From assembly GCA_030595715.1 (NCBI GenBank), contig JAUVCN010000008.1:1-47564 (forward strand): DNA of 47,564 bases. The letters run 5' to 3'. The stretch comes from Thermoplasmatales archaeon. Lineage in GTDB: Archaea; Thermoplasmatota; Penumbrarchaeia; Penumbrarchaeales; Penumbrarchaeaceae. Numbering within the stretch: position 1 is the stretch's first letter; each line of letters begins with the position of its first letter. Made by a program: the position numbers and the translations under genes. Below the pieces are notes generated by a model. That model saw nothing but the letters and a program-made list of their open reading frames with translations. It searched no databases and was not told the DNA's origin. Shown here piece by piece: positions 1-47,564 of this stretch.

Positions 1-2
1 TT

Positions 3-452
3 CTAATCATCGTGATTATCCTTTCAGTTGCGCTCCCATGGGGATTCTGGATGGGAGCTCAGGATGCAGACAAAGAATATGACGACTGGTTCGATTCGTC
101 AGGTCCCGGTGATTCGATTACAGTATCTGGTACTATTAAGGATGAGGAAAAGACCACTCTAATGGGAACGTCCTACTATGGATACAAGTTCAAGGGATGT
201 GACAACGGATTCATGTCTTCCGAGGATATCGGGGATGAGGGTGACATCATAATCGTTGAGGTAGAGAAGGATTCCATGTTGGGATTTCCCGAAGCAAAAA
301 CGAACTTAGCGACTCCGGTCGCTGTAGGTCCCAACGCATGTTGCTGCTGCTTAACAGGAACCATCTTCCTGATAGGAGGAATAATGGTCATCACAGGACT
401 CATCAGAGGGAAAAAGAAAAGATCCCCCAAGAAGAAAGGATCCGAAGAGTGA
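3..452 (+). CDS. Small membrane protein, 5' end outside the window
   Basis: The frame is open to the left edge, so this is the C-terminal part of a longer protein. The first in-window start is a GTG inside a hydrophobic stretch. The visible part has the end of a first membrane helix, an outer domain of about 80 residues rich in beta-forming and acidic residues, a second helix near residues 110-132 counted from that GTG, and a basic tail (KKKRSPKKK). Four consecutive cysteines (NACCCCLTG) sit at the mouth of the second helix. The middle domain (YDDW, GD.ITVSG.I, GD.I.VEVE) resembles the next gene, so the two look like tandem paralogs. Function is unknown. Confidence 0.7.
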   Translation, partial: LIIVIILSVALPWGFWMGAQDADKEYDDWFDSSGPGDSITVSGTIKDEEKTTLMGTSYYGYKFKGCDNGFMSSEDIGDEGDIIIVEVEKDSMLGFPEAKTNLATPVAVGPNACCCCLTGTIFLIGGIMVITGLIRGKKKRSPKKKGSEE

Positions 453-529
453 ACCTTCATTACACATGAGAGAAAGCTGAATTCATGTGAAGAAGCCGTT
501 GAAATACAGTTGATACCGATACTCGATGG

Positions 530-1039
530 ATGCGTCCTTTGAGAAGACTGGCAAAGATCGGTCTATTATTGACCTTGATATCAATAATTGGCCTGGTTTC
601 CCTTCCCTTATCATTTATTGCCTTTGAACCATTTTTCTATCTGGGCCATTCCAACTCGGGAGATTATGATGCATGGATAGAGGATGCTTCATCTGGTGAT
701 GAGATCACTGTGATCGGTCAGATTGAAACGGAAGTGGATGGTTCAAACCAAAGGTTCCTTCACATTCTCAATAGTTACAAGCTCAAAGGATCCAACCATT
801 ATTTCAACTCTGAGAGGAACATCGGAATGGTTGGGGACTGGGTCGAGGTAAGGATCGAAATGAATACAACAGGACCTTTATTGAAGGATTTTACACCACA
901 TCATAAATTGAGGTTCCCCATGATCGTCTATTGCTGCATATGGATATCTCTATTGCTCACCGGAGGGTTCATGACGGTCCAGGGATTTCGAAGACCACAC
1001 TGGAAATATGACCCTGATCGTCTTATGAAACCGTTATAA
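530..1039 (+). CDS. Two-helix membrane protein, paralog of the upstream gene
   Basis: 169 residues. One membrane helix lies near residues 10-35 and a second near 129-152, flanking an outer domain with the pattern YDAW, GDEITVIGQI, YKLKG, GDWVEVRIE that matches the preceding gene. A Cys-Cys pair sits in the second helix where the neighbour has four cysteines. A possible ATG at 526 is in another frame, and no strong ribosome site is visible. A similar helix-domain-helix layout recurs in the protein at 15678-16754. I do not recognise a named family; an OB-like beta fold for the outer domain is only a guess. Confidence 0.7.
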   Translation: MRPLRRLAKIGLLLTLISIIGLVSLPLSFIAFEPFFYLGHSNSGDYDAWIEDASSGDEITVIGQIETEVDGSNQRFLHILNSYKLKGSNHYFNSERNIGMVGDWVEVRIEMNTTGPLLKDFTPHHKLRFPMIVYCCIWISLLLTGGFMTVQGFRRPHWKYDPDRLMKPL

Positions 1040-1080
1040 TAACCCAAAAAGAATTTACATATTGACGTTGTACCAGACCC

Positions 1081-1572
1081 ATGGTGATCCTAACAGACCA
1101 GGATATCGTTCACAGGCTCGAAAAGGGCACCATGAAAATAGATCCTTTCAGGGAGAAGAACCTGACCCCGAACGGATATGATCTCACAATAAATGAGGTA
1201 TACTTCAAGGCCCCCGAAGGTAAAGTGACCATAGGGTCAGCATACCTTGAACCCGGTCAATGGTGCCTGGTATCAACAGAGGAATTCCTTGAGATCCCCC
1301 ACGACCTCTGCGCAACCCTCTGGATGAGGTCCTCCTTTATCAGAAAAGGGTTGCTTGCAGGATTCGGTCTTGTGGATGCTGGGTTCAGGGGGACCTTGAC
1401 CTTTTCGATCACGAATGTAGGTCCAGCGAAGGTAGCACTTCCCATCAATGAGAGAATATGCCAGATATCCTATCAGAAGCTTCAATCCATACCCCAGAAG
1501 CTCTACGATGACAGGTCCGGGACCTATCAAGGACAGATGGGGGTCACCCTCGATGGAGGAAGAAAGGTTTGA
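1081..1572 (+). CDS. dcd: dCTP deaminase / dUTPase family protein (probable dUTPase)
   Basis: 163 residues, the size of the trimeric Dcd/Dut family that makes dUMP and removes dUTP. Family motifs seen are NGYDL (31-35), WMRSSFIRKG (81-90) with the Ser-Ser/Arg phosphate-binding pattern, DAGFRG (99-104), and a Dcd-type tail TYQGQ (148-152). Asp99 fits the conserved Asp shared with dUTPases. The position that carries the catalytic Glu of dCTP deaminases (E in LEF/LEI after the GF.G motif) is Ser109 here. This argues for dUTP hydrolysis rather than deamination, by inference. It is first in a tight (+) run with a YkgJ-like gene (4-nt overlap) and a ThiI-like gene. Confidence 0.85.
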   Translation: MVILTDQDIVHRLEKGTMKIDPFREKNLTPNGYDLTINEVYFKAPEGKVTIGSAYLEPGQWCLVSTEEFLEIPHDLCATLWMRSSFIRKGLLAGFGLVDAGFRGTLTFSITNVGPAKVALPINERICQISYQKLQSIPQKLYDDRSGTYQGQMGVTLDGGRKV

Positions 1573-1928
1573 ATGGTGACGTCTGCAGGAAAATGGATTG
1601 CTCCATCTGCTGCCATTCTACCGAGATGGAATTGACCAGTGCCGATATCGAGAGGATCACCTCCCTGGGGCATTCGGATTTCTACTTCGATGATAACGGA
1701 GAAAGGATCTTGAGGAACATCAATGGTCACTGCTTCTTCTTGAAGGACGGGGACTGTATCATCTACAAGTACAAACCGAAGGGATGTACCTTATATCCAT
1801 TGATAATGTCGCTTCCAGGCAGAGTTCCAATGATGGATGAGGATTGCCCTCATAGACATCTGTTCAAATTCGACCCGGATGATATCATTGAACTGAGCGA
1901 TCTGATAGACGAACTGGAGAGGTCATGA
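1569..1928 (+). CDS. YkgJ-type cysteine cluster protein (UPF0153-like)
   Basis: 119 residues with the family's cysteine pattern: C6, then C11..C14-C15 (DCSICC), then NGHCFFL, GDCIIY, KPKGCTLYPL and DEDCPH. YkgJ proteins are thought to hold a metal or Fe-S cluster; a reaction is not established. The chosen start is a TTG at 1569 overlapping the stop of the upstream dcd-family gene; the in-frame ATG at 1593 would remove C6. The 3' end overlaps the next start (ATGATG at 1925), which points to translational coupling with the ThiI-like gene. An Fe-S-binding protein beside a thiolation enzyme with a cluster-type cysteine set is suggestive. Confidence 0.8.
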   Translation: MNGDVCRKMDCSICCHSTEMELTSADIERITSLGHSDFYFDDNGERILRNINGHCFFLKDGDCIIYKYKPKGCTLYPLIMSLPGRVPMMDEDCPHRHLFKFDPDDIIELSDLIDELERS

Positions 1929-2560
1929 TGCAATACATATCACTCATGTCAGGGGGGATCGATTCTCCTGTGGCAACTCATCTGATGCTGAAAAAAGGTG
2001 CGAACGTATCTATCCTGAACATGGACAACAGACCTTTCGGTGGCGATGATGAGCTGGAAAAGGTGGATGATATCACACAGAGATTGTCGGACATCTACCC
2101 GGGACAGGTCAGATTGTTCAGAGGAAAACATGGTGTCAATCTGGGATCTTTCTCAGAAATGTCGAATCCGAAGTATATGTGCATCCTCTGCAAGAAAGCG
2201 ATGCTGATGGTCGCAGACCTATTATGCACAAAAATGGAATGTGATGGGATCATCATGGGAGATTCAATGGGTCAGGTTGCCTCCCAGACCCTGCCCAATA
2301 TGGCGGCTGTTTCCACAGGTGTGAAGAATCCGATCATCAGACCTTTGATCGGACTTGACAAGTTGGATATTGAAGAAATTGCCAAAGTATCCGGTACTTT
2401 CGAGATATCCATCAGAAGGACCGTTGGATGCACGGCTGCGCCAAAGCACCCCATAACACATGCGATCATAGAGCGTTTGAATGAAGAAGCCGAGAAGGCC
2501 CACATTCAGGACACGGTGAAAAGGGTATTCGATTCCATTGAAGAGGTTCCCTTCCGGTAG
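1925..2560 (+). CDS. Stand-alone ThiI-like PP-loop tRNA thiolation domain
   Basis: 211 residues covering only the catalytic ATP-pyrophosphatase domain of ThiI (tRNA 4-thiouridine synthase). The PP-loop is SGGIDS at residues 9-14 and the ThiI hallmark GDSMGQVASQTL is near 112-123. C86 and C89 form a CxxC (MCILCK) and C169 lies in RTVGCTAAP. This three-cysteine set resembles that of methanogen ThiI, where it was reported to hold an Fe-S cluster needed for thiolation (from memory). The N-terminal ferredoxin-like and THUMP tRNA-binding domains are absent, so a partner may deliver tRNA. Translation is coupled to the YkgJ-like gene through an ATGATGA overlap. Confidence 0.85.
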   Translation: MMQYISLMSGGIDSPVATHLMLKKGANVSILNMDNRPFGGDDELEKVDDITQRLSDIYPGQVRLFRGKHGVNLGSFSEMSNPKYMCILCKKAMLMVADLLCTKMECDGIIMGDSMGQVASQTLPNMAAVSTGVKNPIIRPLIGLDKLDIEEIAKVSGTFEISIRRTVGCTAAPKHPITHAIIERLNEEAEKAHIQDTVKRVFDSIEEVPFR

Positions 2561-2603
2561 AATTTTAAACCTTGCGTGATGTTACCTCTTCTGGTGAGGT
2601 CCC

Positions 2604-2963
2604 ATGGAAGGATTTGCTGATTGTAAAGCTTGTAATGAAGGAGTTCTCGTTCCATTCTATTCTCCCGAGGGACAGGTCGTCTACTTCTGCAATAACTGCA
2701 GGTCAAGGTTCTCGGCCTATTATGAGGATCCACAGATCGACGGGATACCGGTATTCACTTCACTTGCATACTACATCACTGAAGGGGACCTTGCCAATGA
2801 TACAACATTCACGACCGGCGCCTTGATGGAGGAGTTCAAGAAGGTACTGGAAGATATACCCCCTGAACCTCTGGAACTGGAAGAGGGTGGATGTCCGTTC
2901 TGCACAGGTTCGTTGGGACCGAATGGGAAATGCTCCGACCTCTGCTATCTTCCGAAGGTTTGA
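2604..2963 (+). CDS. Zinc-ribbon protein of unknown function
   Basis: 119 residues with three CxxC pairs: CKAC (8-11), CNNC (29-32) and CPFC (about 97-100), the last followed by two more cysteines (KCSDLC). The first two pairs look like one zinc ribbon. A TATA-like stretch (TTTTAAA, about 2563-2569) and GGTGAGGT just before the ATG suggest its own promoter and ribosome site. The end overlaps the convergent DUF531 gene by 19 bases. No enzyme motif is recognisable. Confidence 0.75.
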   Translation: MEGFADCKACNEGVLVPFYSPEGQVVYFCNNCRSRFSAYYEDPQIDGIPVFTSLAYYITEGDLANDTTFTTGALMEEFKKVLEDIPPEPLELEEGGCPFCTGSLGPNGKCSDLCYLPKV

Positions 2964-3508
2964 CCCTTCAATATCTCAACATATGTCATCACTCTGGCGG
3001 GAGCTGCCCCCAGGGCCGTGCAGGTCTCGAAGGACACTCCTTTTCCGGTCAGGTCCATATGGACCTCTCCCATCTTCATTATCTTTTCAGGCAGACCTCT
3101 CGGACCTAGTCCGAATACCATCAAGAGCGACTTGCCATCGACAAGCATCCGGGCCACCTCTTCAGGTCCCATCGATATCTTCGGATCCGGTTTCCTCGTG
3201 GCGACAACGATCTTTCCCAGCTGAGGAGGGAATCCTTTCTTCGGAGCGTCAAAGAACGAGAACCTTCCACCTTCCGCCAGTTTCACGATATAGTCCCCAC
3301 CCTGTCCGATGGAACTGGTTCCGACCAACCAATCAGCAACCTCTTTGGGTGTCCTCATCTCCCGATCGAAAGGGAAACCAAAGACACAGAGGTTGCAATC
3401 GAAGGCGAACGCCACAGGTCCGGCCCTTGCAAGTGCCCTCCTGTGGGCTTCAGAGAACTTAACGGGGTCATAGGAGTTGTACAATCCAAGTGTCAATCTT
3501 CCTGGCAC
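2945..3508 (-). CDS. DUF531 family archaeal protein
   Basis: 187 residues. The opening (RLTLGLYNSYDP) and the following HRRALARAGPVAFAFDCN match my recollection of DUF531, an archaeal family of unknown function. The start is a GTG inside the end of rlmE, a 16-base overlap that suggests coupling. It closes the cluster rpa-rpaP-rlmE-DUF531. Gly-rich loops late in the protein (FGLGPRGLP and TALGAAPARV) look like nucleotide- or RNA-binding turns, and placement next to an rRNA methyltransferase hints at RNA modification, but that is inference. Confidence 0.85.
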   Translation of the reverse strand: MPGRLTLGLYNSYDPVKFSEAHRRALARAGPVAFAFDCNLCVFGFPFDREMRTPKEVADWLVGTSSIGQGGDYIVKLAEGGRFSFFDAPKKGFPPQLGKIVVATRKPDPKISMGPEEVARMLVDGKSLLMVFGLGPRGLPEKIMKMGEVHMDLTGKGVSFETCTALGAAPARVMTYVEILKGQTFGR

Positions 3509-4104
3509 CCATAGAACCCCCTGAAGATCAGATATATCTCGATGGACTTCTTGAGGGAGCTAAGGGGCTTATGGTTCTCGACCCTCCAAAAATATTTGGA
3601 GAACTCCTTTTTCAACTCTCCCACCTCGTCACCCTGGAACAACTTGACTACCACGTTGCCTCTTTTTTTCAGAACCGATAGTGATAGGTCCATCACTGAC
3701 CATGCAAGTCCCAGGGACCTTCCCCTATCCAAAGTCCTGTTCCCGGATAGGGAGGGGGAGATATCGGACATCACTATGTCATATTCGGTTGAACATTCCA
3801 ATATCTTCTCCCTGACCGAGGGGTGCTCGATATCCCCGCGGATGAAGGTCACACCTTCAAGAGAGGGCATTGGAATGATATCCACCGCAACAACAAGACC
3901 TGTTTCCCCCACTCTTTCCCTGGCGTACTGGCTCCATCCTCCGGGTGATACTCCAAGGTCAAGGACACGATATCCCTTCTTCAACAATCGGACCCTCTCA
4001 TCCATCTGTTTGATCTTGTAGGTCGCACGGGATCGATAGCCCTCTGACTTGGCCTTCCGGTAATAGGGGTCCTTTTTCCTCTGCCTTATCCATTCCTTTG
4101 TCAA
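3493..4104 (-). CDS. rlmE: 23S rRNA (uridine-2'-O) methyltransferase RlmE/FtsJ
   Basis: 203 residues, full length for RlmE (RrmJ), which methylates a ribose of 23S rRNA using S-adenosylmethionine. The SAM-binding loop is DLGVSPGGW (49-57). The catalytic K-D-K-E set is complete: K30 (ATYK), D114 (MSDISP), K154 (VVKLFQG) and E189 (SIEIYL). The start codon is TTG at 4104, preceded by a GAGGG ribosome site; no ATG gives the expected N-terminus. It lies 9 bases downstream of the RPA-associated gene and overlaps DUF531, so it is probably the third gene of one operon. Confidence 0.93.
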   Translation of the reverse strand: MTKEWIRQRKKDPYYRKAKSEGYRSRATYKIKQMDERVRLLKKGYRVLDLGVSPGGWSQYARERVGETGLVVAVDIIPMPSLEGVTFIRGDIEHPSVREKILECSTEYDIVMSDISPSLSGNRTLDRGRSLGLAWSVMDLSLSVLKKRGNVVVKLFQGDEVGELKKEFSKYFWRVENHKPLSSLKKSIEIYLIFRGFYGCQED

Positions 4105-4113
4105 TTAAAACCC

Positions 4114-5019
4114 TCATACAGGTTTGATTATCCCGATGGTCGGTTCATATACCTGGCCCTCATCGAGTAGTTCCTGAATGGTCTCTTCGAGCTGGATCTT
4201 GTCGATCCCTTTCTTCTCGCAATCGGTAATGATGTCTCTGTATAGAGCACCTTTATCACCGGATAGTCCCTTGATTATCTCAAGGACAATGTCCTTTGTC
4301 CCATCATCGGTGTCTTTGGCGATCACTTCAGGTTCATCTTTCTTGATGAGTCCATCCGATTGAGCGATCTTCGGTATCTCTCCAATGGATTCTCCACCAC
4401 CCTCGATGACAAGGTCCAGAGCGTCCTTGAGCGATAGTTTGATGGGGTCGACATCCACATTCCCGTATATTCCAACAGACCTGACCGCAGAGACGGCTGC
4501 CCTCTTGGGATGCCCTTTCTCGATCAGCCCCTCCTCTGTTGGCTCATCCTCTTCCATGGCATCCTTCAATGCCCTTATCCGGTCCATTGTGTACTTTGTT
4601 GTGGATATGATCCATCTGTCCCTCTGGGGGATATCGACCGGAAATACAACTTCAGGTTTTACTGAAGCGTAGAATGACCCATCATCCCTGACGTATGTCC
4701 GTACCTTACCGACCACGCCGATGAGGGTGGGGGGTTCCAGCTGGGCCAACGCGGTCAATGCCTGGGGTTGATACTGACCGGCATACAGGTAGAAGGTCCC
4801 GGTCGGGTCCCTGACCTCGGCACGGTACATCGGAGAATCGTCGGTCCCATTGTTCGTCTTTGTCATCATGACACCGATGAAATATATCCTGCTAACATTC
4901 TCTCCCAGTGGAGTTATCACAAAGTTGGGTGCATTCTCCTCAAGGCCCCTATCCTCATGCTGGCTCAGATTGTACTCTGATGCGAATACCCTCTTGGCTG
5001 CCTGCCTCAATCTTGCCAT
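4114..5019 (-). CDS. RPA-associated protein (COG3390, RpaP-like)
   Basis: 301 residues. The N-terminal half has an OB-fold-like segment (YFIGVMMTKTN, YRAEVRDPTGTFYLYAGQY, about 46-82) followed by a helical region and a charged linker. The last 75 residues look like a winged helix (KDIVLEIIKGL..ALYRDIITDCEKKGI). This matches the archaeal COG3390 proteins that are co-encoded with RPA and partner it in single-stranded DNA binding, as described in haloarchaea. Its ATG follows the rpa stop codon with no gap, so co-translation is likely. It probably acts in replication and repair with the adjacent RPA. Confidence 0.85.
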   Translation of the reverse strand: MARLRQAAKRVFASEYNLSQHEDRGLEENAPNFVITPLGENVSRIYFIGVMMTKTNNGTDDSPMYRAEVRDPTGTFYLYAGQYQPQALTALAQLEPPTLIGVVGKVRTYVRDDGSFYASVKPEVVFPVDIPQRDRWIISTTKYTMDRIRALKDAMEEDEPTEEGLIEKGHPKRAAVSAVRSVGIYGNVDVDPIKLSLKDALDLVIEGGGESIGEIPKIAQSDGLIKKDEPEVIAKDTDDGTKDIVLEIIKGLSGDKGALYRDIITDCEKKGIDKIQLEETIQELLDEGQVYEPTIGIIKPV

Positions 5020-6315
5020 TCAAAGCACCTCCACCACGTCGATGAGGGCCTTCGCCTCTTCCATGTATTCATCATCTTCCCTCATAACGGCATTCGGGAG
5101 GACCGTTGGTCCGAAATCATCCCTTATCACGTTTCCCCTCATCACGAATTCCTTGCCAAGGAGCTTTTCGCTCAGAAGATCGATAACCCTGGTCTCATCC
5201 CCATTGAACCTGGATTCACATTCCTCGACCCCCATTCCGAGGATCTCCGTTGTGATCTCGGTGTTCAGTATGGCAAAAAGAGCTCCTGTTCCGTCATCGA
5301 GGACCACTTTTGTCCTGAGGTCCGTAACACCTTCCTGCTGACCATGGATCGAACAGTTTCCACCCATCAGGGCCCTGTTGCATTCCGGACACCTGAATAT
5401 CAATCCCGAACCGTCCCTGATCTCGATTATGGCCCCGGCAACCTCAACATCGGATGCTCCGGCCTCTATCAGCTCCTCGGCAAGGAGCCTGTGTGTCTTC
5501 ATGACATCGAACTCTACAGCTTCCAGCTTCTCTATCTCGGCCCTGTCGTCGAAATTTATCTGAGGGATCCCCCTCCATTCCTTCACATAGGCCCCTTTGA
5601 CGGAAACAACATCACCTGTCTCTATCTTGAAATCATGCCATGATGTGAACCTGACCCTTTTGGTATCATCTGCAATTATGCCGTCGAAGATCGTTTTGGA
5701 ACCTTTTTCCGTTTCAATATTCCTCTTTTCGATGTTGAGGACCTTTCCCCGGATGATGATGTTCCCGAGACCGGTCTTCACATCCTTCAAGAGAACCTCC
5801 ATGAGGTTCCCGAACCTTGGCAGCTTCGATACGTCAAGGTCCGAGAGTGCATCTTCCGGAGCATCCTCGACCTTGGTATAACTCCCCATGCTGAGCTCCA
5901 CCTCACCGCGGAAAACCTTTGCCTGGGCCCCCCTGATGCAGTAATTGCTGCCCTTTTCAAGAAGATGTCCTTCCCATGATACGAACCTCCGTATCATGGT
6001 GCTATCTGCAACGAGACCCGTTACAAGGGTCTTGTCGCCATTTACTGTCTTCTGGATCCTCTCGTTCGATGAGAGGCACTTGACGGTAACGTCAACGTTC
6101 ATCTCATTTCCCTGCAGTTCCGAAAGCTTCTTTTCTCCAACGGAAGTGAAGGACTGAGTGGTCCCACCGAACTTCCTGATTATCGCTTTCTTCGCTTCTG
6201 TTGCCACGATCCCATACTTGAGATACCTGTCCATTTCCTTGCTGATCTCATTCTCATCCACATCGGGTAGCGCCTCTTTTATCTCCTTGAGAATAGGCGC
6301 GATCTCTTCAGACAT
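5020..6315 (-). CDS. rpa: Replication protein A large subunit (zinc-finger RPA)
   Basis: 431 residues. An N-terminal helical region (1-50) is followed by OB folds near 72-150 and 172-265 and a third OB fold (about 288-420) containing a zinc finger with C309, C312, C321 and H324. This is the architecture of euryarchaeal RPA, which coats single-stranded DNA in replication and repair. The ATG is preceded by GGAGG with 5-base spacing. The leader contains a 13-base inverted repeat (6331-6343) just upstream of the ribosome site. It heads the (-) cluster with rpaP, rlmE and DUF531. Confidence 0.93.
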   Translation of the reverse strand: MSEEIAPILKEIKEALPDVDENEISKEMDRYLKYGIVATEAKKAIIRKFGGTTQSFTSVGEKKLSELQGNEMNVDVTVKCLSSNERIQKTVNGDKTLVTGLVADSTMIRRFVSWEGHLLEKGSNYCIRGAQAKVFRGEVELSMGSYTKVEDAPEDALSDLDVSKLPRFGNLMEVLLKDVKTGLGNIIIRGKVLNIEKRNIETEKGSKTIFDGIIADDTKRVRFTSWHDFKIETGDVVSVKGAYVKEWRGIPQINFDDRAEIEKLEAVEFDVMKTHRLLAEELIEAGASDVEVAGAIIEIRDGSGLIFRCPECNRALMGGNCSIHGQQEGVTDLRTKVVLDDGTGALFAILNTEITTEILGMGVEECESRFNGDETRVIDLLSEKLLGKEFVMRGNVIRDDFGPTVLPNAVMREDDEYMEEAKALIDVVEVL

Positions 6316-6330
6316 ATGATGCCCTCCACA

Positions 6331-6343
6331 CCCCTCAGAGGGG
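6331..6343 (-). promoter_or_regulatory. Perfect inverted repeat in the rpa leader
   Basis: CCCCTCAGAGGGG is perfectly self-complementary around one base and lies 3 bases upstream of the GGAGG ribosome site of rpa. As RNA it could form a four-pair hairpin with a five-base loop. A role in translational control is inference. Confidence 0.3.
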
Positions 6344-6531
6344 GACTTTCGCGAACGGACTTGTACATATTAAGGCTTCTTATCATAGGTTTTTCGGATG
6401 ATCGGACCAGAGGATCGATAAATGAAAATTCCTTCTACGGGTCCGGTCGATGAAATGAAATATCCAACTATCGAAGGTCCCAAAAATTGAAAAGGCTACA
6501 GACGGGAAATGGCGGTGAAGTTGATATTTAG

Positions 6532-6549
6532 AGGGCCCTGATGGGCCCT
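6532..6549 (-). terminator. GC-rich hairpin after the 6561-7319 gene
   Basis: AGGGCCC, a four-base loop, then GGGCCCT forms a 7-bp stem 12 bases past the end of the gene that stops at 6561. The following sequence is AT-rich but lacks a clear T-run. The rest of the 6316-6560 gap holds the rpa promoter and no gene I can support. Confidence 0.4.
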
Positions 6550-6560
6550 GGAACATCGTC

Positions 6561-7319
6561 TTATATCTGATCAGCCGGAACTGACAGAGGTATGCCCAAT
6601 CTCACCTTGTCCTCATCCGAAAGGTTCTCGAGATCCAGTGAAAGGAGGATCCTCAGTTCCTTTTTCTTCTGGATGATCACGTAGACCCTGATGATCATCA
6701 AGGGCAGCATTATCAGGAAGGATATCACGAAGAATATCGGAACCAACGGAAGTAGCGGTTCATAGCTAGTCTTCATCATCACTTCCGATGCAAGATTGTC
6801 ATATGGATCTTCAGGATCATCAGGATTGTAGAATACCATGTAGTATGTCGATGTGTCAGCATCCCTGAATGCAAGGTTCCAACTCAGAGATGGTCTTGAA
6901 TATGTGATGGAACCGTTCCGGAACGAGGTCAATCTGAAATACGATCTGAGCTCCTCTGACGTTGTTCCGGTGACATCCACGGAGAGTTCTGGCATCTCGT
7001 CCTTGAAGAGATAGATATAGATCCTGTTATGCTCGTTCGCGGCGGTCAGGTCCATCTCGAACTCGAATTCTATCCAATATAATGTCGGAACCGCTATCGC
7101 TTCGATGGCCCCGGACTGCTCGTATGACTCCTTCCCGACCGAGAACCTCATGTTATGTTCGCTGGTTCTTTCTGAAACAGGAAGGATAAAGAGTGTCAGG
7201 ACAACACCAAAGAACAGAGCTGATGCCACGAAGGCGAATATCCATCTCTGTTTTGCAACGTCCAGATCGGCAGAGCGTTCCATCAGCTTCTGCTTGATGA
7301 TATCATTGTCATCCATCAT
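6561..7319 (-). CDS. Membrane protein of unknown function, two helices
   Basis: 252 residues. A cytoplasmic N-terminus (1-25) is followed by a membrane helix (about 26-46), a beta-rich outer domain of about 145 residues, a second helix (about 194-216) and a basic cytoplasmic tail (IIQKKKELRILLSLDLENL). The outer domain has no motif I know. The gene starts with ATGATG; the leader contains a 12-base perfect palindrome (GTCCCCGGGGAC, 7326-7337). It is divergent from the secreted protein at 7453, and the 133-base gap holds both promoters. Confidence 0.75.
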   Translation of the reverse strand: MMDDNDIIKQKLMERSADLDVAKQRWIFAFVASALFFGVVLTLFILPVSERTSEHNMRFSVGKESYEQSGAIEAIAVPTLYWIEFEFEMDLTAANEHNRIYIYLFKDEMPELSVDVTGTTSEELRSYFRLTSFRNGSITYSRPSLSWNLAFRDADTSTYYMVFYNPDDPEDPYDNLASEVMMKTSYEPLLPLVPIFFVISFLIMLPLMIIRVYVIIQKKKELRILLSLDLENLSDEDKVRLGIPLSVPADQI

Positions 7320-7452
7320 CGAAAAGTCCCCGGGGACATGCGGTCCACTGGCTAATCACTGATATATGTTAAAAACCCTTTCCAACTGACCTTTTCATAT
7401 TCATACCAAAAATTAATATCTCACCACGGAGCAATATGGGCCAGGTGTTCAG

Positions 7453-8043
7453 ATGAGGAATTCGATACTTATCCTTACGGCCCTTGCATTGGCCATGATG
7501 GCAGGGATCCTTGTAACGTTCGATGCAGCTGCTCAAACGGCTGTGATCGATGAGGCTGGAATAACTTACGATAAAGAGACCCCGAAGTATTCGGACACGG
7601 TGACCATCACCGTTCCTGTGGTTTTCGTCGATGCGGAACCGGTAACGGATGGTATCGTTCTGGAATGGAAGCTCTGCACCGATCTAAGCTGCGAGATCCC
7701 GACGAAGACCGTCATGACCGACAATGGAGATGGGACCTATTCAGCAACCATCGGAGGACCGTTTCCCGAAATGGATGCCTTTGCTAATCCTTACGTAGAT
7801 ATCGGATTCACCGTGGAAGTTACCTATACCCCTACCGGGGGCGGGGATGAACAGATGGTTGAATCTGCAGAGATAGAACTGTATTTCGATGAGGATACGA
7901 CCCATACGGATGATGATGACACACACGACGATGACACGGATGACGACGAAGATGAGGAGGAGGATTCTCCAATTGGTTTCGAGGTCCTTCTTATCGGTGT
8001 CATCATCGTAATTGGAATATTCTCATTCAAGAGAAGGAAGTAG
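7453..8043 (+). CDS. Secreted Ig-like protein with acidic stalk and C-terminal anchor
   Basis: 196 residues. A signal peptide covers about 1-28 (cleavage near DAAAQT). A beta-sandwich-like domain follows (about 29-145), then an Asp/Thr-rich stalk (about 150-172), then SPIGFE, a hydrophobic helix and a basic FKRRK end. That tripartite tail resembles archaeal sorting signals of the PGF-CTERM type, although the motif here is IGFE rather than PGF. The start is supported by AGGTG five bases before the ATG and an ATTAATA promoter element about 35 bases upstream. It is probably displayed on the cell surface; no binding partner can be inferred. Confidence 0.8.
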   Translation: MRNSILILTALALAMMAGILVTFDAAAQTAVIDEAGITYDKETPKYSDTVTITVPVVFVDAEPVTDGIVLEWKLCTDLSCEIPTKTVMTDNGDGTYSATIGGPFPEMDAFANPYVDIGFTVEVTYTPTGGGDEQMVESAEIELYFDEDTTHTDDDDTHDDDTDDDEDEEEDSPIGFEVLLIGVIIVIGIFSFKRRK

Positions 8044-8044
8044 A

Positions 8045-9040
8045 TCAGATAGTATTGGTCACCCATCCTATCTCGAGGATATCCAGTATGCGCTGTTTCA
8101 GCTCATCGACTTCCAGCAACAGTATCCCTCTGTTCCCACCGGGAACCAGAACACCGACCCCGTTGGTCTCACCGTCCTCCAGACGGGGGTCCAGAACTCT
8201 CTCGTATGTCAGCCTGGCAACAGAGTCATCTTCTGAGGCAGCGAACATGAAGGGGCGGACGGAACCATAGTTCTCACAGAGCTGGAATACATCAAGAGAA
8301 TAGACATCGAGAAGCGGGGAGAGGATCACGGCAGACATGAACATATCCCTTGACATGCGGGCCACCTGGGAAAAAGCAAGCAATCCACCCCTTCCCACAC
8401 CGATCATGGACCCCATCTCACCTGCATCGGTGTTCTTGTTACCTTCGGTATCCTCACCATGGACCCATCTGTATGCTCCCTGGAGGTCAAGTTCCACACC
8501 CAGCATGTCCGTGGAATCCATCGTGGTCCAATCATATGTGATTTCAGGGGACCTTATGTTGATAAGTGATTCTCCATGACCCCTGAGATCGATGGCAAGG
8601 ACATTGTATCCCTCTCCCTGCAGTTCCCTGGCGTAATCATTCCAGACAGTCCTATCATCACCCACATCATGCACGAGATAAATAGTGGAAGCCCCGATTT
8701 CCGCAGATGAATAGAAGGTCCCGTTGATCACGGCACCGTCGCTTGAAGTGTAGAACACCTCCCTTGGAGCATTCGGAGTGGGATCATCCTCCTGGAAAAG
8801 CGATAACGCAAATAGAGCGACGACAATGAGAATGATCGCTACAAATAATGCGATGACCATGCCCACTATCGCCGACTTTGGGAGCTCCTTGAACACCCTG
8901 CGGGGTCTTTCAACCTTTGTCTCCTTGAGTCTCCTTTTCGGATCCAGATCGGGATGCATCTTGCGATAATGTTTGGTTATGTTCTTCCTCTCGATCATTA
9001 TCGAGCAGTCCGGACATTTCAACTTGGAGGTCTGACCCAT
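8045..9040 (-). CDS. Membrane-anchored alpha/beta hydrolase-like protein, catalytic residues lost
   Basis: 331 residues. It opens with a C2H2-type zinc finger (C9, C12, H24, H29), then a basic linker, a membrane helix (56-82) and an outer alpha/beta hydrolase domain (about 92-325) with recognisable IYLVHD and AIDLRGHGES motifs. The nucleophile elbow reads GVGRG (214-218) where active enzymes have GxSxG, so the nucleophile is Gly216. The usual C-terminal His region reads GGNRG (301-305) with no His. An acidic SEDD (269-272) remains. It is probably a pseudoenzyme, perhaps a sensor linking an outer domain to an inner zinc finger. It is convergent with the gene ending at 8043, 1 base apart. Confidence 0.8.
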   Translation of the reverse strand: MGQTSKLKCPDCSIMIERKNITKHYRKMHPDLDPKRRLKETKVERPRRVFKELPKSAIVGMVIALFVAIILIVVALFALSLFQEDDPTPNAPREVFYTSSDGAVINGTFYSSAEIGASTIYLVHDVGDDRTVWNDYARELQGEGYNVLAIDLRGHGESLINIRSPEITYDWTTMDSTDMLGVELDLQGAYRWVHGEDTEGNKNTDAGEMGSMIGVGRGGLLAFSQVARMSRDMFMSAVILSPLLDVYSLDVFQLCENYGSVRPFMFAASEDDSVARLTYERVLDPRLEDGETNGVGVLVPGGNRGILLLEVDELKQRILDILEIGWVTNTI

Positions 9041-9100
9041 GTTATCATCTCTTAAGTCATGTAAGCATTTATATGGTTTTTGAGGTGGATTGGGATCGAT

Positions 9101-10213
9101 TCACTTCTTTTTGAGGGATAGAAGTACCTTCAGGACCGCTTCTTCGGTATCCATATCATTCAGATCTTGAATATATTCATCGGAGGACCCAATGATGGAA
9201 CGAAGGGCAACCGGAGATCCCTTTGTGGAACGGAATAGCTCCTGTGACAGTAATTCATCGAGACCCGCGGACGTGGCCCTTTCCCGAAAAAGGTCCCATG
9301 CCATGCCCTTGATCTCGATGACAGGTCCCTTGAGGGCGATATCAGCAGAGGTGGTCATGATCAGGTCGATCCCATTGAGTTCAGAGGGCCAATCCTGATC
9401 CCTGATATCCTTAACTTCATTATCATCATGCAGGAGCCTATCTACATCCGGATCGCCTCCTCCAAGCAGTACCAGAAGGTCCCAGGGCCCGCCTTCCAGG
9501 CAGTTTCCCCCACTATCTCCTTTCTCCAGTACCAGGCCCCTTCTGCCCCTTGATCGGGACCAAAGGTCGATCATCTCCATCTTGCCTGAACCCGAGGGTC
9601 CTTTCAATATGGCCATCCCATCCTTTTCCAGCAACCCATCGATCAACACCAGTTCCTCATTATCGAATGTCTGTCCCTTGATGGGGTCCTTGTGAACGTA
9701 TGGCTTCCAACCGTTGGGAAGCAAGGGGCCGGACCCGCAATGACCTATCGATGCGGATGTCCACATAATGTCGTTCCATGGAACGGTCTCCTTCAGTATG
9801 GACAGGAATTGAGGGAGTGGTATGGACCCCATTGACAGCGACACCAACAGGTGATTGATCTCGATATGGACATCCCTTACGGACCCGTGATGTGTCAGAC
9901 CCTCGTCATCGATCCAGTCAAGTTCCTCTTTCTCACATCGATCGATGGCTTCCCTGGCTGCAAGGGTCCCGTTCTCCGTGAGTGAATAGACCTTTACCCT
10001 CCTTGGTCTGCCAGGGGCCCTGCCAAGGTCTTCCGTGATCATCCCACCATTGATCAATGGTTTGAGGGTACGGGGAACATGTGTCCTGCCGATCCCGCAG
10101 CTGGAAGCGATCATATCCTGATCCGATACACCTCCGGACCAGCCCTCCGGCTCGCCTCTGTGGAAAAGGTGGATGAGGACCCTGTCGCCGGAGGTGACAG
10201 GCATGGATATCAT
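9101..10213 (-). CDS. Winged-helix / P-loop ATPase regulator, coupled to pyrG
   Basis: About 370 residues from the ATG at 10213, which overlaps the pyrG stop by four bases; an ATG at 10204 is better spaced from the GGGAGG site. An N-terminal winged-helix domain (LIHLFHRG..., then [15 protein letters not shown], then [15 protein letters not shown]) resembles MarR-like archaeal regulators. A Walker A loop GPSGSGK lies mid-protein, and a later part with IDLIMTTS and STKGSPVAL resembles STAND-type ATPases. It is probably a signal-responsive transcription factor. Coupling to pyrG may be positional only. Confidence 0.75.
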
Positions 10214-11835
10214 CCCTCCCTGGATCTCTTGTATTTCTTGGCCGCTTCCACAAGCCCCAGGAAAAGAGGTGCCGGCCTCTCGGGCCGGGACAGGAACTCT
10301 GGATGGAACTGACATCCGATATGGTATTGAGCCTCCTTCAGCTCACCTATCTCCATCTTGATATTATCCTCCGATATCCCTGAAAAGATCATTCCCGCTT
10401 CCTGGATCCTGTCGATATATTCCGGATTCACCTCGTATCGATGTCGATGTCGCTCGAATATCTCGGTCTTTCCGTAAAGTTCATGGGCCAATGTTCCCTC
10501 GTTGATCTTGCACTTCTGTGCTCCAAGCCTCATGGATGCCCCCATCTGGGTCACCCTGAGCTGTTCGGGAAGAATATCCACAACAGGATATTTCGTGTTC
10601 TCATCGAACTCGGTCGAGCTGGCCCCCTTCAATCCAATGACATTCCTGCAGAACTCGGCAATGGCCAGCTGCAGGCCGAGGCATATACCAAGGAATGGGA
10701 CATCGTTCTCCCTTGCATACTTGATGGCCTCTATCTTTCCTTCAGTTCCCCTTACTCCAAATCCACCGGGAACCAGGATCCCGTGGACCTTCGAGAGCTC
10801 CTTCATCAGTCCCTTGAGCTCTTCTTCGTAATGTGGTCCCCTTTCAGGTGCATCTATCCAGACCACCTCTATGTTGACACCGGACTTTGCACCTGAATGT
10901 TCGAATGCCTTGTAATGGGAGATATATGAATCCTTCAGACCGGTATATTTGCCCACAAGAGCGATCTTGATCGTCTCTTTCGGGCTCTTGATCCTTTCCA
11001 CGAACTCCCCCCAGGCCTTAAGCTCGGTCCTGTTCTTCTTCAATCCGAGAAGGTCCCTGACATGATCCGTCAATCCCTGCTCGTGGAGGAGCAATGGGAC
11101 CATATAGACCGTTGATACATCGTGCGCAGTGAATACGGCCTCTACCGGCACATTGCAAAACAGGGATATCTTCTCCTTTGTGGATTGTGCCAGAGGTTCG
11201 CTGCATCTTCCGATTATTATGTCCGGAATGATGCCGATCGATCTCAGTTCCTTCACCGAATGCTGTGTGGGTTTTGTCTTCTGTTCCCCCACAACACCCA
11301 TGATCGGGATCAGTGTAGTGTGGATGAAGACCACATCTTTTCCCAGTTCCATCTGGAGCTGTCTTGCCGCTTCGAGAAAAGGCATGGATTCCATGTCGCC
11401 AACGGTTCCACCAAGTTCCACCAGACATACATTGGCCCCTGAGCTCTTGCCAACGTTCGTGATCGTGTTCTTGATCTCCTGAACGATATGAGGAATGATC
11501 TGGACCGTCTTGCCAAGATAATCTCCTTTCCGCTCCTTTTCGATCACCGAACGGTAGATCTTGCCGGTAGTGATGTTATGATCCGACCCGAGTGTCACAT
11601 CCATGAACCGTTCATAGTTTCCCAGGTCCAGGTCAACTTCACCCCCATCGTGAAGAACAAAGACCTCACCATGTTCATAGGGGTTCATCGTACCTGCATC
11701 ACAGTTCAGGTACGGATCGACCTTTATCGCAGTTACAGTAAGCCCGGATCGCTTAAGGAGAAGTCCAAGGGAAGAGGTGGCGATACCTTTTCCCAAGCCT
11801 GACAACACCCCGCCAGAAACAAAGATGTATTTCAT
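10210..11835 (-). CDS. pyrG: CTP synthase
   Basis: 541 residues, the usual length. It converts UTP to CTP using ATP and glutamine in the cytosol. The N-terminal synthetase domain shows [13 protein letters not shown] and [20 protein letters not shown]. The C-terminal class I glutamine amidotransferase domain has the catalytic Cys in FLGICLGLQ and the His-Glu pair in QFHPEF. Both active sites look intact. The stop codon overlaps the ATG of the downstream winged-helix ATPase. A nearby dUTPase-family gene at 1081 also belongs to pyrimidine nucleotide metabolism but is not linked in an operon. Confidence 0.97.
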
Positions 11836-11905
11836 CTTGGTACCACTTCACAGTATATAGCAAACAGGTCAATAAAGATTGCCAAGATTCGGACATCATC
11901 TACGT

Positions 11906-13252
11906 TCATTGGCCGGTTCCCACCGGCAGGAAACGGCCGAGATATCCGTCCACCATCCATTTTATCCTGCCTTCGGGATCACGCTTTATCCAGTAGGGGA
12001 CCACAACCCTTCGGGACCATCTCACATCAAAGGTGGAGGGATCAAAAAGGTATCTCACCTCCTGATAGATCGTGGACATCAAGGTCTCCCTTACAAGTCT
12101 ATCCTCGGCATGTTTCTCCCTGACAAGACGGTCCTTCAGAGCCCGGACGTATCCCTTATCATCCTCTTTTGCCTTTTCGATGTTGTTTGCAGGTCCGGCA
12201 CCATCCCAGATGGAAAGGGTCGATCTCAGTTCTTCAGCGAGGGCATCCGGTATGTCGATAAGACCTGCCTTGATGGGATCGTAGAGATACTGCCCCAATC
12301 TGCTCACATGGTCCCCGTCCTCGGACCTGAGGGAATAGGAAACACTGACAAGCAAGTTGGGAACATGTTCCATCTCGATCTCGGTATCGATGGCCGCGCC
12401 AGCTTTGGCACAGGCTTCCTCCCTCGAACATTTGGTCGGCGCCAATGTCGCACCTACCCATGGCCTCTTTTCGGGTGCAGTATCTTCCATTGCACTCATG
12501 AATGGCATATCGAACGAGAATGGATCGACCTTTGCTTCCTCTTCTGGTTTATCCGTCTGTTCGACAACCTCTTCTTTCTCCGGTTCCGGAACCTTATCCT
12601 CTTTCTTCTTCCAATCCTCGAAACCGGCCCATGCCCCTATAAGGATGTCTTCGGGCACATTGGAAACGGCCTGAACATCCTCCTCCTTCTTCTCGGTGGT
12701 ATCCGGGAATGATACCTTTTCCACCTTCAGAGGTACGGCGGACCTCTGTGGTGAAATATCAACTGCTTCTTTCTTGGAAGATCGTTCTGAATGGACATTG
12801 AAGACCGGTTCCGATCCCTTCTCGAACTGCCTCAGTTCTGCAACCGGGTCCACATCACCTGCCTTGAACATGTTCAGGATCCGTTGATGGTCAAATACGG
12901 GTCCTTCCTCCACCTCAACCTCTCCCGTGGAGGTTATCACCTGTTCACCAATGGCAATTGCAAGGGCCATTCTGTCCCACATAGCAGACCCGCCCTTCTC
13001 CAGGGCTTTCTTCGAAGCCCTTTTCAGTTTCTCCGGAGAGATGAAAAGAGTTGAATCGGCCGAAGCGTTCTCTGCCATGGACAGGAACATATCGACCTCA
13101 CCCTCGGTTGCGTTATGGCCAGGGTCCACGTAACCGACTGCCAGTGTGGAGGATCCTCTCTTGAGAAGTAGATAGCTGTTCTCTGGAGAAGATACCATGA
13201 CCTCGTATCCTCTTGATCTGAAGATATCCGATAGTAAGGAGATCAGTTTCAT
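11906..13252 (-). CDS. Hypothetical protein with REase-like N-terminus
   Basis: 448 residues, no signal peptide or membrane helix. The first 110 residues (LLSDIFRSRGYEVMV..., LAVGYVD, ADSTLFISPEKLKRASKKA, MWDRMALAIAIG) resemble the Mrr-like restriction-endonuclease fold, but the usual QxK active-site strand reads LAVGYV, so nuclease activity is doubtful. A low-complexity acidic linker (about 130-260) leads to a C-terminal domain (about 270-445) containing a CSREEAC segment, a long charged helix, and a VPYWIKRD segment. It lies upstream of pyrG on the same strand. I do not recognise the C-terminal domain. Confidence 0.7.
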   Translation of the reverse strand: MKLISLLSDIFRSRGYEVMVSSPENSYLLLKRGSSTLAVGYVDPGHNATEGEVDMFLSMAENASADSTLFISPEKLKRASKKALEKGGSAMWDRMALAIAIGEQVITSTGEVEVEEGPVFDHQRILNMFKAGDVDPVAELRQFEKGSEPVFNVHSERSSKKEAVDISPQRSAVPLKVEKVSFPDTTEKKEEDVQAVSNVPEDILIGAWAGFEDWKKKEDKVPEPEKEEVVEQTDKPEEEAKVDPFSFDMPFMSAMEDTAPEKRPWVGATLAPTKCSREEACAKAGAAIDTEIEMEHVPNLLVSVSYSLRSEDGDHVSRLGQYLYDPIKAGLIDIPDALAEELRSTLSIWDGAGPANNIEKAKEDDKGYVRALKDRLVREKHAEDRLVRETLMSTIYQEVRYLFDPSTFDVRWSRRVVVPYWIKRDPEGRIKWMVDGYLGRFLPVGTGQ

Positions 13253-13315
13253 CCGGTTCCCATCCTTTTCAAACTACAATGGTGAAAAAACATATTAAAC
13301 ATGTCGCAGGGAGGA

Positions 13316-14857
13316 TCAGAGATCTTTCAGTGCATCTCTGAGATCCTCTTCCGATCTCTCAGGTTTCTTCGAGGCCTTTGGTCTCATGGCGAACAGGGGT
13401 TTCCTGGGGGTGCTTCTTTTCCGCTCGACCGGTTCATCGATCCTGATGTCGAAATCATCGTCGGAGGATGCTGGTATCCCTAACTTCTTCTGGGTCTTGA
13501 CCTCTGGTTTCCTGATCTCGGGTAGTTCTATATCGAAATCATCATCCACCTTCTTCAGGTCTAAGACCTTTGCCCTCGGTCTTTCCCGGGAGATCTCACG
13601 TTCCTTTGACATTGCCCTGTCCCTGGAATCCATCTCCCGTTGGATATCCTTTACCGCTTTCTTACGTTCGCGGTCCTCCAGTTTCAAACGCCGTTTCTCG
13701 GCTCTAATGGCGTCGACCCTGGCCCTTCTCTCGGGGCTCTGGGTATAATGATACAGTGCCACGAAAGGAGGTTCCTTCCCTCTTGGAAGCTTTCGCTTAC
13801 GCATTGTCAACGGCCAGATACCGGAATTCAGGAGAATCACGAAAAGTACTACATAGAACATTGCCGCCCAGGCCCATGGAACATATGTGAAATCCAATCC
13901 GAATATGTAGACCATGAAGGTCATTTCATATGAGTGTATTTCCTCCCTCCCCTCATCCCTGGCCTGGTATTTATCGTAATATGAAATTGCCTTTACGCTG
14001 AAATCAACGGTCTCCATTCGCCATTTGATGGTGCTCCTGGGTGCAGTGACGGTTATCCTGGCCCTCCCTTCGCTTCTCGGCCCGATATCAATGGAGGTCC
14101 TGTTGAATTCAAATATCCATCCTTCCTTGGCATATGCTTTCTCGTTGGGGATCGTGAGATCGACCCTTTCATTGCCGTTACCGGTGTTCATCACTATGAC
14201 ATCTATCTCACCACTTCCACCGGGACTGAGGTCCACCATGGCAGGATCGAAGGACATCTGAAGATAATGATAGGGGACGACGTGAACGTAAATGTAGAAT
14301 GGTTCGATGTTCCCTCCATACCATGTTCCGTTCTCCTGGCCTGCATTCCATTGAGATAACCATGTGCCCCATACTTTCACTTTGACCAGGGGGTTTATTC
14401 CTGTGGAATAATCCAGCATTGGAGTGGTAAGGCTGATAGATGCAACGATGGGGATATATTCGATCTTCGTGCCCACTCCCACATTGATGTCATGGACCAT
14501 GGGGTAGATAGAGCCTCTGACAATATCAATATCATCGGATTCAAAGTAGAGACTAATACTGATCCTGTCCCTGAGTGCCTTGGCGGTCCTGTAGACGGTC
14601 AGGTTCCCGAAGAATTGATCAGTGAACCTGCTCTCTCCTGGACCGGTATAGAGCTTGACGACATTTCCCTTCTGATTGGGGCCAGTTGGGAACATCGTGA
14701 TGAACGCTTCAACGTTCCTGATGGCATCAGCATCCTCCAACATATCTTCTTCCAGCACGACATCCAGTACCAGAATGGATGTCAGGACGATCACAGATAT
14801 CGCCATCAACAGTCCGGAAAAACGGACAGTCCTTCTGGATACCTCGATCAGGGACAT
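13316..14857 (-). CDS. Large membrane protein with outer NEW3-like domain and charged tail
   Basis: About 513 residues from ATG 14857, chosen because AGGTGAG lies 5 bases upstream; an earlier in-frame ATG (14914) would overlap the DUF211 gene. A membrane helix near residues 15-33 is followed by about 310 outer residues including a NEW3-like beta-sandwich (LSPGGSGEIDVIVMNTGNGNE), then a second helix (YVPWAWAAMFYVVLFVILL). The cytoplasmic tail of about 160 residues is a charged coiled-coil-like segment (ERRARVDAIRAEKRR...) with repeated DDDFDI motifs. It resembles the giant protein at 17552-23803 in outer-domain type. A structural or cell-envelope role is inference. Confidence 0.75.
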   Translation of the reverse strand: MSLIEVSRRTVRFSGLLMAISVIVLTSILVLDVVLEEDMLEDADAIRNVEAFITMFPTGPNQKGNVVKLYTGPGESRFTDQFFGNLTVYRTAKALRDRISISLYFESDDIDIVRGSIYPMVHDINVGVGTKIEYIPIVASISLTTPMLDYSTGINPLVKVKVWGTWLSQWNAGQENGTWYGGNIEPFYIYVHVVPYHYLQMSFDPAMVDLSPGGSGEIDVIVMNTGNGNERVDLTIPNEKAYAKEGWIFEFNRTSIDIGPRSEGRARITVTAPRSTIKWRMETVDFSVKAISYYDKYQARDEGREEIHSYEMTFMVYIFGLDFTYVPWAWAAMFYVVLFVILLNSGIWPLTMRKRKLPRGKEPPFVALYHYTQSPERRARVDAIRAEKRRLKLEDRERKKAVKDIQREMDSRDRAMSKEREISRERPRAKVLDLKKVDDDFDIELPEIRKPEVKTQKKLGIPASSDDDFDIRIDEPVERKRSTPRKPLFAMRPKASKKPERSEEDLRDALKDL

Positions 14858-14864
14858 TCTACTC

Positions 14865-15155
14865 TCACCTGTCCTGGGGGGTGTCCACTTCCTCGATGAT
14901 CTCTTCACCTGCATAGACAGCGTCCACGGAGTGAACGGAACCGGCCATCTCCTCGATGGTCTTCCGTATCAGACGATAGCTCAGGTTGAAACCTTCAATG
15001 ACCACCTTGATATTCTCCGTTTCCTGATCCACCTCGTTCAGGAAAATGGACACTCCGGAAACGTGTTTAATATCAGATAATCTCTCTGAATATTCGACGA
15101 TATCCGGCTTGTGGGGTTTCAGGACATCAAGGACAATTTTCCTAATTTTTGACAA
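14865..15155 (-). CDS. DUF211 family protein
   Basis: 96 residues, full length for DUF211, a small archaeal ferredoxin-like family. Matching segments are IRKIVLDVLKPHKPDIVE, VSIFLNEVDQETENIKVVIEG and AGSVHSVDAVYAGE. DUF211 proteins form oligomers and have been proposed to bind nucleotides or RNA, but no reaction is known. The gene lies 7 bases upstream of the membrane protein at 13316-14857, so the two may be co-transcribed. The 30-base gap to the divergent ORF is very AT-rich (AAAATTTTCC, TTTTTG) and holds the promoter. Confidence 0.88.
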   Translation of the reverse strand: MSKIRKIVLDVLKPHKPDIVEYSERLSDIKHVSGVSIFLNEVDQETENIKVVIEGFNLSYRLIRKTIEEMAGSVHSVDAVYAGEEIIEEVDTPQDR

Positions 15156-15210
15156 CTTTTTGCCTCCGATATCGAAACTTATTTTATGAAGTGCAAAGGT
15201 ATTGGAGGTG

Positions 15211-15219
15211 GAATATATA
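15211..15219 (+). promoter_or_regulatory. TATA element for the 15285 gene
   Basis: TATATATAG lies about 70 bases upstream of the TTG start at 15285. It sits inside the longer reading frame that begins at 15186, which argues that translation starts downstream of it. Confidence 0.45.
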
Positions 15220-15284
15220 TAGATTGGGTAATCTCGGTCGAAAGATATCTGGCCCCCCCATCCCGGACAATCGGAGGAAGTAAA

Positions 15285-15674
15285 TTGGCATATGGCAAGG
15301 ACCCTTCTTTCATCAGAGGTCTTCTGATATCGTTCCTGATCCTCTTACCATCACTAGTTATTGCTTTGATCCCGGTGGTGGGAGTGTTCTTCGCTTTATC
15401 ACTTGTACCTTATCTATCCGGAGCGGTTGGTGCGAGGTTCGCGCATCCCAAGGATAGGGCCCCACTTTCACTGACATGTGCCATGACCTGGTCGATCATT
15501 GAAACGGCCATCCTTCTGGCATTTTTATCCTTTATCACCAAAAATACCCCGATGGGATTGGTGATCGATGCACCAGAGCTAATGATGATAACAATGATAT
15601 GGCTTGCCAATATCATATTCATGCTTCTGGGATCCTTCCACCCATGGAGGGATCCTTTCGCCGATCTCAAGTGA
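15285..15674 (+). CDS. Multi-helix membrane protein of unknown function
   Basis: 129 residues from a TTG at 15285, chosen because GGAGG lies 7 bases upstream and a TATA box precedes it; the frame is open back to an ATG at 15186 that lacks a ribosome site. Four hydrophobic segments follow: GLLISFLILLPSLVIALIPV, VFFALSLVPYLSGAVGA, TWSIIETAILLAFLSFI, and MMITMIWLANIIFMLLGSF. The short C-terminus (HPWRDPFADLK) is conserved-looking but unassigned. It is convergent with the zinc-ribbon membrane protein at 15678, 3 bases away. Confidence 0.7.
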   Translation: MAYGKDPSFIRGLLISFLILLPSLVIALIPVVGVFFALSLVPYLSGAVGARFAHPKDRAPLSLTCAMTWSIIETAILLAFLSFITKNTPMGLVIDAPELMMITMIWLANIIFMLLGSFHPWRDPFADLK

Positions 15675-15677
15675 CCT

Positions 15678-16754
15678 TCACTGAGTTTGTTGATCTTGTG
15701 GTGATACCGGAGCCTGTTGAGCTACCGGTGGTTGATATTGAGGTTGCGCAGGCACGGGTTGAGCGACAGGAGGCTGTTCCATCTGCCCCTGAGCGATGTC
15801 TGATGGCGACTGAGAGGGATACCCCACCTGAGGTGTGATGGAAGCCTGCTGAGGCTGGCCCTCAGGGGCAATGGGTTGTTCCCCCGGAGGAGATACTTCA
15901 CCCATAGTGGTCCCATCTTGCCAGAATCGCTCCTTCTCCTTCTGTTCCATCTGTTTCCTGGCAGCTTCCCTGAGCATGATCTGCTGATGTCGGAGTTCCT
16001 TGTCCTCCGACAACAATCGTTCCATGGACCTGTCCGCCTTGCCGATTATCCCGATGAGGAACATTATCAGGCCTGCCAATCCTATCAGAAGACCGGGAAG
16101 GATCCATATCCAGCCAGAGAGGAATCCATGTCCCCCCCATGCTGCAAAACCCGGTGATACCGCTCTCTGCTCCAGGAACATATTTGGTCTGGACTCTACC
16201 TTGATAAGGACCCAATCGCCCTTTTCTCCCAGGTCCGTTTCCGAATATATCCATACATTGGATTCATAGTTCACATTCCCTTCCCGGAAAGCATGGACCC
16301 TGTTATCGTCCCCATCTCCATTTATCTCGTACGCTGTGAACTCATTGTATCCATGATTTACGCCCTCATCCCAGGTGGTGTCCTCAAAGGTGGAAACAGC
16401 AGTTATCTCGCCAAAGATCATCTGTTCGCCCCCCTTGACATTGTAGGACCACGCGCCGCTCTCGTAAACAGGTTCCACACCACCGGGAGAATAGACCAAT
16501 AGCATTATGCTGAGATATAGTGTGATCATCAATACGACTCCGATGATCCCGACGATACCTCCAAGGAAGATCATGAAGGGGTTTCTTATCCTCTGGACCT
16601 TCATCTTGTCCATCTTCTCCTGAATATCATCCTGTGTGATCTCAGTGACCTCTACTCCTGGAATGAATGTTAGAGGTGATCCGCAAAAGGAACACTTCTT
16701 GACATCGCCATAATTGTTCTTACCACATTTGGGACATCTGCTCGTCAAGTCCAC
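15678..16754 (-). CDS. Zinc-ribbon two-helix membrane protein with Pro/Gln-rich tail
   Basis: 358 residues. An N-terminal zinc ribbon (CPKCGKNNYGDVKKCSFCG, 8-26) is followed by a membrane helix (about 60-88), an outer domain (about 90-210), a second helix (about 216-238), a charged coiled-coil-like helix (SMERLLSEDKELRHQQ...), and a low-complexity Pro/Gln tail of about 85 residues. The outer domain pattern (MIFGEITAV, YEINGDG, GDWVLIKVE) resembles the two small membrane proteins at the window start, so the three may share one domain. A scaffold or sensory role is possible; none is shown. Confidence 0.75.
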   Translation of the reverse strand: MDLTSRCPKCGKNNYGDVKKCSFCGSPLTFIPGVEVTEITQDDIQEKMDKMKVQRIRNPFMIFLGGIVGIIGVVLMITLYLSIMLLVYSPGGVEPVYESGAWSYNVKGGEQMIFGEITAVSTFEDTTWDEGVNHGYNEFTAYEINGDGDDNRVHAFREGNVNYESNVWIYSETDLGEKGDWVLIKVESRPNMFLEQRAVSPGFAAWGGHGFLSGWIWILPGLLIGLAGLIMFLIGIIGKADRSMERLLSEDKELRHQQIMLREAARKQMEQKEKERFWQDGTTMGEVSPPGEQPIAPEGQPQQASITPQVGYPSQSPSDIAQGQMEQPPVAQPVPAQPQYQPPVAQQAPVSPQDQQTQ

Positions 16755-17031
16755 ACCCCTCCGGACAACATCTTTGCCCTAAAAGATATTTTTGGTCCAT
16801 CCCACCTCCGCGGGATCGTATGTCCCATGACTTTGATGAAGGTGTTGAAAGATCATGAAGTGAGGGTCCATCCGACATTATGGTTCATGACAGAGATGAA
16901 AGATGATCGCATTATCATCATCTAGCGCAGGCACAGTAAGATATTTTGAACTGAGGCTTCGCTCATCGGATGGCATCCTGGCAGGAGGTATCAGAACGAT
17001 CCTGCCGCTTCAAAATAAGAAGGTCCGCTAC
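16755..17031. other. Intergenic stretch without a supported gene
   Basis: It lies between the zinc-ribbon membrane protein and the UPF0147 gene. I see no tRNA-like arms, no convincing ORF and no long repeat. The only structure is an inverted repeat GGCAGGA...TCCTGCC (16979-17005) with a 13-base spacer, which could act as a weak terminator for the UPF0147 gene. Confidence 0.5.
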
Positions 17032-17307
17032 CTACTTCACACTTTCCAGAATGGAAGTTGCGTTCCAGATAAGGGTCCTTGCGTGGAGGGGGATATTGGG
17101 ATCGTTGGATAGCTCCTCCAGAACGGATACGACGCTTGCGCATCTGAGGTCCAATGCTTCCCTCTTGTCGAACAGTCTTTCCTTGGAATCTTTGGCTCCC
17201 TTTCTGATATTCCTCGGGACGGATGTATCCTCAGAGAGCATATCGAGATAAGCAGCAACCTGTTCCATTTTCTTATGATTCTCGTCCGGCATTCCTTCAA
17301 CCTCCAT
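17032..17307 (-). CDS. UPF0147 family protein
   Basis: 91 residues, all helical, matching the small archaeal UPF0147 family. Key segments are DTSVPRNIRKGAKDSKERL and VLEELSNDPNIPLHARTLIW near the C-terminus. The family has no known function. A second Met at residue 6 could be the start. The gene stands alone, with an AT-rich upstream region (TATATTCC...TTAAGG, about 17335-17352) that probably contains its promoter. Confidence 0.88.
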   Translation of the reverse strand: MEVEGMPDENHKKMEQVAAYLDMLSEDTSVPRNIRKGAKDSKERLFDKREALDLRCASVVSVLEELSNDPNIPLHARTLIWNATSILESVK

Positions 17308-17492
17308 GGGCCTAAGCGGTTCGGTGTGAGTGATTGATATTCCATATTTAAGGATTTCTACGTTTGTATGTACATTATGGTTTTTAATTGCTGATCGGAC
17401 CGATCTCTATGTGGCATTCAGGTAATTTACTCATTACATGACATGTTGCCATTTAACGATGTTCTCACCATACAAGATATACATTATCCTTG

Positions 17493-17525
17493 AAAAAAAA
17501 AGGGAAGGACCTGGTGGCCCTTCCC
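17493..17525 (-). terminator. Hairpin plus U-tract terminator of the giant surface protein
   Basis: On the (-) strand, GGGAAGG, a 10-base loop and CCTTCCC are followed directly by nine T residues, 27 bases after the stop codon at 17552. This is a strong intrinsic-type terminator. Confidence 0.75.
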
Positions 17526-17551
17526 GATGGTTCCCATTGGCTGGGACATGC

Positions 17552-20500
17552 TTACTTCTTCTCTGGGATCAGAAGCGTCACACCACATTCCTTGCAGGGG
17601 ATCTCCGTAGGCCTCTTGTCTATACTGGCCACCTGCTGTGTCTTGCACTGTGGGCACTTGACCTTCACCGATTCCTTCTTGGCAGGACCTGAGCCTCCAG
17701 TTGCCTTGCCTATACCGGGTGCGGGTGCAAGGGCTCCGGGGGCCGATGGTAGTCCGCCTGCGGACTTCGAGGGTGCAGGCATTCCAGCAGTCTCCTTGAT
17801 GACCTTTCTTGGTCCGCCCTTGTCAAATCCCCTCTCAGCCTTCATCCTCTCAACGAGTCCTTCGAGCTCTTTGATCTCCTTGTTCCTGTTGTAGGCAAGT
17901 CCAATGATCACCAGAATGGCAATTATCGCAAGGATCACTATGACAATGATGAGGGTTCCATATGATATCCAGTTCTTCAGGTTCAAGATGGATATCTTCC
18001 TTTTTACATCATCGTCATTGTTGTCATCATTGATCTCGATCAGACCTGGATCTATCTCGGCCTCGATGGTGAACGTCCCGGTTGTCGTGGGGGTCCAGAT
18101 GACCTTGAACTCTTTTTCCGTTCCGTTGGGTATATCCAGGGATTCGGATGTCAGGGTTGTTCCGCCGATGGTAACAGTAACTGTCACATCATCTGCATCG
18201 GCACGACCGATGTTCTCCACGATCACCTTGATATCGTAGGAACGATCGGTGGATAGGTCGGCATCATCCGGCACATCGATCTCTTTCAGCACAAGTTCGG
18301 GAACCTGGGCATCGACATAGAACCGCTGATAGATCCTTGCGCTCCTTCCGGATACGGAACCATCGTCAGGCATGATCTCGAACCTCAGGATCTGGAGTCC
18401 ATCCTCGAATCCGGACGTCTGGGAGAAGGTGATGGTCACTGTGATCTCCTCCTGCTCTCCGATCTGGACAATTGGTCTCTCTGGTGAGACCTGTATCGAC
18501 CAGCCGGCGGGTGCGCTCGGCTTCTTGATGTAGAACTTGTCGTTCTTGTTTCCCATGTTCTCGATCGTGAACCTTAGCTTCAGATCATCCCTCTTGTTAT
18601 TGACATCATAGATCAGGGGGTCGCTACTCTCACCGCCATCTTCCACCTCTGCCACGAAGACCTTGAACTCCTGTTCAACATTAACGGTGAAAGATATCAA
18701 CTTTGGATCAGGGTCCTTGTCCTCACGGGATATGACCTCTATATCGAAGTCATATTTGCCAGCCTCGACATCTTCGGGATCATCCACATACGGCATGGTG
18801 GGGTCAAATGGATCCTCGGCGAGGAGTGGAACGATCACAGTCAGATAGATGTATGCCTCTCCCTCGGGATCAAGTGTAAGTGTTTCAGCCGAAAGGGTGG
18901 CCCAATCTTCCTTATCTCCCTTCACCTGGATCTCGTAATTATCGATGGAATTCCCCTTATTGGTCACCTTGAACCTGAAGGATACGGTCTCACCAATGGA
19001 TGCGTCCTCGGTATCATCATCGGACGTCAGTTCATGAGTGAATGTATCCTTGACATCAATGCTGACGATCAGATAATCCACTGCCTTTTCCCACTCGAAC
19101 TTGTTGGTCGAGTCGCGCTTGACAGTAACATTGAACCTGTAGTTCCCTGCCTCAGCATCTTCGTTGTCCCTTGGTACCCTTATGGTCAATCTGATGTCCA
19201 CTTTGTCGTTGGTCGTCGCACCATTGGCATCAAGGGTAACCTTGGTCTTGGAAAGGATGGCCCAGTTATCGGTATCACTCAATTCCTTGACCTCGATCCT
19301 GAACGTATCCTGATCATTACCCTGGTTCTGAATGGTCATGGTGAACTGGACATCGGTCCCGACCTCTGCATCGATGTTCTCATTGTCCACTTCGATGGTG
19401 ACGCCATATACCTGGTCCACTTCGACGGTCATCTCCTTCCAGGATGTGACGTAGTCCTTTTCTGCATTCCACTCATGGTCATCTCCCCTGGAGAGCCACC
19501 TGACCTTGAAATTGTACCTTCCTGTCAGGGTATCCATCGGCGCCTCGACCCTGATAAGGACCGATGCTTCATCACCTGCACCGACATTGGTGATGTCAGG
19601 CGCGCTAACGGAGTATGAAAGGCCCTGGTTCGTTGAGAACAGCAGGTCAAAGTCATCCGGGACTCCCTCCTTGTCCACCTCGACCTTGAAGTGATCATTA
19701 CCGGTCCCGGTGTTCTCGACCCTGGATTCGAAAGTGGCGTAAAGGATGTTCAGATCCTCATCCTGCTTCGTCTTGATGTAATCCTCGCCGAGGATATTGG
19801 CACCATAAGCCTGTTTGACCTTGGTCTGAAGGATCAGGATGTCGGAATACTTGTCATCTGCATCCTTGTCACCCTCGCTGTAGGCCCAGATGACGGTCTT
19901 CCATGTTTCCGGTTCATAGTTATCGCTTGGAACCTGGACAGTGACCGTGATCGTCTCCGATCCCGACTTGGATATGGAGTTGGTCACTGTCTTTGAAAGG
20001 ATAACTTTGAAGTTATGATCGGTCTTGGTGATGTTGCCCCATGTTCCAAGATCCACCGCAACGGGTTTGGAAACGGAAGAATCAAGGATCTGCACCTTGA
20101 AGGTATCAGAGGATTCTCCCTTGTTCTGGATCTGGATAGAATACTCGATCTCGGTATAGTCAAGGTCCACATCCGGAATGACCTCCTTCGTCTGTTCTGC
20201 GGATGACAGTTCAACATCCCTTCTCGGATCGACGGAAACGGTGACCGTTATCGAATCGGATTTGGAATCGTCACCCTTCGAAGTGGCCTTGATGACGAAT
20301 GTCTGATCGCCGGCCGGGGCGTTCTCATCGACCTTTATGGTCAGATCTATGGTCTTCAGAGCGTCTATCGCAACATCATCAACGGATTTCTCACGTGGGT
20401 CTCCCCTGAATCCCCAGCTCTCGGCCCAGCTTGCCTTGGCCGATGAAAGGGTGAGCTCATATCCGTCAATTGTGTTTCCCGTATTCTTCATCTCCATCTC

Positions 20501-23500
20501 GAATGAAATGGCCTCACCTGGTTCCGCATCCTTCTTGGTCACGGAGTCGGAGATCTTGATGTCCACATCGTAATCTTCATCAACTGTCACCACGAATGGA
20601 GTAACAGCGAATACCTGTGAATTGGATGTATCCGAGACATTGAAGTAAATTGTGAACGTCTCTGCAACTGCATTGCTTGGAGCTTTTATATCTGCAAATA
20701 CGGAATCTGCCATGTTGGGGTCGATATTCGTCAATGTTGACGGAGAGATCGTCACCCAGCTATTGTATTTAGGTGCTGTTTTCGAATCGACCTTGACGGT
20801 CATCGTTGCCACTTTATTACCCTTGTTGGTAACGTTAAGTTCCACGTTATCAATGGTCTTCCCGGGCTCAACATCCGCCGAGCCCAGTGGGATCAACAGC
20901 TGTATCTTGTTAACGGGCATGACCTTGACCTTCAGTGTGATGTTGTCGATCACGATATCATCGAGCTTCTGGGAGGTTTCTCCGTCCGAGACCGCCTCGA
21001 ACAGGAGCTCATAGGTTCCGGTCTCTATTATCTTGTCAAGGATGTCCGGAACCGAAATGGATACCGCGATGTAGCTCTTCTGGTAAGGGGTCAATGCTAT
21101 TGTCGAAGGTGAGATCACAATGTTCTCGAATTCCAGATCATCGACGACCTCTATCCTGAACGTATCGGAGGTCCTGGTTCCCCAATTCTCGATCGATACG
21201 TTGAAGATGGCTGCCTCGCCGGGTAATGCCTGTTCGAAGACATCATCCGAAGCAAGGTCACCAGCGAACTTGTCTGCGAACACCGCTGTGAAGTATTTTT
21301 CATCGGTGATCGTCAGATCCGTGGAGTGAGTAGCAGTGACCTTCACCCAGACGGACCCCCAATCGGGATCGGCCCCTGATTTGATGGTTGCTGTGAGGGT
21401 TATGACCTCCTGCTGAAGCGGCTGGAGAACCTTTGTTGTCAGGTTATCATTGGGTATGGAGAAGTCCACATCGGAGCCATAGTTCGGGTGGTCCAGTGAG
21501 ATCTGATAGTAATCCGATGCCGTCCCCCTGTTCTGCACGATAATGCTGAATGTGACGGAGGAGCCAATGTTCACCTGTGATGAGTTCACGCCGGAAAGGA
21601 TCTTGACCCTGTGGACTGGTTCGAGGACAAGGGATAGATTGATCTCTGATACCTTGTCATCGGATGTGTCCGTTATGGTGCCATTATCACTGGTGGTCTC
21701 GACAATGAAGAAGTATGTTCCAGCCGAGATACCGGAGCCGATCCTCGGCATCTCGATATCGAGCTTTGCGTCCTCTGACAATGCCGAGCCGATGGTGATC
21801 TTGGACCTTGTATTGTCCAGGAAGTATACCGAATATAGACCTGCAAAGCCAGCAGGAGCAGACTTGACCTCGATCGATATGGAATCGTCCTCTCCCGAGC
21901 CTCTGTTGTAGACATCAAGATCGAATGTTGCCGTGTTGGCAGTTCCCGAAATATTGGAGAACTGTCCCTTCACACTCTGCTTGTTGGCAGAGATGTCGAC
22001 ATTGTATAATTGTGGGATCCTAACAGACAGCCAGATGTTCTTGAACACCACGCTGTTGGTTGAACTTGCATTCACTTTGAACCTGTATGTTCCCTGTGTT
22101 GCATTGGATGGTGCGCTGACCGTCATGTTGAAGTAATAATACTCATCTGATTCAAGGGTCGGAGTGGTGGCAGATGAGACAAGTGGTGCCCATTCGGTCT
22201 CTATGGGGGATGTCTCTCCTTCGACCGATAGATCGAACGAATCCTTTCCATTTCCCTTGTTCTGAAGTCTGACAAGCATGGTGTAATCCTGTCCTGGCTG
22301 ACCTGAAGAGATGATAGCACCGTTCGGCGCATCGAGGAAAGCCGCGTATTGCTTGTTGATCACCACAAAGAAATCGGAGTGTGCCGAAGGATCGTTGGTA
22401 GAGTTCGCGTATATCCTGATCTTGTAGGACTTGGCCTTGACGACATCCGAGTCCGGGTTCAGTGTAACGTTAACGGTTCTGCTTACACCTGCTCCAAGGG
22501 TTAAAGATGATGGTTCGATGGACGAGTCCTCGAATCCCTCCGGATATACAAGTTCCAGGTCTATATCGTCCTCATCATTTCCCTTGTTCGTTACCTGGAA
22601 GGTATAAACGATGGATCCGTCAGGGTCCACGGTCTTTGACGAAGGTCCGGTGTTGAGGATCGAAAGGTCATAATATGGTTTAACGACACAGGAGACCTTG
22701 ACCTGATGGGCCACACTATTGTTACCAACCGATGTTGCATTGATATAGAATTCACCCTTGGAGTTAACAGCTGGACTGTAGGACTTTGAGGGCGTATAAA
22801 CGTAGAAGGTGATGTTTGCCGAATCATCAGCATCGATCTTGGAAGTGGTGGTCGTGGAGAGATCCCCTCCCCACCCGCTGGCAATATACTGAGCTGGAAC
22901 ATAATACTCCAGGTTGAACTGGTCCTCTCCATTTCCAAGATTTGAAATCTCAACGTTGAAGTTCACAACCCTCTGGGCAGTGATATCCACTTCCTTCACA
23001 CCGTCAGAGGAGATCGAGACCTTGTGTACCTGGTTTACATTGGCAGTGATCGTTCTTGTGGCCGTTGTGGAATTGTCTGTGATCGATACTGCCTTGACAA
23101 CGAACTGATAGGACCGGGCATTGGCATCGGATGGTGCCTGGACCGTCAAAGTCGCGTTCTTTGAATTTCCGGGTGCGAACTTGCCAGTATCGAAATCTAC
23201 AGCTGCCGACCATCCTGTCGGGACCGTCATTGCTTCAAGGGAATATCCATCCTGGTCATTCCCCTCGTTCTTTACCTTGAAGTTGTAGGTGGCAGAGATT
23301 CCGGGGTTCATGCTCTTGATCCCGGGAGATGTGATGGACACACCGTATGTCCTCTTCAGCACGGTCGAGAGAAGGACAGAGGCCGAGGAGTTGGTAGGAT
23401 CGTTGGAGGAGGTCACCTTGATCGTGGCATAGCAGTAAGATGATATGTCCACTCCTGTGGAAGGTGCCCTGACGGTCACGGTGAACGTTGTCGTTGAACC

Positions 23501-23803
23501 GCTACCAACATTTCCGGTGGATGTCTGGCTCAGCAGAACCGTCCATGTGGAAGGTGATTTGGAAATATTGCTTGTGATGCCATAGGTATCACCATTGTTA
23601 CCATCATTGGTTATGGTCATGAGGTAGGACACCTGCTGGCCGGATGCTACCTCCTTGCTGGCATTATCTGATGTGAGGCTCACATCATAAGCGGAAGCTG
23701 AGCTTGCGAATGGTGCATTGTATACAAGAACAGCAAGTCCGCTCATGATGAGCATCATCACCAGAGCGATCTTGAGAAATCTATTGTCATTGGATGCTTT
23801 CAT
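17552..23803 (-). CDS. Giant secreted NEW3/CARDB repeat protein with cytoplasmic zinc ribbon
   Basis: 2083 residues. A signal peptide or signal anchor covers about 10-36 (IALVMMLIMSGLAVLVY..SSASA). Then come roughly 14-15 beta-sandwich repeats of 110-130 residues of the NEW3/COG1470 type, marked by recurring patterns such as NxGNxxDxF.. and VTVxxP. A CARDB-like domain follows (about 1835-1935: DIKVIVENIGRADADDVTVTV), then a membrane helix (about 1945-1970), a coiled coil, a Gly/Pro/Ala-rich linker, and a C-terminal zinc ribbon with CPQC and CKEC (about 2050-2073). Topology puts the ribbon inside the cell. GAGGGAT precedes the ATG and ATTATATA lies about 37 bases upstream. It is probably an S-layer-like or fibrous surface protein. 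Confidence 0.85.
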   Translation of the reverse strand: MKASNDNRFLKIALVMMLIMSGLAVLVYNAPFASSASAYDVSLTSDNASKEVASGQQVSYLMTITNDGNNGDTYGITSNISKSPSTWTVLLSQTSTGNVGSGSTTTFTVTVRAPSTGVDISSYCYATIKVTSSNDPTNSSASVLLSTVLKRTYGVSITSPGIKSMNPGISATYNFKVKNEGNDQDGYSLEAMTVPTGWSAAVDFDTGKFAPGNSKNATLTVQAPSDANARSYQFVVKAVSITDNSTTATRTITANVNQVHKVSISSDGVKEVDITAQRVVNFNVEISNLGNGEDQFNLEYYVPAQYIASGWGGDLSTTTTSKIDADDSANITFYVYTPSKSYSPAVNSKGEFYINATSVGNNSVAHQVKVSCVVKPYYDLSILNTGPSSKTVDPDGSIVYTFQVTNKGNDEDDIDLELVYPEGFEDSSIEPSSLTLGAGVSRTVNVTLNPDSDVVKAKSYKIRIYANSTNDPSAHSDFFVVINKQYAAFLDAPNGAIISSGQPGQDYTMLVRLQNKGNGKDSFDLSVEGETSPIETEWAPLVSSATTPTLESDEYYYFNMTVSAPSNATQGTYRFKVNASSTNSVVFKNIWLSVRIPQLYNVDISANKQSVKGQFSNISGTANTATFDLDVYNRGSGEDDSISIEVKSAPAGFAGLYSVYFLDNTRSKITIGSALSEDAKLDIEMPRIGSGISAGTYFFIVETTSDNGTITDTSDDKVSEINLSLVLEPVHRVKILSGVNSSQVNIGSSVTFSIIVQNRGTASDYYQISLDHPNYGSDVDFSIPNDNLTTKVLQPLQQEVITLTATIKSGADPDWGSVWVKVTATHSTDLTITDEKYFTAVFADKFAGDLASDDVFEQALPGEAAIFNVSIENWGTRTSDTFRIEVVDDLEFENIVISPSTIALTPYQKSYIAVSISVPDILDKIIETGTYELLFEAVSDGETSQKLDDIVIDNITLKVKVMPVNKIQLLIPLGSADVEPGKTIDNVELNVTNKGNKVATMTVKVDSKTAPKYNSWVTISPSTLTNIDPNMADSVFADIKAPSNAVAETFTIYFNVSDTSNSQVFAVTPFVVTVDEDYDVDIKISDSVTKKDAEPGEAISFEMEMKNTGNTIDGYELTLSSAKASWAESWGFRGDPREKSVDDVAIDALKTIDLTIKVDENAPAGDQTFVIKATSKGDDSKSDSITVTVSVDPRRDVELSSAEQTKEVIPDVDLDYTEIEYSIQIQNKGESSDTFKVQILDSSVSKPVAVDLGTWGNITKTDHNFKVILSKTVTNSISKSGSETITVTVQVPSDNYEPETWKTVIWAYSEGDKDADDKYSDILILQTKVKQAYGANILGEDYIKTKQDEDLNILYATFESRVENTGTGNDHFKVEVDKEGVPDDFDLLFSTNQGLSYSVSAPDITNVGAGDEASVLIRVEAPMDTLTGRYNFKVRWLSRGDDHEWNAEKDYVTSWKEMTVEVDQVYGVTIEVDNENIDAEVGTDVQFTMTIQNQGNDQDTFRIEVKELSDTDNWAILSKTKVTLDANGATTNDKVDIRLTIRVPRDNEDAEAGNYRFNVTVKRDSTNKFEWEKAVDYLIVSIDVKDTFTHELTSDDDTEDASIGETVSFRFKVTNKGNSIDNYEIQVKGDKEDWATLSAETLTLDPEGEAYIYLTVIVPLLAEDPFDPTMPYVDDPEDVEAGKYDFDIEVISREDKDPDPKLISFTVNVEQEFKVFVAEVEDGGESSDPLIYDVNNKRDDLKLRFTIENMGNKNDKFYIKKPSAPAGWSIQVSPERPIVQIGEQEEITVTITFSQTSGFEDGLQILRFEIMPDDGSVSGRSARIYQRFYVDAQVPELVLKEIDVPDDADLSTDRSYDIKVIVENIGRADADDVTVTVTIGGTTLTSESLDIPNGTEKEFKVIWTPTTTGTFTIEAEIDPGLIEINDDNNDDDVKRKISILNLKNWISYGTLIIVIVILAIIAILVIIGLAYNRNKEIKELEGLVERMKAERGFDKGGPRKVIKETAGMPAPSKSAGGLPSAPGALAPAPGIGKATGGSGPAKKESVKVKCPQCKTQQVASIDKRPTEIPCKECGVTLLIPEKK

Positions 23804-23995
23804 TACTATCCCTCTGCTTGTGTGACAAAAATGAACGTATATAATACTTGTTGAATATTAATCTAGATGATCGTGAAAAAACATATTAAAAATATCCATA
23901 TTACGAATATATATGTAATATATAACAAATACAAATAGTTAAATATGTAATATTTCATTAAGAAATATATAATGTTTTCTAAGAGGTGAGCTGAA
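23804..23995. promoter_or_regulatory. Divergent AT-rich control region with repeated GTAATAT half-sites
   Basis: This 192-base region separates the giant protein gene from the divergent RHH-like regulator. ATATGTAATAT occurs twice in direct orientation (23911-23921 and 23943-23953), offset by 32 bases or about three helical turns. An inverted half-site ATATTAC at 23898-23904 pairs with GTAATAT at 23915-23921 across 10 bases. TATA-like elements are present for both genes. AGGTGAG lies 6 bases before the ATG at 23996. Binding by the divergent regulator is inference. Confidence 0.55.
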
Positions 23996-24742
23996 ATGGG
24001 GGATCTTCTGACACTCCGAATGGAAGAAAAGGATAAAAGGGCTCTGGCCCTGTCATCCACGCTTTCTGAAATGCCGATCTCGAAGGTGATCATGCCCTAC
24101 CTGAACGAGGGTATAAATACCTCACTTGGAGGTATTCTGTTATACCACATCGACCGGTCCATGACGTTCGATAAGAGATCGTTCAACAATTTCACATCGA
24201 TCTTGATCGAACCCACAAGAACTGGGGCCGCTCAGACCCCTGCGAGGGGTCCGGAAGATGTCGAGAGGACCTCGCCCAGGGTCATATGGGATTTCTTTGA
24301 CATCCTTTCCGAACTGAAGGTCATCGAAAAATTAAACAATACCTTCGAGGCGGTTACCCTGTCAATGGATACCTCCTTTGTCACTCCGGCCTTTCTGAGA
24401 GCATTATGCTTCAGGCTGGGAGAGGCCTATATCAGATCAGGAGGTAATCTTGAACGGTTGGACTATCAATTGTCAAATGAGCTATTCTTCAAGATGATGC
24501 TGGATGAGTTCTACCAGTTCAATGCCACAGGAACCACCCGATCGCTCAGGTCAGAGCTTTACATGCACCAGACACGGATCAAGGACCTTTCTCTGGAAAT
24601 GGTCAATTGCTATTCCGAAAGGTCAAAGACGAGAAAGTTCCAGGCCATCGAGGTTGCCTCTGATGAAAGAAAGAGAGGAAGACCTTCGATCAAGAAGAGG
24701 AGAAAGAAGATCGAGGAAGTATTGGTCGTTGAAGAGGTCTAG
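23996..24742 (+). CDS. RHH-like DNA-binding regulator with AT-hook-like tail
   Basis: 248 residues. Residues 4-42 (LTLRMEEKDKRALAL..., ISKVIMPYLNEGI) fit a ribbon-helix-helix pattern: one short strand and two helices. The middle (about 85-200) is helical and of unknown fold. The C-terminus is strongly basic and contains an AT-hook core (KRGRPSIKKRRKK, about 224-236). DNA binding is therefore well supported; the target is not. It is transcribed away from the giant surface-protein gene across a region with repeated sites, a layout typical of a local regulator. The start has a good AGGTGAG ribosome site. Confidence 0.7.
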   Translation: MGDLLTLRMEEKDKRALALSSTLSEMPISKVIMPYLNEGINTSLGGILLYHIDRSMTFDKRSFNNFTSILIEPTRTGAAQTPARGPEDVERTSPRVIWDFFDILSELKVIEKLNNTFEAVTLSMDTSFVTPAFLRALCFRLGEAYIRSGGNLERLDYQLSNELFFKMMLDEFYQFNATGTTRSLRSELYMHQTRIKDLSLEMVNCYSERSKTRKFQAIEVASDERKRGRPSIKKRRKKIEEVLVVEEV

Positions 24743-24755
24743 AAAGAATAGGACC

Positions 24756-25583
24756 TCAACCGTACATGAAGGGCATCGGAGCAGACCTCTTTCCACCGGG
24801 TTTCGATACCTTCTGATAGCCTCTCATCTTTGCCTCAAGCAGATCGGCCTCTGCATATAGGGGTGCAAGGTCTATCTCGAAGTACGGGATGATATCCTTC
24901 AATTTTTCGATGATTGTGGCCGCAGCCCTTGCATCCGGGATGTTATCCCTGGCCTCTGCCAGCAGGCAGGTGACCTCGAAATTCCTCTTCTTCCCCTCGT
25001 TCAGAAGGACCCCTGGAATGCCGGATATCAACCCTTCAGGGAATATTGGCGTCTTGGAGGTGTCCAACCTCTCTCGGCCGGAAGGTGTCGATGAGATCCC
25101 ATACACCTGCTTATCAGATGATAATTGAGGGGTTTTTGGCACCATGGAGGTTGCCCCTTCCTCCTTCTCATCATTTCCCTTTTCCTGTGAAGCTTCTCCT
25201 TCGGTGACCAGACCCTCAGGGGATAGAAGACAGGTGCATTTTTGGTCCTCGGCCCAGTCAAGTACCGTATTGCAGATCATCTTGATCAGGTTGGATGGGG
25301 GCTGGAATTCCGAAAGGAAAACAACCAATCTTGTCCAATCACCATCTGGCCCTTCAAGGTCGCCAGCATAGAATCGGACCGGATGATGGGGTTCTCCGTC
25401 CCTTATAACCGATACCGTTGGAAAATAGACAGAGTCCATCACACCGATCAGTTCCATGTCCAATGCGGCCACGATATAACTTGCAGCGATCGTGCTGACA
25501 AGGCCTACACTGGGAAAACCATCGAGTATGAATGAATCTCTGAGGTCAAGCCTCCTGTACTCAAATATCTCGATATCATCCAT
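24756..25583 (-). CDS. PAC2 family proteasome-assembly chaperone-like protein
   Basis: 275 residues. The N-terminal half (LRDSFILDGFPSVGLVST..., AALDMELIGVMDS, PVRFYAGD) and a later segment (GIPGVLLNEGKKRNFEVTCLLAEA, PDARAAATIIEKL) are typical of the PAC2 fold found in archaeal PbaA/PbaB proteins that bind the 20S proteasome. An inserted acidic linker of about 60 residues separates the two halves. The last three residues are MYG, fitting the HbYX motif that docks into proteasome alpha-ring pockets. Convergent with the RHH-like regulator, 13 bases apart. Confidence 0.85.
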   Translation of the reverse strand: MDDIEIFEYRRLDLRDSFILDGFPSVGLVSTIAASYIVAALDMELIGVMDSVYFPTVSVIRDGEPHHPVRFYAGDLEGPDGDWTRLVVFLSEFQPPSNLIKMICNTVLDWAEDQKCTCLLSPEGLVTEGEASQEKGNDEKEEGATSMVPKTPQLSSDKQVYGISSTPSGRERLDTSKTPIFPEGLISGIPGVLLNEGKKRNFEVTCLLAEARDNIPDARAAATIIEKLKDIIPYFEIDLAPLYAEADLLEAKMRGYQKVSKPGGKRSAPMPFMYG

Positions 25584-25672
25584 CTTCCAACCTCCGGTAA
25601 CGGATCAGCGCCGAACTTATCCGGAGTAGCATGGACAAAAGATAAAACATTTTCTTAAAAAAATATTCGAGG

Positions 25673-25867
25673 CTATCTGTATAATCTCCTCTTCTTCCAG
25701 TAAGAATCCAGCTTCTTCTCCAGCAGGGTAAGATCATGATCTATCTCCATGGAAAGGATCGTTGATAGTCCATCAACATCCTCGGGTTTGGAAACTTGAG
25801 AATGTTTCCAGTTCGAGAGGTCCTCCTCCGGAACTTGCTTGATTCCCTTCTTGACGCCTTCGGACAT
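25673..25867 (-). CDS. Small hypothetical protein, 64 residues
   Basis: A charged 64-residue protein with no cysteines, signal peptide or membrane helix. The C-terminal part (LEKKLDSYWKKRRLYR) should form a basic helix. The ribosome site is weak (GAAGG abutting the ATG; GGGGG about 12 bases upstream). AT-rich DNA with TTTAAT and ATAATATATAA lies just upstream (about 25900-25950), consistent with a promoter. It could be a real small gene; no family is recognised. Confidence 0.5.
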   Translation of the reverse strand: MSEGVKKGIKQVPEEDLSNWKHSQVSKPEDVDGLSTILSMEIDHDLTLLEKKLDSYWKKRRLYR

Positions 25868-26026
25868 ACCTTCTTTTTCCCCCGGGTATTCACTTTGACA
25901 GATAATATATAAGTTTAATCTTCCTTTTTCCCTCAGATATTAATTTGATATCTCTATAACATGTATTGGAGAAAGAGATCATTGCAACAACAAAAACAAT
26001 AATTGATATCAGGTGGATGCACCTGC

Positions 26027-26695
26027 ATGAAGCTTCCCTTCATCCATATCAACTGTGCCTCTTCGATCGATGGTCGAATATCAAAACCCGATGGTGAAAG
26101 GTTGAGGATCTCCTCAAGGAAAGACATGGAAAGGGTTCACATCCTGAGAAATGAATTGGGATCGATCCTTGTCGGGGCGAATACCATTATCACGGATGAC
26201 CCAAAATTGACAGTGAAGGAAGAGTATGTGAAGGATCACTCCCCTCTCAACAAGATCGTGATCGATGGCAAGGGCAGGATCCCTGCAGGTTCCAGGTTCC
26301 TCAGAACCGAAGGAACCTCGTTCATCGTCACAAGCAATGATGCAGATACTGGATGGATGGATGAGATCGGATCCGCGATCGAAGAAGAGGACCTTGATGC
26401 CGAGTTGATCATATTGAAGGGAGATGGACCTGTTCTGAAAATGGACCGGGTCCTGATGGAACTGGCAGATCGTGGTATCGACCGTATTCTGGTGGAGGGA
26501 GGTTCGACCATGATCGGTCAGCTGTTGAATGAGGGTCTGTTCGACCGTTTCACGATCTATATCGGACCCATGATCATCGGAGGTGGGGGTCCCGGGATAG
26601 TAGGAGAAAGTATTCTGGATGAGCTGCCTCTGAAACTGAGGATATCCGGTGTCGATAGATCGAGCGGGGGAATTCTCCTCCATATCGACAAGTGA
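26027..26695 (+). CDS. 2,5-diamino-6-ribosylamino-pyrimidinone phosphate reductase (RibD C-terminal type)
   Basis: 222 residues from ATG 26027; a TTG at 26003 extends the frame but the AGGTGG site fits the ATG. It is a stand-alone reductase of the DHFR-like RibD_C fold, which uses NADPH to open the ribose in riboflavin/F420 precursor synthesis in archaea. Motifs are HINCASSIDGRIS, SILVGANTIITDDPKLTV, and DRILVEGGSTMIGQLL near the C-terminus. Length is normal for the archaeal single-domain enzyme. It is convergent with dnaJ, 3 bases apart. No other riboflavin gene is in the window. Confidence 0.9.
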   Translation: MKLPFIHINCASSIDGRISKPDGERLRISSRKDMERVHILRNELGSILVGANTIITDDPKLTVKEEYVKDHSPLNKIVIDGKGRIPAGSRFLRTEGTSFIVTSNDADTGWMDEIGSAIEEEDLDAELIILKGDGPVLKMDRVLMELADRGIDRILVEGGSTMIGQLLNEGLFDRFTIYIGPMIIGGGGPGIVGESILDELPLKLRISGVDRSSGGILLHIDK

Positions 26696-26698
26696 GGT

Positions 26699-27829
26699 TC
26701 AAAGACCGAACTTCGTTCTTTCTCCCTGAATGTCCCTCAATTTCTTGACTGCCTTCTTCTCCTTCAGGGATAGATGTCTCGGAACATCGACATTGACCTT
26801 CACATAGACATCTCCGATCCTCTTCGGGTATCGGATGTCAGGCATACCTCTACCTCTTACCCTCAGGATCGAGCCAGGCTGCGTCCCTGACGGGATCTTC
26901 AATTCCATCGATCCGGTTAGCGAAGGCATCTCTACCTTTGAACCAAGGACCGCCTGTGAATATGTGATCGATATCTGGCCATGTAGGTCGTTACCATCCC
27001 TCTCGAAGAAACTGTGGGGTTTCACACCGATCATCACATAAAGGTCACCGGGTGGTGCTCCCCTTTCGCCTGCATCGCCAAGACCGGCCACTCTGAGCCG
27101 ATTGCCGTTATCAACACCTTTGGGGATGGTTATTGACTTCCCCTCGGTCTTTCTCACCTTCTTCTTTCCCCTGCATTTCTTGCATGGGGAAGAGATGATC
27201 GAACCCTCACCGTTGCACTTCGAACAGTTCTTGGTGGTAACGTATTGAACTGGACCCAGATTCCTCACGATCCTCTGTGCTCCCGAACCATGGCAACCCG
27301 GACATTCCTCCGGTTCGCTTCCGTCCTCCGAACCGTTCCCATCACATTCGGGGCAGAGGATCAGACGTTTTATCTCGATCTCCTCCTCAATACCCTTGGC
27401 TGCATCTTCAAGACTGATACTGATATGGGCGATCCTGTCATCACCCGATTGCGGACGCCTCCTGGCTCCATTCATACCTCCACCATAACCGAAAGGGTCC
27501 TCTCCTCCAAAAAAGGAGCCGAATCCACCTCCAAAGGACCTCATGAACATTCGGAGAGCATCATCGAGATTCACGTTCTGGTACTGATAACCGTGCATTC
27601 CGCCCTCATCGTCGGATGTGAATCCGTATTGATCATACTGATCCCTCTTGTCGGGATCGCTGAGCACCTCGTAGGCAGCCGTGACCTCGGTGAACTTGTC
27701 CGCTGCACTGGGATCATCCGGATTCTTGTCCGGATGATTTTTCAGAGCGAGCTTTCTGTAGGCTTTGTCCACATCGTCCTTTGTGGCATCCTTTGATAGG
27801 CCCAGGATCTCGTAGTAATCCTTCTTCAT
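26699..27829 (-). CDS. dnaJ: Chaperone DnaJ (Hsp40)
   Basis: 376 residues. The J domain (1-70) contains the HPD motif (NHPDKNP). A Gly/Phe-rich region follows (about 75-125), then a zinc-binding domain with four CxxCxGxx repeats: [24 protein letters not shown] and CKKCRGKK. C-terminal substrate-binding beta domains complete it ([22 protein letters not shown]). It stimulates DnaK ATPase and delivers unfolded clients. It is the last gene of the grpE-dnaK-dnaJ operon. A strong hairpin separates it from dnaK and may lower its expression. Confidence 0.96.
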
Positions 27830-27852
27830 CCGAGAGGTCTCCTTGTATCATT

Positions 27853-27884
27853 AAAATGGGGGGGTTTTACCCCCCCTCCATTTT
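27853..27884 (-). terminator. Hairpin between dnaK and dnaJ
   Basis: On the (-) strand AAAATGGAGGGGGGG, a short TAAAA loop and CCCCCCCATTTT form a long stem, 6 bases after the dnaK stop and 24 bases before the dnaJ start. The trailing T-run is short. It may be a partial terminator or an mRNA-stabilising element setting the DnaK:DnaJ ratio. Confidence 0.5.
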
Positions 27885-27889
27885 GGATC

Positions 27890-29740
27890 TCATTCCGTAT
27901 CGTCTGCATCGACATCGATGTAGTCGTCGTCACTATCTTTCTCCTCGGTTTCAGGCGATGGTGGCTCCTCACCATCCGTGTCCATTGATTGGCCCGAGGC
28001 CTTGGATGCTTCTTTGTACATCTTCGTGAAGAGTTCCTGGGAGGCTTCCGAGAGCTCCTCTGTCCTCTTCTTTATCTCCTCGATATCATCGCCCTTTGAC
28101 AGTTCATCGACTTCCTTCAAAAGGGCCTCGACCTTCTCAACGTCGTCATCATCGAGCTTGTCGCGGTTCTCCTTGATCGCCCTCTCGGTCGTGAAAACCA
28201 TTGTGGAGGCATTATTCTTGACCTCGGCGGTTTCCAGTTTCTTCTTGTCCTCTTCCGCGAACTTGTCAGCATCGTCCATCATACTTTCGATGTCCTCATC
28301 GTTAAGAGCTCCCGTCCCCGATACGACGATATCCTGGGTATTGCCGGTCGCATGGTCCTTTGCGGTCACATGGACGATACCGTTCGCATCGATCTCGAAT
28401 GTCACCTCTATCTGGGGTATACCCCTGGGTGCCGGAGGTATGCCGGTCAAAGTGAACATACCCAATGTCTTGTTGTCAGCGGCCATGGGCCTCTCACCTT
28501 GAAGAACGTGGATCTCCACCTGCGGTTGGTTGTCGGATGCGGTCGAGAATGTCTTGGACTTCTTTGTTGGGATCGTGGTATTCCTGTTGATGATCTTTGT
28601 CAATACACCACCAAGGGTTTCGATCCCCAGTGAAAGTGGGGTGACATCGAGAAGGACCATGTCCTTTCCGATCTCCCCTGAAAGGACCCCTGCCTGGATC
28701 GCAGCACCGATGGCAACGCACTCATCGGGGTTGATGTTCTTGGTCGGTTCCTTTTTAAGGATACCATTGATCTTCTTCTGCACCAGAGGAATCCTTGTGG
28801 AGCCTCCGACCAGAATTACCTTGTTGATATCTGATGGGGCCAGCTTGGCATCCTTCAATGCCTGCTTGAGCGGTTTGATGGTCCTGTCAACCAGATCCGT
28901 GATCAATGATTCGAACTGTGATCTGGAGAGGTCCATCTCGATGTGCAGTGGCCCATTATCTCCCTGCGTGATGAAAGGTAATGATATCTGCGTTGTAGGT
29001 GTTCCGGAGAGTTCGATCTTGGCCTTCTCGGCAGCATCCTTCAATCTCTGGATGGCCTGCTTGTCCTTGAGAAGGTCAATACCATGCTCCTTCTTGAACT
29101 CGGATGCGATCCATTCCATGACCTTCCTATCAAAGTCATCACCTCCAAGGTGGTTGTTCCCTGATGTCGATTTCACCTGGAAGACGCCCCCTCCGATCTG
29201 AAGGATGGATACATCGAAGGTCCCACCACCAAGATCGAACACGAGGATGGTCATGTCCTCTTCCTTATCCAGACCGTAAGCAAGAGCTGCAGCCGTGGGT
29301 TCGTTGATGATCCTCTTGACCTCGAGTCCTGCTATCTTCCCGGCATCCTTTGTTGCCTGCCTCTGTGCATCCTCGAAATAAGCTGGTACGGTAATGACCG
29401 CTTCCGTGATCTTCTCTCCAAGGTAAGCCTCCGCATCCTCCTTCAACTTCTGGAGGACCATAGCTGAGATCTCCTGTGGGGTGTAACCCTTGCCAGCCAT
29501 CTTGACCTTGGTCTTCTTTCCCATTTTCCTCTTGATCGATGCGATCGTGTTATCCGGATTCGCAACTGCTTGCCTCTTTGCAAGCTCTCCAACCAATCTC
29601 TCGCCTTTCTTTGTGATTCCAACAACGGACGGTGTCGTCCTTCCCCCTTCTCTATTGGGGATCACGACGGGCTGTCCGCCTTCCATCATTGCAACCACAG
29701 AGTTTGTGGTTCCAAGATCTATACCTATTATCTTTCCCAT
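27890..29740 (-). CDS. dnaK: Chaperone DnaK (Hsp70)
   Basis: 616 residues, the normal size. The nucleotide-binding domain shows [13 protein letters not shown] at the start, [11 protein letters not shown], and [10 protein letters not shown]. The substrate-binding domain begins near [14 protein letters not shown], and the C-terminal lid ends in an acidic tail ([16 protein letters not shown]). It is an ATP-driven chaperone working with DnaJ and GrpE. In archaea the dnaK system is generally regarded as acquired from bacteria. It follows the GrpE-fusion gene by 5 bases, so it is co-transcribed. Confidence 0.98.
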
Positions 29741-29745
29741 TCATA

Positions 29746-30615
29746 TCACTCCTTTGTATCGTTATTCTTCTTCGATGATCGTAATTTCTTCTTGGCCGGT
29801 CCTTTCGGCCTTCTGTTCACAATGACCTGAGCAGGTCTGAGAGCATTTCCCTTATAGAGGTAACACTCCTTGATCTCCTTTGATATGACCTCATCTTCCA
29901 GATCCATGCTCTCCGTGTATCCGATCGCTTCGTGGAAGTTGGGATCGAAAGGCCGTCCCTCGGAAGCCATGATCTTGATCCCGATCCTGTTGAACAGGTT
30001 GAGGACCTGGTTCTCCACCATCTCGATCCCCCTCATCATGGCCACGATGTTATCCTTTGCGGAGCTGGATCTGTTGATGGACTCCTTTGCGAAGATAAAA
30101 CTGTCAAGCACATCGATGAGACCCGACCCTATCTCGATGATCTTTCGGTCTGCGATGGATTCCTTCTCGGTCTCGTGCCTTCTCCTGATGTTCTGGAAAT
30201 CCTTCTGTAGGAAATGGACCCTCTCTTCAAGTAAACTTTTTTCCTCGGACACCTTTCCGAGCTGTTCCTTAAATCTTTCCAGCTCCTTCTCGAGGGAATC
30301 CAGGGAAATGGAAAGTTCCTCCTCTTCGGTCTTTTCGATCTTCGTTTCCTTCGAGTCCTTTCTTTTCATGTCCACTTCCAGTACACCCTGGGAGAATGTT
30401 ACGGATATTCTTTCAGGGTCCGGTTCGAAGGATATTACCTGGACAGTACTGAACTTCCCTCTCTTTCCTTCGGCGTCAACCTTCAATATGTCCGAGGATA
30501 CTCCCATCTTGATGGAATCCTGTGTAACACCCGGAAGCTCCACAATGAGCCGGGCTCCATCAACTGTCTCTTCGACCTGGGCCACCGGTTCTCTCACATC
30601 TTCGCCGTCCGCCAT
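29746..30615 (-). CDS. grpE: GrpE nucleotide-exchange factor with N-terminal Hsp20-like domain
   Basis: 289 residues. The C-terminal two thirds are GrpE: a long coiled coil (about 98-155), a helical segment (RKIIEIGSGLIDVLDSF), and the beta head with FDPNFHEAIGY (223-233) and LRPAQVIVNRRP (259-270). Residues 11-86 do not belong to GrpE. They read like an alpha-crystallin/Hsp20 domain: QVEETVDGARLIVELPGV, DSIKMGVSSDILKVDAEG, then FSQGVLEVDMKRK, matching the ELPGV and GVLEV marks. The fusion could give the DnaK machine a holdase arm. GGAGG lies 9 bases before the ATG. First gene of the operon. Confidence 0.9.
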   Translation of the reverse strand: MADGEDVREPVAQVEETVDGARLIVELPGVTQDSIKMGVSSDILKVDAEGKRGKFSTVQVISFEPDPERISVTFSQGVLEVDMKRKDSKETKIEKTEEEELSISLDSLEKELERFKEQLGKVSEEKSLLEERVHFLQKDFQNIRRRHETEKESIADRKIIEIGSGLIDVLDSFIFAKESINRSSSAKDNIVAMMRGIEMVENQVLNLFNRIGIKIMASEGRPFDPNFHEAIGYTESMDLEDEVISKEIKECYLYKGNALRPAQVIVNRRPKGPAKKKLRSSKKNNDTKE

Positions 30616-30665
30616 CTTTACTATCCTCCTGTATACAACTTCAGGTTGTTATCCTATACATTACC

Positions 30666-30695
30666 TAACAAGGTGGTATTATTTAAAGCTTGTTA
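30666..30695 (-). promoter_or_regulatory. Inverted repeat around the TATA box of the chaperone operon
   Basis: TAACAAG (30666-30672) and CTTGTTA (30689-30695) form a perfect 7-bp inverted repeat with a 16-base spacer containing a TATA-like element (TTTAAATAAT on the (-) strand). The position, about 50 bases upstream of the GrpE-fusion ATG, suits a repressor operator controlling the heat-shock operon. A second small hairpin (ACAAC TTCAG GTTGT, 30635-30649) lies in the leader. Confidence 0.5.
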
Positions 30696-30753
30696 CACTG
30701 ATATCCCTCAAGAGAATGGAAAGCGATTTTAAGGGCCATTCTCTTGGGCCATC

Positions 30754-30921
30754 ATGGAAGTGTCGCCAATGATCTATATCGCCCTCCTCATCCTGGTGAT
30801 CGTGGGGCCGGTACTGGCCATCGTATCGTTCAACGGTCTGAAGAAGATCTGGCTGGGAAGGACCTTTCTCGTCATTTCCGCATTGGCGGTGTTCATTCTC
30901 ATTATCATCAACATTGTATAG
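30754..30921 (+). CDS. Tiny two-helix membrane protein, 55 residues
   Basis: ATG at 30754, TAG at 30919. The translation starts MEVSPMIYIALLILV and has two hydrophobic helices (about 6-25 and 37-55) joined by a basic loop (NGLKKIWLGR). It lies 12 bases upstream of the PqqD-like gene on the same strand, so the two are probably co-transcribed. GATTTTAAG about 28 bases upstream may be its promoter element. A membrane partner of the PqqD-like protein is one possibility; a peptide precursor is less likely given its hydrophobicity. Confidence 0.65.
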   Translation: MEVSPMIYIALLILVIVGPVLAIVSFNGLKKIWLGRTFLVISALAVFILIIINIV

Positions 30922-30933
30922 GACGTTCGGATC

Positions 30934-31365
30934 ATGACATCGGAACCGTTGACCACTCCAAAACACAAAGGGCCGAACCCCGCATGGATCTACCCGATCA
31001 GATCACCGGTGGACTGGACCTACAAGGGAGAGATGATAATACTGGAATACCCGAAGGACCTGAACAGGTTCGAAAGGACATTGAACAGGGTGATCAAGGG
31101 GCCGGAGACGATAAAAAGGCCGCTCGACGGGGTCGGAACCCTTCTCTGGGAAATGAGCGATGGAGAACATTCCCTTCTTGACATCTATCTTTCTGAACAG
31201 GAGCGGTTCCATGAATACGTGGAACCGGTGGACAAGGTGGTAGGTGGACTACTGGAAATGATGTTGAAACTCGGACTGTTGAGACTGGAGTTCAATCCAG
31301 GCGGTAAGCATGAAGAGAAAAAACACCATGGGAAGAGGATCGTCACCAGAGCTTACAAAGAATGA
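30934..31365 (+). CDS. PqqD-like (RRE-fold) protein
   Basis: 143 residues. The middle (about 65-118) fits the PqqD/RRE fold: RPLDGVGTLLWEMSDGEHSL, then LDIYLSEQE, then VDKVVGGLLEMMLKLGLLRL. In bacteria PqqD-like domains bind peptide precursors and present them to radical SAM enzymes. No such enzyme or clear precursor is in the window. The N-terminal part (PNPAWIYPIRSPVDWTYKGE) and the basic, His-containing C-terminus are extra. It may be a peptide- or protein-binding adaptor for the tiny membrane protein upstream. Confidence 0.7.
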   Translation: MTSEPLTTPKHKGPNPAWIYPIRSPVDWTYKGEMIILEYPKDLNRFERTLNRVIKGPETIKRPLDGVGTLLWEMSDGEHSLLDIYLSEQERFHEYVEPVDKVVGGLLEMMLKLGLLRLEFNPGGKHEEKKHHGKRIVTRAYKE

Positions 31366-31461
31366 TAGAAATTGACTTGGTGCCCCCACCATAGGATTGC
31401 TTCGTTTGTATGGCATATATGATAATGTTTTTATCTCCTGGTCCTATAGGCATCACGTACG

Positions 31462-31478
31462 AGGGGTTCCATACCCCT
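31462..31478 (+). promoter_or_regulatory. Leader hairpin before the large surface protein
   Basis: AGGGGT, a five-base loop and ACCCCT form a perfect 6-bp stem 21 bases before the ATG at 31500. A TATA-like CATATATGATAA at about 31413-31424 lies upstream, so the hairpin would be in the mRNA leader. Function unknown. Confidence 0.3.
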
Positions 31479-31499
31479 TACCATGGTCCCGGTGGTAAA

Positions 31500-34400
31500 A
31501 TGTTCAGTGGATCGAAGATTCGGAGGCCCGTCCTCCTTCTGGTTCTCGGAATTCTGCTCAGCGCACCCCTCTTCACGGGTGTTCAGGATGTGTCAGCAGC
31601 ATCCAAGCTTCCAAGCGGTTTCGAGAGTGTGTCATATCAAGATATGACCTCAATTAACAAGGTAACGTTGATCGATCACGATGGAGAGGGCATCCTGGAT
31701 GACTTCGCATATCTTGCGGAAGTGCCAGCCTCCTCCTTCCACTCGGATAGTGATGACAGGGTATTCATGAACCCGGTCCTCTTCTATGAACCTCCCATGA
31801 CAACATCGGATGTGGAAAGGACCTTCGACACATATCCAGGTGTGAAATACTTCATGGAGGACATGGCAACACTTTCAGGGACAGAACTGGACAAGATCGA
31901 ACTTGTCAATTTCAACGGTGAAACACCAGGGGATGTTCAATCCGACTGGACCGCATCCAGGGTGAAGCATATAGATGATGATGATCCGTTCTCGATGTCC
32001 GCCAAGATAGCTCTTGAGAACTGGGAATATTCAGATACGGCAGTGGTTGCGGTTGTCGATCATGATCCGGAACCATTTGAAGAGACAATTTCAGGAGAGG
32101 TCGGAGGAAGGACCCCGGATTCTACCCCCATCTCGGGATCCGTCACGGGAACGAAGCAGCCTTCACCGGTCGATCCGAATACTCACGAATTCTCCATCGA
32201 TACCGATTACAAGTACATATCCTCACAGCTCACCTGGGGGAAGAGCTGGAATCCCCTCTCAAGTATAACCGAAAGAGGGAAGGACCCTGACCTGCAGCTC
32301 TATGACATGCAACTTGGAATGGTTGGAGCCAGCGAGAAATGGAATGTCCTGGAAGGAGCATCGGAGGAGATCAGCTCCTACATCTATAATCCAGGTGAAT
32401 GGGAGTTTGCAGTCACTTACATGCCAACTGAGAACTCGCTTGTCCACATGGATGAGGAATGGTCCTGGAACTCATTGCCCCTCCCCTCCGAGGTCACACC
32501 GCGGGAAAGGGACGAATGGCAGAGGAACAGGATCATAGATGTAATGCGTGACAGGGAAGAACGTGGACTCGATCCCGATGCCCTTTTCGATTCAACCGTT
32601 GAATACACCATCGATTACATCCTCTATCCCGGGATCGATGTTCCGGAACCTATCTCCACTCCCTTTTATTGCAGGGATGCAACATTCACCCTGGAATGGT
32701 CGGATAACTCCCAGGACCTGGGGCTGATACTCAGAGGACCTTCCGGAGCGGAGATCGCGGTAGCCACCGGAGCCGCTTCTGGAACCACACAGATAATAGA
32801 GGTTCCGGAGCTGGGAGACGGGGACTATACGGTATCCGTGGTAAATCTGGGAGGAGGCTCCAAAGCCACTGATTTCAAGGTCACCTATCAGTTCAAACAG
32901 TTGAAGGAAAGATGGGAGGGAACATCATGGGCCGGAGCTGCCAACGGAGCGGTCATCGCAACAGCCCTCAATGCGCCTCTCCTCTTCTCGGGAAAGAAAG
33001 GGCTCAGCGATGAGGTCGGCTCGGCCATCAACACACTTGGGGTCGATAAGGTCTATTTGATCGACCTTGACGGTCATTCGGGGGACAAGGTCGAAAAGGA
33101 CATAAAGGGCCAGAGAGGACTGGTCCAGAGAATGATCGGAAAGGGGATCTCCGTAACCACATACGATGACTTCGATGGACTCTATGGGGCTGTAAGGAAG
33201 TTCACGACCATCGACGGCGTGAAGAACAGGGACATCGTCTTCACCACTATCAACCCGTGGACTTCATGGAATGTATTGGAGGGAAGAGATGCCTCTGGCA
33301 ATCCCGGAGCAGAGGTGCCGGGAGCCCTGTTCATCGGCCCTGCGGCCCTTGCAGCGGCCATACATGGGGCGCCTGTTTTCGTGAACGATGTCCATTCCGA
33401 GCTGTCATGCGCACAGGCCTGGCATAATGAGTTCTGGGTCTATGCATACCATCACAACAGGGCACCGCCATCGGTGGCCTGCATGGTCTTGACAGCGAAA
33501 GAGGTATACTACAAGGTGATCGACAGATATGGGTTCGATATCAAGACCCCTGTCGATGAAGAGGGTAAATGCAAGGAATCCATCATCACGGTCGCCGATC
33601 AATTCGATATAGGCTCCTCATGGGACAGGGGATTCGTCGGCGGTGCCGATACTGGCAGGATCATGGGAACTCCCGTTGATACATCTGTCTGGATATCGCG
33701 GTCCCTACTGTATCCCAAACTTGCATATGCCAATCCTGCGATCAATCCTGAATTGGATGAATATGATGGCATGAGGATACAGGGGTCGAGTTCCACCAGA
33801 AGGGCCGGAGCCCTTGTTATCACGGAAGAGGAACATGAAGAGAAAGTGGATTTCCCTGTTGTTCAGACATGGGTGTCCTACCAATACAAGTTCAACGAGC
33901 AGGCGAGCGAATACTGGGGATGTGAATACATAACCAGGACAGGTATCACACCTTTCTTCGATGGATCATCAGCCACCGACCCGGATGGCATAGACCCGGA
34001 CGGCAACTATCCTGACCTGGATTCTTCGGAGATCATACCTCACTATCTGGAGGCCTGTGGATATGACAATGTCTTTACCACCACGTTCGAAAAGACCATG
34101 GAAAACCTCAACAGAGGCAGTATCATGTGGCTTGAGGTCATGCATGGAGGCCATACAAGCTCCGGTGTACTGGGCTGGTGGGACGAGAGAGGGGCCAGTG
34201 AACCTGAACCCTGGAGAGGATACGAGGAAGCTGGCATCCCGATCGGAACCCAGACCATGAGGCTCAGAGGAGCGACAGATGATCCCGATGTCGTTACGAT
34301 GTCGAAACATGTCGGACTCGACATCACACCCGGATTCGGCCCTCAGACCGATGTAGGCATAATTCCCGAGAGGCATGATGGCGTTGTCATCGCCATTGCT

Positions 34401-34997
34401 CAGCAGGGGCAGACCGAATACAGCGAGAACGGGCTGGCAATGGATGATGCCCTGGAAAATCTGCATTCCATGGGATTCTCGGCAGGTTCCTGCCTTATAG
34501 CGAACACATATCTCCACCTGATGCTTGTGAGGCACGGTTCGATATTCCAGGTCATCGACCCATGGCTGACATCGTGGTATTCCGCCTTTGCCATGAATAT
34601 GTTCGTCAGGGACATCTACTATGGAAGGACCATCGGAGATGCATACGAGAGAGGCATCTCCCATGTCGGTATAGAATACCTCATCGATGGCTGGTGGTGG
34701 GACATCTTCGAGAACCTCGTCTACTATGGCGATCCCGACCTCAGGATATTCTCACCACAGAATCCCTGGGAAGAACCGGAACACCTTCAGAAGGGAGCAG
34801 TGATAGATGGACATTCACCCTACGGGGCAAGAGACCATCCAAATGCCATTGGAAACGGGTTGATATGGGATGTAGTTGCCCTCCTGGTAGTGATCGGTAT
34901 TATCTCTGCAGGCGCATACGTTGCAATGAAATACAAGAAGGGTGAGAATGTTCCGCTCATTGACAGGTTCATCAACCGGAAACAACAACCCCTCTAA
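31500..34997 (+). CDS. Large surface protein with CWB2-like and C25-protease-like regions
   Basis: 1165 residues from ATG 31500, chosen for GGTGG just upstream and the typical signal peptide (RRPVLLLVLGILLSAP...VSAAS, about 7-35). A segment near 474-535 (AANGAVIATALNAPLLFSG, LGVDKVYLIDLDGHSGD) resembles cell-wall-binding repeat 2. The C-terminal third resembles gingipain-type (C25) peptidases: MHGGH (His882 and His885), GFSAGSCL (Cys998), later TIGDAYERG and YYGDPDLRIF. The His-Cys spacing is larger than in gingipains, so activity is uncertain. A membrane helix near the C-terminus (IWDVVALLVVIGIISAGAYV) and a basic tail anchor it to the membrane. Confidence 0.75.
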   Translation: MFSGSKIRRPVLLLVLGILLSAPLFTGVQDVSAASKLPSGFESVSYQDMTSINKVTLIDHDGEGILDDFAYLAEVPASSFHSDSDDRVFMNPVLFYEPPMTTSDVERTFDTYPGVKYFMEDMATLSGTELDKIELVNFNGETPGDVQSDWTASRVKHIDDDDPFSMSAKIALENWEYSDTAVVAVVDHDPEPFEETISGEVGGRTPDSTPISGSVTGTKQPSPVDPNTHEFSIDTDYKYISSQLTWGKSWNPLSSITERGKDPDLQLYDMQLGMVGASEKWNVLEGASEEISSYIYNPGEWEFAVTYMPTENSLVHMDEEWSWNSLPLPSEVTPRERDEWQRNRIIDVMRDREERGLDPDALFDSTVEYTIDYILYPGIDVPEPISTPFYCRDATFTLEWSDNSQDLGLILRGPSGAEIAVATGAASGTTQIIEVPELGDGDYTVSVVNLGGGSKATDFKVTYQFKQLKERWEGTSWAGAANGAVIATALNAPLLFSGKKGLSDEVGSAINTLGVDKVYLIDLDGHSGDKVEKDIKGQRGLVQRMIGKGISVTTYDDFDGLYGAVRKFTTIDGVKNRDIVFTTINPWTSWNVLEGRDASGNPGAEVPGALFIGPAALAAAIHGAPVFVNDVHSELSCAQAWHNEFWVYAYHHNRAPPSVACMVLTAKEVYYKVIDRYGFDIKTPVDEEGKCKESIITVADQFDIGSSWDRGFVGGADTGRIMGTPVDTSVWISRSLLYPKLAYANPAINPELDEYDGMRIQGSSSTRRAGALVITEEEHEEKVDFPVVQTWVSYQYKFNEQASEYWGCEYITRTGITPFFDGSSATDPDGIDPDGNYPDLDSSEIIPHYLEACGYDNVFTTTFEKTMENLNRGSIMWLEVMHGGHTSSGVLGWWDERGASEPEPWRGYEEAGIPIGTQTMRLRGATDDPDVVTMSKHVGLDITPGFGPQTDVGIIPERHDGVVIAIAQQGQTEYSENGLAMDDALENLHSMGFSAGSCLIANTYLHLMLVRHGSIFQVIDPWLTSWYSAFAMNMFVRDIYYGRTIGDAYERGISHVGIEYLIDGWWWDIFENLVYYGDPDLRIFSPQNPWEEPEHLQKGAVIDGHSPYGARDHPNAIGNGLIWDVVALLVVIGIISAGAYVAMKYKKGENVPLIDRFINRKQQPL

Positions 34998-35069
34998 GGA
35001 TATCTATATGTAAGGTTCATACAATCCCTGCCCGTAGCGATCGAGATCCGTTCAGGATAGGGGATCCGA

Positions 35070-35675
35070 ATGATAATCAATAATCTGGACCACGTACCTG
35101 GAAAGAAGGTGGGGAAGAACATCGGCATCGCTTTTGGATATGCCAGAGGCGAAAAGGATGATAGCAAGGATTCCATGGAGAGGATATTCAAGGAAGCCCG
35201 GGATATAATGATATGTCAGGGAACGGACCTCTCTGCTGATGCCATACTGAAAGTTGATGGGAAGATCACAAGGGACAACGAGGGGAGACCCGAGATAATG
35301 CTCATCGGGACCGCAGTTGAGCTGATCGATAAGGGAGAGGACAAGGATGTGTCCCTGTCCATTAATGGCGACAGCTCAAATTGGACATTACCACCGGCCA
35401 CTCCAACATCGGATGTGGTCCGTATGATAAATTACAGGAGCAGGAACGATCGGTCCGAGGAGAAGGAGAGGAAGGATATCTACGACCTTGCGGATGAGAT
35501 CGGAATATCCTATGATAAGGCCAAACTCCTTATGGATAATGATATCAAGGACCTGGAAGCGATCTCCGATACTTCTAGCAAGGATATTGCGGAGATCGAT
35601 GGAATTAACCCCACACAAGCTAGGATCCTCGTGAAGAAGGCAAGGGAACTTCTCGATGAAGAAAGAGGCCTCTGA
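35070..35675 (+). CDS. YbjQ (UPF0145)-like protein fused to a helix-hairpin-helix domain
   Basis: 201 residues. Residues 1-92 resemble the YbjQ family: HVPGKKVGKNIGIAFGYA, FKEARDIMICQGTDLSADAIL, and IMLIGTAVEL. YbjQ proteins form pentamers and are sometimes called heavy-metal-binding, but their role is unknown. After a linker, residues 130-200 form a helical domain ending in a helix-hairpin-helix pattern (ISDTSSKDIAEIDGINPTQARILVKKA), which usually binds nucleic acid. The stop codon abuts the prepilin peptidase ATG, so they share an mRNA. Confidence 0.7.
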   Translation: MIINNLDHVPGKKVGKNIGIAFGYARGEKDDSKDSMERIFKEARDIMICQGTDLSADAILKVDGKITRDNEGRPEIMLIGTAVELIDKGEDKDVSLSINGDSSNWTLPPATPTSDVVRMINYRSRNDRSEEKERKDIYDLADEIGISYDKAKLLMDNDIKDLEAISDTSSKDIAEIDGINPTQARILVKKARELLDEERGL

Positions 35676-36599
35676 ATGGATCAGCTTCATATGATATTCA
35701 CTTGCAAATCCCTTATTGTCGGGATCGTCCTGCTGGCCGGGTCGATCATGGACATCAGGACCCGCAGGATACATGATGAGACATGGATGGTCATGTTGGC
35801 GGCCTGCATCCCATTGCTTGGCTGGGAAATGTGGTTGAAGGGAGCTTCCGACTCACCAGTGACCCTCCTGGCCCTGTTGCTCCCCATCGGAGGGATGGTA
35901 TTCGTTCTATTCGGCTATCCGGAGCCCGGCAAGGCCCTCAAGGGATCTGCCGTGGACATCTTCTTCATGATCGTCTATACCGCATGTATAATTGGTCCCA
36001 TCATGGCCTTCATCAATGGGGATCGAGCCCTGTTCATCCCGATCGGTGTCACCTTTGTCTTCATGATCGTCTACTTTACCCTGTATCAGGTTCCGATCGG
36101 AGGGACCAGGATAATCCATGGCGGGGCAGATGCGAAGTGCCTGATGGCGCTTGCAGCGATATTCCCATGGTATATTCATGGATTGGTATATTCGATCGGA
36201 CCATTCTATGGGGTGATCGAAGAGTTCCCCGCCTTCGGATGGATATTCCCCATCCATCTCTCCGTGCTCTTCAATGGGGCTGTCGTAACCGCGGCGGTCC
36301 TTTTCCTTATACTTCCTGTCATGAACATATTGAGGAAGGACCTATCATTCCCAAGGATGTTCACATCATATCGGAAGGATGTGGATGGGATCACGGGAAA
36401 ACATGTCTGGATCATATTGGAGCATAAGTTGAAGAAGAAGGTCGAACCCACCGATATCATAGAGAGGAGATTGAAGGAACTGGGTCAGGACAGGGTATGG
36501 GTGACCCCTAAAATACCTTTCATCCTGTCATTGTTCATCGGATTCGCGATCCAGATATTGATCGGTAACATCGTTGCGATCCTGTTCCTGCAGATATGA
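35676..36599 (+). CDS. Archaeal prepilin/preflagellin peptidase (A24 family)
   Basis: 307 residues with about seven hydrophobic segments. Catalytic aspartates expected for membrane aspartyl peptidases are present: D26 in GSIMDIRTRRI and D152 in HGGADAKCL, the archaeal version of GxGD. The enzyme removes class III signal peptides from archaellin and pilin precursors on the cytoplasmic face of the membrane. A larger loop (about 215-270, ITGKHVWIILEHKLKKK) precedes the last helix. No pilin genes are seen in the window. It starts directly after the YbjQ-HhH stop codon. Confidence 0.85.
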   Translation: MDQLHMIFTCKSLIVGIVLLAGSIMDIRTRRIHDETWMVMLAACIPLLGWEMWLKGASDSPVTLLALLLPIGGMVFVLFGYPEPGKALKGSAVDIFFMIVYTACIIGPIMAFINGDRALFIPIGVTFVFMIVYFTLYQVPIGGTRIIHGGADAKCLMALAAIFPWYIHGLVYSIGPFYGVIEEFPAFGWIFPIHLSVLFNGAVVTAAVLFLILPVMNILRKDLSFPRMFTSYRKDVDGITGKHVWIILEHKLKKKVEPTDIIERRLKELGQDRVWVTPKIPFILSLFIGFAIQILIGNIVAILFLQI

Positions 36600-36605
36600 T
36601 GACGA

Positions 36606-37043
36606 TCAGATAACACCCGTCTTGTGAAGTGCTTCATGATAGTCCTTCGGGGAAAAATATCCCAGGAAGGACTCATCTTTATCCTTGACAACAACAGCAT
36701 AGGGGGCATACTTCGAGATCTTCAGGATGACCTCGGATATTGGGTCATCAACCCCTATCTCCATGATATTCGTATTCATGATATCCTCACCCTTTGCTGA
36801 CTGAAGATCCACTTCCTTCACCGTAGCGATCAGGAATTCCCTTGCTGTAACAGCTCCGATGGGGACGCCACTCTCATTGACAAGGAATATCGCTCCTCTT
36901 GGGACTTCCATCAGCTTCTTGGCCAATTCCCGGCATAACATGGATTTGTCAACAGAGATGAACTCATCTGTGATCGTAAAATCCCTGATAGACATCTTTT
37001 CAAGTTCTGTAGCTCCATCCACACCATTTCCTTCCTCGGACAT
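36606..37043 (-). CDS. CBS-domain pair protein
   Basis: 145 residues from ATG 37043, which has GGTGA four bases upstream; a TTG one codon earlier is less likely. Two CBS repeats fill the protein: one with GAIFLVNESGVPIGAVTAREFLIA and one with YAVVVKDKDESFLGYFSPKDY. Such pairs bind adenosyl ligands (AMP, ATP, SAM) and regulate partner proteins. No catalytic domain is attached, so it is probably a stand-alone regulator. It is convergent with the prepilin peptidase gene, 6 bases apart. Confidence 0.85.
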   Translation of the reverse strand: MSEEGNGVDGATELEKMSIRDFTITDEFISVDKSMLCRELAKKLMEVPRGAIFLVNESGVPIGAVTAREFLIATVKEVDLQSAKGEDIMNTNIMEIGVDDPISEVILKISKYAPYAVVVKDKDESFLGYFSPKDYHEALHKTGVI

Positions 37044-37045
37044 CA

Positions 37046-37065
37046 ATTCACCCTAATTGGTGAAT
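37046..37065 (-). promoter_or_regulatory. Inverted repeat at the CBS gene ribosome site
   Basis: ATTCACC, six bases, GGTGAAT is a perfect 7-bp inverted repeat. One arm contains the GGTGA ribosome site of the CBS gene, so a hairpin or a bound protein could block translation. This is inference from position. Confidence 0.35.
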
Positions 37066-37156
37066 AGTGATAATTGAATATAAAACTTTGATGTAGATAA
37101 TGTGCTTTTTTTCCATTGAAGGACGGTTATTGACCCCCATTTGGGCTAACCAAAGG

Positions 37157-37164
37157 CTTTATAG
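37157..37164 (+). promoter_or_regulatory. TATA box of the SRP RNA gene
   Basis: CTTTATAG is centred about 26 bases before the predicted RNA 5' end at 37188, the standard archaeal TATA spacing. Confidence 0.6.
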
Positions 37165-37187
37165 ACACGATAACCTTCGGGGAATTC

Positions 37188-37505
37188 GCCAGGCTCGGTC
37201 GGGGGGTTAGGCCCTCCCTCTTGCGCAAGCATGCCACAGAATGGTCTATAGTGGGACGACAGGCCGGGGCGGCACAACCAGTACACCATCGGTCCAAGGG
37301 ACGACCATGAAGTAACGTCCTACGGGGTTGGAAGCGGTACCTGGAACGGCTGTAGGGCCGTTTCGATGCCTTGATTACGGGAATCGGGTCAGGCCCGGAA
37401 GGGAGCAGCCTAACCGTAGATTCTCAACGCTCGTTGGGAGCCGGGACGGAGAAGGCCCGAGGGATCACCGATGACGGACCAGGGTGTCCACCCGGCTGGC
37501 CTGGC
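37188..37505 (+). ncRNA. ffs: Signal recognition particle 7S RNA
   Basis: About 318 nt, the usual archaeal length. The helix-8 signature GTCAGGCCCGGAAGGGAGCAGCC lies at about 37387-37410. The ends pair: GCCAGGC at 37188-37194 with GCCTGGC at 37499-37505, forming archaeal helix 1. The Alu-domain region (GGGGGGTTAGGCCCTCCC) is also present. The RNA scaffolds SRP19 and SRP54 for co-translational targeting. It is followed by TTTCT, a weak terminator, and the HAD gene begins 24 bases later. End positions are estimated to a few bases. Confidence 0.93.
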
Positions 37506-37528
37506 ATCCTTTCTCTGGATGTCTGATC

Positions 37529-38194
37529 ATGAAAAGACCATTGATCGTATTCGACATGGACGGCGTCCTTGTCGAACACCGAAGCTCCTGGAGGATGCTG
37601 CATGATGCCCTTGGAACGGATAATGAAGATTCATTTAGGGCATACATGAGAGGTGAGATCGATGATCTCGAGTTCATGCGAAGGGACATTGAACGATGGC
37701 TCCGATCCAAACCGGACCTTGACATTGAATTTTTCAGGTCCATATACGATTCGCAGAAACGGATCGATGGATTTTTGGAAGGTATTGCTCGGTTGAAGGG
37801 GTCGGGTGCCGCTGTCTATATCCTCAGCGGCGGGATCGATCTGCTTGCAAATGCACTATGCGGCGTCTCCGGAATGGATGGGGCCCATGCGAACGGGATC
37901 ATGTTCGATAATGAAGGGAAATTGACCGGAGAGGGCATCCTGAGAGTCCCGTTAAGGGACAAAGGTTCGGTCCTGAAAAAGCTGGGATCGAATGGATTCG
38001 GACCTATTATCTCCGTTGGTGACTCACATGTGGACATCACGATGTTCGAGAACTCGGACCTCTCGATCGCCTTTAGACCCGAGAGCGATCGGGTTTCGGA
38101 GGCGGCAGACGTCACGATCACGGGATCTGACCTGACGCCAGTTATCGATGTTATCCTGGAATATCTGATAGGCTTACGCAAAAAGCCTTTATGA
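37529..38194 (+). CDS. HAD-family phosphatase, phosphoserine-phosphatase-like
   Basis: 221 residues from ATG 37529; longer versions would run into the SRP RNA. HAD motifs are complete: motif I VFDMDGVL (D9 nucleophile, D11), motif II ILSGG, a Lys region at DKGSVLKKL, and motif IV GDSHVDITMF. The helical cap (about 20-85) resembles that of phosphoserine phosphatases, but the substrate cannot be fixed from sequence. No serine-pathway gene is nearby. A TATA-like TTTATGATT lies at its 3' end, serving the next gene. Confidence 0.85.
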   Translation: MKRPLIVFDMDGVLVEHRSSWRMLHDALGTDNEDSFRAYMRGEIDDLEFMRRDIERWLRSKPDLDIEFFRSIYDSQKRIDGFLEGIARLKGSGAAVYILSGGIDLLANALCGVSGMDGAHANGIMFDNEGKLTGEGILRVPLRDKGSVLKKLGSNGFGPIISVGDSHVDITMFENSDLSIAFRPESDRVSEAADVTITGSDLTPVIDVILEYLIGLRKKPL

Positions 38195-38240
38195 TTAATT
38201 GATGATACCCCTTGAGACCCTAGGGGATGGTTGTGAAATC

Positions 38241-38639
38241 ATGACAGCACACACGGATGAAGCGAGCAACGAGATCATCAGAGCCATAATGGAAATGCTT
38301 GATGAGAAGTTCTCAAAGGAGAAGAGCGTTACCGTCCAGAGAATCTTCGATAAGTTTGCAACCAGACTGGTCAAGGGCAGGGACATCACCCTCTACCTTT
38401 ACAATATCGATCTGATCAAACCCAGGAGGGAGAATGAGACCCCGAAGGAAGCGAATCTCTGGAAGATCAACATGGAAAATGTCAAGGTCTTCCTCGAGAA
38501 CGATGGCGCCCTTCTGGAATACAAATGTCCGCTATGCGGATCTCAAACCATATCCAAGACCTACAGAAGCTATCGCTGCACCAAATGTCTGTTCAAGGGT
38601 GACCTTCCTGACAAGCCATTCCCGAAGATCAACAAGTGA
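38241..38639 (+). CDS. Small protein with C-terminal zinc ribbon
   Basis: About 132 residues from ATG 38241; an in-frame ATG at 38199 is an alternative and no ribosome site is decisive. The N-terminal part is helical (EIIRAIMEMLDEKFSKE, VTVQRIFDKFATRLVKG). The last 35 residues form a zinc ribbon: CPLCGSQTISKTY then RCTKCLFKGD. This looks like an archaeal nucleic-acid-binding or transcription-related protein, but no family is recognised. It is convergent with the zf-TFIIB-like gene, 2 bases apart. Confidence 0.75.
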   Translation: MTAHTDEASNEIIRAIMEMLDEKFSKEKSVTVQRIFDKFATRLVKGRDITLYLYNIDLIKPRRENETPKEANLWKINMENVKVFLENDGALLEYKCPLCGSQTISKTYRSYRCTKCLFKGDLPDKPFPKINK

Positions 38640-38641
38640 TA

Positions 38642-39100
38642 TCATCTATCCTTGACCTTTTCGAATCCGTAGTATTTTACCCTGAACCTGTCCCAGAAGT
38701 GGTCGGGTTGCGGATCGTCGACCCCCATACCGAAAGGATGTTTGGACCTCTCGTCCATTTCCCAGATCTTCTCGGTCTCACCCTTATCCACCCAGATCCC
38801 GTTGCATTCCGGGCATTGGTCAACATAAACACCGAATATCTCATGTGTGGGCATTATCCCCCTGCAGATCGGACACTTCAGACCTTCTCCCTTCAGGCTA
38901 CCTGTGATCTGGATCAACAGCTCCAGGGTTCCATCCTCCCCGACCAGTTCATCAAGCTCATTGTGATCGAACCAAATTCCACCGCAACTCCAGCAGTGAT
39001 CGATCCTGACCCCCCCTCGCTCTATCATGTAGAGGTTGTCCTGACATCTCGGACATTCTTTTCTGGTCTTGATACCTCGACTGGTCTCCACATCTGCCAT
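38642..39100 (-). CDS. Double zf-TFIIB-type zinc-ribbon protein
   Basis: 152 residues with two copies of the short zf-TFIIB pattern. The first is CPRCQDNLY...IDHCWSCGGIWFDHNELDEL and the second CPICRGIMP...VDQCPECNGIWVDKGETEKI. Each should bind one zinc through four cysteines. Such proteins are common and uncharacterised. The C-terminal part (HPFGMGVDDPQPDHFWDRF) has no known motif. It stands about 50 bases downstream of the KaiC-like ATPase gene on the same strand. Confidence 0.8.
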   Translation of the reverse strand: MADVETSRGIKTRKECPRCQDNLYMIERGGVRIDHCWSCGGIWFDHNELDELVGEDGTLELLIQITGSLKGEGLKCPICRGIMPTHEIFGVYVDQCPECNGIWVDKGETEKIWEMDERSKHPFGMGVDDPQPDHFWDRFRVKYYGFEKVKDR

Positions 39101-39152
39101 AAGCTCACCGGAAGTACATCTCCGAATCGATTACAAATAGATTTTGATGTTA

Positions 39153-39848
39153 TCATATGGCCGGAGAAATGTTGAAACCCTTCCCTTTATGGTCCAGGGC
39201 GAACATGGAAGTATTGTGATCCATCCCCCTCATCTTGATGCATCTGATCCGTCTCTGAAGGTCCACTTCCCCCACAGGGCTCAGGGTCAACTGGAAAACC
39301 CCATCGGAAAGGAACTCCTCTTCCCCGTATTCCATGTCAAGGTTCTTCTTCTCCGAGATTAGGATCGTTGTCGTTCCAAGACCCCTCATCCATTCGAACA
39401 GCTCGAATAGGAACTTTCTCTTATTGACCTCTCCGGAAAGGATCTCGAGGACCGGTAGAGAATCGATCACCAATAGCTCAGCATCACGTTTTTCGACAAT
39501 ATACTCAACATACGATCTGAGAGCTTCCATCCAATCATTGTCGGTGGAGAACTTGTCCATGGCAGCCCTGATCCGGCCCACGTCCGATACGATTATGTGC
39601 TGCTTGGCCTTTTCATCCATGGGCCGACCCATCCCTTCTTGCTGTCTTATCAGGCTGTCCATGGACTGTTCCAGCAGCAGAAAGATCCCCATGGAACCCT
39701 CCTTATGAGCGGCTTTGTACAATATCGAATATGCCATGGATGATTTGTATGTTCCCGGGGTTCCGGACAGCAGAATGATCGAACCCTTCGGGATACCTCC
39801 GCCTATCTCCTCGTCAAATCCCTTGATTGATGTTGATAGCAGTTCCAT
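39153..39848 (-). CDS. KaiC/RadA-like RecA-superfamily ATPase
   Basis: 231 residues from ATG 39848, preceded by GGTGATC; an earlier ATG at 39878 overlaps the upstream gene. The start (STSIKGFDEEIGGGIPKGS) and Walker A loop (SGTPGTYKSS) are typical of single-domain archaeal KaiC-like proteins (COG0467). Walker B is LLVIDSLPVLE. These ATPases are linked to signalling and motility control rather than recombination. The secreted protein gene upstream ends 19 bases before it, so the pair may share an mRNA. Confidence 0.85.
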   Translation of the reverse strand: MELLSTSIKGFDEEIGGGIPKGSIILLSGTPGTYKSSMAYSILYKAAHKEGSMGIFLLLEQSMDSLIRQQEGMGRPMDEKAKQHIIVSDVGRIRAAMDKFSTDNDWMEALRSYVEYIVEKRDAELLVIDSLPVLEILSGEVNKRKFLFELFEWMRGLGTTTILISEKKNLDMEYGEEEFLSDGVFQLTLSPVGEVDLQRRIRCIKMRGMDHNTSMFALDHKGKGFNISPAI

Positions 39849-39867
39849 CGGATCACCCTGAAATGTC

Positions 39868-41370
39868 TCAATAGTCATACTTCTTCAAACGGAGAAGGTA
39901 TCCACCGATGACCAGTGCGGAAACGATGATCATCAGAACCCCAATGGCAGCAAGGATCGCCGGAAGGTCATCCGAGATAGCGTTCTTGCTTCCCTTTGCG
40001 GATGTTTCGCTCCCTTCGATGATATCCTCATCATTTTCTGTCTCTTCCTCGATCCCGAACAGTTCCCTCAACCTATCAAGAGCTTCGGGATCGATCGGGG
40101 ACTCTCCTTCATCTTCCATGCCCGGATATCCATCCGGGCCCGGGAATTCCATATCATCATCCCAGTAAGGTTCCTCCGGGACCGGAGGTCTGATCTGGGG
40201 CATGTAGGAAAGCTGTTCCATGACCTTGTTCATGATATCCATCAATCTCTCCATTGGAACGTCCATGTGGAATTTGACGGATTCTGGGTTGCCGTCGCTA
40301 TTTCGATCGATCATCTCCAGATAGATATCATGGACATCATCGTTATTGATATCTACACTTATGACCAGCTTCTCCGGATTTCCATCGCTGTCCGAATCGA
40401 AGTAATCAAAATGGACCTTGATATTGTGAGGTCGGAACGGCTCCTCATCGAACCACTCCATCTCGACCATTACCCTTACTTCCGGGCCATCCGGTGAGAG
40501 GGCGATATCCATCATCACCGGATGATGATGCTCCGCGTTCACCTCCATCATATAGATCCCAAAGGGAAGCCTGATCTTGAACGATCCGGACCTATCGGTC
40601 TCTGTTGAAAAATGGTCCGGAACGGGTCTGACCATTGCTTCCGGATCCTGATCATACCCTGGCATCATTGGCATGAAGATCACGTGAGCACCGGGCAGGG
40701 GCTCGCCCTCCATGTTCACCACCTTTCCAACGACCATCCCGTACCGAATGTCATCTGGAATGGGCTTTTCCATTGTAATCATCAGACGGACCTCACCCTC
40801 TCTTGGAACCGTTACGGTCCCATCGACGGGGTCGATCCCTTCTGCTCTTGCAACCCATTTGTACACTCCCGGTTCCAGATGGAGACTGAAGGATCCATCC
40901 CTTTCGGTATCGATCTTGATCCCATCCCTGTTGTCTTTGAAGAACGCGACCACTCCGTTCATGACCTGGTCGTCCGGTGAGATCATCTGCCCGAACACAT
41001 TTGGTTCAGGAGTGTCCGTCAATTCCTTCATGAGGAACTTCATCTCTATCTGCTCATCCTCTTCGAGTTGGATCTCCTTTCTCTGGGATACATATCCCCT
41101 GGCCTCGACCAGAATAAAAAGAGTGCCCGTTGGTAACAATGCTTCGAAATAACCCCGATCATCCGTTTCGATCGAGATCATGAAGCTCTGTTCAGGTGTT
41201 CCATGGATCGTTATCCTCGCAAAAAGCGGTCTTGATGTCTCGGCATCCAACACCTTGCCGATAATATCTGGTTCTTGAGGCGGTCTCTCCTGCTGTCCTA
41301 TGACATTTGCAAACAATACAGTCGTTAGTAAAAGGGTAGCCACAAAGGCCAATGTTGCTCTATTGGACAT
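39868..41370 (-). CDS. Secreted membrane-anchored protein with carboxypeptidase-regulatory-like repeats
   Basis: 500 residues. A signal peptide (about 5-25) is followed by three CarboxypepD-reg-like beta domains: about 36-115 (IIGKVLDAETSRPLFARITI), 123-205 and 212-300 (VVGKVVNMEGEPLPGAHVIF). Next come Asp-rich calcium-loop-like motifs (DSDSDGNPEK, DINNDDVHD, DRNSDGNPES), a Pro/Met-rich region, an acidic stretch, and a C-terminal membrane helix (LPAILAAIGVLMIIVSALVIGGYLL) with a short basic end. It is probably an outer-surface adhesion or binding protein. A KaiC-like ATPase gene follows. Confidence 0.8.
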   Translation of the reverse strand: MSNRATLAFVATLLLTTVLFANVIGQQERPPQEPDIIGKVLDAETSRPLFARITIHGTPEQSFMISIETDDRGYFEALLPTGTLFILVEARGYVSQRKEIQLEEDEQIEMKFLMKELTDTPEPNVFGQMISPDDQVMNGVVAFFKDNRDGIKIDTERDGSFSLHLEPGVYKWVARAEGIDPVDGTVTVPREGEVRLMITMEKPIPDDIRYGMVVGKVVNMEGEPLPGAHVIFMPMMPGYDQDPEAMVRPVPDHFSTETDRSGSFKIRLPFGIYMMEVNAEHHHPVMMDIALSPDGPEVRVMVEMEWFDEEPFRPHNIKVHFDYFDSDSDGNPEKLVISVDINNDDVHDIYLEMIDRNSDGNPESVKFHMDVPMERLMDIMNKVMEQLSYMPQIRPPVPEEPYWDDDMEFPGPDGYPGMEDEGESPIDPEALDRLRELFGIEEETENDEDIIEGSETSAKGSKNAISDDLPAILAAIGVLMIIVSALVIGGYLLRLKKYDY

Positions 41371-41453
41371 GGTTCCATCTCCGTATCACTCAATATTCGA
41401 ACACCACATATTAATATCCATCCCACCTAGATACGGCATATGGGGGAAAATGT

Positions 41454-41915
41454 ATGATCAAAGAAGGGGACATGATACCGGATGTGAGCCTCAAGGACCA
41501 AGAGGGAAAGGAGATCAGGCTGAAGGACCTGGTCGGCCTGGGTTGGCTTGTTGTATATTTCTATCCAAAGGATGGGACCTCAAAATGTACTGCCCAGGCC
41601 TGCATGTTCAGGGACAGATATCAGGATTTTGCGGACTCCGGTGCGATAGTTGTCGGGATCAGTTCGGACAAGGAGAATACACACAAGGCATTCACCTCTC
41701 ACTATCAACTGCCTTTCACTTTGTTGAGCGATGATAAGGGAGTGGCTAGAAAGGCCTTCGGGGTCCCCAGGAGCCTTGGCCTGATACCGGGGAGAGTAAC
41801 ATATGTGATCGGGCTGGATGGGATCATCAGGATGATCTTCAATTCGCAGATCAGGGCGACCGAACATGTCGATCGGGCACTCGAGTTCATCAGGAATGAT
41901 GGTTCGAAACTGTAA
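41454..41915 (+). CDS. bcp: Peroxiredoxin of the Bcp/PrxQ type
   Basis: 153 residues, normal length. The thioredoxin-like fold carries YPKDGTSKCTAQACMFRD, with peroxidatic Cys45 and a second Cys50 five residues on, the arrangement of two-cysteine PrxQ enzymes. Thr42 and Cys45 keep the TxxC motif. The enzyme reduces hydrogen peroxide and alkyl hydroperoxides in the cytosol. It is a monocistronic gene divergent from the secreted protein at 39868-41370, with AATATTAATATCC in the shared promoter region. Confidence 0.93.
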   Translation: MIKEGDMIPDVSLKDQEGKEIRLKDLVGLGWLVVYFYPKDGTSKCTAQACMFRDRYQDFADSGAIVVGISSDKENTHKAFTSHYQLPFTLLSDDKGVARKAFGVPRSLGLIPGRVTYVIGLDGIIRMIFNSQIRATEHVDRALEFIRNDGSKL

Positions 41916-42058
41916 TGTTTCAATCGCAATCTATATGATATTCTTCCAGTATGAGGCTCTCAGTCCATGACCACCCAAGGGTGGTCCGACCGATGAGATC
42001 CCTTCCATCAGGAGGGGATTGCCCTGTCGTGACCCAGTCTGGACGGCAGGTGAATGAA

Positions 42059-43378
42059 ATGATGAAAAAGAAAATATTGATAATGGGAGCAGCCGGAAGG
42101 GACTTCCACAACTTCAACCTGTACTTCAGGGATAATGAGGATTACGAGGTTGTGGCTTTCACGGCCACCCAGATACCAGGGATCGATGACAAGATGTACC
42201 CGGCTGTTCTAGCTGGCAAACTCTATCCTGACGGCATCCCGATCAAGTCGGAAGATGATCTGGTGGACCTTGTGGCCGAACACGATGTGGATATCTGCGT
42301 CCTTGCCTACTCCGACCTCGAATACGGTATCGTAATGAGAAAATCCGCCATTGTGAACGCCACCGGAGCAGATTTCATGCTCATGGGTCACAAGAACACC
42401 ATGTTGAAGAGCGATAAACCCGTCATAGCGATCTGTGCATCAAGGACCGGATGCGGAAAATCACAGACCACCAGATACATAGTGGAGTTACTGAGGGACA
42501 TGGGAAAGAAGTGTGTTGCCATCAGGCATCCCATGCCCTATGGCGATCTTGCAAAGCAGACCGTCCAGAGGTTTGCGACATACGATGATCTTGACAAACA
42601 CGAATGCACCATCGAGGAGAGGGAAGAATACGAACCCCACATCGACAGGGACTCGATCGTTTACGCTGGAGTGGATTACGAGCAGATCCTAAGAGAGGCC
42701 GAAAAGGAGGCCGATGTAATATTGTGGGACGGTGGCAACAATGACATGTCCTTCATCAAAGCGGACCTCTATATCACTGTCGTTGACCCTCACAGACCCG
42801 GTGACGAGATCTCATACTACCCCGGAGAGGTGAACGTCCTCATGTCCGATGTTGTCATCATCAACAAGATCGATACAGCATATCCTGATGATATCGAAGA
42901 AGTAAGGCAGAACATCAGGGATATCAACCCGGATGCTATCATCATCGATGCGGCATCGCCTCTTTCAGTGGATGATCCGAATGCGATAATGGACAAGGTC
43001 GTTCTCGTTGTCGAGGATGGACCTACTGTAACACACGGCGGAATGGGATTCGGTGCGGGATATGTCGCCGCAACCAAGTTCGGAGCCGGTGAGATCGTTG
43101 ACCCGCACCCGTATGCAGTCGGATCCATCGTAGATACCTTTGAAAAGTACGATCATCTCGATGATATCCTGCCTGCAATGGGATATGGTGACGAACAGAT
43201 CAAGGACCTCGAAGATACCATCAACGCCACACCCTGTGATGTCGTTGTGACCGGAACACCCATAGATATCTCGAGGGTCGTCAAGGTCAACAAGCCCATT
43301 TTCAGGGTCAGGTATGACCTTCAGGTCATCGGTAAACCGGACCTCAGGTCCGTGGTCGAGGATCTCCTCAAGGAGTGA
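42059..43378 (+). CDS. Cyclic 2,3-diphosphoglycerate synthetase-like GTPase (COG2403)
   Basis: 439 residues from ATG 42059, which has AGGTGA 6 bases upstream; the frame is open back to 41951 without a ribosome site. The N-terminus (KKKILIMGAAGRDFHNFN) and a P-loop ASRTGCGKSQTT (128-138) are typical of COG2403, the family including methanogen cDPG synthetase. Further motifs are KKCVAIRHPMPYGDL, VILWDGGNNDMSF, and VVIINKIDTA (G-protein NKxD type). Some family members make an osmolyte, others have no known role. A hairpin terminator follows. Confidence 0.88.
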   Translation: MMKKKILIMGAAGRDFHNFNLYFRDNEDYEVVAFTATQIPGIDDKMYPAVLAGKLYPDGIPIKSEDDLVDLVAEHDVDICVLAYSDLEYGIVMRKSAIVNATGADFMLMGHKNTMLKSDKPVIAICASRTGCGKSQTTRYIVELLRDMGKKCVAIRHPMPYGDLAKQTVQRFATYDDLDKHECTIEEREEYEPHIDRDSIVYAGVDYEQILREAEKEADVILWDGGNNDMSFIKADLYITVVDPHRPGDEISYYPGEVNVLMSDVVIINKIDTAYPDDIEEVRQNIRDINPDAIIIDAASPLSVDDPNAIMDKVVLVVEDGPTVTHGGMGFGAGYVAATKFGAGEIVDPHPYAVGSIVDTFEKYDHLDDILPAMGYGDEQIKDLEDTINATPCDVVVTGTPIDISRVVKVNKPIFRVRYDLQVIGKPDLRSVVEDLLKE

Positions 43379-43396
43379 TCTTACCTTATATTGTAT

Positions 43397-43419
43397 GGAG
43401 GACCCTTTCCGGGTCCTCC
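43397..43419 (+). terminator. Hairpin terminator of the cDPGS-like gene
   Basis: GGAGGACCC, loop TTTCC, GGGTCCTCC is a perfect 9-bp stem, 18 bases after the stop codon, followed by TCTGTTATT. Confidence 0.65.
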
Positions 43420-43544
43420 TCTGTTATTCATAATATCATCCTCATAAGAGGCGCTTTTCCCCTATTTTAATCAAATATTAGTTATAGAAGAAGAACATCG
43501 TCAGTTCAGCTCCGGACCCCAACAGGGTTTTGGGAGGAATTGAG

Positions 43545-43811
43545 ATGAATATTTACGTCGGAAATCTATCCTACAGCGTAGGAGAACAAGATATTAGAGC
43601 AGCTTTCGAGGAACATGGAACCGTTGACTCCGTGAAAATAATCATGGACAGAATGACTGACAGGTCCAAGGGATTCGGATTCGTTGAGATGTCGAATGAT
43701 GATGAAGGAAAGGCCGCAATGGATGCACTTGATGGCAAGGACCTTCAGGGAAGACCATTGAAGGTGAACGAGGCCAGGCCCCGTGAAGAGAGAAGAAGAC
43801 CATCATTCTGA
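43545..43811 (+). CDS. Single-RRM RNA-binding protein of bacterial type
   Basis: 88 residues from ATG 43545, with GGGAGG 8 bases upstream. One RRM domain fills residues 1-77: RNP2 is IYVGNLS and RNP1 is KGFGFVEM. A short Arg/Glu-rich tail follows (ARPREERRRPSF). This resembles the small RRM proteins of cyanobacteria and other bacteria, often cold-responsive. RRM proteins are uncommon in archaea, so acquisition is plausible. The leader of about 50-60 bases before the start and a strong terminator make it a discrete single-gene unit. Confidence 0.9.
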   Translation: MNIYVGNLSYSVGEQDIRAAFEEHGTVDSVKIIMDRMTDRSKGFGFVEMSNDDEGKAAMDALDGKDLQGRPLKVNEARPREERRRPSF

Positions 43812-43827
43812 TCCATATTGAAGATCG

Positions 43828-43850
43828 GGGGAGTATCACTCCCCTTTTTT
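43828..43850 (+). terminator. Hairpin plus T-run terminator of the RRM gene
   Basis: GGGGAGT, loop ATC, ACTCCCC, then TTTTTT directly after the stem, 16 bases past the stop codon. This is a strong intrinsic-type terminator. The following 43851-43966 stretch is AT-rich with no gene I can support. Confidence 0.75.
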
Positions 43851-43966
43851 CTTAATTGATCTTTCATTGATCAAAAGATATCATCCAAGTTGATGATATC
43901 CTGTTTTTTTCAATATCAAGTAGCGGGAGCGTTACATCTTTTTATTTCAATATTGTTTTTATATGG

Positions 43967-44020
43967 GTGTTCATTTAGAATGGAAACTTTTGGTCTGAAG
44001 TGTTCATTTAGAATGGAAAC
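43967..44020 (+). repeat. 21-bp perfect direct repeat upstream of the DUF4143 ATPase
   Basis: The 21-base sequence starting GTGTTCATTTAG and ending AATGGAAAC occurs at 43967-43987 and again at 44000-44020, offset by 33 bases. Within each copy TTCATT and AATGGAA form an imperfect palindrome. The second copy abuts the TATA box (44022-44030), so it is placed to act as an operator or activator site. Confidence 0.7.
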
Positions 44021-44021
44021 C

Positions 44022-44030
44022 TATTTAAAG
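44022..44030 (+). promoter_or_regulatory. TATA box for a probably leaderless mRNA
   Basis: TATTTAAAG is centred about 25 bases before the ATG at 44051. No ribosome site is visible, so transcription probably begins at or next to the start codon. Confidence 0.55.
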
Positions 44031-44050
44031 CCGCATTATTATTGACGATC

Positions 44051-45316
44051 ATGATCAAAAAAAATCTTCTAAGGGAGATACTGTTGGATCAAAGAGAGAC
44101 CATACTAGGAAAGGACCTTGGGATTCCCAGAGAGGCCATGAAAAGGGTTCTGAAAATTGTATCCCTCCCCCAGATCGTTGTGATATCCGGGATCAGAAGA
44201 TGTGGAAAATCCACCCTTCTCAGACAGATCATTAAAGAACATTTCAACGATGAGGATTTCTTCTATATCAATTTCGAGGATGAGCGGTTCAGGGATTTCG
44301 ACAGTTCTGAATTCGGTTCATTGTATGAGGAGCAACTATCCCTTTTTGGAGGTCATAAAGTAATGATGATAGATGAGATCCAGAACGTGAACGGATTCGA
44401 ATCGTTCGTAAGAAGGTTCCACGATATGGGTTTCAAATTCTTTATAACGGGTTCCAATGCAAATCTCTTAAGCAGAGAACTGGGGACCAAACTCACTGGA
44501 AGATACCTGAGGATCGATCTGAAACCCTTCTCATTCACGGAATTCCTGGATATGAAGGAGATCGAACATGAGGAGAATGATCTGAATATCACAGGTCCGA
44601 GGGTTGAGATCAAAAAGGCATTTGATGAATATGTGGAAAAGGGAGGAATGCCGGAGTTCCTCAAATATCATGATCAGGAGATCCTTCTTCGTACCTATGA
44701 GGATATCGTGTTCAAGGATATCGTTGTCCGTTATGGATTGGAGAATGTTAGGATGATAAGGGACCTATATGGTTACCTTGTTTCCAATCTCACAAACCGG
44801 TTTACATACAATTCACTCAAGAAGACCATTGGAGCGGGAAGCTCTGTCACTATCCAAAACTATGTCAATTATCTCGAAGAAGCGAATTTCTGCTCTATCC
44901 TGTATAAGTATGAAAAGAAGATCAAGATGCAGCTGATCGCACCAAAGAAATTCTACATCACCGACCATGGATTCCTGAGACCCATTTCCACTCGATTGTC
45001 AAAAGAGAAGGGGAAGATACTGGAAAATATTGTCCTGGGTCAAATATCTCAAAAAGGAGACGTTTTCTACTTTGAGGGGAAGAATGAATGTGACTTCATT
45101 GTGATAAGTGGGAGAATGGTAGAAACTGCCATTCAGGTGACATGGGACCTGAATGAAGAGACCCGTGACAGAGAAGTGAGGGGATTGGTGGAGGCCTTGA
45201 ACAATTTCGATCTGGATGTGGGTACGATAATAACCTATGACCAGGAGAATACGATTGAGATCGATGGAAGGAGAATCGAGGTAATACCACTCTGGAAATG
45301 GTTAATAAGGTTCTAA
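44051..45316 (+). CDS. AAA ATPase with DUF4143 nuclease-like C-terminus
   Basis: 421 residues from ATG 44051. The N-terminal AAA_14 domain has Walker A SGIRRCGKST, Walker B VMMIDEIQNV, and a sensor-like FFITGSNANLLSRELGTKLTGR. A winged-helix region follows (NRFTYNSLKKTIGAGSSVTIQNY). The C-terminus (GKILENIVLGQ, then VFYFEGKNECDFIV, AIQVTWDL) has the E..D..Q pattern of the PD-(D/E)XK-like DUF4143 domain. These ATPases are abundant in archaea and mobile in distribution; their function is unknown. The gene begins an AT-rich stretch and is preceded by a 21-bp direct repeat. Confidence 0.88.
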   Translation: MIKKNLLREILLDQRETILGKDLGIPREAMKRVLKIVSLPQIVVISGIRRCGKSTLLRQIIKEHFNDEDFFYINFEDERFRDFDSSEFGSLYEEQLSLFGGHKVMMIDEIQNVNGFESFVRRFHDMGFKFFITGSNANLLSRELGTKLTGRYLRIDLKPFSFTEFLDMKEIEHEENDLNITGPRVEIKKAFDEYVEKGGMPEFLKYHDQEILLRTYEDIVFKDIVVRYGLENVRMIRDLYGYLVSNLTNRFTYNSLKKTIGAGSSVTIQNYVNYLEEANFCSILYKYEKKIKMQLIAPKKFYITDHGFLRPISTRLSKEKGKILENIVLGQISQKGDVFYFEGKNECDFIVISGRMVETAIQVTWDLNEETRDREVRGLVEALNNFDLDVGTIITYDQENTIEIDGRRIEVIPLWKWLIRF

Positions 45317-45386
45317 CCGTTTATCTCCAGAAGGCAAATCTGATCAAGAATGCATAGGTTTCCGAAAATGTCAGGAAGGGAGATAG

Positions 45387-45602
45387 ATGAAGCTTATCCA
45401 ATGTCCAAATTGTGGTACAAGGATCGTGGAAATTGATGAGGTCTGTCCCAATTGTTATAAAGTGGCTGAAGCTGAATATATTAATTATTTTAATGAAGAT
45501 AAGTTGAAAAGGAAATGGATCAAACGTCTGGCATCAATGATCACCATTGTGATCTTGTTCATCGTGTTCGCCATTATAGTCACAATAAATGTTTTCATTT
45601 AA
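45387..45602 (+). CDS. Zinc-ribbon protein with a C-terminal membrane helix
   Basis: 71 residues. Residues 6-23 form a zinc ribbon (CPNCGTRIVEIDEVCPNC). A basic hinge (KLKRKWIKR) leads to one membrane helix (about 48-70). GGGAGATAG before the ATG supports the start. The inside-zinc-ribbon plus helix layout repeats a theme of this window (15678-16754, 17552-23803). No function can be assigned. Confidence 0.75.
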   Translation: MKLIQCPNCGTRIVEIDEVCPNCYKVAEAEYINYFNEDKLKRKWIKRLASMITIVILFIVFAIIVTINVFI

Positions 45603-45882
45603 TGAGGACCAATGTTCATTTTCCTCAAATCCAACCAGAGAAGGTAGATCACCAAATGGTAAGAAATGAATGAATATTTGTTCCCACACATATATGCGGC
45701 AATATACATGCCAATTACACTGTCCCTTTATATGTTTTATAATTCTAAGAATTATTGCCAGAAAAGTATATTTGAAGAAGAAAATGGAATTCATTGAAAA
45801 CGACAGAAACGCTGAAAAGAGGTTTGAAGAGTTTGAAAGGAGAACTAATATTTCCTAAACTCCCCGAAGAAGGAAATTGAAT

Positions 45883-47007
45883 TCATAATGGGAAATAATC
45901 TTCATACTGGGTTACATGATCGTACCAGGTTGAATTGCCAGATTCATAGTTTTCAAAGAAATCATGAGAGGTTCCACCAAATTCATTCCACAAGGTCCAT
46001 TTCAGCAACTTTCCTGTCTCAACATCAAAGAACCAAGTGTTAGTTTCATTAACTGATCCATTGTAGTATATTATTCTAGTTTCTTCAAATAATGGGGATG
46101 AGAAAGGAATCGAGAACGAACCTTCTGCTTCGACTTCAAGTATCGTAGCAATACAAAGCCTTCCGTTTACAGAATGAAATCCTCCGAAATTAAGGTCATC
46201 AGGTTCAATTTCAATAGATTTATATTCTGACCAACCTACTGAGTGATTGGGTTCTGGTTCTACAGAAACTTGGAACTCCATTGTGTAATTCAACTTGTCC
46301 AATGATTCTATTACATTGGTATTTGCATCCAACCAGCTAAAATTCATCTCATTTACTTCGTAGGCGTAGATCCAATCCCATATATTGATTAGCCGAATTT
46401 TTCCTGAAAAATAATCTACTTTAATTTCCACAGAAGATCCTTTCATTGGAGCATTTTGGAAAGTTGGATTAATATTTACATTCCAAGATTGCCAGTTGCT
46501 TTCATCTCTGGATACTTCCATCGAATATCCATTGGAATCCTTGTATCCTACCTCTTCAAGGAACGAATCCATGAATTCTGCTGATACATTCATTGCATGT
46601 TCGGGTCCGAATCTTATTTCATCATTTTCATTGATATTCATATCGATCCAGAAAGAATATGATACTTCTTCATCCATGTGAAAAATTGTACTCATCGAGA
46701 TGCTAATATTGTCATCACAGACATATTGGACCTGTTTCTCGAAAGGATAATTAATGATTACTATCGTCTCAACAATTTTAGGATTTCCAAAGACCCCTCG
46801 TATTTTTTCGAGAGCTTCTTCCTCGCTACATCCTCTGAAAATGGAATGATCATTTGATACCAGTAACTCTGTTCCTTCATCATCATCGATCAATGGATCA
46901 TTATTCTTATCATCTTTGTAATTTAATGAGACAATCCATACCAATGATATACCAAGCAAAATGAATATTCCGATCACTGCCATCTTCCTAGTTCTTTCAG
47001 ATATCAT
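45883..47007 (-). CDS. Membrane-anchored outer protein, possibly PepSY-like
   Basis: 374 residues from ATG 47007, chosen for GGGAG about 8 bases upstream; the frame extends to 47040. One N-terminal helix (about 9-28, VIGIFILLGISLVWIV) anchors a long acidic, Asn-rich outer part. The segment CSEEEALEKIRGVFG and two strand-turn repeats (VDYFSGKIRLINIW and FDVETGKLLKWTLW) resemble PepSY-type domains, but the match is weak. Base composition is clearly more AT-rich than most of the window. The 45603-45882 gap downstream holds no gene I can support. Confidence 0.7.
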   Translation of the reverse strand: MISERTRKMAVIGIFILLGISLVWIVSLNYKDDKNNDPLIDDDEGTELLVSNDHSIFRGCSEEEALEKIRGVFGNPKIVETIVIINYPFEKQVQYVCDDNISISMSTIFHMDEEVSYSFWIDMNINENDEIRFGPEHAMNVSAEFMDSFLEEVGYKDSNGYSMEVSRDESNWQSWNVNINPTFQNAPMKGSSVEIKVDYFSGKIRLINIWDWIYAYEVNEMNFSWLDANTNVIESLDKLNYTMEFQVSVEPEPNHSVGWSEYKSIEIEPDDLNFGGFHSVNGRLCIATILEVEAEGSFSIPFSSPLFEETRIIYYNGSVNETNTWFFDVETGKLLKWTLWNEFGGTSHDFFENYESGNSTWYDHVTQYEDYFPL

Positions 47008-47087
47008 TCTCATCTCCCAGATAAAAAAGGACCTGATCAATGATTATCTTTTTGGCTAATTGATAGAAGGATATTTTGTCATTATCT

Positions 47088-47252
47088 ATGGAGGAAAATC
47101 TATATGGTAAGAAATCGTTTGAAAGTTTCCACAAATGGACGGAAAAGGCAAAATTGGGGAGAATATCTACAAATTATTTTGATGAGATTAAGGGATCCAA
47201 ATGGAAGTTCTATTCAAATCAGATATTAAATATAATTACATCCCTCATCTAA
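47088..47252 (+). CDS. Possible small protein, 54 residues
   Basis: ATG at 47088 and TAA at 47250 give a charged, Lys-rich 54-residue product (MEENLYGKKSFESFHK...). GAAGGATA lies about 14 bases upstream. The end overlaps the next reading frame by 50 bases in another frame, which weakens the call. It could be a small gene or a chance frame in AT-rich DNA. Confidence 0.25.
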   Translation: MEENLYGKKSFESFHKWTEKAKLGRISTNYFDEIKGSKWKFYSNQILNIITSLI

Positions 47253-47564
47253 TGTTATTAGGATTACTTTGGTTCGTGGATTTTATAATGATTGTTATTT
47301 GTCCATCAATACTTGTAATCGGAGCTATCGTTGATAAAGAGCCTTTAATACTTCTTCTATTACCTTTTTCTGCCATTCCTATATTTCTCATTCATGGAAA
47401 AATTGTTACATGGTTACCTGAAAATTTTGAAATTCATGTTGACAAAATTATAGTTTATAGTCGAAGGTTTTTTACCCCTTGGATATCAGATCCATTCACT
47501 GTTGAAATCAAGGATATTGAGTATGGGGTCATACATGAACATTCCTTGTTTCTGAAATCTATAA
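47203..47564 (+). CDS. Membrane protein with PH-like outer part, truncated by the window end
   Basis: The frame opens at ATG 47203 (MEVLFKSDIKYNYIPH...) and runs to the last base without a stop. Two adjacent hydrophobic helices (LMLLGLLWFVDFIMIVICPSI and LILLLLPFSAIPIFLI) are followed by a beta-rich segment (ENFEIHVDKIIVYSRRF, PFTVEIKDIEYG). This order resembles bacterial PH-domain membrane proteins, but the match is weak and the C-terminus is missing. AGGGAT lies 8 bases upstream of the ATG. Confidence 0.5.

Follow-up and report, generated by a model that had tools for sequence, protein, structure and literature searches.

A gene at the head of a dnaK operon in the window, the whole 47,564-nucleotide stretch of archaeal DNA analysed here (contig JAUVCN010000008.1, Penumbrarchaeaceae), encodes a protein of 289 amino acids, in which a complete GrpE is preceded by a fused alpha-crystallin domain of the Hsp20 type. 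Hsp20 and GrpE are normally separate proteins. Both halves belong to known families. Judged by the open-access literature, in which no published Hsp20-GrpE fusion was found, the architecture that joins them is new. The original prediction of an Hsp20-like domain joined to GrpE in front of dnaK is borne out by sequence profiles, by the predicted fold and by the dnaK and dnaJ genes downstream; its locus does hold the open reading frame, and the strand is corrected here to minus. We describe the fusion and its conservation, outline its distribution and likely origin, and discuss what the attached domain may do at DnaK.

Gene and operon organization

The fusion gene and its neighbours comprise the following features (window positions, all on the minus strand):

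30679..30687, minus: TATA-like box TTTAAATAA, about 65-70 nt 5' of the fusion ATG (direct reading)
30625..30629, minus: Shine-Dalgarno-like GGAGG, 9 nt 5' of the fusion ATG (direct sequence reading)
29746..30615, minus: Hsp20(alpha-crystallin domain)-GrpE fusion gene, 289 aa
30358..30591, minus: alpha-crystallin domain, residues ~9-86 (Pfam/NCBIfam, AlphaFold2, Foldseek to 4rzk)
30304..30357, minus: linker, variable and mostly disordered, residues 87-104 (pLDDT < 50 at 88-102; highest dN/dS of the three regions)
29815..30303, minus: GrpE, with long helix 105-182, helix 186-211 and C-terminal beta domain to 267 (PF01025, AlphaFold2, Foldseek)
29749..29814, minus: C-terminal tail, basic and predicted to be disordered, residues 268-289 (pLDDT < 50 at 273-289)
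27890..29740, minus: dnaK (Hsp70), 616 aa (PF00012, E 1.2e-244; same gene order in 7 relatives)
26699..27829, minus: dnaJ, 376 aa (PF00226, PF00684, PF01556)

The fusion reading frame runs uninterrupted from its ATG at 30615 to 29746, over 289 codons without an internal stop, and only 5 nt separate its stop codon from the start of dnaK, with dnaJ next downstream. The TATA-like box is a candidate archaeal promoter of the operon. Between this box and the ribosome-binding site lies an inverted repeat, ACAAC-CTGAA-GTTGT (30635-30649), which may be an operator or a product of chance. Elsewhere in the window, positions 31410-34997 hold a 1195-aa open reading frame without any Pfam match, the ends of which predict a secreted or membrane-anchored protein.

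The window genome harbours a second dnaK system (L031:1982-6478, G000:C102), composed of a GrpE that is charged at its N-terminus and acidic in its C-terminal tail, a longer DnaK encoded by a 750-aa frame, and dnaJ. The DnaK of this second system aligns to the Hsp70 profile without a break; the window DnaK skips approximately 24 profile positions (75-98).

An alpha-crystallin core joined to a complete GrpE

The N-terminal part of the protein is assigned by profile and by structure. PF00011 matches the isolated residues 1-99 with 23.6 bits (E 5.6e-5, curated cut-off 20.8) over residues 19-94; in a scan of the complete chain the score is 19.3 bits, just below that cut-off. The NCBIfam model for archaeal Hsp20, NF041800, recognizes the isolated domain with an E-value of 6.1e-16, the match spanning positions 69-157 of its 162, while its equivalog level is missed (58.4 bits versus a cut-off of 140). 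Among solved structures the top sequence match of the N-terminus is 4rzk, the core of Sulfolobus solfataricus Hsp20.1 (E 9.8e-7). The motifs pointed out in the original prediction, ELPGV at residues 26-30, ILKVDAEG at 43-50 and GVLEV at 77-81, are all found at these positions.

The AlphaFold2 model, computed from an input alignment of 8 sequences and as a monomer only, shows a seven-stranded beta sandwich at residues 12-85 with a pLDDT of about 80, i.e., a confident alpha-crystallin fold rather than a disordered or unrelated segment. Modelled alone, the domain forms identical strands, and Foldseek superimposes it on 4rzk with an rmsd of 1.2-1.3 Å over 81 columns (TM 0.84). The full-length model has a pTM of 0.37, a low value to be expected of a monomer in which the domains are flexibly joined, and the relative placement of the domains in it carries no meaning.

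The GrpE half had been called complete, and the long helix, the helical region and the beta domain are indeed all present. PF01025 matches residues 106-267 with 113 bits (E 1.5e-32, curated cut-off 25.8), and the structures 3a6m, 1dkg and 4ani are retrieved by Foldseek. Both halves of the fusion are thus recovered by the HMM searches that had been proposed, the Hsp20 match being obtained with the isolated N-terminus and the GrpE match being strong.

The Hsp20 half is a core without its usual extensions. The match to NF041800 begins only at position 69 and merely about 8 residues precede the core, and thus, the Hsp20 N-terminal region is absent. Likewise absent is the C-terminal I/V-x-I/V tail that links oligomers, as the core has no free C-terminus and is followed by the residues KRKDSKETKIEKTEEEE. 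Separate Hsp20 relatives, in contrast, have a long N-terminal region and tails such as FKIKVQ. In many small heat shock proteins, clients are bound and oligomers assembled in large part through the N-terminal region. Since it is gone together with the IxI tail, the name "small heat shock protein" does not suit the fusion, the fused part of which is a tethered alpha-crystallin core. An isolated core of this kind may be a weak holdase, and given how far it is stripped, classical oligomeric holdase behaviour is not to be assumed. Of the "Hsp20 holdase arm" originally envisaged, the alpha-crystallin core therefore stands, and the N-terminal region and the IxI tail do not.

Conservation within the family

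Every genome of the family encodes the fusion (8/8 with the window); in the seven besides that of the window, it has 46-58% identity and lies directly 5' of dnaK. The same order is found on seven public contigs (labelled CSMAG, Zod_Metabat, SW_4_56 and M17C-73-04), all from Thermoplasmatota, where the fusion directly precedes dnaK and dnaJ also occurs in the flanking stretch of five, some stretches being cut by contig ends.

For three pairs of sequences with usable dS, Nei-Gojobori counting yielded dN/dS ratios of 0.067, 0.137 and 0.065 in the Hsp20 domain, of 0.056, 0.247 and 0.186 in GrpE, and of 0.165, 0.302 and 0.269 in the linker, the third pair being approximate with a dS near 1.1. The Hsp20 domain is shown to be under purifying selection; it is constrained about as strictly as GrpE, or more, and the linker is looser.

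A sequencing or assembly error that joined two genes, including the frameshifted merger against which the original prediction had cautioned, has a negligible probability and is rejected: beyond the unusualness of the fusion it is favoured only by the metagenome-assembled nature of the genomes, whereas the seven relatives come from several sequencing projects, codon-level conservation extends throughout the domain, and a ribosome-binding site is found at the fused start only. An internal start that would yield a free GrpE is equally unsupported, as Met84 is lost in some relatives and is not preceded by a clear ribosome-binding site.

Distribution and origin of the fusion

Full-length fusions occur in 10 of 390 sampled genomes of the phylum, all belonging to the class of the window; among the matches listed, where fusions score highest, there is none outside this class. 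The N-terminal Hsp20 domain, which the original prediction had suggested surveying in other Thermoplasmatota grpE genes, is hence common to the family and rare beyond it. The class is represented by 12 genomes in the collection, and 10/12 have a full-length fusion match. The search profile was built from sequences including all ten fusions, and the distant members G009 and G011 were therefore checked separately. The N-terminus of G011 is a clear Hsp20 core (NF041800, 1e-15). That of G009 has no family match, reaches an hhalign probability of 78% and is poorly conserved; G009 is counted as a probable fusion. Within the class the fusion is absent from G008 (80% complete) and from G010, and since G010 retains the sister DnaK, the arm is dispensable within the class. 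A plasmid search returned 56 matching records, none of which extends beyond the GrpE half at 80% query coverage.

Outside the class, a separate hsp20 gene lies directly 5' of grpE in G017, G018, G028, G253 and G256, which represent four other families and approximately 5 of the 36 or so distinct genomes in which the grpE flank is covered. Such adjacency is far more frequent than would be expected if a few hsp20 genes were scattered at random. In G253 and G256, both from one family, the two genes share a frame and are separated by a single in-frame stop codon, an arrangement that reads as a natural precursor state of the fusion.

In the GrpE tree the family fusions group with G009 (98/88). In the DnaK tree, the DnaK beside the G011 fusion belongs to another clade, and a topology that unites all fusion-linked DnaKs in one clade is rejected (p-AU 0.011), which points to an independent gain in G011; with the shorter GrpE alignment a single fusion clade is not rejected (p-AU 0.068). 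A single origin of all fusions is thus disfavoured for G011, and two independent fusions are likely, not certain, a reading on which the estimated 7% contamination of G011 also bears.

Proposed role at DnaK and alternative explanations

GrpE N-terminal tails bind DnaK at its substrate-binding domain and promote the release of clients (PMC12915176), and with M. tuberculosis GrpE lacking the tail release is blocked (PMC10803776). Small heat shock proteins, in turn, hand clients to Hsp70 (PMC9133787). The reading preferred here, to which we assign an even chance, places client holding or exchange at DnaK through the fusion, which would couple holding and refolding in one particle. The usual disordered tail is replaced by a folded alpha-crystallin domain of archaeal Hsp20 origin, and a GrpE dimer would carry two such domains per particle on flexible linkers. 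These domains would sit at the ends of the long helices, which in known GrpE-DnaK complexes lie against the DnaK substrate-binding domain. The paired domains could bind exposed client segments and pass them on to the substrate-binding domain, or accept them from it, while GrpE would drive ADP release from DnaK.

That the fused domain binds clients and hands them to DnaK is what we infer from several lines of evidence. The coupling is strengthened by purifying selection, the probable second fusion, the hsp20-grpE pairs in four families and published work that locates the N-terminus of GrpE at the substrate-binding domain of DnaK; it is weakened by the loss of the N-terminal region, the lack of a clear IxI tail, the poor conservation of the G009 domain and the absence of the fusion from G010.

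Alternatively, the fused domain might be a docking adaptor that, instead of holding clients itself, brings client-laden oligomers of stand-alone Hsp20 to DnaK, either through IxI tails bound in its beta4/beta8 groove or through mixed dimers. This unlikely explanation would be a covalent parallel to eukaryotic BAG3, which links Hsp70 with small heat shock proteins (PMC6297355). In its favour, one or more stand-alone Hsp20 proteins were detected by a profile search in G002, G003, G004, G007, G008, G009 and G011, and several of them terminate in an IxI-like tail. Yet the window genome (95.6% complete), G001, G005 and G006 all carry the fusion and no stand-alone Hsp20 was found in them, a result that is provisional, because the non-exhaustive profile search also missed the window fusion. 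Tandem archaeal Hsp20 genes with overlapping ends occur in the sister family (L153:3-1113 and L154:1176-2415; G009, G008).

A structural or thermosensing arm is also improbable. Pairing of the domains would clamp the ends of the GrpE coiled coil without binding clients, and would tune coiled-coil stability or the temperature response as well as how readily the linker reaches the substrate site of DnaK. Alpha-crystallin domains commonly dimerise. Moreover, every family linker retains a small hydrophobic stretch (ISL, VPV, VAV, VKI or VTL), which could still serve as the pseudo-substrate of the tail, although hydrophobic triplets are frequent in linkers by chance. Unfolding of the GrpE coiled coil adjusts the tail contacts with temperature (PMC12915176), which favours this explanation; however, the explanation does not account for why an Hsp20 domain in particular was recruited, probably at least twice, nor for the separate hsp20 genes in front of grpE elsewhere.

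A CS/p23-like docking domain that contacts another co-chaperone and resembles Hsp20 in structure only is very unlikely and is rejected as an identity, since the structures 6khv and 1ejf also match in Foldseek but rank lower, the sequence profiles strongly favour archaeal Hsp20, the nearest solved structure is an archaeal Hsp20 core, and the CS domain PF04969 has no match in a Pfam scan of the window protein.

Comparison with known systems

The GrpE proteins of E. coli, Geobacillus, Thermus and M. tuberculosis share with the fusion the long helix, the helical bundle, the beta domain and the dnaK-dnaJ operon, but bear a disordered N-terminal tail in place of a folded alpha-crystallin domain and a short linker. 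Archaeal Hsp20 (NF041800; 4rzk) shares the alpha-crystallin core and the GVL signature, whereas NF041800 positions 1-68 and the C-terminal tail are missing in the fusion, and the core is joined to GrpE.

In animals, BAG3 with HSPB8 or HSPB6 similarly couples an Hsp70 nucleotide exchange factor to a small-heat-shock-protein module. The BAG domain employed by BAG3 is unrelated, however, and the IPV motifs of BAG3 bind Hsp20s that are separate proteins, while the coupling in the window fusion is covalent; no BAG domain appears among the Pfam hits of the window protein, and the resemblance is functional only. ArsA/Get3 with a C-terminal Hsp20-like domain (PF17886) is another case of such a domain on a non-Hsp20 protein, yet the partner is an ATPase unrelated to GrpE, and PF17886 matches the window domain weakly (E 0.11). 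DnaJ-Fer of Thaumarchaeota is likewise an archaeal DnaK co-chaperone with an extra fused domain, combining a J-domain with ferredoxin rather than GrpE with Hsp20 (PMC3564930).

Implications

A further GrpE paralogue of the window genome (L032:6336-7316, G000:C83) has an N-terminal domain with two CxxC pairs. This domain resembles the HNH zinc fold, with PF01844 matches of 0.0016-0.008 that fall short of the cut-off, and seems to have lost the usual His. This type is conserved in six family genomes (also L039, L041, L042, L043 and L044), and no dnaK adjoins it in the stretches read. The N-terminal arms of GrpE look modular in the family, and the fusion together with the GrpE paralogues suggests that the arm is a swappable module.

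We tentatively propose, as a broader reading that we regard as somewhat doubtful in its entirety, a covalent hybrid of small heat shock protein and nucleotide exchange factor that arose at least two times in archaea and would fill the role of BAG3 plus HSPB8 in one protein: alpha-crystallin arms would replace the GrpE pseudo-substrate tails, supply DnaK with clients and, in some species, replace free Hsp20. The fusion in this respect suggests convergence with animal BAG3. Studies of client hand-off from small heat shock proteins to Hsp70 work with mixtures in which the oligomers are separate and heterogeneous. In a natural fusion, stoichiometry and geometry are fixed, and this hand-off would become testable in one defined dimer by simple domain deletions.
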